From NCBI GenBank assembly GCA_028719205.1, contig JAQUKH010000023.1:1-44935 (forward strand): a DNA stretch of 44,935 bases, given 5' to 3'. Below, piece after piece: positions 1-44,935 of this stretch. The number at the start of each line of letters is the position of its first letter. The stretch's first letter is position 1. This DNA is from a bacterium. GTDB lineage: Bacteria; JACRDZ01; JAQUKH01. The position numbers were made by a program, and so were the translations under genes. Under the pieces are notes generated by a model. The model was not told the DNA's origin and did no database searches. It saw nothing but the letters and a program-made list of their open reading frames with translations.

Positions 1-1
1 C

Positions 2-127
2 CAGTGTTATGAACAGTTAGGCCAGAAAGACGAGGCTATTAACGCTTACCAGAGAGTCTTAGGGGCTTTTGATGATTTGATTTATAAGTTAACTCAGGAG
101 GCTTTAAAGAGGCTAAGAGGATATTAA
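2..127 (+). CDS. C-terminal end of a TPR-type protein (partial)
   Basis: The reading frame is open from the left edge and ends in TAA at 125-127, so only the last 41 residues are present. The segment QCYEQLGQKDEAINAYQRVL fits the second half of a tetratricopeptide repeat (small residues and the A-x-x-x-Y-x-x-x-L spacing), followed by a short helical tail ending LKRLRGY. TPR proteins are scaffolds for protein-protein contacts; the partner and cell location cannot be told from this fragment. Hairpins follow directly and a new promoter starts at 190, so this gene probably ends the upstream transcription unit. Confidence 0.6.
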   Translation, partial: QCYEQLGQKDEAINAYQRVLGAFDDLIYKLTQEALKRLRGY

Positions 128-129
128 CA

Positions 130-178
130 GGGGCGGTTTTAAGCCCCATTATTTGGGCTCCGATGAATATCGGAGCCC
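130..178 (+). terminator. Hairpins after the TPR gene, possible terminator
   Basis: Just after the stop there is a 5-bp stem (130-134 with 143-147) and then a perfect 10-bp stem, gggctccgat at 155-164 with atcggagccc at 169-178, closed by a 4-base loop. No T-run follows, so it is not a textbook intrinsic terminator. It may still end or stabilise the upstream mRNA, since a separate promoter lies immediately downstream. Confidence 0.4.
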
Positions 179-182
179 CTGT

Positions 183-214
183 TAGCAGGTTGCCTAAAAA
201 ATGGTAACCTGCTA
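183..214. repeat. Palindrome covering the resB promoter (operator candidate)
   Basis: The arms 183-194 (tagcaggttgcc) and 203-214 (ggtaacctgcta) are inverted copies with one G-T mismatch, separated by 8 bases. The left arm includes the -35 hexamer (190-195) and the right arm runs into the -10 hexamer (213-218). A palindrome placed this way is typical of an operator for a dimeric repressor; alternatively it is a hairpin with no regulatory role. No regulator gene is present in the window. Confidence 0.4.
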
Positions 215-218
215 TACT
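190..218 (+). promoter_or_regulatory. Sigma70-type promoter of the resB-moa cluster, predicted leaderless
   Basis: The -35 box is TTGCCT (190-195), the spacer is 17 bases, and the -10 box is TATACT (213-218) with an extended-10 TG at 210-211. The ATG of resB starts at 226, seven bases after the -10 box, so transcription should start at or within a base of the start codon. No Shine-Dalgarno sequence precedes the ATG, which agrees with a leaderless mRNA. Confidence 0.55.
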
Positions 219-225
219 TATTTAT

Positions 226-1521
226 ATGGGAAAAATTTATCAAATTTTTAAGTCTAGAAAATTAGCTATTGGTTTATTATTTTTGCTGTCAGGCATTTCA
301 ATTTTAAGCACAATATTTAACCGTGATGAAGTTGGTTCTAAAATGCTTTCTTTAGATCCTTCTACCTGGTTGTCGTATTTTGAAACAGGTGCGTTCTCTC
401 ACTCCCCTGTATTTATTTCAGTAATGGGTCTTTTATTTATCAATTTGACAATATGTACTTATGACCGTTTAAAATCAAATTGGGGGAAATTATTAAAAAC
501 ATTTTATTCGTTTGATGACGGCCACATATTAAATTTACCTTTTAATATTTTATTAAAAAAAGAAATAAACAGAGATCTCACAGAAAAAAATCTTTTCGCG
601 TCAGGATATAAAATATATAAAAATGAAGGGATATTTTATGGAGAAAAGGGAAAAATTCATTTATGGGGAACATATATTACCCATATTTGTATTATCCTGG
701 TTATTATAGCCGGAACGTTCAGCGCGTTATTCAGTTATGTCGGAACTGTCGGTATATTTGAAAAACAAGAGACAGATACTTATTATAATTGGATGGAAAA
801 GAAATATAAGGCTCTTCCATTTAAAATCAGGGTTGAAAAGCTGGATATAATTTATTATAATCCGTCTATCGAATTGGAAATAAGAGACAAAAAAGATATA
901 AAAAAATATTCATTACAAAAAGGTGAAGGAATATTCTATCAAAATGATAAAATTGTTTTTAAAGATTTTCTGCCGGACAGTATGGTGGAAAATAATGAAG
1001 TATTTTCTATTTCTGAATTTTTACGTGATCCGGGAGTGCTATTTAAAATTTATCAGGATGGGAAGGATGTTTATAATTATTGGATCTTTAAGGATATTGG
1101 ATATAAAAACAAAATTGAGCCGGCATATACTATTAATATATTGTCCAGCCAGTACTTGGTAAAAAGCAGCGAGAGTATTTTAAATATAATTGAAAATGGA
1201 GAAGTAAAATTCAGGGATTCTGTCCGGCCAAACAAATCAATATATTATAAAGGATTGCATATTTATTTTTGGGGGTTTAATCAGGATGAATATAGAAATT
1301 ATTTTACAGGCCTTCAAATTAGTTATGATCCAAGCCTATGGCTTACATGGATCGCTTTAGCAGGTATTTTGTGCGGACTTTGTATTACTTTTCTTGTTTC
1401 TTATGACAGGGTTTGGATTAAATATTCTTCCGGCCAGATTTTGATCGGAGGAAAAACCGGCGGGGATAAGGACAAATTTGTTAAAAAAATGCAGAAATTA
1501 GTTAATGAACTGGAAGGGTAA
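226..1521 (+). CDS. resB: ResB-like cytochrome c biogenesis protein
   Basis: A 431-residue membrane protein of the ResB/Ccs1 family, which works with ResC/CcsA in system II to deliver haem to exported apocytochrome c. Membrane segments are visible near residues 13-30, 60-77, 149-172 and about 373-395. Between the third and fourth lies a large soluble domain (about 175-370), the family layout. Histidines at 145 and 153 lie next to the third segment. ResC/CcsA is not in the window. An in-frame TAA at 205-207 rules out an upstream ATG, and the promoter at 190-218 supports this start. The next gene begins 12 bases after the stop, so they are likely cotranscribed. The family call is firm from topology and sequence style; a role in cytochrome c maturation is inferred. 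Confidence 0.8.
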   Translation: MGKIYQIFKSRKLAIGLLFLLSGISILSTIFNRDEVGSKMLSLDPSTWLSYFETGAFSHSPVFISVMGLLFINLTICTYDRLKSNWGKLLKTFYSFDDGHILNLPFNILLKKEINRDLTEKNLFASGYKIYKNEGIFYGEKGKIHLWGTYITHICIILVIIAGTFSALFSYVGTVGIFEKQETDTYYNWMEKKYKALPFKIRVEKLDIIYYNPSIELEIRDKKDIKKYSLQKGEGIFYQNDKIVFKDFLPDSMVENNEVFSISEFLRDPGVLFKIYQDGKDVYNYWIFKDIGYKNKIEPAYTINILSSQYLVKSSESILNIIENGEVKFRDSVRPNKSIYYKGLHIYFWGFNQDEYRNYFTGLQISYDPSLWLTWIALAGILCGLCITFLVSYDRVWIKYSSGQILIGGKTGGDKDKFVKKMQKLVNELEG

Positions 1522-1533
1522 GAGAATTAGTAA

Positions 1534-2325
1534 ATGAAAAAAATAATTTGGATCATAGTAGTTTTTATGGCATTATCATATCCCTGCGAGGCTTCTCTTT
1601 TTGCCAAGGGCAAAAAAACAGAAAAAAATGATATTTCCGGAGATACCGGCCGGATCGAAGCTGTTATTAGAGATTTATCAGGGAATTTAATGCCCGGAAG
1701 CAAATTATACATTTATTTAAATAATAACGCGGATTTTCGCGGGCTTGCTGATTATATTTCAGATAAGGCAGATGGTAATGGTAAGGCGGGTATTGATTTA
1801 AAACCGGGAAAGTATTATGTAATTGCCAGAAAAAGGGCAAAAGAAGAAGATGTAGGGCCTTTAAAAGAAGGGGATTACAATGGCCGTTTTGATAAAAATC
1901 CGGTAGAAGTAAAAGGAAAAAAAATATTAAAAATTGAAGTAGTTATGGAAAAAATTGAAGGGAAGATGCTGCTTTCGCCTTTATCTCCGAATACTTCCAT
2001 ATCCATTGAGGGAGTATTGAAGGATGAAAAAGGCGATCCTGTTAAAAACGGTTATGCCATGGTATATCATTCAAAAGGAATAAACGGCCGTCCGGATTAT
2101 ATGTCGAGGCCGTCAGATAATAAAGGAAGATTCAGAGTATATATTTCTGAAACAGGCAGTTATTTTATTATCGGCAGGATGAAATACGGGGGCCCTCCAA
2201 AACCGGAAGAACTGTACGGGGAATATGACAAAAAGGAAATTGAATTGAAGGCTAATGATAAAATAAAAGATATTGAGATCATTCTAAAACCATTTGGATT
2301 AGATTTGGATACTTTAAATAAATAA
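1534..2325 (+). CDS. Exported protein with two carboxypeptidase-regulatory-like domains
   Basis: 263 residues with a hydrophobic signal sequence (residues 3-22) that could be cleaved near YPCEA; it has a Cys but not a good lipobox. Two Ig-like beta domains follow (about 38-128 and 150-255). The first contains GKYYVIARKRAKEE, then GPLKEGDYNGRF and NPVEVK; the second a shortened form (IIGRMKYGGPPKPEELYGEY). The same signature recurs in the proteins at 8854-9978 and 27354-28460, so this is the two-domain member of a local family. Such domains are usually structural modules of surface proteins with no catalytic activity. It sits between resB and moaA in one tight run. Its function is unknown; envelope location is inferred. 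Confidence 0.65.
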   Translation: MKKIIWIIVVFMALSYPCEASLFAKGKKTEKNDISGDTGRIEAVIRDLSGNLMPGSKLYIYLNNNADFRGLADYISDKADGNGKAGIDLKPGKYYVIARKRAKEEDVGPLKEGDYNGRFDKNPVEVKGKKILKIEVVMEKIEGKMLLSPLSPNTSISIEGVLKDEKGDPVKNGYAMVYHSKGINGRPDYMSRPSDNKGRFRVYISETGSYFIIGRMKYGGPPKPEELYGEYDKKEIELKANDKIKDIEIILKPFGLDLDTLNK

Positions 2326-2331
2326 AAAAAT

Positions 2332-3327
2332 ATGTTAAAAGATAATTTTGGGCGGGAAATTAATTATTTACGCATATCTCTTACGGATCGCTGTAATTTG
2401 CGCTGTATCTATTGCCTTCCCACAGAAGGGGTAGCGCTATTACCTCACGATGATATAATGACTTACGAGGAGATATTGCGGTTTGTCAGGATTATCGCAG
2501 GTTTGGGCGTGGATAAGGTAAGGCTTACAGGAGGAGAACCTTTAGTGCGTTCAGGTATCATTGATTTTATTAAAGAGCTGAAGAAGATTCCCGGTTTGAA
2601 AGATCTAAGCCTGACTACCAATGGTATAATATTTCAGGATAAGCTGGAAGAACTTTATAAAGCAGGGTTGAGAAGAGTTAATATCAGTGTGAATACTTTA
2701 AAAAAGGATAAATATTTAAAGATTACCGGCGCTAAAAATAACCATTTTACTAAAATTATCCGGGGTATTGAAGAAGCACTTGAGATTGGAATGGATCCTA
2801 TCAAGATAAATGTTGTAGCGTTAAAAGGAATAAATGATGATGAAATATTGGATTTTGCCAGATTATCTAAAGACAAAAATTTGCATATAAGGTTCATTGA
2901 ATTTATGCCTATAAAGGAAAGGGGGATTGACTGGCATGGCAGTTTTATTCCGGTAGAAACTATTAAGTTAATAATTGAAAATAAATATGGTAAACTTATC
3001 CCGTTCAAAAAAAAATATGGCGGGCCTGCTGATTCTTTTAAATTAAAAGATTCAAAAGGGACATTGGGATTTATAAGCCCCATATCTTCATGTTTTTGTG
3101 AAGATTGCAATCGTTTAAGGTTAACATCTGACGGTAAATTGCGTTTATGCCTTTTCTCAGACACTGAAGTAGACGTGAAAAATATGATCAGGAATGGCGC
3201 GAATGAAAAAGATTTGATAAATATGATAAAGCAGGCTGTTTCAGAAAAACCTAAACAGCATAATTTAAACATTAAAAATAATTCTTTTTTGGGATGCCGC
3301 AGGACGATGGCGGAAATCGGCGGATAA
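2332..3327 (+). CDS. moaA: GTP 3',8-cyclase MoaA
   Basis: Radical SAM enzyme of molybdenum cofactor synthesis that, with MoaC, converts GTP to cyclic pyranopterin monophosphate in the cytoplasm. The SAM-cluster motif is C21-x3-C25-x2-C28 (CNLRCIYC) with LTGGEP for SAM binding. The C-terminal cluster motif is present (CEDCNRLRLTSDGKLRLC), and the protein ends in Gly-Gly as functional MoaA proteins do. At 331 residues it has the normal length. It starts six bases after the preceding stop, and moaC follows. No moaB, moaD, moaE or moeA is in the window, so the rest of the pathway must be elsewhere. Confidence 0.95.
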   Translation: MLKDNFGREINYLRISLTDRCNLRCIYCLPTEGVALLPHDDIMTYEEILRFVRIIAGLGVDKVRLTGGEPLVRSGIIDFIKELKKIPGLKDLSLTTNGIIFQDKLEELYKAGLRRVNISVNTLKKDKYLKITGAKNNHFTKIIRGIEEALEIGMDPIKINVVALKGINDDEILDFARLSKDKNLHIRFIEFMPIKERGIDWHGSFIPVETIKLIIENKYGKLIPFKKKYGGPADSFKLKDSKGTLGFISPISSCFCEDCNRLRLTSDGKLRLCLFSDTEVDVKNMIRNGANEKDLINMIKQAVSEKPKQHNLNIKNNSFLGCRRTMAEIGG

Positions 3328-3347
3328 AAAACTATGGCAGAGGGAAA

Positions 3348-3830
3348 ATGAAAAATAGCAGACTGACTCATTTAGATAAAGATGGAAAGACAAAGATGGT
3401 TGATGTGGGAGATAAAAAAATAACTTCAAGGGAAGCAGTTGCCTCAGGTACTGTAAAAGTAAGTCCTGAAGTTATAAAGTTGATCGTCGAAAATAAGATC
3501 GGGAAAGGGAATGTGCTGGAGATAGCGAAGATCGCGGGGATAATGGCCGCGAAAAAAACAAAAGAGCTGATCCCGTTGTGCCATCAGATCAACCTGACGC
3601 ACATCGGCCTGGAATTAGAAATAGATAAGTTAAATAAAAAAATAAATATACAGTCATTTGTCAAAACAAAAGACAGAACGGGCGTGGAGATGGAGGCGTT
3701 AACCGCGGTTGCCGTAGCGGGGCTTACGATATATGATATGTGTAAGGCTGTAGATAAAAGTATGGAAATTGGAGAGATCAGTTTACTTGTAAAAAAGGGA
3801 GGCAAAAGTGGAACTTATGTCCGAAAATAA
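3348..3830 (+). CDS. moaC: Cyclic pyranopterin monophosphate synthase MoaC
   Basis: Partner of MoaA; it rearranges 3',8-cyclo-7,8-dihydroguanosine triphosphate to cPMP. Family signatures are clear: AAKKTKELIPLCHQINLTHI, then KDRTGVEMEALTAVAVAG and DMCKAVDK. The frame is open from 3294 inside moaA, but I place the start at the ATG at 3348, which has AGAGGG at 3339-3344 in front and gives the usual 160-residue length starting MKNSRLTHLD. The gene overlaps the next one (GTG at 3808), suggesting coupled translation. Confidence 0.93.
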   Translation: MKNSRLTHLDKDGKTKMVDVGDKKITSREAVASGTVKVSPEVIKLIVENKIGKGNVLEIAKIAGIMAAKKTKELIPLCHQINLTHIGLELEIDKLNKKINIQSFVKTKDRTGVEMEALTAVAVAGLTIYDMCKAVDKSMEIGEISLLVKKGGKSGTYVRK

Positions 3831-4278
3831 GCATAATATAATTACAGGCGAAGTTGTTTCAGTAAATATAAGCTCGGAAAAAGGTGTAAGTAAAAAAAGA
3901 GCGGCGAAAATATTGTTAATAGAAGATTTTGGAGTTGAAAATGACGCGCACGCGAAAACACCGAACAGAGAAGTAAGTTTTTTAGCTATGGAATCTATTC
4001 TAAAGACAAGAAAAAGAAAACTGGCTGTTAATCCCGGTGATTTTGCCGAGAATATTACTACAAAAGGCATTGATCTGCCTCAGTTACCGATAGGCACCAA
4101 ATTGCAAATAGGTGATGCTTTACTTGAAGTAACGCAGATCGGAAAGGTCTGCCATTCCCGGTGCCAGGTTTTTTATAAAGTGGGGGATTGTGTAATGCCG
4201 AAAGAAGGTATTTTCGCGAAGGTTGTGCATGGCGGGGAAATAAAAGTCGGGGATATGATAATATGCACAATAAACTAG
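3808..4278 (+). CDS. MOSC domain protein
   Basis: 156 residues consisting of one MOSC domain, the beta-barrel module found at the C-terminus of molybdenum cofactor sulfurase and in stand-alone proteins such as YiiM. Such proteins are thought to bind the cofactor and carry or transfer sulfur. The pattern GVENDAHA, then NPGDFAENITTKG, then GKVCHSRC with Cys115 and Cys119 and the late PKEGIFAKVV is typical. The GTG start at 3808 is chosen because GGGAGG (3797-3802) lies five bases upstream; an ATG at 3817 is possible but badly spaced. Position after moaA-moaC supports a cofactor role. Confidence 0.85.
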   Translation: MELMSENKHNIITGEVVSVNISSEKGVSKKRAAKILLIEDFGVENDAHAKTPNREVSFLAMESILKTRKRKLAVNPGDFAENITTKGIDLPQLPIGTKLQIGDALLEVTQIGKVCHSRCQVFYKVGDCVMPKEGIFAKVVHGGEIKVGDMIICTIN

Positions 4279-5180
4279 CCCAGGGAGTTTATTATGAGAA
4301 TCGTGAACCGGTCCTTAAGTGGGATGATATTGCCGGTTATCCCGGAATTAAAGAAAAAGTTAAACAGCTGGTTTCTTTGCCTTTAGTTCGCGGAAAAGAA
4401 CTGGAAAAACAGGGGATACAGCTTCCAACAGGAGTAATGCTCTGGGGGCCGCTGGGAGTAGGCATAAAAATGATGGCGGAGGCGGCCGCAAGCGAAGCAA
4501 AAGTAAAGCTGGTTTACGTTTCAGGCCGGGAAATTTTAGGAAAGCCGAAGGAATTGCGGGAGGCGTTTAAAACTGCCCGTCTTAATAATCCCTGTGTACT
4601 TTTTGTTTCGGATACGGAATGGATCGCGCCCCAGCCGCACGCTGATTATTCCTGGCCCCCCATTCCCCCTGAAGGGGGAGGGCAGGGAGGGGGTTTTAGC
4701 CGCGGAAAACCAACGAGTTTAGCGGATAGGGAGATGACAACGATATTTTTGGAGGAGCTTGATAATATTTCGGGTTTGAGAGATATCGCTCTGGTTGGAT
4801 CCTGTTACCGGATTGATACGGTAGACCAATGTCTCTTTAAAGAAAAATCAAGGTTTAACAGGAAAATTTTTGTCCCGCCGCCTTCGTCCATTGAGCGGGA
4901 ATACATGTTAAAATTTTTTATCAATAAAATAAATCTTAGCGGGAAAAAGTATCTTAATATAGAAAATATTATCCCGAAAACGGAAGGTTACACCGGCTGG
5001 GATATGGAAAATTTATGTAAAGACGCGGTTGTTCAGGCTATTCAAAATAAAAGCGGGGAAATAAAACAGGAGTATTTTGATAGTGCTCTTGAAAGAATAA
5101 AACCCTGGCTGACTAAAGAAATGACAAAAAAATATTATGAACTTTACGAACAGGATTGCCCACACTATTACCATTTCTAA
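4263..5180 (+). CDS. Degenerate AAA-family ATPase-like protein
   Basis: The fold outline of a classical AAA domain (FtsH/Cdc48 type) is clear over about residues 20-230, but the catalytic motifs are damaged. Walker A reads WGPLGVGIKM (61-70) where GPPGTGKT is expected, so the lysine position holds Ile. Walker B reads LFVSDTEW (113-120) instead of IDEID. Sensor 1 reads GSCY instead of AATN. The SRFN segment may keep the arginine-finger Arg. The C-terminal lid (EGYTGWDMENLCKDA) is well kept, arguing against a recent pseudogene. Residues 131-145 come from an inserted palindromic repeat. The ATG at 4263 overlaps the MOSC stop; the frame is open further upstream but only inside the MOSC gene. Probably a non-hydrolysing scaffold or adaptor; target unknown. 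Confidence 0.7.
   Translation: MHNKLAQGVYYENREPVLKWDDIAGYPGIKEKVKQLVSLPLVRGKELEKQGIQLPTGVMLWGPLGVGIKMMAEAAASEAKVKLVYVSGREILGKPKELREAFKTARLNNPCVLFVSDTEWIAPQPHADYSWPPIPPEGGGQGGGFSRGKPTSLADREMTTIFLEELDNISGLRDIALVGSCYRIDTVDQCLFKEKSRFNRKIFVPPPSSIEREYMLKFFINKINLSGKKYLNIENIIPKTEGYTGWDMENLCKDAVVQAIQNKSGEIKQEYFDSALERIKPWLTKEMTKKYYELYEQDCPHYYHF
4655..4693. repeat. GC-rich palindromic repeat inside the AAA-like gene
   Basis: A C-run/G-run element with a core hairpin: arms 4664-4670 (tccccct) and 4673-4679 (aggggga) around a 2-base loop, followed by gggcagggaggggg. It is read through in frame and gives the Pro/Gly-rich stretch PPIPPEGGGQGGG. It falls in the loop between Walker B and sensor 1, a place where AAA domains tolerate insertions. 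A related element lies at 10947-10970. Confidence 0.6.
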
Positions 5181-7563
5181 TTGGTTTTCCTCTAAAGATC
5201 GTTATAAACTCGGGATATTTCTTGTTTCACTCACAACCTTATTTTACGAAATCCTTTTGACGCGGGTCTTTGCGGTTATTATTTATTATCATTTCGCGTC
5301 GTTGGCTATCGCCCTGGCGCTTTTAGGCTTAAGTATCGGAGCGGTATTTTATTATTTAACGCAAAAGTATTTCGCGAAGGATCACGATAAAATTATTTAT
5401 TATTCATTTATTTTTTATTGCCTTAGCTATTTACTTGTTTTTTTGCTGCTTATTATTTTTTCCCGGAACGCGGAAAAGGTATCAACGCTTCTCAATTATT
5501 TTCGCAATCCTTTTTACCGTCCAACCCAGTCAATAACCGCGGAATTTAATATTTCTTCTTATCTTATATTATGGTCCGGTTTCTTTTTTGTATTACTTCC
5601 TTTTGTTTTAAGCGGTTTTTTATCAAGTTTATTTTTAACAATATCCATACAGGAGATCGAAAAAATATATTTTTGGAACTTATTCGGAACAAGTTTAGGC
5701 TGTATCTTTATATTTATTTTTCTCCCGCTTTTTGGCGCCTCAAATTCATTTCTGTTTATATGCGTTTTCGGATTGTTCTGCGGGATAATTTTATTATTTT
5801 TCGAGAAAAAGAAGAAAATATTATTGGCGTCAATCCTGTTCCCTGTTTTCGCTTTATTTCTTTTTGCGGTAAAAATTGATCCTGCCAGAATAAATTTTGT
5901 AAGATTAAGATTTACCCGCCCGTTAAAGAATCAATGGAATTCTTATTCTCATGTAGCGGTTTATCCGTTTCAGGGGGATATGGAGGTAAGCGGTTCATGG
6001 GGTTTAAGCCGCGCGTACACAGGATATGTTCCGCCGCATTTAAACATGGTTGTAAATGAGATCGATTACACGCCAATAATAAATTATGACGGCGACCTGT
6101 CGAAGCTGGAGTTCTTGAAATATGATCTCGTATCATTGCCGTATTATTTACTGGAGGCCCCTAAGACATTAATAATCGGGCCCGGCGGCGGGAAAGAGAT
6201 CCTTGCTGCCAGATTATTTAACGCGAGCCATGTCAGCGCGGTGGAGATCAATCCTTTAGTTATCAAATTTGTACAGGATAAATTTAACACATTCAGCGGA
6301 AGGCCGTATAGCCTGGAAAATGTTGAGGCAATTGTAGCTGACGGCAGGAATTATGTTAAAAGAAGCCGGGATACGTTTGACCTGATAACAGCTACACAGG
6401 TTTACGCGTATTTGGACCCGGTCGGTTCAGCCTTTAGTTTTACGGAGAATTATCTTTATACTAAAGAATCGTTCATAGATTATTTAGATCATTTAAGCGG
6501 TAGAGGTATGATAGCTGTAATAAAACCTTTGATACCGGAAGAACGGCTGCGTTTATTTTCTCTGGCAAGGGCATCGTTAGAATCAAAAGGCGAAAAGGAA
6601 TTTTCAAGACATTTAATGCTTATAAAAGAACGCGGAATGAATATATTTATTGTTAAAAAAGAAAGGTTCAGCCAGGGTGAGATCGATAAAGTAAAAGTCC
6701 TTTGCGGCGAAAAACAGTTTGAGCTGGTTTTTTATCCGGGGCTGGACGGCACAGGAGACCTTTTTGATTTTATAAAAGAAAATGACGCGAACCGGTTTTA
6801 TCAGAAATATCCGCTGGATATAAGCCCGTCAACGGATGATAAACCTTTTTTCTCTACCTTTTTAAAAGCAAAAGATTTCTGGTCAGGGACCTGGCCGAAA
6901 GAAAAAAAGGATTTTCCTCTAAGGGTGATCTTTATTTTGCGTAAATTTTTATTTATTTTTCTTTTTACTGATCTTTTGCTGATAGCGGTATTTGTTCTGA
7001 TAAAAAGGAACTTAACTGTTCCTTCATATTTTTCCTTACTTGGAATAGGGTATATGCTTATTGAGATCACCTTGATCCGAAAATTTATATTTTTTTTGGG
7101 GCATCCGGTTTATGCTGTCTCGGTTATTCTTTTTAGTTTGCTTCTTTTTAACGCGATAGGAAGCTTAACAGGCGTAAAAGTAAAATATATTTTGAAAAAT
7201 AAAATAATAATATTTATTTTACTATTATTTTTAGTAATGCTGTACAGCTATCCTTTGGACAGGATATTCACTGATTTTATTTACCTGAATATTATTTATA
7301 AAATTATTTTGACAACGATACTGATCTTCCCGTTAGGATATTTAATGGGAATACCTTTTCCCTTAGGCTTGAGTTCGATAAAAGAAGAGGATCGTGAGGC
7401 TATTCCCTACATTTGGGCGGTCAATGGCGCAAGCTCGGTTTTCGGGTCGCTTTTAGCCCTGGTATTATCTATGAGTTTCGGATATAATCTGACTTTTTTA
7501 CTTGCCGGGTTGATCTACCTTTTGGCGGGAATTTTGCTTAATAAGAAAAATAATATATTGTAA
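5137..7563 (+). CDS. Polytopic membrane protein with spermidine-synthase-like domain
   Basis: 808 residues. The N-terminal part has about seven membrane segments (roughly residues 25-250). Then comes a soluble Rossmann methyltransferase/aminopropyltransferase-like domain with the nucleotide loop IIGPGGGKEI near 345 and AVEINP after the second strand. It ends near the TDDKPFF motif common in this family, and about six more membrane segments follow (595-805). This layout is that of the fused SpeE-like membrane proteins, whose substrate is usually unknown; polyamine synthesis should not be assumed. It overlaps the AAA-like gene by 44 bases; I found no better in-frame start downstream. Its end overlaps the converging GT39-like gene by 66 bases. 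Confidence 0.75.
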   Translation: MNFTNRIAHTITISNWFSSKDRYKLGIFLVSLTTLFYEILLTRVFAVIIYYHFASLAIALALLGLSIGAVFYYLTQKYFAKDHDKIIYYSFIFYCLSYLLVFLLLIIFSRNAEKVSTLLNYFRNPFYRPTQSITAEFNISSYLILWSGFFFVLLPFVLSGFLSSLFLTISIQEIEKIYFWNLFGTSLGCIFIFIFLPLFGASNSFLFICVFGLFCGIILLFFEKKKKILLASILFPVFALFLFAVKIDPARINFVRLRFTRPLKNQWNSYSHVAVYPFQGDMEVSGSWGLSRAYTGYVPPHLNMVVNEIDYTPIINYDGDLSKLEFLKYDLVSLPYYLLEAPKTLIIGPGGGKEILAARLFNASHVSAVEINPLVIKFVQDKFNTFSGRPYSLENVEAIVADGRNYVKRSRDTFDLITATQVYAYLDPVGSAFSFTENYLYTKESFIDYLDHLSGRGMIAVIKPLIPEERLRLFSLARASLESKGEKEFSRHLMLIKERGMNIFIVKKERFSQGEIDKVKVLCGEKQFELVFYPGLDGTGDLFDFIKENDANRFYQKYPLDISPSTDDKPFFSTFLKAKDFWSGTWPKEKKDFPLRVIFILRKFLFIFLFTDLLLIAVFVLIKRNLTVPSYFSLLGIGYMLIEITLIRKFIFFLGHPVYAVSVILFSLLLFNAIGSLTGVKVKYILKNKIIIFILLLFLVMLYSYPLDRIFTDFIYLNIIYKIILTTILIFPLGYLMGIPFPLGLSSIKEEDREAIPYIWAVNGASSVFGSLLALVLSMSFGYNLTFLLAGLIYLLAGILLNKKNNIL

Positions 7564-8844
7564 CCCCCATCCCGCGAAAATAGCTAAAAAAGGCAAAAAC
7601 AAAAATCTTTGCCGGGCGTCGCCGAAGGAAATCAGAGTGTTCAGCTGCGAATATATCACTACTAAATGAAGAAGAACGAATGAAGATCTTTCCTTGAAGG
7701 AGAAAATAACTCCAATTCCTGTTAAAATTATAAAAGGTATATAATAAAACAGATCAATTATTTTCAAGCCATCCGGTATATTCGGCCAGCGGGTATGCGG
7801 GCTCCAGTACTGCCAGAAACGGTAAATTTTTTGCGGTAATAATTTAATAAATATTACCGGGTTTTCCCTGATCCAGTTTAATGCCTGCAGGTAATACTTT
7901 CTGTCAGCCTCTTTTTCACCAAGCCCTGAGGAAGAATTTTCCGGATCAAGGTCTGAAAGATACATATTCTGCCATGAATCTCCTTTCCATTTGGTCCAGT
8001 CTCTTTTATCTTCTCCCTGCGGGATCTCTTCTGAGAAGTAAAGGCGGGGTGAACCGCTTACAAGAACGGCATCGCCCACTGCCTGAGGGTTGTTGCTGGC
8101 AAGGAACATTCTTCCTCCGCCGGTGGCGATAGGGATAAAGCCGTGGAAAATATTCCAGTTGCGGATCATCCAGGGCGCGATAACAATTAGTGTTGTAAGC
8201 GTAATTGTTAAAAATATTTTCGAAGCCTTTTTTTCAGGAAATTGTAAAAATGCCCAGACAGGGATAATAAAAAGAAAAGAAATAAAATTCGGACGGGTTA
8301 AATTTGTTAGCCCAAGAAAGATTCCCGAGAGTATTTGGTTGCTGAGAGAAGAATTTGATTCTGTCTTCAAAAGAAAAAAGATAGTTAATAATGAAAAAAG
8401 GACGCATAAATTTTCTGTTAAAAACCAGCCTGAAACATAAATGTATGCAGGAATAGTCGCAATGATTGACAAAGAAAAAAATGGAAATAAAGAAAAATCA
8501 TTGGTTTTAAGGATATTTTGCGATAAGTTTTCGGAAGCGCGGAATGTGACAAGGCATGTTAAAAGCGCCAGAAGGATATGCCCAAGTTTAGCCATAGCAA
8601 AATTATGTCCGAAAAAAAGATAAATTAACGCGAGAAAAGCAGGATATAAAGGAGGTTTTTTAGCTGTTGGAATATTTGGCTGTGATCCAAATCCGCCGCC
8701 CTGGGAAAAATTATAACCTACTTTTTCCAGCCAATAGCCGTGGGATTCAGGCGGCCCGGAAAATCCTATAAAAAAAAATATATAAAAAAACCTGAGCAAA
8801 AATCCAATAACTAAAATTAAAGATAGCCAATATGTTTTTTTCAT
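7498..8844 (-). CDS. GT39/PMT-like membrane glycosyltransferase
   Basis: 448 residues with about ten hydrophobic segments, resembling the PMT_2/ArnT-type GT-C enzymes that move a sugar from a polyprenyl-phosphate donor onto a lipid or protein outside the cytoplasmic membrane. The first outer loop has the acidic PPESHGY and the motif PTAKKPPLYP (59-68). A second loop has SNNPQAVGD and GSPRLYFS, and late in the protein LNWIRENP. All are shared with the genes at 9965, 13645 and 29870, so these are four local paralogues. It starts nine bases after the stop of the regulatory-like lipoprotein gene, in the same operon. Its last 66 bases overlap the opposite gene. Acceptor and sugar are unknown. Confidence 0.75.
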   Translation of the reverse strand: MKKTYWLSLILVIGFLLRFFYIFFFIGFSGPPESHGYWLEKVGYNFSQGGGFGSQPNIPTAKKPPLYPAFLALIYLFFGHNFAMAKLGHILLALLTCLVTFRASENLSQNILKTNDFSLFPFFSLSIIATIPAYIYVSGWFLTENLCVLFSLLTIFFLLKTESNSSLSNQILSGIFLGLTNLTRPNFISFLFIIPVWAFLQFPEKKASKIFLTITLTTLIVIAPWMIRNWNIFHGFIPIATGGGRMFLASNNPQAVGDAVLVSGSPRLYFSEEIPQGEDKRDWTKWKGDSWQNMYLSDLDPENSSSGLGEKEADRKYYLQALNWIRENPVIFIKLLPQKIYRFWQYWSPHTRWPNIPDGLKIIDLFYYIPFIILTGIGVIFSFKERSSFVLLHLVVIYSQLNTLISFGDARQRFLFLPFLAIFAGWGLQYIIFLIKQNSRQKVDQPGK

Positions 8845-8853
8845 TTTTGTAGT

Positions 8854-9978
8854 TTAATAAAATTCCTCAACCGTAATATCAATATTATCTTTTATTTCAG
8901 CATCTTTAATAGTAAGAATGTGTTCAGGCGTGCCGTCGTAGGCCCCTACAAGGTCACCCGGGGCAAGGGGCCCGCCGAAAGTATTTCTGGCACCAACGTA
9001 ATAATTTCCTCCCCGGCTTAAAAATAGCTCATAATTTCCGTTTTTCCCGGTCACGACCGAACGATATAGAGGTTTCCCGATCATTTGACTGTCCTGATAA
9101 ACAAAGGCATAGACACCTTCTTTTGGCTGGCCTGAGCTGTCTTTAATAGTTCCACGGATAATTGTTTGTGTTTTTGCTTTTATTTCACCTGACTCAATGC
9201 TTTTTAATTTTACGGGGTCTATTTTTCCAAGAACTATATCTTCCAGGTTCGTATAATTATTTATTTTTACTTCAACCGGATTATTTTGATAATCAGTATT
9301 CAAGTCTCCTGTTTTTAATCCGCCGAATTTATCCTTGTTTAATCTTTTCCGGACAGTTATATAATATTTTCCTTCCGGTAAATCCAGCGTGAAAATTCCT
9401 GATTTATCCGGTTTGATTAAGGCGTAATAAGACGGGCCCCTAAGGTCAGTATCATTATTTATGTAGGCATAAAGAAATGTACCTTCCATATCGGTATCTT
9501 TAGAAACTATTTTTCCTTTTATTCCCGTGTTTTTTGGGGAATTTACCGAGGATTCACTTTTTATTTCCTCTAAATCCAGGTTTATTTCAAGCCATTTATT
9601 CTCTTCAACGGTAATTGGATTTTGATTATGAAGCACCTGATAGTCACCTACACGCAATGGCCCGGTTGAAGCGTAATTCCAGCGTTTCCTGGCCAGGATA
9701 AAATATTTGCCGGGTTTGGGGGAGATCGTATATTGTCCGTCGCGTCTGGTTGCCTCAGAGATACTCGCGTATTGCTTTTTATAGTTTGTATCCTCATCGG
9801 TATAAAGATAAACAAACGCCCAGTCAGTGGGTTTGCCCTGAAAGGTTACAGTGCCTTTTATTCCATAATTTTTTGTGATTTTGCCTTTAGATGATCTTTG
9901 GCAGTTAATATTAACTACTGATAGAATAATAATATTAATAAATAAAAATATTGTTTTAATAAATTTACTGTTTATCAT
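8854..9978 (-). CDS. Lipoprotein-like protein with three carboxypeptidase-regulatory-like domains
   Basis: 374 residues. The signal sequence ends NINCQRSSK, a possible though atypical lipobox that is shared with the paralogue at 27354 (LNINCYRG). Three Ig-like beta domains follow (about 38-130, 150-250, 270-372). Each carries the family signature in variant form: ILARKRWN then GPLRVGDYQ; ITVRKRLN then GGLKTGDLN; VGARNTFGGPLAPGDLVGAY. The gene overlaps the upstream GT39-like gene by 14 bases and is followed after nine bases by another, so the product is made together with two membrane glycosyltransferases. It could be an acceptor, a scaffold or an envelope structural protein; no activity can be assigned. 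Confidence 0.7.
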   Translation of the reverse strand: MINSKFIKTIFLFINIIILSVVNINCQRSSKGKITKNYGIKGTVTFQGKPTDWAFVYLYTDEDTNYKKQYASISEATRRDGQYTISPKPGKYFILARKRWNYASTGPLRVGDYQVLHNQNPITVEENKWLEINLDLEEIKSESSVNSPKNTGIKGKIVSKDTDMEGTFLYAYINNDTDLRGPSYYALIKPDKSGIFTLDLPEGKYYITVRKRLNKDKFGGLKTGDLNTDYQNNPVEVKINNYTNLEDIVLGKIDPVKLKSIESGEIKAKTQTIIRGTIKDSSGQPKEGVYAFVYQDSQMIGKPLYRSVVTGKNGNYELFLSRGGNYYVGARNTFGGPLAPGDLVGAYDGTPEHILTIKDAEIKDNIDITVEEFY

Positions 9979-11302
9979 GGATTTCCTTTTTTGATTTGTG
10001 AATATAATTATTTAAAGAATACATTCCAAGCGCGGAAAATATTAAAATATAATTGCCTGCTCTTAATCTCTGCTGAAGATCCCCGGAGTGGTAAAGAGCA
10101 ATAACAATTTGATGTATGATCAATAGATACGGAAATAAATAGTTTTTCCAATGTGCCAGGCTGGAAATGATTCCCCAAAAGAAAAATGGCAGAATAAAAA
10201 GTTCAAACAAAAAAGCAATATTCCTGAAGGGCTCAGTTAAAAAAGGGCTTACTGAGTGTCTGGAGAAGGGATGCCATAAAATTAAGAATTTCTTAAAGAG
10301 CAATTTTATATAGTTAGAAGGATTATTTTTGATCCATTGGATGGCATGTGAAAAATAACGGTCATTTATTTCCGGTTCGGTCAATGCGTCTTTTTTATTC
10401 AAGACAAGATCCTGGAACGGGGTTCCCATTTTGTCAGAAAGTTCTATCCAGTTTGAAGCATTTTCCCATCCGGGTTTTATTCCCTTTGAATAAAACCGGG
10501 CGGATCCGATCCATGGGGTCCAATTACCGTCGGCGTTTGGATTATTGCCTCCCCAAAAGCGGACCCCGCTTTCAGTATTATTATAAATAAATCTTTGATA
10601 TACCTTATAATTTCTGGCCATCCAGATTGATACAGGTATTATCATGGCAATAGTAATTATTAAAGCTGTTCTCAGCCATTTTTCCGGATAAACAAAATAT
10701 GACCAGATAAAAGCTAAAGGAAAATAAAACACTGTGCCGTATTGCAGGGAAAGCGTGGTCAATCCCAGAAATAATCCTCCAAACGCGAACGTCAGGATAT
10801 TTGAATCTTTTTTGGGTAAAATAATGAGATATACCCCCAGTGCCAGAAGAAAATACATAAATGTGTTGGATAAAAACCACCAAGAATTATAAATTAACAA
10901 AGGAGAAAAAGCGGTCAATAAGGCCGCAATACGGCTGATTTCTTCAGCCCCCTCTCCTGCACCTCCCCCTGTGTTTCTGGCAATTAAATAAACAAGCGCT
11001 GGAGTAATAGAAGAAAATACAATGAGCAGGATCCTTACTGCTGTATAATTATGCATGCCGAAAATTTTATAGATCAGGCTGATAATGAGTATGAATGCTG
11101 GAGGTTTTTTAGCTGTGGGAATATCGGGAAAATTTGAGTAACCATGCCCTGTCGCGAGATTGTAGGCGATCTTATCCAGCACAATACCATCAATCCCCGG
11201 TGAATCATTAAATCCATAATAAAGATTGAACGCAAAACGAAGGGAAAAGGCAAGAATGATAACAGCGGAAACAAATCTCCAATTTATTTTATCGACTTCC
11301 AT
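9965..11302 (-). CDS. GT39/PMT-like membrane glycosyltransferase, first gene of operon
   Basis: 445 residues from the ATG at 11302; the open frame continues to an ATG at 11362 but that would add a poor leader. A strong promoter (-35 11332-11337, -10 11309-11314) places transcription start at 11302, and paralogues begin the same way relative to the first membrane segment. Conserved features: acidic GIDG in the first loop, IPTAKKPPAF (61-70), GGNNPNADGNW, GSARFY, IQWIKNNP. About ten membrane segments. Residues near NTGGGAGEGAEE come from a repeat insertion (10947-10970). It heads the operon followed by the three-domain lipoprotein and a second enzyme of the same kind. Presumably it uses polyprenyl-phosphate sugars. 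Confidence 0.75.
   Translation of the reverse strand: MEVDKINWRFVSAVIILAFSLRFAFNLYYGFNDSPGIDGIVLDKIAYNLATGHGYSNFPDIPTAKKPPAFILIISLIYKIFGMHNYTAVRILLIVFSSITPALVYLIARNTGGGAGEGAEEISRIAALLTAFSPLLIYNSWWFLSNTFMYFLLALGVYLIILPKKDSNILTFAFGGLFLGLTTLSLQYGTVFYFPLAFIWSYFVYPEKWLRTALIITIAMIIPVSIWMARNYKVYQRFIYNNTESGVRFWGGNNPNADGNWTPWIGSARFYSKGIKPGWENASNWIELSDKMGTPFQDLVLNKKDALTEPEINDRYFSHAIQWIKNNPSNYIKLLFKKFLILWHPFSRHSVSPFLTEPFRNIAFLFELFILPFFFWGIISSLAHWKNYLFPYLLIIHQIVIALYHSGDLQQRLRAGNYILIFSALGMYSLNNYIHKSKKEIHDKQ
10947..10970. repeat. GC-rich repeat fragment inside the GT39-like gene
   Basis: On the - strand it reads gggggaggtgcaggagaggg followed by ggc, closely like the right half of the element at 4655-4693 (gggggagggcagggaggggg). 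It is translated in frame as a Gly/Glu-rich turn between two membrane segments. The paralogues lack this stretch at the same point, which supports insertion. Confidence 0.45.
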
Positions 11303-11308
11303 AAAAAA

Positions 11309-11337
11309 ATAGTAACAAATATTGTTTATAAAGTCAA
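11309..11337 (-). promoter_or_regulatory. Promoter of the GT39-lipoprotein-GT39 operon, predicted leaderless
   Basis: On the - strand: TTGACT (11337-11332), 17-base spacer, TACTAT (11314-11309) with extended-10 TG at 11317-11316. Six T bases separate the -10 box from the ATG at 11302, so the mRNA should begin at the start codon. There is no Shine-Dalgarno sequence. Confidence 0.55.
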
Positions 11338-11426
11338 TTAAATGATACAATAAAACCGTCATATTAAACCTGAATTTTGAACTAAAATGTCTTGTGAAAA
11401 TTCTATAAAAATGGGAGATCTATAAA

Positions 11427-12686
11427 TTGAGGTGGAGAAAAATTGCCCGGCATGAACTTTATTTTCCCGGGTCTGCCATTAACGCGGCGTTCAAGGCAAT
11501 ATTTACAGGAAAGATCAATAAAGGCGCCAAGATCGAAGAGTTTGAAAAGAAAATTGCTCAATATACAGGAAGAAAATATGCTCTTTCCGTTGCTTCAGGA
11601 AGAATGGCTCTTTATTTATCCTTGAAAGCCATGGCTTTTAAAAAGGGAGATGAGATCATAATCCCCAGTTTTATTACTCCTGAGGTCATTACAATGGTCC
11701 TTTGCGCGGATATGGTTCCTAAATTCGTTGATATTGAAGAATTTACCTATAATATGTCTCCGCGTTTACTGGAGGAAAAGATATCCGGTAAGACGAAGGC
11801 TATACTTTTAACTCATTTATTTGGCCAGCCCTGTGATATCGGGAAAATTTTAAAAATTGCCGAAAAATATAATCTTCAAATAATAGAAGATTCCGCGCAG
11901 GCTTTTGGCGCGGAGTATAAGGGACAGAAAACCGGGAGTTTTGGAGAAATAAGTTATTTCAGCCTGGGTCTGGTAAAAAATGTAAATTGTTTAGGCGGCG
12001 GAATAATTGTTACCGACAAAAAATATCTTTATGAGAATATAAAAAAAATGACGGAAGAATATGAATTCCCGGGTTTTATTAGAATGATCAGATTATTTTT
12101 TACCGCTCTTTTAGTAAAGATTTGTACCTCTCCCTTTATTTTCAGTTTTTTAATTTATCCGGTATTGTGGTTTTTCAGTAAATTTGGAGGAAATCCCGCG
12201 GATAAAATGTTTGATGAAAATTATGATGAGCTGGCTATGAGAAAAATTCCAGAGCATTACAAACTGAAATTTACCAACCTACAGGCGGCTATAGGGATAG
12301 AACAGATAAAAAATCTGGATATAATGAACGATAAAAGAATAACAAATGCCAATTATTTGGATCAATTTTTAAAAGATGAAAAAGTAATAGGCCTTCCCCA
12401 AATTATTCCAAATTGTAAAAGCATATATCTGAATTATTGTATAAGGATTGAAAACAGAGAAAAGATCATTAGAAAACTTTTTGAATACGGTATAGATGCT
12501 ACCAGAGGATATTTAAATGATTGCTCCGGTGAAGAAATATTTAAAGAATTTAACACTGAAAGCCCTGATTCAAAAAAACTTTACCATACAGGAATGTATT
12601 TACCCGTTTATCCGGCTCTTAAAAAAAAGGATATGGAATTCATAGCGGGAATTTTAAAAAAAGTGGTATATGAAAATAACCGTTAA
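11427..12686 (+). CDS. DegT/DnrJ/EryC1-family aminotransferase
   Basis: 419-residue PLP enzyme of the sugar aminotransferase family. Features: SVASGRMALYLSLKA near the N-terminus (cofactor phosphate region), GDEIIIPSFITPEV, the IIEDSAQAFGAEY segment with the PLP-pyridine Asp, and Lys184 in FSLGLVKNVN followed by GGG, the expected Schiff-base lysine. An unusual hydrophobic stretch (about 212-255) sits between the lysine and the C-terminal domain, so membrane contact is possible. The start is TTG at 11427, with GGGAGA at 11413-11418 in front; no ATG in frame fits. The radical SAM gene downstream overlaps by 17 bases. Family members make amino sugars, but some act on other carbonyls; the substrate is not visible here. 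Confidence 0.8.
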   Translation: MRWRKIARHELYFPGSAINAAFKAIFTGKINKGAKIEEFEKKIAQYTGRKYALSVASGRMALYLSLKAMAFKKGDEIIIPSFITPEVITMVLCADMVPKFVDIEEFTYNMSPRLLEEKISGKTKAILLTHLFGQPCDIGKILKIAEKYNLQIIEDSAQAFGAEYKGQKTGSFGEISYFSLGLVKNVNCLGGGIIVTDKKYLYENIKKMTEEYEFPGFIRMIRLFFTALLVKICTSPFIFSFLIYPVLWFFSKFGGNPADKMFDENYDELAMRKIPEHYKLKFTNLQAAIGIEQIKNLDIMNDKRITNANYLDQFLKDEKVIGLPQIIPNCKSIYLNYCIRIENREKIIRKLFEYGIDATRGYLNDCSGEEIFKEFNTESPDSKKLYHTGMYLPVYPALKKKDMEFIAGILKKVVYENNR

Positions 12687-13698
12687 AAATAAATTTAAAG
12701 CCGTCCTCTCAGTCGCAAAAGCCTATGTATTAAAAAAGCCAGTTCCTTTGAGTGTTGTGCTGACAACTAACACAAGATGTAATTATAGTTGCGGGTACTG
12801 CAAAATGTGGACGAGAAAAGAAGAATTGAACACTATTCAGATAAAAAACCTGATAGATGAATTAGCGGCAATGGGAACTTGCAGGTTAAGTTTTACCGGA
12901 GGGGAACCGCTTTTAAGGGATGATATCGGCCAGTTGATAGATTATGCCAAATCAAAAGGATTTTATCTGACTCTTAACAGCAACGGGTCGCTGGTGGAAA
13001 GTAAAATTGGTGAGCTTAGAAATCTTGACCTTTTAATTTTATCTTTTGATGGTGAGGAATCTATTCATAACCTTCAAAAAATAGATGGCGCTTACACTAA
13101 AGTGATTGCTGCCATAAAGATCGCGAAGTCGCATGGGGTCAAAGTTTGGACAACCACAACCATTACTAAACATAATCTTCATTCTATTGATTTCATAATA
13201 AAAAAAGCCATAGAAATGCAATTTAATCCGGTTTTCCAGCTGTTGCATCACGCTGAGAGTATTGCCGGCAATACTGACCATCTCCTTGCGTCTAAAGATG
13301 ATTATAAGAAGGTTTTGATGAAACTTATAGAATATAAAAAAAAATATAAAGATCTAATTGTAAACAGCAAAAAATATTTTGAGATTTTACTGAATTGGCC
13401 GGATTATAGTAAACCGGTGCGGGAAGACAATACTTATGCTTTATCAAAAATTAAGTGTTGGGCAGGCAGGCTTTATTGCCACATAGACGCGACTGGCGGG
13501 GTTTATCCCTGTCAACAGCTTATCGGGGTGGTAGATGCCCCGAATTTTCTAAACATAGGATTTAAAAAAGCATTTTACAGTATTTCTAAAACCAAATGTA
13601 AAATGTGCATAGCGGGAGATTACCTGGAAAATAATCTTCTTTTTTCATTGGACATCTGCTCGATTAGAAATGCTCTCAATAAATTTGCTGATACTTAG
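12670..13698 (+). CDS. Radical SAM/SPASM-type enzyme
   Basis: 342 residues. The SAM-cluster motif is C37-x3-C41-x2-C44 (CNYSCGYC), with FTGGEPLLRDD for SAM binding. A C-terminal Cys group (KCWAGRLYC, YPCQQ, CKMC) resembles a twitch/SPASM domain binding extra Fe-S clusters. SPASM enzymes modify peptides, proteins or small molecules; no precursor peptide is seen beside it. It starts inside the end of the DegT gene, so the two are translated together and may act on one substrate. The last 54 bases overlap the converging GT39-like gene. Confidence 0.8.
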   Translation: MKITVKNKFKAVLSVAKAYVLKKPVPLSVVLTTNTRCNYSCGYCKMWTRKEELNTIQIKNLIDELAAMGTCRLSFTGGEPLLRDDIGQLIDYAKSKGFYLTLNSNGSLVESKIGELRNLDLLILSFDGEESIHNLQKIDGAYTKVIAAIKIAKSHGVKVWTTTTITKHNLHSIDFIIKKAIEMQFNPVFQLLHHAESIAGNTDHLLASKDDYKKVLMKLIEYKKKYKDLIVNSKKYFEILLNWPDYSKPVREDNTYALSKIKCWAGRLYCHIDATGGVYPCQQLIGVVDAPNFLNIGFKKAFYSISKTKCKMCIAGDYLENNLLFSLDICSIRNALNKFADT

Positions 13699-14988
13699 CG
13701 CCGCGAATATACTTAGAAAAGGGGTTATTATTAACCTTTGCTGAGCATCACCGTAATATATTAAAGATCCGATAATGGAATGTGTAATGGTAAGATACAG
13801 GATCAGATATTTTTTCCAAAAAGTTAACGATAAGTAAATTCCATAAACAAATAACGGGAAAATAAAACTGTAAAAGATTATTGCCGCTGACCGGTAATTA
13901 TTTGCCAGTTTTGGAAACGCGGAATGCGGATTAAGCGGTTCCCAGAAATGGTAAAATTTTTTCGGTAAAAGCTTAAGAAAGTCTTTAGGGTTTTCCCTGA
14001 TCCAGTTTAATCCTGCTTTGTAATTGAGTAAATTAATTTCATAGTCGTTATAATCTTTCTTCTCGCTGAATAAAAGGTCCAGCCAAAGATAATCAGCCTC
14101 GCCTGCCCAGCTTTCCCAATCCGGAGAATCGCCCCACCCGCGGTTGGTATTAGAGAAATAAAAACGGGGAGAGCCGCTTGAAGGTGTCCAGAATCCGTCA
14201 GCCCGCGGATTGTTCGAACCGCGGAACCGGTATCCGCCGTTTGTTACTATCGGAATAAATTTTTTATAGGCAATATAATTGCGTATTGTCCATATTGAAA
14301 TGGTTAAGGTCATGGCCAGCAATACAGTAGACGCGATTTTTACGGTATTTTTCCGGTTTTGCCGGAAAATGATCAATCCCCAGATAAAAATATAGGGATA
14401 AAAAAGAAATGTATTGTAACCCATAGAAAGGCCTACGAGCCCCCAGAATACTCCGGATAGGATTTGATTCCTGAGCGACGGATCTTCGATTGTCTTAAGG
14501 CAGAAAAATACTGCAAGTGAAATAAATAAATAAACCATTATGTGCGCCAGGATCCATGATGAAATGAAGATAAGCAATGGGTCTATGCTTACTAATATGG
14601 AAGAAATTAAAGCGATTTTTCCGTTTGCTAATTTTTTGGTAATAAAATATATCAGGACCGTACATATCCCGCCAATCAGGATTTGAACAACTCTCAAAGC
14701 GAGAAAATTTCCCTTGCCAAAAAAAATAGAAACCAGGGCCATAAAATATGGATAAACAGGAGGTTTTTTGGTCGTAGGGATCCCTTCCTTGATAACAAAA
14801 CCAAAACCATCGACAATATTAGCTGCCACCCTCTGGTAAAATACTTCATCCATTCCGGGCAGGGTATTAAATCCGGACAAAAAATAGGTATAGAAAAATC
14901 TTATGGTAACCGCGAAAAGGAAAATAAAAATTAAAATATTCCTTTCCTTAAAACCTGTGAAATATTTTTCTGAATTCTGTGTGGTCAT
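13645..14988 (-). CDS. GT39/PMT-like membrane glycosyltransferase
   Basis: 447 residues, third copy of the local family. First-loop acidic pair D47-E48 in PGMDEVFYQR, PTTKKPPVYP (71-80), GSNNPRADGFWTP, GSPRFYFS, LNWIRENPKDFLKLLPKK and about ten membrane segments. It follows the cysteine-desulfurase-like gene by two bases and is last in the operon that begins at 20273. The sequence is closest in feel to the protein at 7498. A role in attaching a sugar to the product of this operon is a guess from position. Confidence 0.75.
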   Translation of the reverse strand: MTTQNSEKYFTGFKERNILIFIFLFAVTIRFFYTYFLSGFNTLPGMDEVFYQRVAANIVDGFGFVIKEGIPTTKKPPVYPYFMALVSIFFGKGNFLALRVVQILIGGICTVLIYFITKKLANGKIALISSILVSIDPLLIFISSWILAHIMVYLFISLAVFFCLKTIEDPSLRNQILSGVFWGLVGLSMGYNTFLFYPYIFIWGLIIFRQNRKNTVKIASTVLLAMTLTISIWTIRNYIAYKKFIPIVTNGGYRFRGSNNPRADGFWTPSSGSPRFYFSNTNRGWGDSPDWESWAGEADYLWLDLLFSEKKDYNDYEINLLNYKAGLNWIRENPKDFLKLLPKKFYHFWEPLNPHSAFPKLANNYRSAAIIFYSFIFPLFVYGIYLSLTFWKKYLILYLTITHSIIGSLIYYGDAQQRLIITPFLSIFAALSISKFIESISNRADVQ

Positions 14989-14990
14989 AA

Positions 14991-16184
14991 TTAGTAATAT
15001 TGCATAATTTTTTTAAAAGTTTCATAAAAAATATCTATTTCTTCTCTGGTATTATAGACCTGAAATGATATCCTGGCCGAAGCAGATTTATGTTCCTGAT
15101 TAAACCATGAATGGACGCAATGGACACCGGCGCGAACCATGATATTATTCGCTTCGTCGATTATCTGAGCTAACTGTATGGAATCGAATTTGGGGCAGAT
15201 AAAGTTAAAAATATTTCCTCTTAACTCTGCATCTTTGGGCCCGATTATTTCAATATTTTCTTGAGACATTTTTTGAGTTAAATATCTATTAAGCCCGGTG
15301 ACATGTTGATGGATTTTTTCAATACCGATATTTTCAATAAAATTGATCGCCTCGGAAAAACCTGTTACACCGGGATAATTTTGGATTCCTGCCTCAAATT
15401 TGTCAGGTAACGGGGAAATAACAAAATCAATATTATTAACATCTTCCGCGGTTTCACCCCCTACGATAAAAGGAGCGAGATTTTCTAAAAGGTGTTTTTT
15501 TCCATAAAGGATTCCGACGCCGGGAGGGCCGAATATTTTATGCGCTGAGAAAACAAAAAAATCCGCGTCCAAATTCTGTATATCTATTTTATGATGTGTG
15601 ACGCTTTGCGCTCCGTCCAAAAGGACCTGTGCCCCGTATCTGTGCGCGAGAGAAATTATTTCTTTCACGGGGAATGTCGCTCCGGTTAAATTTGACGTAT
15701 GAAGAATGCTTATTAGCGTGATTTTATTATTTTTCAGGACATTCTCAAGTATATCGAGATCAAAGGTCAGGTTGTTATTGACCGGAAGAATTTTATGAAT
15801 AATTTCCTTTCCTGAAGCAAGCCTCATCCAGGGTAAAAAATTCGAATTATGCTCAATATTGGTAGTAAGAACGATATCATTTTTTTTAAAAGGGAAGCTA
15901 TAGCTGATAAGATTGATGGCCTCGGTGGTATTTTTAGTAAAAATGATCTCCGCGGGGGATCCCGCGTTAATGAATTTCCGGACCTTATCACGTCCTTTTT
16001 CATAGGCCTCAGTCGTTTTCCTGCTGAAAGAATGACTTCCGCGTTTATGGCAGCCGGAAAAACTATAATATTCATTCATTGCCTCGATAACGCGATAGGG
16101 TTTAAGTGTTGTGCACGCGCTGTCAAAATATATAACTTTTTTATCTTTTAAGGCGGGGAATTCATTACGGATGTTATTATTCAT
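14991..16184 (-). CDS. SufS-like cysteine desulfurase (class V aminotransferase fold)
   Basis: 397-residue PLP enzyme. Visible features: DSACTTLKP at the N-terminus, IEHNSNFLPW, the LLDGAQSVTHHKID segment with Asp190, Lys216 in SAHKIFGP as the PLP lysine, and the active-site Cys356 in RAGVHCVH, corresponding to the persulfide cysteine of group II (SufS/CsdA) enzymes. Family members take sulfur from cysteine as a persulfide. There is no SufU, SufE or SufBCD here; instead it lies in an operon with a PP-loop ATPase and an adenylating enzyme, so it may be a dedicated sulfur donor. It could also serve Fe-S assembly. Confidence 0.8.
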   Translation of the reverse strand: MNNNIRNEFPALKDKKVIYFDSACTTLKPYRVIEAMNEYYSFSGCHKRGSHSFSRKTTEAYEKGRDKVRKFINAGSPAEIIFTKNTTEAINLISYSFPFKKNDIVLTTNIEHNSNFLPWMRLASGKEIIHKILPVNNNLTFDLDILENVLKNNKITLISILHTSNLTGATFPVKEIISLAHRYGAQVLLDGAQSVTHHKIDIQNLDADFFVFSAHKIFGPPGVGILYGKKHLLENLAPFIVGGETAEDVNNIDFVISPLPDKFEAGIQNYPGVTGFSEAINFIENIGIEKIHQHVTGLNRYLTQKMSQENIEIIGPKDAELRGNIFNFICPKFDSIQLAQIIDEANNIMVRAGVHCVHSWFNQEHKSASARISFQVYNTREEIDIFYETFKKIMQYY

Positions 16185-16192
16185 TTTTATTC

Positions 16193-16558
16193 CTAAATAA
16201 AAGCAATTATAGCATAAATAATAAGGCTTAATGCCGACAAGATTGAGATAATAAGAAATGAATCAAAATATTTAAAAAAATAGCCTGAAACACGGGGAGA
16301 GAAGCGGAATATTTTTCCCGCGAAGCGGGATTTTATTTCAGCCGGGAGCAGAGTCAGCCGGCTGCTTTCCAAAAGAAAAATCAACCAGAAAGAAACCAGT
16401 ATTTTTTTTGTAGTATTCAGGTCACTTTTAAAGAGGCTCCAGATGGCAATAAAAACTGTCACTGTTCCCAAATAACCCATAAAAAGGAATAAATAAACAA
16501 GCGATTTAATTTTTCCAGCCTGCATAGTTTTATCGATTTTCCCGCAGCAAATGGCCAT
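16193..16558 (-). CDS. Small membrane protein of unknown family
   Basis: 121 residues with about three membrane segments (near 20-42, 51-66 and 98-120). An alternative start at Met12 (16525) would give MQAGKIKSL and still keep all segments. I do not recognise the family. It lies 34 bases after the PP-loop gene and 8 bases before the desulfurase-like gene, on the same strand, so it is part of the operon. It could anchor the soluble enzymes to the membrane, but this is speculation. Confidence 0.5.
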   Translation of the reverse strand: MAICCGKIDKTMQAGKIKSLVYLFLFMGYLGTVTVFIAIWSLFKSDLNTTKKILVSFWLIFLLESSRLTLLPAEIKSRFAGKIFRFSPRVSGYFFKYFDSFLIISILSALSLIIYAIIAFI

Positions 16559-16574
16559 AATATAAATCCGAACT

Positions 16575-16617
16575 CCCCCAACCCCCTCTTTAATTAAAGA
16601 GGAGGACTAAGGGGGCG
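16575..16617. repeat. Palindromic repeat at the end of the PP-loop gene
   Basis: A perfect 18-bp palindrome (cctctttaattaaagagg, 16585-16602) flanked by C-rich and G-rich arms (cccccaaccccc and aggactaaggggg). It supplies the last codons and stop of the PP-loop gene (tail KRPLSPPL). Elements with this AT core and C/G-run arms are spread through many bacterial genomes as small mobile palindromes. Confidence 0.6.
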
Positions 16618-17391
16618 TTTTTCCTTTGATATTTGATTTTTAATAAATTCTCTTGCTACTTCTTTTTTCTTCCTGCAATATTCCACGGCGATCCGGCGTT
16701 CTTTTTCCTCGGTTGTATTTTCAAAAAGATGGTATAAATACCGGCCGTAAGCGCCCATGAAAGGGGAAAAAACACAGGCAGGTTGTGAAGGATGAAAGAT
16801 GATACCGTCGGAAGTTCCGCCTAACATCGCGTATTTAAAATCCCGGTTTTTTGATAATCCCGCCTCAAATATGATTTCCTGCCGTTTATTTTTATCTCCG
16901 GAACAAAAGATAGGATTAGTGTAATTAATCCCGAATTCCTTATCAAACATGGCATATTCCTGCAATAATTCAGGCATTTGCTCAAAGGCCTGTTCCCTGT
17001 TAGACCCGTCAATAATATCAGGTACCTGGTTCTCAAGATTATAAAGAATGGCTTTTGTGTGCATGGCAATACGGCATGCCGGGCAGACCAGGGCCATAAG
17101 ATGTGTTTTATAAAACTTAAGATCTTCAGTAAAATCGTCAAGAAAAAGTTTTTGAAAAATATCACCGGTATAGATGACCTGATGAACAAATTTATCCCCG
17201 CCGTATTTTTGGATCAATTCCATTGCCCGCTTGCGGGTTTTATCAACTTGCCCCATACCGTATTTGATCCCGCGGTCAAAGGTCAAAAGATGAACCTGGT
17301 CGTAACTATTCAGCGCCAAAATGCTTGTCGCCGTAGAATCCGTCCCGCCGGAGAAAAATAAACTTACTTCTTTTTTTGCCTTAGAGTTCAT
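16594..17391 (-). CDS. PP-loop ATPase (adenine nucleotide alpha-hydrolase type)
   Basis: 265 residues. The PP-loop motif SGGTDST is at 14-20 and a CPAC pair at Cys103/Cys106. PP-loop enzymes (ThiI, TtcA, QueC, LarE, NAD synthetase) activate a carbonyl by adenylation so that nitrogen or sulfur can be added. The DGSNREQAFEQMPEL and LGGTSDGIIFHPSQPACVFSPF stretches do not match a named family I know. The start overlaps the stop of the ligase gene as TAATG, so translation is coupled. With the desulfurase-like gene nearby, sulfur insertion is the most likely chemistry. The C-terminal eight residues derive from a repeat. Confidence 0.75.
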   Translation of the reverse strand: MNSKAKKEVSLFFSGGTDSTATSILALNSYDQVHLLTFDRGIKYGMGQVDKTRKRAMELIQKYGGDKFVHQVIYTGDIFQKLFLDDFTEDLKFYKTHLMALVCPACRIAMHTKAILYNLENQVPDIIDGSNREQAFEQMPELLQEYAMFDKEFGINYTNPIFCSGDKNKRQEIIFEAGLSKNRDFKYAMLGGTSDGIIFHPSQPACVFSPFMGAYGRYLYHLFENTTEEKERRIAVEYCRKKKEVAREFIKNQISKEKRPLSPPL

Positions 17392-18788
17392 TAAATGGCC
17401 GTCCTGTTTTGTAAGGGCGATTCATGAATCGCCCCTACATTATTTTTTACCCATCTGAATTTTCCAGACGGTTCAGCAGGGATAGCTTGCGTAAATAGTG
17501 TTTCTATATCAGCTGAGTTGCCCAGAATATTTTTCAGGTCCGTTTTAATCATTTCTATATTTAAATATACCTCATTTTTCTTAATAAGAAACAACTGAAA
17601 TTTCAACAAATCTTTCTGGATGAGCTGAAAAAATTTTATTTCCGGATAATTTCCAAAAAATTTGATAATTGTTCTTGGGCTTATCTTCTGGCTGTTTTGA
17701 TTAATAATAAAATCTTTTGAGCGTCCTTCAATATAATTAATAAGTGGCAATCCCCGTCCGCAGGGGCATTGTTTTTCTGAATAAGAACCGCAATCGCCGA
17801 TTTCGTAGCGTATAAAAGGCTGGGTATAATTATCAAGGTCGGTTAAAATAAATTTTCCGGTTTCATTCGGCAGGCAAGGTTCATTTTCGTTTAAACATTC
17901 AAGATAATAACTGTCGCTTGATAAATGCAAGCCCTGGTGATGAGAACAGTCGTTGGCAATACCTTCCATTTCATGAGGCCCATAAGTGTTAAAAATTTCA
18001 CCCTGAAACCATTTTTGGAATTTATTTCGCATATTTTCCGTAATTATGCCCGAAACAACAACAGTTTTTATTTTTAACGGCTGAAGAGCATTATCTTCCA
18101 TAAAATAACATAAAAATAAAAGATTTTCCGGCGAAGTTTCAAAAACCGAGGGCGGAGAACATTTTAAATTATTGTATATTGTATTTGTTAATGGCTCGTT
18201 AATACCGGTTGAATCTTTTGTAATTGGAGAAAAAAGTTTACGCCGGTGGGCAAAAAAATAGACAAGTTTTTTTATTTCAGTAAAAGATTCGCCATTGTAA
18301 CTGGAATGTCCCGGCCACCATAAACTCGCTGTTTTATTTCCTAATTTCCAATCCGTAAAACTATAATCCCTTAAAAGCAGGGCATATTTTGTGTTGTAAC
18401 TTGCTATATTAAACGGCCAATTTAAAGGGGTTCCGGTGGTTCCTGAAGTTTTTACCCATTCTAAATTATTCGCGGATAATTTCGGATTTAAAGGATGAGT
18501 TTCTTTTAAAAGTTCTTCTTTAGTTGTGATCGGAATATGGAGAAGGTCTTTTGGATTGTTTATGTCATAGGGTATCAGGCTTGCAGAATCAAATTTATTT
18601 TTGTAAAAAGGGATGTTCTCATAAGAATAAGTAAGAATGGCCTTTAATTTTTGCCATTGAAGTTTTTTCAGCTCCTCGCGGGGAAGCCACTGATTTTTCA
18701 TCAGAGCCTGGTATTTTATCCAAGCGTCATATTTAGTGGTTTTTCCGGCAAGATAATAGATTGATTCCAATATTTTATTGTAAAGCAT
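17391..18788 (-). CDS. PaaK/CapK-like acyl-adenylating enzyme
   Basis: 465 residues, of the phenylacetate-CoA ligase/CapK branch of the ANL superfamily. The N-terminus has the typical SYENIPFYKNKFD; the nucleotide loop is KTSGTTGTP (113-121); the adenine/acceptor motif is NTYGPHEMEGIANDC; ITTKEELLKETHP is also typical. It should activate a carboxylate with ATP, to an acyl adenylate and possibly a thioester; the substrate is not apparent. The last residues, NVGAIHESPLQNRTAI, are encoded by a palindromic repeat (17411-17438), so the original C-terminus was probably shorter or different. Translation is coupled to the PP-loop gene. Confidence 0.8.
   Translation of the reverse strand: MLYNKILESIYYLAGKTTKYDAWIKYQALMKNQWLPREELKKLQWQKLKAILTYSYENIPFYKNKFDSASLIPYDINNPKDLLHIPITTKEELLKETHPLNPKLSANNLEWVKTSGTTGTPLNWPFNIASYNTKYALLLRDYSFTDWKLGNKTASLWWPGHSSYNGESFTEIKKLVYFFAHRRKLFSPITKDSTGINEPLTNTIYNNLKCSPPSVFETSPENLLFLCYFMEDNALQPLKIKTVVVSGIITENMRNKFQKWFQGEIFNTYGPHEMEGIANDCSHHQGLHLSSDSYYLECLNENEPCLPNETGKFILTDLDNYTQPFIRYEIGDCGSYSEKQCPCGRGLPLINYIEGRSKDFIINQNSQKISPRTIIKFFGNYPEIKFFQLIQKDLLKFQLFLIKKNEVYLNIEMIKTDLKNILGNSADIETLFTQAIPAEPSGKFRWVKNNVGAIHESPLQNRTAI
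17411..17438. repeat. Widespread-type palindromic repeat at the ligase 3' end
   Basis: A perfect 20-bp palindrome (gggcgattcatgaatcgccc, 17415-17434) extended to 28 bp with one mismatch. On the - strand it is read as GAIHESPL near the C-terminus of the ligase, a peptide I know as a recurrent repeat-derived tail in many bacterial proteins. It lies only about 20 bases before the stop. Confidence 0.65.
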
Positions 18789-18851
18789 ATTATTCCTGTG
18801 ATTTTAAGTATCGATGAATGATTAATAAATTAAAATATTTGGTTTATTAAT

Positions 18852-20273
18852 TTATTTTTTACTTCTGAACAATATTTTAAGAAATGTAAGCCCTTCAGCA
18901 ATAATCTTTTTTAACGGATAGCCTGTAAAAATTTTCTTTAAAAATTTTATAATAGTGTTTGGGCGCAGGTAAAAAGATGAAAAAATATTTTTTTGATAAT
19001 TATTCAAAATATTTTCAGATAATCCTCTCGGAATAAAAACCGGATTGAAGGTAGTGAATCTATTCCAGTCTTTTTCAAGAGCGCCGTGTTTTTCAATCTC
19101 GGTAAAACTTTCTGAATTCGGAAATGGCGTAAAATACAAAGGCAGGATGTAATTTATATTAATTTGTTTTAAAAAAGACAGGGTTTCTTCCATTGTTTCT
19201 TTGGTTTCCAGAGGATGCCCCATGATGATAAACCCGATTGTTTCCAGGCCCGCGCTTTTGCACCAATCCAGGGCTTGCCGCGTTTTTTCCAGGGTAATAC
19301 CTTTTTTGAAATAATCTAAAACCTTTTGGCTGCCGCTTTCAATTCCAAAAGCGACTGACCAGCAGCCCGCTTTTTTCATTAATTGCAGCAGTTCAAGATC
19401 AACCAGGTCAACCCGTGTCTGGCATGACCATGTCAGGCCGATATTTTCTTCGGTCAGGGCGTTACAAAGTTTTATTGTGTTTTTTCTTTGCAATGTGAAA
19501 CAATCATCGTGAAAATTAATATCCTTGATCCCAAAATCATTCTGAAGATATTTTACCAGTTTTAAAATATAGTCCGTTGAATAAGAACGATAACTGTTCT
19601 TTAAACCTATCGAATCGCAGTAAATACACTGGTATGGACAACCCCGGGAGGTTAATAATAGTGTGGAAGGCAATCTTTTGAATTTTTGGAACGAAGGCCG
19701 GTACTTTTTTGGAAATCCCGATAAAAGATTAAATGGAGGCAAAGGGAGCTCGTTTAAGTTTTCAATAAAAGTTCTTTCAGGTGTAGTTTTCAGCCGGCCG
19801 TTTTCGCGGTAAATAATTCCCTTAACCTTTTCAAGCGTAGTTTTTTTCGTCAGGGCATTCAGAAGTTCGATTATTGTTATCTCGCCTTCACCGATTACAC
19901 CGATATCGAAATACTGATAATCAGTCATTGTTTTTTCCGGAAGAGAAGTTAAATGGATCCCGCCGATAATGATAGGGATCTCTTTATTGGCCGCTTTTAC
20001 TTTTTTAGCAATTAAAAAAGCAGTTTCAATGGATAATGTCATAGCGGTAATAGCAAGAAATTTAGGCTCGATCTTTAATATCTCCTGAACCGTCAGGCCT
20101 ATACTGAATTTTATGGCTTCCGCGTCAAGTATTTGAGTTTTAAAGCCGTTTTTTTCGGTAACCGCGGATAGATATAGCAAATTGATCGGAGGATTATGGC
20201 TGCCGATAGAGGCAAAATCTCCTAGCCTTTTTTCGTTATTTAACGGCGGATTAATAAAAAGTATATCTATCAT
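18852..20273 (-). CDS. B12-binding-type radical SAM enzyme
   Basis: 473 residues from the ATG at 20273 (MIDILFINPPLN), preceded by a GAGA purine run; the frame extends to 20297 but without support. The N-terminal Rossmann-like domain (about 1-150) has the PPINLLYLSAV and IIGGIH...GEGE pattern of cobalamin-binding-type radical SAM proteins (BchE-like). Then come C212-x3-C216-x2-C219 (CPYQCIYC) and the TIM-barrel core with FGIESGSQKVLDYFKKG. The tail has FYLRPNTIIKFLKK, shared with the other four such enzymes here. The DxHxxG cobalamin ligand motif is not present, as is usual in this class. It heads an operon running to 13645. Reaction unknown: methylation, ring closure or C-C coupling are all known for the class. 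Confidence 0.8.
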   Translation of the reverse strand: MIDILFINPPLNNEKRLGDFASIGSHNPPINLLYLSAVTEKNGFKTQILDAEAIKFSIGLTVQEILKIEPKFLAITAMTLSIETAFLIAKKVKAANKEIPIIIGGIHLTSLPEKTMTDYQYFDIGVIGEGEITIIELLNALTKKTTLEKVKGIIYRENGRLKTTPERTFIENLNELPLPPFNLLSGFPKKYRPSFQKFKRLPSTLLLTSRGCPYQCIYCDSIGLKNSYRSYSTDYILKLVKYLQNDFGIKDINFHDDCFTLQRKNTIKLCNALTEENIGLTWSCQTRVDLVDLELLQLMKKAGCWSVAFGIESGSQKVLDYFKKGITLEKTRQALDWCKSAGLETIGFIIMGHPLETKETMEETLSFLKQININYILPLYFTPFPNSESFTEIEKHGALEKDWNRFTTFNPVFIPRGLSENILNNYQKNIFSSFYLRPNTIIKFLKKIFTGYPLKKIIAEGLTFLKILFRSKK

Positions 20274-20307
20274 AAATTTCTCTAAATAAAACAACAATTA
20301 TTTAAGT

Positions 20308-20336
20308 ATTATATAGAATATATCTTTAGTTTTCAA
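20308..20336 (-). promoter_or_regulatory. Promoter of the B12-radical SAM/PP-loop operon
   Basis: On the - strand: TTGAAA (20336-20331), exactly 17 bases, TATAAT (20313-20308). The expected transcription start is near 20301, leaving a short leader of about 28 bases before the ATG at 20273. Confidence 0.6.
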
Positions 20337-20391
20337 TGTATGTTTTTATTTTGCTTGAGAAACTTTGGATTTGATTTAAGGTATAACTAAC

Positions 20392-21462
20392 ATGAGAAAA
20401 ATTCAAATTTTTAAAAGACATAGATATATTTTCATTTTGATCTTATTGTTTGCTGTTGCTACCGCCAGAGGACAAAAAATATATGCAAAGGATATGATGG
20501 CGGAAGTAGATGATCTTAGAATTCGCAGAGATACTATGTGTTTTGAACGCGTAGGAACAGATAAACTTTTCGAACTGCTGGCAATTGAACCGGGAATGAA
20601 CATTCTGGACATAGGAACCGGAACCGGCCAATTTGCTGTTGCCTTTGCTGAAAAAATGAAAGGAACCGGAAAGGTTTTCGCGACCGATATAGATATTGAT
20701 TGTATTGATTATCTTAAAAAAGAAGCAGAAAAAAAACACCTTACGAATCTTTATCCTGTTCTGGTTAAAGAAGAAGGGATAGATGAATTTTACGGTAAGC
20801 AAAGATATGATTTAATTACAGTCTTCCATGTCAATGGCATAACCGATGAAGCCAATTATTTTAGAGAGTTGAAGAAGTTTTTAAAAGAAAACGGGCGTGT
20901 TATTTTTATGTGCGCGAAAAATGTTCCTGCTTTTTCTCTAAGTGATCTTACCGGAGATTTTAATGGGTTGGCCAGAGAAATATCTCTGGAGCCGGACGGC
21001 AGCCCATTTTATAAAAGTTTAAGCGGGCCGACGCGGGAGTTAATAAAACAAAATCAGGCTAAACCTGATGAAGTCTTAAAAAAAGCTATAGTTGACGATT
21101 TTAACAAGATATTATCTGATAAAAATTTTTCCAAAGATTTCCTTGATGGTCTGGTTTTTAAAAAGGAATTAAAGTTATCTCCGGAAGAAAGGGTTTATAT
21201 TGACTGGCTGCTGATGTATACTAATTGGGGTGAGGGTATTTACTATAAATACAAAGATGAATGGATTAAGAGTGTAAGGAATTTTTATTTAGGGATTAAT
21301 AAACTGCTTATATTCCAGAGATTCCGGCCGTATCTTGATAAAGACAGAATGTTCCAGTCTTTAGATGGCCTTGCAGTCAAAAAGAACCTTGAAAAAGCCG
21401 GATATAAATTAGAAAAAGAGTTTACGGATATACCTTTTGAAGATGTTTTAGTATTCAAATGA
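20392..21462 (+). CDS. Membrane-anchored or exported SAM-dependent methyltransferase-like protein
   Basis: 356 residues. A basic start and hydrophobic stretch (residues 10-27, YIFILILLFAVATARG) form a signal peptide or anchor. The Rossmann methyltransferase domain follows, with ILDIGTGTGQFAV (71-83) and ATDID (97-101), then ITVFHV at the end of strand 4. The rest (about 180-356) is helical and not recognised, ending EKEFTDIPFEDVLVFK, typical of a class I methyltransferase C-terminus. An AAGG at 20378-20381 could serve as ribosome site. A cleaved and secreted form would not meet SAM, so a membrane anchor facing the cytoplasm, or a non-methyltransferase function outside, must be considered. The last eight bases overlap the converging gene. 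Confidence 0.7.
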   Translation: MRKIQIFKRHRYIFILILLFAVATARGQKIYAKDMMAEVDDLRIRRDTMCFERVGTDKLFELLAIEPGMNILDIGTGTGQFAVAFAEKMKGTGKVFATDIDIDCIDYLKKEAEKKHLTNLYPVLVKEEGIDEFYGKQRYDLITVFHVNGITDEANYFRELKKFLKENGRVIFMCAKNVPAFSLSDLTGDFNGLAREISLEPDGSPFYKSLSGPTRELIKQNQAKPDEVLKKAIVDDFNKILSDKNFSKDFLDGLVFKKELKLSPEERVYIDWLLMYTNWGEGIYYKYKDEWIKSVRNFYLGINKLLIFQRFRPYLDKDRMFQSLDGLAVKKNLEKAGYKLEKEFTDIPFEDVLVFK

Positions 21463-22873
21463 AATCCTTTTTGTTATCTTCTAATAAGTTGGATTTTTTG
21501 AAAACAAACCTGCACAACCCCAGAAATCCGCTGATCATTTCCACTGGATGTATAAAAAGGTTTTTTATCTGTTTAACAATATATTTCGGGCGCAAATAAA
21601 ATTCGCGGTAAAATCTTTTTTCGCGTTCAATTGCTTTTTGTTCAAGCAATGGATCCTTGAATCTATTTTCAAAAGGAAAAAGATCAAATTTAATTTCATC
21701 TTTATATTTTTTATAGAGTTCAGTTCCCGGCCATATTTCCAGGGTTTTTACGATAATATAATCCAGATCAGTTTCTTTCGCGAGTTCAATACTTTTGCTT
21801 AAATCATCATCAGTTTCGCCGGGTATTCCTGTAATAAAAAAACTGCTTATTTCCAGCCCGCTTTTTTTTATGTCTTTAATTCTCTCTTTTAATCCTGCTA
21901 TGTTTATGTTTTTATTTAATAGATCAAGCATTTTTTGTGATCCGCTTTCGATGCCAAGATAAACCCTTTTGCATCCGGAAAATTTCATTATTCGCGCAAG
22001 CTCTATATCAAGTGTATCGACACGGCTTAAACAAGTCCAGTTAATTTTATATTTATGAAGCAGACCGCAGATTTGAAGAGTTCTCTCTTTGTTTAGAGTA
22101 AAGGTATCATCCATAAAGCGTATGTTCTTTATGCCAAAATTTGTAAGGTTGAATTTTATCTCTTCTTCGATATTTTTTAAAGAGCGTGAGAAAACTCTAT
22201 TACCGTAGGTATGGATGCAAAAACTGCAGTGGCAAGGACATCCGCGGCTTATAGTCATTGTTGTAAAAGGCCGGTTAAGATATGGTTCCTTATAGCGTTT
22301 TAAATTACTTTCTAAAAGCGAAAGGTCCGGAAAAGGCAAGTCATCCGGGTTTTCAATACGATTAGCCGCAGGAGTGCTGATTATATTTTCGCCATTCTTA
22401 AATGATATGCCATTAATTGTTTTTAACGAACCGTTATTTTCCATTTGGTCATAAAGCTCCGAAAAAATAAGCTCAGGTTCGCCCCGGATAATTATATCAA
22501 TTGAAGAATTTTTTAAGATTTCCTCCGGGAAAATTGTCGGAAAAAAACCTGTGGCTATAATTTTTATTTCAGGAAAAGCTTTTTTAATTTCATTGATTGT
22601 TTTTAGATCTTCGCCGATTGAAAAATGTCCCAATAAAGTTACAAGGATTTTGGGCTGGAATATGGTAATTTTTCCCAAAACCTCATCCAGATTGTTTCCT
22701 TCCGCGATGGCATCAATAAAAAGAACATTGTTGTTTTTTTTCAGCTTTTTAACGATCGTTGCGAGAGACAGAAGTTCGTGAGGAGGTAAAAGAAAGTTAG
22801 GGGCATAATAAGATGATATAAATCTGCGGATAATTTTTTTAGAATGAGGTAAGTTAAGGAATATGCTTGTCAT
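21455..22873 (-). CDS. B12-binding-type radical SAM enzyme
   Basis: 472 residues from the ATG at 22873, which forms an ATGA overlap with the stop of the upstream radical SAM gene; the frame is open to 22912 but that start is unlikely. The N-terminal cobalamin-type domain (LSLATIVKKLK, GEPELIFSELYDQ) is followed by C212-x3-C216-x2-C219 in SRGCPCHCSFC and by YLGIESGSQKMLDLLNK. The C-terminal FYLRPKYIVKQIKN is the shared tail. The gene is last in the run from purM, and the coupled SPASM-type radical SAM partner suggests consecutive steps on one substrate. Reaction unknown. Confidence 0.8.
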   Translation of the reverse strand: MTSIFLNLPHSKKIIRRFISSYYAPNFLLPPHELLSLATIVKKLKKNNNVLFIDAIAEGNNLDEVLGKITIFQPKILVTLLGHFSIGEDLKTINEIKKAFPEIKIIATGFFPTIFPEEILKNSSIDIIIRGEPELIFSELYDQMENNGSLKTINGISFKNGENIISTPAANRIENPDDLPFPDLSLLESNLKRYKEPYLNRPFTTMTISRGCPCHCSFCIHTYGNRVFSRSLKNIEEEIKFNLTNFGIKNIRFMDDTFTLNKERTLQICGLLHKYKINWTCLSRVDTLDIELARIMKFSGCKRVYLGIESGSQKMLDLLNKNINIAGLKERIKDIKKSGLEISSFFITGIPGETDDDLSKSIELAKETDLDYIIVKTLEIWPGTELYKKYKDEIKFDLFPFENRFKDPLLEQKAIEREKRFYREFYLRPKYIVKQIKNLFIHPVEMISGFLGLCRFVFKKSNLLEDNKKDFI

Positions 22874-23940
22874 AAGGTTTCCATTAAATATTTCCATATT
22901 ATTTTGGGCCATACAGCAGGATTATAAAAAATATTAGCCTGAGTACTGCACTCCCAATGGCAATAACAGCCTGATTTTTGAATATGCTTCAGGATCTCCT
23001 TCACCTGAGAGCAGTTAATGATTTTTTTCAGGTCGAAATTTGTTTTTTTAAGGTCTCCAAAAGGTTTATTCAGATATTCGCATGGCATAACTATTCCTTC
23101 CGGATTAACAACGATCAGTTTTTTCCCCGCAAGGCAGGGCAACTGAGCATGGTTAGAAGTAATAGTACGGTAAACTATATCTGTATTTAATTCAGAAATT
23201 ACTTTTAGTATACCTGAAAAAGGTTTATTTGGATTAGATTTATATGTATTATTAATTATTTTAGAACAGCTGAGGTAAGTTTTAGGAGCAATTTCCTTAT
23301 ATTCAGGATTTGGAATATCGCCTCTGACTAATATCAAAGTATGAGTATTTATATCTAAATGGTTCCTGACAAACCCGGCAATTTCAGGTATAAATGAGCA
23401 GTTTATTTTTGTAAGTACCGTGACAACATCAATAGTTATGTTGTTATATTCCTGACGCAAAGATACTAATCCTTTAAAGGTTTTCATGACTTGCTGAAAT
23501 GCGCCGGGAACACCTGACAGATTATCATGCAGGGATTCAGGGCCGTTTATAGTAAGCACTATTCTCAAATGGGTTTTTTCTAAACGCCGGCATATATTTT
23601 TCAGGATTTTAAGTGTACGGCCGGGATTAAGGCCGTTAGTAGGTATAGTTATAATATTTACCTTACTGAAGCGGATAAATAAATAGCATATATCAGGCAG
23701 ATCGTCGCGTAAAGTCGGTTCTCCGCCGCTAAGAGTTAATTGCATCAGATATGGAAAATTCCGCGCAAGTTTTTCAATATCATTCAGGGACATTTCTTTA
23801 TTATGTTCCGGACGATTAAGCAATTTCCAGTTGAAACAGAAAGAACATTTAGAGTTACACCGGTATGTCACATGGAAGATCAGATAAGCCGGAGCTTTAA
23901 AATGCAGCAGTTTTTTGAATAAAGCGGTTTCGTAAGCCAT
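22870..23940 (-). CDS. Radical SAM/SPASM-like enzyme
   Basis: 356 residues; C28-x3-C32-x2-C35 (CNSKCSFC), LSGGEPTLRDD, and late cysteines in LPCLAG, VMPCEYLNKPFGDL and CYCHWEC. The pattern, including the late EC-x4-N motif and the aromatic tail, is repeated in the protein at 33217, so the two are paralogues. Both sit next to a GT2 gene and a B12-type radical SAM gene. The N-terminus overlaps the GT2 gene by 44 bases and the stop is ATGA-coupled to the next gene. SPASM-type domains bind extra clusters; some members act on lipids or sugars rather than peptides. Substrate unknown. Confidence 0.8.
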   Translation of the reverse strand: MAYETALFKKLLHFKAPAYLIFHVTYRCNSKCSFCFNWKLLNRPEHNKEMSLNDIEKLARNFPYLMQLTLSGGEPTLRDDLPDICYLFIRFSKVNIITIPTNGLNPGRTLKILKNICRRLEKTHLRIVLTINGPESLHDNLSGVPGAFQQVMKTFKGLVSLRQEYNNITIDVVTVLTKINCSFIPEIAGFVRNHLDINTHTLILVRGDIPNPEYKEIAPKTYLSCSKIINNTYKSNPNKPFSGILKVISELNTDIVYRTITSNHAQLPCLAGKKLIVVNPEGIVMPCEYLNKPFGDLKKTNFDLKKIINCSQVKEILKHIQKSGCYCHWECSTQANIFYNPAVWPKIIWKYLMETL

Positions 23941-24916
23941 ATAATTTTCTTAAAAAAATAGAGAAATAAGATATTATACTTGCCAAGAGTACTGTAAAAG
24001 ACAGTAAAACGGCAGTCATTGCTCCTTTAAGGCAGAAAATAATACCTTTTTGGCTGTGAAAATATATAATAATACTTTTATGCAGATAAGTGTAAACAGC
24101 AAAAAGAAAAACAGATGTAAAAACAAAAGGTTTGTAATACCATGCTGCCAGTATAAGAATAACGCTTAACGGGCCGGATAGAGTAGCCAGAGCCATTTCT
24201 TTAGTTGTTAGAATGCAGTCAAACTCTTTTTTATATTGGAATAGTTCGATCCAATCGATAGTTCTGGTAAAATAAGTTGAGATAAATTTAGACCATGAGG
24301 GGAAATAGTGCTTGCCCTGAATGCGCGGTTCCAGGTGAAAACGGTATTTTTGTGCTAAACGCATTCCAAGTTCTTCCTGCTCTACGCTGGCTGTAGTATA
24401 TTTTGTATTATATCCTCCAAATTCTTCAAAAACACTTTTACGGATTCCGGCGCATCTGCCTAGAAAACCTTTATAGTTTTTGCTTAACGGATGAACCGTA
24501 AACCAGTAATATTCAAGAAGCGCTTTATATTCGGTTAAATAAGAAGGGTTTGCGGGATTTTTATGGTATATGCCGTTGAGTATGTTTATTTCCGGATCAT
24601 TAGCGGCATTCGCGCAAATTCCCAGAGCATCCGGCTGTAATATAACATCGGCATCAAGAAAAAACAGAATTTCTCCCCGGGCTTTTTTTGCTCCCGTGTT
24701 ACGCGCGGTGGCAGGGCCTTTATTGGATTGTGAAATGAGAGTTACAGGAAAGGCCCGGACCAGTTTTAACGTGTTATCGGTACTGCCGTCATCCACTACA
24801 ATAATTTCATATTTATGGAAATCAGACTGCAGTACTGCCTGGATACACGAAGAAATAGTATTTTCCCCATTATATACCGGGATAACTACGCTAATTTTAG
24901 GCATTGAACTATTCAT
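23897..24916 (-). CDS. Membrane-anchored family 2 glycosyltransferase
   Basis: 339 residues. GT-A fold: VVIPVYNGENTI, IVVDDGSTDN, ATARNTGA and the metal-binding FLDADV. SVEQEELGMRL matches the acceptor ED-type region, and two to three membrane segments lie in the C-terminal third (about 245-320). Such enzymes add a sugar from a nucleotide sugar to a lipid carrier on the cytoplasmic face. Its gene order neighbour set (radical SAM, B12-radical SAM) is the same as for the GT2 at 35669, which it resembles. Start could be Met1 or Met5. Confidence 0.8.
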   Translation of the reverse strand: MNSSMPKISVVIPVYNGENTISSCIQAVLQSDFHKYEIIVVDDGSTDNTLKLVRAFPVTLISQSNKGPATARNTGAKKARGEILFFLDADVILQPDALGICANAANDPEINILNGIYHKNPANPSYLTEYKALLEYYWFTVHPLSKNYKGFLGRCAGIRKSVFEEFGGYNTKYTTASVEQEELGMRLAQKYRFHLEPRIQGKHYFPSWSKFISTYFTRTIDWIELFQYKKEFDCILTTKEMALATLSGPLSVILILAAWYYKPFVFTSVFLFAVYTYLHKSIIIYFHSQKGIIFCLKGAMTAVLLSFTVLLASIISYFSIFLRKLYGLRNRFIQKTAAF

Positions 24917-24960
24917 TATAATTATCTTTAAAATATTTTTTTAAGTTTATTAGTTTGGAT

Positions 24961-26100
24961 TTATTGACCTGTAAAGGCATAGAAAAATCCGTCGGAAGAG
25001 CCGAAATATAAAATTCCATCAATTGCGATAGAAGATCCGGACCCGCCGACATGCCCATCAGTTTTATATTCCCATACCTTTTCTCCATTAGATGTTTTGA
25101 CTGCGTAAACCGCATTGTCCAATGAGCCAAAATATATAAACTTTTCGGTTATTGTGGGAGATATCAGTATTCTGTCTTTTACAGGAGTTTTCCAGATAAT
25201 TTCTCCATTCCCGGCATTAATCGCGTATAAATTTTTGTCCCAGCCGCCTATATAAAGTATTCCGTTCATAATGGCGCCCGGTGAGCAGATTTTATTGTCC
25301 AGTTTTGTCTTCCAGATCAATTTCCCTGTGTTTTCATCAAACGCGTACACAAAATGGTCCCATGAAGCAACCATGATCTTATTCTGGTAATAGACAGGAT
25401 AAGATTCAATAACATTTCCTGTTTTGTAATTCCAGTTTAATTTTCCATTTTCTTTATTTATTGCGTATAAGTAATTATCCATTGAACCTATAAAGACCTG
25501 ATCCCGGGTAACAAGGGGGGAGCAAAACCAAATTTTTCCTTCAGTCTTGAATTTCCAGATCAGATCTCCATTGTTGCTGTTAAGGGCATAAAGATTATGG
25601 TCATATGATCCAAAATATACCCGGCCGTTTTCAACAGTCGGAGAAGAATAGATTTTGTCTTCTGCCTTAAATTTCCAGTTAAGTTTACCATCCTTGATAT
25701 CTAAACAATAAAGATAATTATCCAGAGATCCGAAAAATACATTGTTTTTGTATATTGCCGGCGAGGATTGGACCCATGAATCTGTTTTAAATTTCCATTT
25801 CAATTGGCCTGTTTCAACATCCAGACAGTAGAGATTACCGTCATTAGAACCAAAGAATACCTTATTCTGGCTTATTGCGGGGGAAGAAGCAATATCCTTT
25901 TCTGTTTTGAATTTCCATTTTAGCTTTAAAGGTGGTGTTGGGCCTTCTCCAATAGCTCCGGTATGATTCACATTCTGATGGAACATCGGCCAGCCTGCCT
26001 GTCCGGTAGGCTGGTCAGGGTTTTCATTACAGTCAGATTTCGGGGTAGCGCTAAAAAAAAAGAAAAGAAAAAAAATAAAATAAATTAGTTTTTTTTGCAT
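24961..26100 (-). CDS. Exported PQQ-type beta-propeller protein
   Basis: 379 residues: a signal peptide (about 1-23), a short linker, WPMFHQNVNHTG as usually precedes such propellers, then eight blades of about 40 residues with the pattern SSPA...VFFGS.DGNLYCLD...G.LKWKFK. The domain is related to BamB and PQQ dehydrogenases, but there is no sign of PQQ-ligand residues, so it is more likely a binding scaffold in the periplasm. The linker residues DQPTGQAGWP are encoded by a palindromic repeat. The gene starts five bases after purM and is followed 44 bases later by the GT2. Confidence 0.8.
   Translation of the reverse strand: MQKKLIYFIFFLFFFFSATPKSDCNENPDQPTGQAGWPMFHQNVNHTGAIGEGPTPPLKLKWKFKTEKDIASSPAISQNKVFFGSNDGNLYCLDVETGQLKWKFKTDSWVQSSPAIYKNNVFFGSLDNYLYCLDIKDGKLNWKFKAEDKIYSSPTVENGRVYFGSYDHNLYALNSNNGDLIWKFKTEGKIWFCSPLVTRDQVFIGSMDNYLYAINKENGKLNWNYKTGNVIESYPVYYQNKIMVASWDHFVYAFDENTGKLIWKTKLDNKICSPGAIMNGILYIGGWDKNLYAINAGNGEIIWKTPVKDRILISPTITEKFIYFGSLDNAVYAVKTSNGEKVWEYKTDGHVGGSGSSIAIDGILYFGSSDGFFYAFTGQ
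25990..26014. repeat. Palindromic repeat inside the propeller gene
   Basis: Arms ccagcct (25990-25996) and aggctgg (26008-26014) flank gcctgtccggt. It is translated in frame, giving the linker PTGQAG between signal peptide and propeller. A related GCCTG/CAGGC element is at 42841-42877. Confidence 0.5.
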
Positions 26101-26105
26101 TACTT

Positions 26106-27224
26106 TTAGCTAATTACTTTTGTAAAATTATTATTTTCTCCGACCAAATTTAAGGATTCAATAAATACTTTCTTTTTTTTATTTTTAACGGTGTAACCGA
26201 TGATATGTGATTCTACTTTATGTTTATTCAGGATTTCCAGGCATTTTTTCACGTCATTTTTAGATACCGTAATACAGAAGCCTATGCCCATGTTAAACGT
26301 CTGGAACATTTCTTCATCAGATATAGCTCCAAATTTTTGAATTAATTTAAAAATAGGATGAGGTTCAGGCAGGTAATCAATTATAAAACTGATATTTTTC
26401 TTATCAATTCTTGCAAGATTTGTAAGCCCGTCGCCGGTAATATTGGCTAATGCCTTGACATTAATCCCTGACTTTAAAATTTCCATTATTTCCGGCACAT
26501 AGATATGGGTCGGTTCGAGTAATTCCTCGCCTAAAGTCCTTTTTAGTTCAGGAAAATACTTATTTAAGTTAAATCCCATTTTATTTATTAATACGCTCCT
26601 GGCCAATGTTAAACCATTGCTATGGATGCCGCTGGAACGAAGGCCGATAATAACGTCATTTTCTTCCACATTTTGCCCTATTATTATTTTATCCAAAGGG
26701 ACAATTCCTACACAAGTTCCCGCGATGTCAATTCCGGAATCATCTCTATAACCTTTTACCATTTCTTTAATTTGTGCGACTTCACCGCCGGGAATATTAA
26801 TGTTTGAAAGTTTTGCGCCTAAATACAAACCTTTACCGATCTCTTCAAAGATCTTCGGGTCAACCTTTTGAACTGCCAAATAATCAAGCATCGATATTGG
26901 TTCAGAGCCTACGCAGATAATATCATTAACATTCATTGCTATACAATCTATTCCAATAGTGTCATATTTATTCATCATCTCGGCAACGAGAAGTTTTGTG
27001 CCTACACCATCACAGGATATGGCCAGGCCCATATTATTTCCCATATCCAATACATTCGCGAAATATCCTGATTTTAAGACAGGCCTTCCAATACCTTTTC
27101 TAAAACTATCTGCACGGCTTATCCATTTGAGCAGGCCTTTCATTCCTTTTTCTTCCTGAAGTGTGTTTACTCCTGATTTTGAATAACTTAGTTTCTTTTC
27201 TGGTTTTCTTGGGATTTTTTTCAT
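26106..27224 (-). CDS. purM: Phosphoribosylformylglycinamidine cyclo-ligase PurM
   Basis: 372-residue AIR synthetase, the fifth step of purine synthesis. Signatures: YSKSGVNTLQEEKG at the N-terminus, ISCDGVGTKLLVAEMM, DCIAMNVNDIICVGSEP, the loop IPGGEVAQI, GLRSSGIHSNGLTLAR and ANITGDGLTNLAR. The promoter at 27235-27263 would start transcription about five bases before the ATG at 27224. It is followed at five bases by an envelope propeller gene and the glycosyltransferase/radical SAM group. A housekeeping gene at the head of such an operon is unusual. Confidence 0.9.
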   Translation of the reverse strand: MKKIPRKPEKKLSYSKSGVNTLQEEKGMKGLLKWISRADSFRKGIGRPVLKSGYFANVLDMGNNMGLAISCDGVGTKLLVAEMMNKYDTIGIDCIAMNVNDIICVGSEPISMLDYLAVQKVDPKIFEEIGKGLYLGAKLSNINIPGGEVAQIKEMVKGYRDDSGIDIAGTCVGIVPLDKIIIGQNVEENDVIIGLRSSGIHSNGLTLARSVLINKMGFNLNKYFPELKRTLGEELLEPTHIYVPEIMEILKSGINVKALANITGDGLTNLARIDKKNISFIIDYLPEPHPIFKLIQKFGAISDEEMFQTFNMGIGFCITVSKNDVKKCLEILNKHKVESHIIGYTVKNKKKKVFIESLNLVGENNNFTKVIS

Positions 27225-27234
27225 AATGTTAGAA

Positions 27235-27263
27235 ATAATAACAAATCTTTATTGAAAAGTCAA
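27235..27263 (-). promoter_or_regulatory. Promoter of purM, nearly leaderless
   Basis: On the - strand: TTGACT (27263-27258), 17 bases, TATTAT (27240-27235) with extended-10 TG. The start codon at 27224 is ten bases after the -10 box, so only a leader of about four or five bases is possible. It has the same build as the promoter at 11309-11337. Confidence 0.55.
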
Positions 27264-27286
27264 TGCTGTAATTTTGCCTGGTTATC

Positions 27287-27295
27287 TGTTATAAT
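27287..27295 (+). promoter_or_regulatory. Extended -10 promoter for the lipoprotein/beta-helix pair
   Basis: TGTTATAAT is a full extended -10 element (TG at 27287-27288, TATAAT at 27290-27295). No good -35 box is seen at the usual distance. Transcription from about 27302 would read into the gene starting at 27354. Confidence 0.45.
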
Positions 27296-27353
27296 AAATT
27301 TAATGTAACATTTAAAAGTTTGTATGGTAAAAAGAGTGGAGGATTGGGTGTTT

Positions 27354-28460
27354 ATGCAGAGAATAAAATGGTTAACAGTGTTTTTATTGTTTTTAAATAT
27401 AAATTGCTACCGTGGATTAGTGAAAAAACAGGAAAATATTTTTCAAATAGAAGGTTCGGTAAGTTATAAGGATGAAGTATTGTCCGGTGCGGTAGTCGGG
27501 GTATATTTAGAGAACAAGGTTCAGGATAGCGGGGTTAGTGAAGAACCTTTTGTGAAACTTGTGACGGATGAAAACGGAAAATTTATAGTCAATTTACCCG
27601 CGGGTAATTATTATTTTAAAGCATGGAAAATAAAAGACGCAACTGGAAAATATTTACAGGAAAACGACCTCTTTTGTTTTTATGGCGGGAATCCCGTAAA
27701 CATCTCCGGATCAAAAGAAGATCTGATCTTGAAATGCGTGAAAATTCATTCCATACAGCGGCAAATTGACGAAAGCCTGGATCGGGCGGAACTAACCGGA
27801 AAGATAATTGACATAAACGGCCGGCCAATGGAGCGCGCCTATGTGTATCTTTTTTCTGTTTCCAATCCGGACCTCAGGAGAATGGCTGATATAGTTTCAG
27901 CGCCTACATTAAATGACGGCAGTTTTTCTGTTACATTTGATTCTGCCGGATATTATTTTTTAATGGTTAGAAAACGCCGGAATACGGAAGAAAGAGGCCC
28001 GTTAAAAACAGGTGATTATTATGGATATTATTATGCTAATCCTTTAGAGATCAAGGATAAAACGAAGAATTACCTGCAAATAGAATGCATAGAGAAGAAA
28101 AAAGACCAGCTGCCGGTTAATTTGATCAGTATACCTGTTGGGAAATCCGCTATCCGCGGGAGAATAATAGATAAAAATGGGAATCCGGTAAGCGGCATGT
28201 TCGCCTTTACATATAAAGATGAATTTAATACCGGTAAAAAACCGGATTACAAATCTATTATAACGGGAGAAGACGGGGGCTATACTATTCTTATTGAAGA
28301 GCCCGGTTTTTATGTTTTAGGGGCAAGAAAGACATATGGCGGGCCGCCGGAACCAGGTGATATTTTTGGATTTTACAATGGAACGGAAAATAATAAAATT
28401 GAAGTTAAAAAAAGGGAAGTTAGAGATAATATAGATATAATAGTTGAGGAGGTTAAATGA
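27354..28460 (+). CDS. Lipoprotein-like protein with three carboxypeptidase-regulatory-like domains
   Basis: 368 residues from the ATG at 27354, which has GTGGAGGA at 27336-27343 ahead of it; the frame is open to 27324 but without a ribosome site. The signal ends LNINCYRG, the same odd Cys context as in the protein at 8854. Three Ig-like domains carry the family signature: YYFKAWKI; FLMVRKRRN then RGPLKTGDYYGYYYANP; VLGARKTYGGPPEPGDIFGFY. It ends VRDNIDIIVEEVK, nearly the same as the IKDNIDITVEEFY end of the 8854 protein, so these two are close paralogues. Stop and next start overlap as ATGA. Confidence 0.7.
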   Translation: MQRIKWLTVFLLFLNINCYRGLVKKQENIFQIEGSVSYKDEVLSGAVVGVYLENKVQDSGVSEEPFVKLVTDENGKFIVNLPAGNYYFKAWKIKDATGKYLQENDLFCFYGGNPVNISGSKEDLILKCVKIHSIQRQIDESLDRAELTGKIIDINGRPMERAYVYLFSVSNPDLRRMADIVSAPTLNDGSFSVTFDSAGYYFLMVRKRRNTEERGPLKTGDYYGYYYANPLEIKDKTKNYLQIECIEKKKDQLPVNLISIPVGKSAIRGRIIDKNGNPVSGMFAFTYKDEFNTGKKPDYKSIITGEDGGYTILIEEPGFYVLGARKTYGGPPEPGDIFGFYNGTENNKIEVKKREVRDNIDIIVEEVK

Positions 28461-29857
28461 AAATAAAATCTATGTTATTTGTTATATTTATTCTTTTATT
28501 TGTTAATAGACGTTTGTATACGGCCGTATTAACGAACTTAATAATTACTGAAAATACTGTTTGGGATGGAGAAATAATTGTGCCGGATATTGTTCAGGTT
28601 GAAAGAACCGCGGTTTTGACTATTCAACCCGGAACTGTGATTAAATTCGCATCAAAAGCTGCGGGTTTAAATATAGAAGGTACTTTAATTGCTAACGGAA
28701 ATTATGACCAAAAAATAGTATTCAGGCCCTCGGATGAGAATGATTCAGCTTCCAGCTGGCAGGGGATTGTTTTTTATGGTATAGAGCCGGGCGCGTACAG
28801 CCAATTATCAAATTGTGTAATTAAATCAGCAAATAGCGGTGTTACATATAGCATGGAGGCAAAGGGAAAAATTGAAAATTGCGTTTTTTCTAAAAATGGC
28901 AGGGGGATTTATCTTTTACAGGAAAGCGAGGTAACGATAAAAAACACGGATTTTATGGAAAATTCCGAGGCCGGGATATTTTGTGAACGGTCATACGCAA
29001 AAATAATAAATAGCCGTTTTTTTGACAATAAAAAATGTGGCCTTATTTTTATCAGGGGTGGGAATAATATTGTTTACAGCAACCTTATTGAGAAAAATGG
29101 GAATGGTTTAATTCTTTCGCAGTTTGGTACAAACGCGGAAATAAGAAATAATATTATTCAGGAAAATGAGACCGGAATTTTGATAGAAAGATGGGCAGAT
29201 TCAAAACTCTCGCATAATACGTTAAAGAAAAACGGTACCGGTGTCCATCTCAACAGCGGAGGAAAGGCTCAAATTACTTTTAATGAAATTACCGGAAATA
29301 AAATCGGCATACTTAACGTGGAAAATTTCAGTTTGTCGGCTAATGATAACAATATTTATGAAAATACAGAATATGATATCAGTTTAAAAAACGTTTCCAG
29401 TGCTTATAACAGAAGAGACAAAATCAAAGATAGCCAGGATGTGTCAAAAATACCTTTTTTTGTGCGTGAAAAGCTTATGAAGGTTGCAGAGGAATATCTT
29501 CGGGAATATTTTGATGCCCGTGGAAATTTTTGGGGAGAAGAACTCACAAAAGAAATGAAGATTAAAGGTGAATCGGGGAATATAACTAAATTTTTTGATT
29601 TTTATGATAATCCTTCTGTTGAAATGGAAGGGATCCAATATAAATCAGATTATATACTTTATAAAGAATGGAGAGATAAACCGGTTGAAGGAGCTGGCGC
29701 GGCATTAAGATCTTCTTACGGCCCGGTTAAAGTAGATGATAACACAACTGAAGTGAATGTGGATAACATTCAATTGAAAAAAGGGGTTTTACCAAGGGGG
29801 CTTGGACCAAATACAGACCAGCCAATTGAAAATCAGCAGCAGAATCCAAATAAATAG
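28457..29857 (+). CDS. Exported right-handed beta-helix protein
   Basis: 466 residues: signal peptide (about 1-23), then a stretch typical of the start of a beta-helix (LTIQPGTVIKFASKA, GTLIANG), followed by many short parallel-beta repeats (NCVFSKNGRGIYLL, NSRFFDNKKCGLIF, NNIIQENETGILI, ITFNEITGNKIGIL). The helix closes with DARGNFWG, a common end motif. The C-terminal about 90 residues are polar and Gln/Asn-rich. Beta-helix proteins bind or cleave polysaccharide, or serve as adhesins; no catalytic residues can be picked. Coupled to the lipoprotein gene, so the two may form one surface complex. Confidence 0.75.
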   Translation: MKIKSMLFVIFILLFVNRRLYTAVLTNLIITENTVWDGEIIVPDIVQVERTAVLTIQPGTVIKFASKAAGLNIEGTLIANGNYDQKIVFRPSDENDSASSWQGIVFYGIEPGAYSQLSNCVIKSANSGVTYSMEAKGKIENCVFSKNGRGIYLLQESEVTIKNTDFMENSEAGIFCERSYAKIINSRFFDNKKCGLIFIRGGNNIVYSNLIEKNGNGLILSQFGTNAEIRNNIIQENETGILIERWADSKLSHNTLKKNGTGVHLNSGGKAQITFNEITGNKIGILNVENFSLSANDNNIYENTEYDISLKNVSSAYNRRDKIKDSQDVSKIPFFVREKLMKVAEEYLREYFDARGNFWGEELTKEMKIKGESGNITKFFDFYDNPSVEMEGIQYKSDYILYKEWRDKPVEGAGAALRSSYGPVKVDDNTTEVNVDNIQLKKGVLPRGLGPNTDQPIENQQQNPNK

Positions 29858-29869
29858 TAACGTATAAAA

Positions 29870-31159
29870 TCAGAGTGTAATTTCTTTAATCCTGTTAGAA
29901 ATATTAATTATAATCCAATTATAAGTTACAGCCGCCAGAATCATAAAATAGGGCATGACTGCTAATCTTAAACGGTAGTCAGCATGAAATATTATACCAG
30001 TTATATTTACGGAAAGTATTAAAAAATAGAAGATGGATACGTCTTTCCACCTTTTTCGGGTAATATATGCCCCGGCTATAGCAAAAGGAACTGCAAGGGC
30101 AAAAGAGATGATAACAAATATCGGTTTTTTAATATTGACTGTATCGCAAACCGCCCAAATATAAAAACCGTCCCAAAAAGCAATTAATTTCAATGAAATA
30201 AGTTTAATAAGAATAGAAGGTTGTTCTTTTATTTTTTTCAAAGACATTCTTAAGAATATATCGTCAGATTCTTTTTCGTCCCTGCCTATCTCAGGTGTTG
30301 AGAAAAGAAGGTCTTCGGATTCAAGGTATGAATTCTCTCCGCTGTTCTCGAATTGTTTTTTGAAAGTAACGCGGCGCGGCATAGCCCATTGTGGCCTGGA
30401 AGCTCCGCGGCTGGAAGGATCATTTGAAAGCCATAATGTTAATCCGACTGTAGTTGTCAAAGGGACAAATTTTTTATATATTTGATAATTTCGCCAGGTC
30501 CAGGGGAGTATTACTATTAATGATGTGGTTACTAAAACCGTTCCAAAGATAATTGATTTTTTGAAATCCTTTATCATCACTATTTTCCAGATAAAAACAA
30601 AAATGAACATAAAAGGGAAAATAGGCCGCGTAAGAAGAGATAAAGCCAGAAAGATCCCGGCTAAAAAAGCGTTCCTTAAATCAGGTTTTTCGCTTTCTTT
30701 TACCATAAAATAAGTAAATATTAAAGTTATAAAAGTCAGTAAAGATTCAGAAAATATCTGGCTGGTGAATATTATCAAAGGAGGGTCAATGGCAGATAAT
30801 ACAGCGGCGATCATTGCTGTTTTATTGTCAAAAATTTCAATGGTTATTAAATAAACAAAAATTGGTATCAAAGCGTCAACGATTGATTGAAAAAATCTTG
30901 CTATGGAATAACTGTGCCCGAATATTTTATAGATTATTGCCAGAAAGAAAGGATAAGCGGGCGTTTTTCTGCTTGTAGGTATATTATTGGGGGGTAGTGT
31001 AAAACCGTGTCCATTCGCAATATTAAGGGCCACCTTATCAAAATATTTACCGTCGCTGGTTGGAGGAGTATCGGGGTCAGCAAGAAAGAAATTATAGGTT
31101 AATCTTAATGCAAGAGAAAATAAAAAAATTAAAATTAAAAATTTATTTTTATTATCCAT
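29870..31159 (-). CDS. GT39/PMT-like membrane glycosyltransferase (divergent copy)
   Basis: 429 residues, fourth local family member. It keeps the acidic first loop (TSDGKYF), IPTSRKTPAYP (60-70) and about ten membrane segments. The second loop differs: LSNDPSSRGASRP replaces NNPxADG and there is no GSPRFY. It is the last gene of the operon from 36685, after a DPM-like glycosyltransferase that could make its polyprenyl-phosphate sugar donor. Acceptor unknown. Confidence 0.75.
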   Translation of the reverse strand: MDNKNKFLILIFLFSLALRLTYNFFLADPDTPPTSDGKYFDKVALNIANGHGFTLPPNNIPTSRKTPAYPFFLAIIYKIFGHSYSIARFFQSIVDALIPIFVYLITIEIFDNKTAMIAAVLSAIDPPLIIFTSQIFSESLLTFITLIFTYFMVKESEKPDLRNAFLAGIFLALSLLTRPIFPFMFIFVFIWKIVMIKDFKKSIIFGTVLVTTSLIVILPWTWRNYQIYKKFVPLTTTVGLTLWLSNDPSSRGASRPQWAMPRRVTFKKQFENSGENSYLESEDLLFSTPEIGRDEKESDDIFLRMSLKKIKEQPSILIKLISLKLIAFWDGFYIWAVCDTVNIKKPIFVIISFALAVPFAIAGAYITRKRWKDVSIFYFLILSVNITGIIFHADYRLRLAVMPYFMILAAVTYNWIIINISNRIKEITL

Positions 31160-31167
31160 ATTGATTT

Positions 31168-32463
31168 TTATTGTTTTAAATATTCTATGGCTAATTTAGC
31201 GCATTTTACACCCTGCAGGCAGGCCGCGTTGATAGGCCTTTTAGGATAGCAATTGATCATACCGCCAACAAAAAAACCGCTGATCGGGGTAGTGCATTCC
31301 GGAATAAATTTGAGCAAACCTTTATTGTAAATAAGCCCCGCGGAATCAGTTTTTAATACTTTCACCCATTTTATGTCATTTTGATCAAATCCGGTAAATA
31401 ATTTTTTCAAATCTGTTATATAAAGTTCGATCAGGTTTTTTTCTTCCATCGCCCATAAGGATGAATCATCATCAACATAATTTGCCAGATAAATAATATG
31501 TTCCTTATACATGGAAAGATCCTGGAAATTAGTGTGTTCGATTACGGCTTTAAAACTTATTTCTTTGTTCATAATATTTATCCAGTAAAAATCAGTAAGT
31601 TTTTTATTTAACCCCATAAGCACACAAATGTTTTTCTGATATTTAAGATTGGACAGTTTTAATTTGTAATCAGAGGGGAAATCAACTATTTTAGAAAGGG
31701 CAGCGGGGGGGATTGAGCTTATTACCGCGTTTGATGTAATAACCTGCTGGCTGGTTTTAATATTGAATGATCCGCCGGTTTGTTTTTCAATTTTCTCTAT
31801 GGGGGAATTAAGAAATATTTTACCGTTTTTTGATATTATATAGTCCGCTAAACAGTCTATCATGACTTTGAAACTTCCGTCTACGTATCCTAACATTTCT
31901 CCTTTTGACGAACGGGCAGACCGCATTTTTATTCTGCCCAGAAGCCACGCGGCCGATGTTTTTTCAGCATTTTTGCCGAATTTTGATTGGAGCATCGGTT
32001 CAAAGAAAACTTTATATACATTTTCGCCGGTATGTTTTATGATCCATTCTTTTGCCGTTATCTCATCATAGCTGGCAATATCTTTTATCAAAAGCGTTAT
32101 AGCCAGCAATTTAGCAAGCCGGACGCGTTCAAGAATGGAAAGCCTGTTGAATTTTAAAAGATCAAAGGCATTTGTTAATTTGTAAAATTTGTCTAAAAAA
32201 TGGAAGGCTGTAAGGGTTGGATAAAATTTTATTTTAAAACCTAATTCCTTTGATAAATTGAAAAGGTAATAATTATCCACAAAAACATGATGATAATAAC
32301 CTTCGATATAATAATCCCTTATCTTGATGGGCATAATCGCGCCCCCGAGGAAGCCTTCTTTTTCGATTACCGCGACCTTTAACCCGGCTTTAGATGCCTC
32401 ATAACCGGCAGTAAGCCCCGCTATGCCTCCGCCGATCACAGCTATATCAAAATTTTCTTTCAT
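31168..32463 (-). CDS. FAD-dependent amine-oxidase/protoporphyrinogen-oxidase-like protein
   Basis: 431 residues. The dinucleotide-binding motif is VIGGGIAGLTAGYEA with Glu35 at the end of the second strand; GYYHHVF and the late GFFVGGMINCYPKRPINAACLQG match the FAD-binding C-terminal region of the amine oxidase/phytoene desaturase/UDP-galactopyranose mutase superfamily. Proteins of this subgroup often sit beside a GT2 gene in glycolipid or envelope clusters. It overlaps the upstream DPM-like gene as ATGA. It may oxidise or desaturate a lipid or sugar intermediate; this is inferred only from family and place. Confidence 0.75.
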   Translation of the reverse strand: MKENFDIAVIGGGIAGLTAGYEASKAGLKVAVIEKEGFLGGAIMPIKIRDYYIEGYYHHVFVDNYYLFNLSKELGFKIKFYPTLTAFHFLDKFYKLTNAFDLLKFNRLSILERVRLAKLLAITLLIKDIASYDEITAKEWIIKHTGENVYKVFFEPMLQSKFGKNAEKTSAAWLLGRIKMRSARSSKGEMLGYVDGSFKVMIDCLADYIISKNGKIFLNSPIEKIEKQTGGSFNIKTSQQVITSNAVISSIPPAALSKIVDFPSDYKLKLSNLKYQKNICVLMGLNKKLTDFYWINIMNKEISFKAVIEHTNFQDLSMYKEHIIYLANYVDDDSSLWAMEEKNLIELYITDLKKLFTGFDQNDIKWVKVLKTDSAGLIYNKGLLKFIPECTTPISGFFVGGMINCYPKRPINAACLQGVKCAKLAIEYLKQ

Positions 32464-33185
32464 TTTAATTCCTTTTTTAGCTTTAAAAGATAATTTATAC
32501 TTTTTATCTGTTTAAAAGGATTTAAATAATGGCCTTTACGATATCTCCATTTTAACGGGAGTTCCTCCGTTCTTAAACCTTCTTTTTTCGCGCGAAGAAG
32601 TAATTCCGTATCCCAGGTCCATCCTCTCTGAAAAGTCGGGTCATACCCCATTTTAGTTACCAAATCCAATAATACATCTTTTTTAAATATTTTTAAACCG
32701 CATTGATGGTCAAGTATATCAGAGGAAAAATAGATTTTTACAAAGAAGTTATAAATTTTGCTGTAAAAAAGACGCAATATTTTCCTTTTAACATCCGCGC
32801 CTTTAACATATCTGCTGCCGATCGCGATATCTGTCCCGTTTTTTATTTTATCGATAAACGCAGGGATTATGTTGATATCGGCAGACAGGTCAGCGTCTGT
32901 AAAAAACACGATATTTCCTTTTGCTTCTTTAAATGACCGCGCCAGATTTTCTCTTTTGGACGGCCCGGTATTATATCTGATATATTTTATTCTTTTATCA
33001 CTGATACTTTTATCAATTATAATTTTGGCGCTATTATCCGTTGACGCGTCGTCTATAACAAACACCTCAAAGGTATAACCTGATTTATTTAAAAATGGAA
33101 CAATTGTATCAAGGCATTTTCCGATTATTTTTTCTTCATTATAACAAGGGATGAAACAGGAAATTTCAGATGTATTTTCCGCCAA
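32460..33185 (-). CDS. DPM-like family 2 glycosyltransferase (polyprenyl-phosphate type)
   Basis: 241 residues without membrane segments: FIPCYNEEKIIGKCL, VIDDASTDNS, FFTDADLSAD, IAIGSRYVKGA and the DHQCGLKIFKKDV segment characteristic of dolichol/polyprenyl-phosphate sugar transferases. The product, a polyprenyl-phosphate sugar, would be the donor for GT39-type enzymes such as the one at 29870. The start is TTG at 33185 with AGGAG a few bases upstream; no in-frame ATG fits the N-terminus. A hairpin separates it from the upstream gene. Confidence 0.8.
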   Translation of the reverse strand: MAENTSEISCFIPCYNEEKIIGKCLDTIVPFLNKSGYTFEVFVIDDASTDNSAKIIIDKSISDKRIKYIRYNTGPSKRENLARSFKEAKGNIVFFTDADLSADINIIPAFIDKIKNGTDIAIGSRYVKGADVKRKILRLFYSKIYNFFVKIYFSSDILDHQCGLKIFKKDVLLDLVTKMGYDPTFQRGWTWDTELLLRAKKEGLRTEELPLKWRYRKGHYLNPFKQIKSINYLLKLKKELK

Positions 33186-33197
33186 AATAAGCTCCTA

Positions 33198-33218
33198 AGG
33201 CTCTGTATTACAGAGCCT
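33198..33218 (-). other. Intercistronic hairpin
   Basis: A perfect 9-bp stem (aggctctgt 33198-33206 with acagagcct 33210-33218) and a 3-base loop overlaps the stop of the radical SAM gene and lies just before the AGGAG site of the next gene. No T-run follows. It may moderate expression of the downstream genes or be an mRNA processing/stability element. Confidence 0.4.
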
Positions 33219-34293
33219 ATAGTTTTACCAGCCAATAAAACAGTTCCGGGTAAAATTTTAAATTGAATAATATATTTGTGGTTAAGAAACACTCATGCGT
33301 GCAGAAACATTGTGATTTTTTTATATATTCTCTTATTTCATCCGCTTTGGGAGAAAACCATATTTTATTAAAATCATATCCGTTTTCCCTGAGATTTCCG
33401 AACTTTTTGTCCAAAAGTTCACATGGATATACATCGCCGTTCTCAAAAATAACACCGTTCAATAATCCCGCGTAACACGGACAAAAACTTCTTTTTTCTC
33501 TGACCACCCGGGCCGTCAGGTTCCGCCGGACCAGATTTTTCGCGCTGTTGAACCTGGAGAGTATCAGGCGATTCCGGAAATCCTTAAAACTGCCTGTCTT
33601 AACTTCTTTTTCCAATATTTTATTCAGATCTTCATAATATTTAATATCAACATTTTTACACTCAGGATCTCTTGGTTTGCCGCGGACCAGAAATGGCGCC
33701 CATGATTCTATTCCGAGATCCCTGGTCACAAAATCATATATTTCCGGCAGCCTGTGCTGGTTCATTGTGGAAATAGTAGTGATGACGCCGATGTTTAATT
33801 TATTATTTGTATTTCTTAATTCTTTCAACCGCCGGATGTTTTCGACAGCTTTTTCGAACAGGCCGTCCATTCCTCTTATTTCGTCATGATCCTTTCCTAA
33901 TGAATCCAGAGAGAAATTTATGTTTAAAGCAGCCTCAGGGCAATTTTTCAGGATGTTTTTCGCGTTTTTGATAATACTGTCCCCGAGAAAACCGTTTGTG
34001 GGCATGGCAATGATCCGGGCGTCATTATTATGATAAAAGATCTTAGCTATTTCGCCGATATCGTCTCTTAAAAAAGGCTCCCCGCCGGTTAAAAGTAAAA
34101 AAGACAGTTTATTCATTGTTTTAGATATCTTTTCTATCTCCTCAAGGCTCAAGTCAGGCGCGGTGAATTGTCTTTTCCAGTAAAAGCAATGATGGCATTT
34201 CGCTATGCATCTTGAAGTAATAAAAAAGATGAGATAGTTCGGGCCGTCAGCCCTTTTATCAAATATTCGTCTTATCAATCTTAGTTTATTCAT
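33217..34293 (-). CDS. Radical SAM/SPASM-like enzyme
   Basis: 358 residues, paralogue of the protein at 22870. C29-x3-C33-x2-C36 (CIAKCHHC), LLTGGEPFLRDD, FSLDSLGKDHDEIRG, then late cysteines in FCPCYAG, VYPCELLDKKFGNL and CFCTHEC. The tail NILFNLKFYPELFYW is like the other copy. It is coupled by ATGA to the B12-type gene upstream. Order relative to the other module is swapped (B12 first, SPASM second), but the partners are the same. Substrate unknown. Confidence 0.8.
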   Translation of the reverse strand: MNKLRLIRRIFDKRADGPNYLIFFITSRCIAKCHHCFYWKRQFTAPDLSLEEIEKISKTMNKLSFLLLTGGEPFLRDDIGEIAKIFYHNNDARIIAMPTNGFLGDSIIKNAKNILKNCPEAALNINFSLDSLGKDHDEIRGMDGLFEKAVENIRRLKELRNTNNKLNIGVITTISTMNQHRLPEIYDFVTRDLGIESWAPFLVRGKPRDPECKNVDIKYYEDLNKILEKEVKTGSFKDFRNRLILSRFNSAKNLVRRNLTARVVREKRSFCPCYAGLLNGVIFENGDVYPCELLDKKFGNLRENGYDFNKIWFSPKADEIREYIKKSQCFCTHECFLTTNILFNLKFYPELFYWLVKL

Positions 34294-35672
34294 ATAAATC
34301 TTTTCGCGAAGACAGCAATTTTTTTAAGTTCATCAAGTGAATGGATTTTTTTTACCATATTATACAATACCGATGGTTTAAAGTAAAAATTAATATATGC
34401 CTGTTTTATTAATTTAGATACCTGGGCGTTGTTCATGGGATAAGGCTGATAAAAATCATTATAATAATTCCACTTGCTGATATCTTTATTTATCTTTCCC
34501 ATTTTCGAGAGATCTTCAAACATTTTTGTTCCGGGGGCAAGAAGGCATCTTATAAAAGAAGCGTAATCAAGTTTTAACTGCCGGGCGTATTGGATCGTCT
34601 GGCGGCCTTCTTCATATGATTCATTTAATATTCCGAACATAAATCTTCCATAGGTTTCAATGCCGGAATTTTTGATCCGCGCTATCTGGTCTTCAATAAG
34701 CGAAAGTGATATGTGGTTTCCGCGGATATAATCCCGGTTTTTCTGAACGCCGGATTCAATGGCGCAATGTATGCGAAAGCAGCCGGCGGACCTCATTAGC
34801 GCCAGTAATTCGTCATCTAATTGGAAATTTGTAAGATATATGCTCCACTTAAAAGAAATTTTTTGTTTTATGATCTCATTGCATAATTTAACCGCTTCAT
34901 TACGGTTAGTTTCAAAAATAGAACTGTCATCATAAAAATTTATAGTTTTAATATTATATTTATTTATATTGTTTTGTATTTCATTAATGATTTCCGGGGC
35001 GTTTCTTATTTGTAAATTAGCCGTGCTTTTTCCAACGTTGCAAAAAGCGCAATGCCGGCCGCATCCTATGGTAGTGAACATATGGATAAAAGGCAGTTGG
35101 CAAAAAAGGCCGATATTCGGGATATATCTATTGACCGGTCCGTCAAGGAGCTCATAATCAGGTTCGAAATATCGCGGTATTTTTTTAGGATCAGCATAAT
35201 AAATTTTTTCTATTTTCTCTCCGTTTTCCAGTTTTTTTACGATCTCTATCATTGTTTGTTCGCCCTGTCCAATAACAATAGAGGCCGTTTCAGGAATATC
35301 TTCAAGGGATTTTCCTTTGGCATAATTAACATGGTGCCCGCCAAGAATGATTTTTACATCGGGAAGAGCTTCTTTAACCGCTTTACAAAGTTTACGGGTT
35401 TCGTTCCATAAACAGCTTATAGTGCTTATCCCGACCACATCAGGGTTTGTTTTAATTATAATTTTTAATATTTCATCCTGGCCATTAAAATAACCGTCAA
35501 TAACATTAACAAAATGCCCCTGTGCTTTTAAAGCCGAACCGATGCAAAGTATCCCGGTTGGAGGCAATATACCCAATGATGTAACATCTGAGTCAGCGTT
35601 TTTTGCCCGGGATGAGTTATTTCCTTTAAGTATTGAATAATTCCAGGGTGGGATAAGTAATACTATTTTCAT
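34290..35672 (-). CDS. B12-binding-type radical SAM enzyme
   Basis: 460 residues. N-terminal domain with LLIPPWNYS, LPPTGILCIGSALK, ILGGHHVNY and GQGEQTMIE as in cobalamin-type radical SAM proteins; C204-x3-C208-x2-C211 in GCGRHCAFC; then IHCAIESGVQKNRDYIRG. The C-terminal FYFKPSVLYNMVKKI matches the shared tail. Start and stop both overlap neighbouring genes as ATGA, so GT2, this gene and the SPASM-like gene are made as one set. Reaction unknown. Confidence 0.8.
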   Translation of the reverse strand: MKIVLLIPPWNYSILKGNNSSRAKNADSDVTSLGILPPTGILCIGSALKAQGHFVNVIDGYFNGQDEILKIIIKTNPDVVGISTISCLWNETRKLCKAVKEALPDVKIILGGHHVNYAKGKSLEDIPETASIVIGQGEQTMIEIVKKLENGEKIEKIYYADPKKIPRYFEPDYELLDGPVNRYIPNIGLFCQLPFIHMFTTIGCGRHCAFCNVGKSTANLQIRNAPEIINEIQNNINKYNIKTINFYDDSSIFETNRNEAVKLCNEIIKQKISFKWSIYLTNFQLDDELLALMRSAGCFRIHCAIESGVQKNRDYIRGNHISLSLIEDQIARIKNSGIETYGRFMFGILNESYEEGRQTIQYARQLKLDYASFIRCLLAPGTKMFEDLSKMGKINKDISKWNYYNDFYQPYPMNNAQVSKLIKQAYINFYFKPSVLYNMVKKIHSLDELKKIAVFAKRFI

Positions 35673-36685
35673 TTGTTACCCAGATGGTTAAAATGCAGGA
35701 ATATTCCGTTAATAACAGCCAAACCGAAGATAAAATTATTCAAGATGACCAATGGTACGCTTTTTAAAGCGAAAAAAACACCTTCTGATACGGCTAAATA
35801 ATATAAAAATTGTGATTGGGATGCTAAAAACGATGCTGTCCCGATTAAATTCAGGATCAGGAAAAAGGTATTTTTTGTATAAAAAAATAAAATAATAAAT
35901 AATACAGATAAGTAAAGCGAAGGGATACTGATAATAAAATTCGTGTTGCTGTTTGGATGTTGTTTTTTGTTAATGATATTAAACCATTTGTAATCAAAAA
36001 ACGCTTTTATATAATCAGAACCTTTATTGAAGTCGTTTGCAATAAGTTTCAGGAGATCATATTTCTTGTTATGGGTTACTTCCAAATTCGGGTCAAAATT
36101 TATTTTAAATCCCATTTTTTTCAGTTTTTTCCCAAAGATGATATCTTCAACACGGGGTTTGGTTATATTTTTGTCAAACCCCCCGCTTTGTTCAAAAACA
36201 TCTTTTTTTATCGCGGAAATAGAGGTATGTAAACAAGATACATCACTGGATAATTTCAGAAAACTATACCGGATGAATAAATTTTTGAATTTACTCATTA
36301 AATCGTTATTAGGGCATTCTTTTGTATATAATCCGATCAGGCAATCAATATCCGGCGAGGTAAAAATATCAGCTATATAAGACAGCGTGTTTGATTTTAT
36401 CAATACATCGGAATCAATAAAAAGAAAGATTTCCCCTGACGCTAAAGATGCCCCTGTATTTCGGGCGCTGGAGGGGCCTTGGTTATAATCAAGTTTAACG
36501 AGGCGGTAATCAAATTTTTTAACTATTTTTGAAATATCTTCTTTTGAAGCGTCATCAACGACTATGACTTCATAATTTTTGTAATCTGAATTGTTAATAC
36601 TTAAAAGTGTTTTCCCGAGTTCTTTCGGTTGGCCGTAAGCGGGTATGATTATTGATATTTTGGGGTACGCAGGATTAGTATGCAT
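35669..36685 (-). CDS. Membrane-anchored family 2 glycosyltransferase
   Basis: 338 residues: IIIPAYGQPKELG, VVVDDASKED, SSARNTGASLASG, FLFIDSDVL, then PRVEDIIFGKKL and two to three C-terminal membrane segments (about 245-330). Resembles the GT2 at 23897. GAGAAG lies nine bases before the ATG at 36685. First gene of the operon down to 29870. The region between it and the divergent gene at 36827 holds its promoter, but I cannot choose among several TATAAT-like boxes. Probably a cytoplasmic-face sugar transfer to a lipid. Confidence 0.8.
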   Translation of the reverse strand: MHTNPAYPKISIIIPAYGQPKELGKTLLSINNSDYKNYEVIVVDDASKEDISKIVKKFDYRLVKLDYNQGPSSARNTGASLASGEIFLFIDSDVLIKSNTLSYIADIFTSPDIDCLIGLYTKECPNNDLMSKFKNLFIRYSFLKLSSDVSCLHTSISAIKKDVFEQSGGFDKNITKPRVEDIIFGKKLKKMGFKINFDPNLEVTHNKKYDLLKLIANDFNKGSDYIKAFFDYKWFNIINKKQHPNSNTNFIISIPSLYLSVLFIILFFYTKNTFFLILNLIGTASFLASQSQFLYYLAVSEGVFFALKSVPLVILNNFIFGLAVINGIFLHFNHLGNK

Positions 36686-36784
36686 TTTGGTGTTCTTCTC
36701 ATTTTTATTATATATTATATAAGATATTATACTAATAATATACCTATTTGTTCCATAATACCTTCTTAAAGAAAATATATTTTA

Positions 36785-36793
36785 TGGTATAAT
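36785..36793 (+). promoter_or_regulatory. Extended -10 promoter of the + strand GT2/radical SAM operon
   Basis: TGGTATAAT: extended-10 TG at 36785-36786 and TATAAT at 36788-36793; only a weak CTTAAA stands at the -35 position. The 141-base divergent gap 36686-36826 is otherwise very AT-rich and has no gene. Expected start near 36800, about 27 bases before the ATG. Confidence 0.45.
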
Positions 36794-36826
36794 TTAAATA
36801 TATACAAAAACAAAAGAATAATAAAA

Positions 36827-37825
36827 ATGATTTCCATAATTATACCTGTTTATAATAGCGCAAGCACGCTGGAAGATTGTTTGGATCATATATTCAAACA
36901 GGAATATATCGACTATGAGGTCATTGTTGTCGATGACGGTTCCACTGACCGTTCAGCAGGGATAGCCTCTGAATTTAAACTTAAACTTATACCGATGTGC
37001 CGCAATAAAGGAGCGGGCGCGGCCAGAAATCGCGGCGCGAGAGAAGCAAAAGGTGATATTTTATGTTTCACGGATTCTGATTGTATAGTACCCCCGGATT
37101 GGCTTTTAAAGATAGCCGGGCAGTTTGATGATAAAAATACAGGTGCCGTAGGAGGAGGATACGCGTTTTCGGCCGGGAACAGCGTGCTGGAAATATTTGC
37201 TCATCTTGAACTGGTTTATAGAAGAAGCGGATTCCCGAAATTTGTTTCTGCCGCGGTATCTAATAATCTGGCCTGCCGTAAGGAAATATTCGAAAAACTG
37301 GGAGGGTTTCCTGAATATTTCACGGGGGCGGGCATGGAGGAAATTGTTTTTACCTTCGCGTTAAGCCGAAAGTATAAATTGATATGGGATAGTTCTAACG
37401 GTGTCGGGCATTATTTTTGTGATAAAATAAAAAATTATTTAAAACAGCAATATATCTTCGCGTACAGGGCAGCGTTAGTAACAGTTTTTATTCCCGCTAT
37501 ATCTTCTGTGGAAATATTCCGGCATAAAAATAATATTTTACAGCCGCTTAGTTTCTATCTAAGTCATTTTTTCCTTTTGCTCTCTGTTTTTTCCATAAAA
37601 TACGGAATACTGTTTATTTTGTTTTTATTTTTAATGTTTCTGTCTAATTTAAACTTTCTGTTGTTTATCCGTAAAAAAATATCTTTGTTCTCTTTTTGGA
37701 AAGTATTGGTATATATATATATAAGAAATTTCGCCTGGAGCGCGGGTTTTATTACGGGAATCGCGGCAGGGATTTTGCGCAGGAAAAGAGATCTTTCCCG
37801 TATATGGCTGGAGACTTATAAATGA
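36827..37825 (+). CDS. Membrane-anchored family 2 glycosyltransferase
   Basis: 332 residues: IIIPVYNSASTLEDCL, VVVDDGSTDRS, AARNRGAREAKGD, CFTDSDCIVPPDW, GAGMEEIVFTF in the acceptor region, and about three C-terminal membrane segments. First gene of the + strand operon; its stop overlaps the next start as ATGA. It is the third GT2 of this layout placed next to a B12-type radical SAM gene. Nucleotide sugar and lipid acceptor cannot be told. Confidence 0.8.
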   Translation: MISIIIPVYNSASTLEDCLDHIFKQEYIDYEVIVVDDGSTDRSAGIASEFKLKLIPMCRNKGAGAARNRGAREAKGDILCFTDSDCIVPPDWLLKIAGQFDDKNTGAVGGGYAFSAGNSVLEIFAHLELVYRRSGFPKFVSAAVSNNLACRKEIFEKLGGFPEYFTGAGMEEIVFTFALSRKYKLIWDSSNGVGHYFCDKIKNYLKQQYIFAYRAALVTVFIPAISSVEIFRHKNNILQPLSFYLSHFFLLLSVFSIKYGILFILFLFLMFLSNLNFLLFIRKKISLFSFWKVLVYIYIRNFAWSAGFITGIAAGILRRKRDLSRIWLETYK

Positions 37826-39261
37826 AAATATTATTGTTAGTTGCTCCTTATAATCCATGTGAGTATTATCCCGGGCATCAGGCCAAACCCTCAAGGCTCG
37901 CGCTTAACAAAAACCTGGGATTTATTCCGGGAGCTACAACGCCGCTTGGCCCGTTATATGTTGCCGCTGTGTTGAAAAAAGCCGGGTACGAGGTAAAATT
38001 CATGGATGGGATCTTCCATAGCTGGGAGGAAGAAGAAAAAATCATAAGAGATGAACTTCCGTCGGTAATAGGGATATCTGTTACGGCCTTTGGATTTGAA
38101 CGGACAAAACGGCTGACCGCGATCATAAAAAAGATCAGCCCTGAAATATTTACGGTTATCGGAGGGCCGTATCCTGATGCAGTACAGGAAAAATGCCTGG
38201 AAGATGATCCCAATCTGGATGTTGTCTCTATTGGCGATGGTGAATATACCATGCGTGATCTATGTTACGCTTTAGAAAACAAAAAGGACCTGTCAGGAGT
38301 AAAAGGTATAGCCTTTCGGAACGGAGCCGGCAGGATCATAAAAAATCCAAGCCGTCCTTTTATCGAAAATTTAGATGAGTTGCCTTTTCCGGCGAGAGAA
38401 TTAGTGGACGTAAAAAAATATTCTCCCGCAATCGGACATTATAAAAAACTACCGAACGCGACTATTATTGGTTCGCGGGGATGCAAAGGCCAGTGTATTT
38501 TCTGCCACACCAAAATATTTCCGGATCTTTATACGCGTTTCAGAAAACCTGAATTTGTGGTTGAAGAAATGGAAAAACTGGTTAAAGACCACGGGATAAA
38601 GGATTTCCTGTTCTGGGACAATAATCTTACGGAAGACAAAGAAAGGATTATTATCCTTTGTGAGGAGATAATAAAGAGAAAATTGAATATAATCTGGTCA
38701 GGAGGCACGCGCGCTGATACGATTGACGAAGAAATTATTACTGTAATGAAACGGTCCGGATGCTGGAAGCTACTGGTAGGCGTGGAATCGGGATCGCAAA
38801 AGAGCCTGGACATTTTAAATAAAGGTGAGACCGTGGAGCAGGTTGAAAAAGCCATAGGCTGGATAAAAAAAGCCGGTATTTCCGTATTTGCCACGTTTAT
38901 ATTCGGTATTCCGGGAGAAACCTATCAGGATGCCTTAAAAACAATAGCTTTTGCTAAAAAGCTCGATCCGGATGTCGCGAAATTTTTCACTTTATCCTGT
39001 AATCCGGGAAGCATTATAAGCAAAAAAGTACATGAATATGGAAATATGCCGCTTGATTCGCACGCGCAGTCTTTTCACGCGGCCGGTTTTGTACCTTATA
39101 CTATGACACACGCCGAGCTTGAAGAGGTATTCAACCGCGCCTATAAGGAATTTTATATAAGGTCTTCATATATTTTGAAAAGAGCATTAAAAATTCGCAG
39201 TATCGAAGATATAAAACAGAATATCCGTGGTTTTTTCGCCTTTAAGCAGGAAAATTATTAA
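37822..39261 (+). CDS. B12-binding-type radical SAM enzyme
   Basis: 479 residues. N-terminal PLGPLYVAAVLKKAGYEV, VIGGPYPDA and IGDGEYTMRDL; C221-x3-C225-x2-C228 in RGCKGQCIFC; LVGVESGSQKSLDILNKGET; C-terminal FYIRSSYILKRALKI. A conserved long N-terminal loop (NPCEYYPGHQAKPSRLA) is unlike the other four. Coupled to the GT2 upstream. Probably modifies the same lipid or glycan; reaction unknown. Confidence 0.8.
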   Translation: MKILLLVAPYNPCEYYPGHQAKPSRLALNKNLGFIPGATTPLGPLYVAAVLKKAGYEVKFMDGIFHSWEEEEKIIRDELPSVIGISVTAFGFERTKRLTAIIKKISPEIFTVIGGPYPDAVQEKCLEDDPNLDVVSIGDGEYTMRDLCYALENKKDLSGVKGIAFRNGAGRIIKNPSRPFIENLDELPFPARELVDVKKYSPAIGHYKKLPNATIIGSRGCKGQCIFCHTKIFPDLYTRFRKPEFVVEEMEKLVKDHGIKDFLFWDNNLTEDKERIIILCEEIIKRKLNIIWSGGTRADTIDEEIITVMKRSGCWKLLVGVESGSQKSLDILNKGETVEQVEKAIGWIKKAGISVFATFIFGIPGETYQDALKTIAFAKKLDPDVAKFFTLSCNPGSIISKKVHEYGNMPLDSHAQSFHAAGFVPYTMTHAELEEVFNRAYKEFYIRSSYILKRALKIRSIEDIKQNIRGFFAFKQENY

Positions 39262-39279
39262 TATTATTAAGGGAAAATT

Positions 39280-40836
39280 ATGAAGGTAGTTTTTGTTTAC
39301 ATGGGAACTATAAATCTGGGGATTGAATCTCTCGCCGGTATGCTTGAGGCTCACGGGCATAAAACCGATCTGATATATGACCCCGCTTTATTTGATGACA
39401 AAAGATATATATATTCTCCACGCTTAGCCAGGTTATTCAATCAGGAAAAAATAATAATAGAAAAGATCCTTGAGAGCCGGCCGGATCTGATAGCTTTCTC
39501 GGTTCTTACTTATAATTATCAGTGGGCTTCACGTATGGCTCAGGGCCTAAAGAAAAAATTACCGCAAGTTCCTATAGTATTTGGCGGGCATCATCCTACA
39601 CTTTTACCCGAAAGAGTTATAAAGGATGATTTTGTTGATTTTTTAGTTGTTGGAGAGGGTGAATACGCATTATTGGATCTGGCAAATGCCTTGGAAAAGG
39701 GGGGTGATTGCCATAATATAGAAAATGTATGGAGCAAGAAAGACGGGAAGATAATATCGAATCCCGTCAGGAAGTTAATTGAAGACCTGGATGTTATTCC
39801 TTTGCCTGATAAAGAGTTATTTCAAAAATATATTCCCTCGCAGGATGAATATATTATTATTTCCGGAAGGGGATGTCCTTTCAGATGCACTTTTTGCTGT
39901 AATCCCGTCTGGCATAAAATTTATGAGGGTAAAGGCCGGTTTGTAAGAAAACGAAGTGTTGCGAATGTAATTGAAGAATTAAAAGTTAATAAGAAGAAAT
40001 ATGGTTTTAAAACAATTTATTTTGCCGATGAAGCTTTTACCTGGAACAGTGAATGGATCAGGCAATTCGCGGAATCTTACGGGAAACAAATTCAAGTTCC
40101 GTTTAAATGTGTCTGCCATCCCTTGCAGCTTGATGAAGAGATTGTCGGTTTATTAAAAAAGGCCGGTTGTTACGCGGTTGAGATAGGAATTCAGACGATT
40201 GATGAAGAACTGAAAAGATCTTTATTGCGAAGAACTGAAAGTAACACGGAGGTAAAAGAGGCAATAGAAAGATGTCATAAATACGGGCTGACAATAATCG
40301 CAGACCATATATTCGGGCTCCCGGGGGATAAGGAGGAATTTCTGGAAAAAGCGGCGTGTTTTTATTCTCAGGTCCGGCCTCATAGAATAACCGATTATAC
40401 GCTTTCCTATTCCCCTGAAACCGCATTGCTTGAAACTGCCTGTAAAATGGGAATAGTTGACGCTGAACAATTGGAATGCATTGAAAGCGGGCGTGATAAT
40501 TCCTATATCCACGGCGGATCAACTAAGGATAAGCATCAAAAAAGAATAGCGGAAAATTTTATAGTTTTTTTTAAGTTAATACCTTTTATACCGGATAAAC
40601 TTGTTATTTTAATAATAAAGAAAAAAACTTACCGTTATTTCCACCTTTTCCCAAAACCGTTTTTAGCCATTTTGGACCTTTTGACAGTAATTTTTATATC
40701 CCACGAATATAGGGCTTTAAATTATCTTAAGTATTATTACCGTGAACTAAAGAAATATTTCAAATTAAAATTTCGTTTTAAACGGGGATCAAATGTACAA
40801 AAATCAAAGCTTAAGCCTGGTCATGCCGGCGTATAA
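39280..40836 (+). CDS. B12-binding-type radical SAM enzyme (BchE-like)
   Basis: 518 residues, the longest of the five. N-terminal NLGIESLAGMLEAHGH, VFGGHHPTLLPERVI, VVGEGEYALLDL; C199-x3-C203-x2-C206 in GRGCPFRCTFC; AVEIGIQTIDEELKRSLLRR. The C-terminal 100 residues are basic and hydrophobic (FFKLIPFIPDKLVILIIKKK), probably membrane-associated. AAGGG precedes the ATG. The end overlaps the DPM-like gene by 44 bases. It lacks the shared FYxRP tail of the other four, so it may have another substrate. Confidence 0.8.
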   Translation: MKVVFVYMGTINLGIESLAGMLEAHGHKTDLIYDPALFDDKRYIYSPRLARLFNQEKIIIEKILESRPDLIAFSVLTYNYQWASRMAQGLKKKLPQVPIVFGGHHPTLLPERVIKDDFVDFLVVGEGEYALLDLANALEKGGDCHNIENVWSKKDGKIISNPVRKLIEDLDVIPLPDKELFQKYIPSQDEYIIISGRGCPFRCTFCCNPVWHKIYEGKGRFVRKRSVANVIEELKVNKKKYGFKTIYFADEAFTWNSEWIRQFAESYGKQIQVPFKCVCHPLQLDEEIVGLLKKAGCYAVEIGIQTIDEELKRSLLRRTESNTEVKEAIERCHKYGLTIIADHIFGLPGDKEEFLEKAACFYSQVRPHRITDYTLSYSPETALLETACKMGIVDAEQLECIESGRDNSYIHGGSTKDKHQKRIAENFIVFFKLIPFIPDKLVILIIKKKTYRYFHLFPKPFLAILDLLTVIFISHEYRALNYLKYYYRELKKYFKLKFRFKRGSNVQKSKLKPGHAGV

Positions 40837-41494
40837 TGAAAAAGAGGCTGTTGCGGAGGTTATTTCAGGTTATAAAAAACTTGGTATAATCGATGAGATT
40901 ATTGTTGTTGATAATAATTCAACCGATGGGACAGGAGAAAAGGCTTTAAACTTGGGGGTAAGGGTAGTAAAAGAACCAAAACAGGGTTACGGTTACGCCT
41001 GTATCCGCGGTTTAAAAGAGGCAACCGGAGATCTGGTAATTATAATTGAATGCGACGGAACTTTCAGGCCGGAAGATGTTGATAAACTTTTAAAATATAT
41101 TGAAGGTTATGATATGGTTATCGGGAGCAGGGTGCACAATGATTTAAATCACGCTAACGCCAATATGGATCGGGTGATCCGGTGGGGAAATTTTGTTCTG
41201 GCAAAGGTTATGGAGGTATTTTACGCGGGCGATTATAAATTAAATGATGTCGGCTGCACCTTTCGCGTTATCAAAAAGGCCTCATTAGAACGGTTTGTTG
41301 ATAAATTAAGGATAGGGGGCGAGGATTTTACCCCGGAGTTAACCTTTGAAGCTTTAAAGGCAAATGCCGCGATAATTCAGATCCCGATAAGTTATCAGCC
41401 AAGGATAGGGGAAAGCAAACTTTCTCCTGACAGGCTGCATTCTATCAGGATAGGATTAAAACATTTTTTCCACATAATTTCCAGAAGATTTTGA
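40793..41494 (+). CDS. DPM-like family 2 glycosyltransferase
   Basis: 233 residues, no membrane segment: LVMPAYNEKEAVAEVI, VVDNNSTDGTGE, GYGYACIRGLKEA, IIECDGTFRPED, IGSRV, NDVGCTFRVIKKAS. It resembles polyprenyl-phosphate sugar synthases like the gene at 32460 but from another branch. A GGGG lies just before the ATG inside the previous gene. The product may feed one of the GT39-like enzymes. Confidence 0.8.
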   Translation: MYKNQSLSLVMPAYNEKEAVAEVISGYKKLGIIDEIIVVDNNSTDGTGEKALNLGVRVVKEPKQGYGYACIRGLKEATGDLVIIIECDGTFRPEDVDKLLKYIEGYDMVIGSRVHNDLNHANANMDRVIRWGNFVLAKVMEVFYAGDYKLNDVGCTFRVIKKASLERFVDKLRIGGEDFTPELTFEALKANAAIIQIPISYQPRIGESKLSPDRLHSIRIGLKHFFHIISRRF

Positions 41495-41501
41495 GATTAT
41501 T

Positions 41502-41708
41502 ATGGAAGCTAAGCATTCAAATAAAATATTTTTAAGCCTTATATTTGCCAGTTTAGTAATGGTCGTTGGCCTTTTTTTCTACAACGCGTTACATGACCCT
41601 GCCAATGAGCCTGTAATTCCGAATATTGATGTTCCAGCGGTAAAAGCAAAGATAAAAGACGCCGGTTTGGTTCCTGTTGAGGCTAAATATTATAAGGAAT
41701 TAAAATAG
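41502..41708 (+). CDS. Small membrane leader ORF ending in an AmrS N-terminal motif
   Basis: 68 residues: one membrane segment (about 10-28), a short polar/Pro linker (PANEPVIPNIDVPA) and the end GLVPVEAKYYKELK. It stops with a single TAG (41706-41708) and the next gene begins at the very next base in the same frame. In AmrS-type radical SAM proteins that I know, an EAxYYxxL motif stands just before the VxCxLCP motif within one chain. So this ORF looks like the anchor and N-terminus of the enzyme encoded next, now a separate peptide. Whether the stop is read through or the two parts associate is unknown. Confidence 0.6.
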   Translation: MEAKHSNKIFLSLIFASLVMVVGLFFYNALHDPANEPVIPNIDVPAVKAKIKDAGLVPVEAKYYKELK

Positions 41709-42692
41709 ATGGCAAAACCCAAAATAATCCAATGTTTGCTTTGTCCTAAAGAGTGTAAGCTTTATGATGGGCAAAGAGGTGATTGCAGGGTGCGCATACA
41801 TCTGGACGGAAAGCTGCAGACCCTCGTATATGGCCGTCCATGCGCTGTCCATATTGATCCGGTTGAGAAAAAACCGGTTTATCATCTGTTGCCTGGAAGC
41901 CAGGCATTTTCCATTGCTACGGCCGGATGTAATTTGCATTGCAAGTTTTGCCAGAATTGGGAAATCTCGCAAAAGAACCCGGAGGAAACCGTTAATTATT
42001 TTATGCCCCCTAAAGATGTTGTTAACAATGCGTTGACAAGCGGTTCAAAGTCAATTGCCTATACCTATTCAGACCCGAATATTTATTATGAATATGTTTT
42101 GGATACGGCAAAACTGGCAAAAAAGGCAGGATTGAAAAATATAGTTATTTCAGCGGGATATATTAATCCTGAGCCGCTAAAAGAACTTTCAGAATTTCTT
42201 GATGTTTATAAGGTTGACCTAAAGGCCTTTAATAATAAGTTTTATCAGGAAATATGTTCCGCCACGCTGCAGCCGGTCCTTGAAACTTTGAAAAATTTAA
42301 AAAAATTGGAGGTATGGACCGAGATCGTTAATTTGATTATCCCTACCTTAAATGATGATTTTACTGAAATACGGAAGATGTGCAAATGGATAAAAAGCGA
42401 ATTGGGAAATGATGTTCCGATCCATTTCTTACAATTTTACCCTCAGTATAAATTAAATAATCTTCCGCCTACACCGCTTGAAACTTTAACTGGGGCCAGA
42501 AAAATTGCCATAGAAGAAGGATTGAATTATGTTTATTTGGGAAACATCCCGCAGGGTGAGGGTAATAATACCTATTGCCCAAACTGCAAAAATCTTTTGA
42601 TCGAGCGGATAGGATATTTTGTGAAGGAAATGAGGATCAATAACGGGTTATGTAATTTTTGCAAATTTAAAATTGCCGGAATCTGGGGGTAA
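41709..42692 (+). CDS. amrS: AmrS-like radical SAM enzyme (AmmeMemoRadiSam type)
   Basis: 327 residues. The N-terminus has the Cys set IQCLLCPKECKLYDGQRGDC (C9, C12, C16, C26); then VHIDPVEKKPVYHLLPGS, the SAM-cluster motif C74-x3-C78-x2-C81 (CNLHCKFC), VDLKAF and a late CPNC...LCNFC group. These are marks of the AmmeMemoRadiSam-system radical SAM enzyme and PflA-like activases. Function of the family is unsettled; it is often found with Memo and AMMECR1 genes, neither present here. AAGGA at 41694-41698 can serve the ATG. Only a TAG separates it from the leader ORF in the same frame. Confidence 0.85.
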   Translation: MAKPKIIQCLLCPKECKLYDGQRGDCRVRIHLDGKLQTLVYGRPCAVHIDPVEKKPVYHLLPGSQAFSIATAGCNLHCKFCQNWEISQKNPEETVNYFMPPKDVVNNALTSGSKSIAYTYSDPNIYYEYVLDTAKLAKKAGLKNIVISAGYINPEPLKELSEFLDVYKVDLKAFNNKFYQEICSATLQPVLETLKNLKKLEVWTEIVNLIIPTLNDDFTEIRKMCKWIKSELGNDVPIHFLQFYPQYKLNNLPPTPLETLTGARKIAIEEGLNYVYLGNIPQGEGNNTYCPNCKNLLIERIGYFVKEMRINNGLCNFCKFKIAGIWG

Positions 42693-42693
42693 A

Positions 42694-42834
42694 ATGACGC
42701 GTAAAGAATTTCTTAAAAGATCGGTTTTATTTATTACAGGATTATTTTTTATCGGAAAAACAAAATTATTTGTCAAAATTTTAGGTTCATCAAAAAAGGA
42801 TTTAAAAGAAGCAAGATTTTATAAAATATTATAA
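42694..42834 (+). CDS. 46-residue Tat-like leader ORF, orphan
   Basis: MTRKEFLKRSV at the start resembles a twin-arginine signal (Arg-Lys variant) followed by a hydrophobic stretch (residues 11-21). The end is KEARFYKIL, matching the EAKYYKEL end of the 41502 ORF. GGGGG lies four bases before the ATG. After its TAA an overlapping ATGGCA follows, as after the first leader, but that frame closes after 11 codons inside a GC-rich repeat. It looks like the leader of a second AmrS-like enzyme whose main part has been lost, or a second peptide working with the first enzyme. Confidence 0.55.
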   Translation: MTRKEFLKRSVLFITGLFFIGKTKLFVKILGSSKKDLKEARFYKIL

Positions 42835-42837
42835 TGG

Positions 42838-42877
42838 CAGGGGGGGTCCCGCCTGCGGCAGGCAGGTAAACCCGCCC
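42838..42877. repeat. GC-rich palindromic repeat between converging genes
   Basis: Core hairpin gcctg (42851-42855) and caggc (42859-42863) inside a longer imperfect palindrome with a G-run on the left and acccgccc on the right. It occupies nearly the whole gap between the mini-ORF and the converging HEAT gene, and might act as a two-way terminator. The core resembles the element at 25990-26014. Confidence 0.5.
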
Positions 42878-42878
42878 T

Positions 42879-43706
42879 TTAATATTGCGGCGCTACTTTT
42901 CTCTTTTTTTCTTCGTCCAGCTTATTATATTCAGTTTTTTCCTGGTTGATCAGCCGTTCCAGTTCTTTAATACGTTCAAGTTTTTGCTTTCTTTTATCAT
43001 CCGTATCTTCCTCTTTTTCTGAAAAGATGGATTCATTTATGCTGTTAATTGAGTTCGAGGCTTCTTTTTTAACTGTTTCATCAAAATCATATTTCATTAC
43101 ATACATCAGATAGGGAATGATTTTCTTGTCTTTTGTTGTTCCCAGAACACGTATTACTTCTTTTCTTACCATTGGAGAAGAATCTATTTTAGAAGCGTCA
43201 ATAAGAGGATTTATGATCTTCTGGCCGCCAATAGCCTCCAATGCCTTCACAGCCTGAAACCTTATTTCAGGTTTTATGCTGGATTTTAATATAGAGATCG
43301 CGATATCTAAACCGCGGTTATCGGTAAGCTTACCTAAGGCTTCAGCCGCGCAAACTCTTATCAAAGGGGCTTCATCTTCCAGTAAAGGTATAAGATACTC
43401 TAATGATTGTCTTTCTTTTAAGTTCCCTAACGCGGAAATTACCTCGCATTTTATTCCTAAATCGTCTGATTTTATAAGCCGGATCAACGGATTTACCGCC
43501 CGCCTGTCCTGAGATACGCCCAATTTTTTTATGATCTGCTTTTTTTCGAGTTTATCTTTAGTGTTCAATCGTTCAATTAAATTACTGATCTCATCTTGGG
43601 TTTCGGTATTGTATAGAGAACTATTTTCAGCGAAGGAGAAAAATGGAACTATAAAGATAAAATTTATTAAAACCAGCAGTAATAATTTTAGTCTTATAAT
43701 TTTCAT
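42879..43706 (-). CDS. Exported HEAT-repeat protein
   Basis: 275 residues: signal peptide (about 1-26, ending FSFAEN), then about five HEAT repeats (residues 60-210: DRRAVNPLIRLIKSD, CEVISALGNLKE, VCAAEALGKLTD, FQAVKALEAIGG, KEVIRVLGTTKD). The end is a charged coiled coil (about 225-270) rich in Glu and Lys. A periplasmic protein-binding scaffold is likely. It is 17 bases downstream of the DUF3098-like gene and shares its promoter. Confidence 0.75.
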   Translation of the reverse strand: MKIIRLKLLLLVLINFIFIVPFFSFAENSSLYNTETQDEISNLIERLNTKDKLEKKQIIKKLGVSQDRRAVNPLIRLIKSDDLGIKCEVISALGNLKERQSLEYLIPLLEDEAPLIRVCAAEALGKLTDNRGLDIAISILKSSIKPEIRFQAVKALEAIGGQKIINPLIDASKIDSSPMVRKEVIRVLGTTKDKKIIPYLMYVMKYDFDETVKKEASNSINSINESIFSEKEEDTDDKRKQKLERIKELERLINQEKTEYNKLDEEKKRKVAPQY

Positions 43707-43723
43707 AATTTCCCTGCCTATAT

Positions 43724-43960
43724 TTAATTTTTGGAAGGAGGAAAATCTATTATTAAGGAAAGCGCGACTACAATATAGCCTATAATGATTGAAAAAGGGG
43801 AAAGATAAGATGCCCAGTTATCCCCGCCTTTATTAGTCAATGTCAAAAGGAGGTATCCGATAATGGCAATGAATATGCCGGCAACAAACATAGTAACGTT
43901 TCCTTTGTAATTTTTAGATGTATCATTTGTTATTTTTTTATCTGTATTTTCTTTTGCCAT
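43724..43960 (-). CDS. DUF3098-like small membrane protein
   Basis: 78 residues with a polar N-terminus and two membrane segments (about 22-42 and 53-71). NYKGNVTMFVAGIFIAIIGY and the late proline-rich end resemble the DUF3098 proteins of Bacteroidota, which are of unknown function. First gene after the promoter at 43986-44014. Confidence 0.6.
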   Translation of the reverse strand: MAKENTDKKITNDTSKNYKGNVTMFVAGIFIAIIGYLLLTLTNKGGDNWASYLSPFSIIIGYIVVALSLIIDFPPSKN

Positions 43961-43985
43961 AATAACCCCGTGTTTTTAATGGATA

Positions 43986-44014
43986 AGGATACATTTTTTT
44001 ATCGAATTTGTCAA
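43986..44014 (-). promoter_or_regulatory. Promoter of the DUF3098/HEAT genes
   Basis: On the - strand: consensus TTGACA (44014-44009), 17 bases, TATCCT (43991-43986). The -35 box overlaps the stop codon of the upstream gene (44011-44013). Expected start near 43979, about 19 bases before the ATG at 43960. Confidence 0.6.
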
Positions 44015-44935
44015 GTTTTTCTTTTAAACTTTTTTGCGGCCGGGAAAAGAATATTATTCAAAATAAGGCGGTATCCCGGCGAATTTTTATGCAGATCAAG
44101 ATTTGTCGGCGGGTCGCCTACTTTATGGCTGTAATCTTCAGGATCATGCCCGCCATAAAAAGTGACGCTCCCGTCCCTGTAATTTGTATGAATATATTTT
44201 GCGCGGTTTCCGCTTACCACGCGGCCCATGATGATCGCGGAGTCTTTTATTACAGCCATGTTAAATGAGGTTGTTTGTCCGAAAAAACCCTTGATCTTGG
44301 TGGTATGGTTTTGCGTGAGCATTGAGGGGACAGGATCGAATTTGGCTGAAAATTCAAAAAGTGTAAAATCTTCAAGCCCGGAATTCTCGGGTATCTCATA
44401 ATTACTTACATCAATATTGGAAAATTCATAGATCATCGGATTAGTATCTATTTTAAAATTTGTAAAGAAAAAAGTCTGGCTAAAATCAAGTTTTTCCTGC
44501 GCGTTAGGGTCGACCGGAGTGCCGTCTATTTCCGGCGGCACAATGTCTATTCCCGTCGCGGCTAAACTGATATCAATACTGTCGCACGCGGCGCACATAG
44601 CGAAAAGAAATCCGCCTTGCGCGACATAGGCCCTGATCGCCCGGGCTACGGCATTTTTATGCTCCGGGACTGTGGAAAAACCGGCTTCTTTCGCGGCCGC
44701 GGTATAATTAAAAACCTGTTGTTTATACCACGGTGCGTTACAAAAAGAGGAATAAAATTTTCCGTATTGTCCGGTAAAATCTTCATGATGAAGATGCAGC
44801 CAGTCGTATTTGATTAATTTCCCGGACAGTACATCTTTGTCCCAAACTTTATCATAAGGGATCTGGGCATAGGTTAAAGCTAATGTAACCGCGTCGTCCC
44901 ATGGCAATTTTTCCGGCGGGGTATAGACCGCGATC
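44011..44935 (-). CDS. Conserved secreted-type protein, N-terminus outside window (partial)
   Basis: The frame is open through the right edge (IAVYTPPEKLPWDD at the edge), so at least 307 C-terminal residues are seen. Segments such as YDWLHLHHEDFTGQYGKF, GGFLFAMCAACDS, VDPNAQEKLDFS, VTFYGGHDPEDY and PGYRLILNNILFPA recall a family known from Bacteroidota, often labelled asparagine synthetase B in databases without basis. The AYVAQGGFLFAMCAACD region looks like a glutamine-amidotransferase-like (ThuA/GATase1-type) fold. Function unknown. An internal TTG at 44907 is not needed as start. Confidence 0.65.
   Translation of the reverse strand, partial: IAVYTPPEKLPWDDAVTLALTYAQIPYDKVWDKDVLSGKLIKYDWLHLHHEDFTGQYGKFYSSFCNAPWYKQQVFNYTAAAKEAGFSTVPEHKNAVARAIRAYVAQGGFLFAMCAACDSIDISLAATGIDIVPPEIDGTPVDPNAQEKLDFSQTFFFTNFKIDTNPMIYEFSNIDVSNYEIPENSGLEDFTLFEFSAKFDPVPSMLTQNHTTKIKGFFGQTTSFNMAVIKDSAIIMGRVVSGNRAKYIHTNYRDGSVTFYGGHDPEDYSHKVGDPPTNLDLHKNSPGYRLILNNILFPAAKKFKRKT

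Follow-up and report, generated by a model that had tools for sequence, protein, structure and literature searches.

A radical SAM enzyme of the AmrS type and a 68-residue membrane leader lie in one reading frame with a single TAG codon between them, which raises the question of whether this is one chain read through its stop, one chain recently broken, or a pair of separate proteins. The earlier note on this DNA, a window of 44,935 nucleotides (contig JAQUKH010000023.1 of assembly GCA_028719205.1), had described the arrangement and left three options: a genuine split in which an anchored peptide acts as partner, regulated read-through, or a recent mutation. The ORF coordinates agree with its description, the leader (MEAKHSNKIFLSLIFASLVMVVGLFFYNALHDPANEPVIPNIDVPAVKAKIKDAGLVPVEAKYYKELK) ending at the TAG and the ATG of AmrS following directly (Table 1). 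A third ORF, absent from the earlier note, opens 2 nt past the AmrS stop and encodes a small Tat-type peptide (MTRKEFLKRSVLFITGLFFIGKTKLFVKILGSSKKDLKEARFYKIL). Right past this third gene lies a GC-rich palindromic repeat (CGCCTGCGGCAGGCAGG, 42848-42866), whose pattern has only four matches in the genome at up to one mismatch.

The enzyme itself is a member of TIGR04337, with a whole-protein score well over the cut-off of 220 bits, and its arrangement as a split appears to be new. Its N-terminal segment is missing in cis, since the match begins only at model position 11; the EAxYYxxL segment that occupies positions 1-10 is encoded in trans, and membership by score stands because that segment is no curated requirement of the family. 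The radical-SAM CX3CX2C motif is intact in 28/28 split AmrS. A search by sequence returned no PDB structure of AmrS, the nearest being pyruvate formate-lyase activating enzyme. For the anchor peptides an identity with the short C-terminal domain SHOCT was considered and ruled out, there being no match to the Pfam model at E<=5 among those of L036, L058, L073 and L113.

Table 1. Features of the split AmrS locus in the window, with the corresponding genes of the congener G001 and the second AmrS of this genome (G000)
Feature	Position	Strand	Remarks
Membrane-anchor peptide, 68 aa, MEAKHSNK...VEAKYYKELK	41502-41708	+	N-in/C-out by charge; tail EAKYYKELK; TAG stop
Hydrophobic transmembrane segment of anchor, residues 9-25	41526-41576	+	Hydropathy 2.8
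EAKYYKEL segment of anchor	41679-41702	+	Equivalent to N-terminal segment of one-chain AmrS
TAG stop between anchor and AmrS	41706-41708	+	0-nt gap
Leaderless AmrS core (TIGR04337), 327 aa	41709-42692	+	390.7 bits, model 11-333
N-terminal CxxCPxxxC motif	41733-41756	+	Directly after missing segment; C9, C12, C16 invariant in alignment
Radical-SAM CX3CX2C motif, CNLHCKFC	41928-41951	+	Window AmrS
Tat-type partner peptide, 46 aa	42694-42834	+	TRKEFLK signal (RK variant); tail KEARFYKIL; TAA stop
EARFYKIL segment, C-terminus of Tat-type peptide	42808-42831	+	
G001 anchor peptide	L036:4949-5155		EAKYYKEIK, TAA
G001 Tat-type peptide	L036:6152-6295		
Second AmrS, one-chain, leaderless	L042:4272-6226 (G000 contig C10)		Overlaps ApbE-like gene; also in congener (L043)

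The closest comparison is offered by G001, a member of the same genus, where an AmrS 84% identical is again accompanied by a separate anchor gene; there the anchor is followed, after a 10-nt gap, by AmrS in another frame and then by a peptide running MTRKEFLK...EAKFYKVFK, and the upstream glycosyltransferase and downstream HEAT-repeat gene are also kept. In other phyla the anchor is either a separate ORF or a C-terminal tail. In 13/13 relatives with a measurable anchor, whether free or as the end of a larger protein, it lies in a different frame from AmrS, with gaps of -17 to +199 nt that are mostly overlaps of 4-17 nt. The split, whose recurrence at this place in relatives the earlier note had proposed to check by alignment, is thus found out of frame in the congener as well as in each of the 13 relatives, and the in-frame, gap-free TAG is incidental and, among the relatives measured, peculiar to this genome. 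Regulated read-through of the TAG, giving an anchored and a soluble form of AmrS, has in its favour the shared frame and absent gap seen here, but it could not yield one chain in the relatives because their anchor is in another frame, AmrS has an ATG of its own, and TAG is an ordinary stop in the window since it terminates 6/41 main ORFs tallied; we regard it as very improbable. The same tally speaks against recoding of TAG, as the earlier note had argued. That a one-chain AmrS was broken by a recent nonsense mutation or by an assembly error would fit two frames parted by a single codon, but the congener has the same pair with a different junction and the split clade described below spans about ten phyla, so that this reading is improbable in the extreme. 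On these gene comparisons we firmly regard the split of anchor and AmrS as real and old, and of the three options it is the split with an anchored partner that is supported.

How old and how widespread the split may be was approached by reading eighty loci of the genome collection together with additional loci of relatives; the frequencies in this set are not natural ones because the sampling was seeded with split sequences. In a tree of 96 AmrS cores, 27 of the 28 leaderless AmrS fall in one group, with a single leader-bearing sequence (L106) inside it, and constraining all 28 to one group yields a tree 6.16 lnL above that of the free search (p-AU 0.593). Judged from these sequences, the leaderless AmrS form one deep clade of 28 members from about ten phyla, which include Omnitrophota, Elusimicrobiota, Planctomycetota, Verrucomicrobiota, Hydrogenedentota, Fermentibacterota, Pseudomonadota, Thermodesulfobacteriota, Nitrospirota (L054) and unnamed phyla. 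The leaderless AmrS of L054, which also has a Tat peptide, fell outside the split clade in a quick tree; an independent split is possible there, and one clade fits equally well.

What the enzyme lacks can be read from its one-chain homologues, in which a segment of the form [E]-A-x-[YFH]-[YWF]-x-x-[L] was found in 40 sequences, each time starting either 14 (35 of them) or 13 (the other 5) residues ahead of the first Cys, in keeping with the earlier claim that EAxYYxxL precedes the first Cys motif. The leaderless one-chain paralogue of this genome starts MKEALFYEKL, and since it has the segment with no leader, the segment is probably part of the AmrS fold rather than of a membrane leader. In split loci it stands at the end of both peptides, the anchor ahead of AmrS and the Tat peptide behind it. 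Tails of the form [EP]A.[YFHW][YFW] lie at or near the C-terminus of 16/149 ORFs beside AmrS, against 5/2515 on the rest of that strand and 6/3337 on the opposite one (Fisher p about 1e-19 for the enrichment beside AmrS), and three of those five are in giant Spermine_synth-FMN_bind-Fer4_5 proteins that belong to the system. The bare DNA motif is uninformative without the C-terminal position, since its 40 genome-wide matches are no more than the 40 of a reversed-pattern control. The Glu of the tail is not invariant, with PAKYW, TAKYW and VASFW among the variants, and a PqqA-like chemistry between Glu and Tyr (E..Y at i,i+4) was rejected for that reason.

Structure prediction was applied to the read-through chain, with the TAG read as Q and 48 relatives aligned. 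AlphaFold gave a mean pLDDT of 94.7, with 96-97 for blocks 41-60, which hold the anchor helix (44-53) and the start of the motif, and 88 for blocks 61-80, which span the artificial junction and what remains of the motif; the model fits a docked segment, though most of the aligned relatives had the segment in cis. In L038 (810-1967), where an AmrS whose C-terminus is without the usual Cys motif runs in frame into the Tat peptide, be it by fusion or by frameshift, the tail was undocked at pLDDT 32-39, from a thin alignment and with an AmrS C-terminus that looks disrupted. Taken from sequence, docking of AmrS on the peptide tails is likely.

The downstream peptide bears on where the docked enzyme might go. 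What we call Tat-type is a small gene whose product has a hydrophobic N-terminus that is twin-basic and contains F. Of the split loci that were readable, 24/26 have such a gene after AmrS (21 identified by script and three by inspection, namely L047, L069 and the in-frame fusion L038), as do 0/54 readable loci whose AmrS has a Sec-like or Tat leader of its own, three script matches in leader-bearing loci having been discounted as they are without a Tat-like hydrophobic region. Split AmrS have no signal of their own. The Tat peptide and an own AmrS leader are mutually exclusive (Fisher p=4e-16 on a conservative 22/26 versus 0/55), and this complementarity may chiefly be one event, long held, because the split group is largely one clade. 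The peptides of L056 and L058 match TAT signal models, and the C-termini are commonly LAG, WAG, WSG, WMG or WKG. The motif in the window, TRKEFLK, has RK and not RR, as also in the congener, L052 and L090, most relatives having RR; TatC is encoded twice in the genome. In the Planctomycetota/Verrucomicrobiota group the Tat peptides end YPGPxxP...WAG without EAxYY; Tat peptides of this second type, with [YF]PG[PKR], a WxG C-terminus and no EAxYY, were seen in L096, L097, L103, L121 and L071.

The neighbours of AmrS also bear on its possible site. Memo or Memo-AMMECR1 proteins encoded beside split or leader-bearing AmrS have a signal peptide or lipobox-like start in most loci. Both this genome and the congener have two Memos, one with a signal and one without, as well as a split AmrS and a one-chain AmrS that has no leader; by their sequences the exported and signal-less Memo pair appears to match the split and one-chain AmrS pair. 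The two Memo genes of this genome lie on contigs C1 and C15, AMMECR1 being fused to Memo in relatives, and the signalled one lies near a NapH-like FMN_bind/Fer4 protein on C1 (L140), not beside AmrS. The gene that the one-chain AmrS overlaps is, as we recognise it from its sequence, presumably an ApbE-like flavin transferase. NapH-like proteins occur in 11/27 split loci versus 4/56 leader-bearing loci, and in L056 and L078 such an FMN_bind/Fer4_5 protein has an extra transmembrane segment past the Fer4 domain and then an EAxYY tail, which because of that segment would lie on the same face as the FMN domain. The FMN_bind domains of NapH-like proteins are extracytosolic (PMC8238504). Giant membrane proteins of 1303 aa with Spermine_synth, FMN_bind and Fer4_5 domains were seen in L062 (8646-12557) and L071 (8745-12656), their domains assigned by domain search in the former and by similarity in the latter, and they end DREAEFYKKLE and DKEAEFYKKVE respectively. 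Both split and leader-bearing AmrS very commonly have a membrane protein resembling spermine/spermidine synthase as neighbour (L046-L125), and the window has an 808-aa membrane protein (5137-7563) with 21% identity to that neighbour, 34 kb from AmrS.

We consider it probable that the locus is a three-gene, trans-complemented AmrS, that is, a tripartite extracytoplasmic AmmeMemoRadiSam module of a Tat-hitchhiking enzyme and a membrane-peptide anchor. The enzyme body has neither the EAxYYxxL segment nor an export signal, and two co-encoded membrane-targeted peptides would each supply the segment at their C-terminus. The tail of the Tat-type peptide would bind folded, FeS-loaded AmrS, and the enzyme would hitchhike with this peptide through the Tat pore; the anchor encoded ahead of AmrS, lying N-in/C-out, would then retain the enzyme on the outer side of the inner membrane, next to exported Memo(-AMMECR1), where a NapH-like flavinylated protein could pass electrons to it. 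From the genes we infer export, the periplasmic site, the handover and the electron supply. There is precedent for both halves of such a scheme, as export of signal-less cofactor enzymes by Tat hitchhiking is established (PMC10924467, PMC6719666, PMC4273604) and electron transfer by NapH-like flavinylated proteins has been described (PMC8238504). The fuller picture, of a radical-SAM enzyme outside the cytoplasm that is the cargo of a 46-residue Tat peptide and is then passed to another peptide bearing the same tail, next to a flavinylated protein that transfers electrons, is put forward tentatively, and somewhat against our own expectation. The main weak points are the RK motif in the window, the supply of SAM outside and the YPGP/WAG subtype of Tat peptide without EAxYY.

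Two other readings of the peptides have to be set against export. Both peptides might be tethers that keep AmrS at the inner, cytosolic face of the membrane; split AmrS have no signal of their own, SAM is cytosolic, and topology is not proven by hydropathy and charge, L088 and L090 having positive charge past the transmembrane segment. Tethering without export is nevertheless rather unlikely, given the twin-Arg signals of most downstream peptides, the exported Memo partners, the Sec or Tat leaders of one-chain homologues and the tails of L056 and L078 that follow an extra transmembrane segment. Alternatively the peptides might be substrates, with a cytosolic AmrS modifying the E-A-x-[FY]-Y tail in a RiPP-like manner and the modified Tat peptide being exported. 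It would suit this that the small peptides next to a radical SAM enzyme share a conserved aromatic tail, that the Tat peptides frequently have LAG/WAG ends and that a radical SAM domain related to Memo-Ammecr1 has been noted in systems that process peptides (PMC7159879), but one-chain AmrS have the segment in cis at a fixed register and no Tat peptide, the Glu varies as described above, and large redox proteins end in the same tail, so that we hold this reading to be unlikely as well.

AmmeMemoRadiSam proteins occur across life, with human MEMO1 and AMMECR1 among the relatives, and we know of no function for the bacterial system. Among the titles and abstracts covered by a literature search, none described an AmrS split, the peptides or an exported AmrS; Burroughs 2019, which lay outside its coverage, is said to describe Memo-AMMECR1 systems. 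The locus resembles the known system (AmrS TIGR04337, Memo PF01875, AMMECR1 PF01871) in the score of its core, its intact radical-SAM and flanking Cys motifs, the Memo and AMMECR1 genes beside its relatives and the two Memos of this genome, and differs in that two peptides supply segment and leader in trans, whereas the usual member is one chain, often with a Sec or Tat leader; Desulfoferrobacter suflitae (L112) has such an exported one-chain form. As in the Tat hitchhikers, such as the BcGDH gamma-subunit, PaoABC, hydrogenases and formate dehydrogenases, a signal-less cofactor enzyme is paired with a Tat-bearing partner (PMC6719666, PMC4273604, PMC10924467), but here the partner is of about 43-75 aa, little beyond signal and docking tail, and the proposed cargo is a radical-SAM enzyme. 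The formate dehydrogenase region TAT target (TIGR02811) is likewise a small Tat peptide and the L058 peptide matches it at E=3e-4 over residues 2-51, yet below its cut-off (21 versus 48.45 bits), with another enzyme and largely through the signal. The FMN_bind and Fer4_5 membrane proteins that adjoin many split AmrS are akin to NapH-like flavinylated proteins (PMC8238504, which makes no mention of Memo, AMMECR1 or radical SAM), from which some here differ by an added transmembrane segment and EAxYY tail.

With enzyme, anchor and export signal on separate small genes, binding, location and electron supply become testable one by one, and the locus shows that small peptides of 46-75 aa, which annotation might overlook, can form part of an enzyme. 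The periplasm is not expected to contain SAM. If AmrS is indeed exported, it would place a radical-SAM protein in an unexpected compartment, tied to flavin-based electron transfer in the envelope, it would raise the question of how such chemistry could proceed in a place where no SAM is expected, and it would define a class of minimal Tat adaptors.
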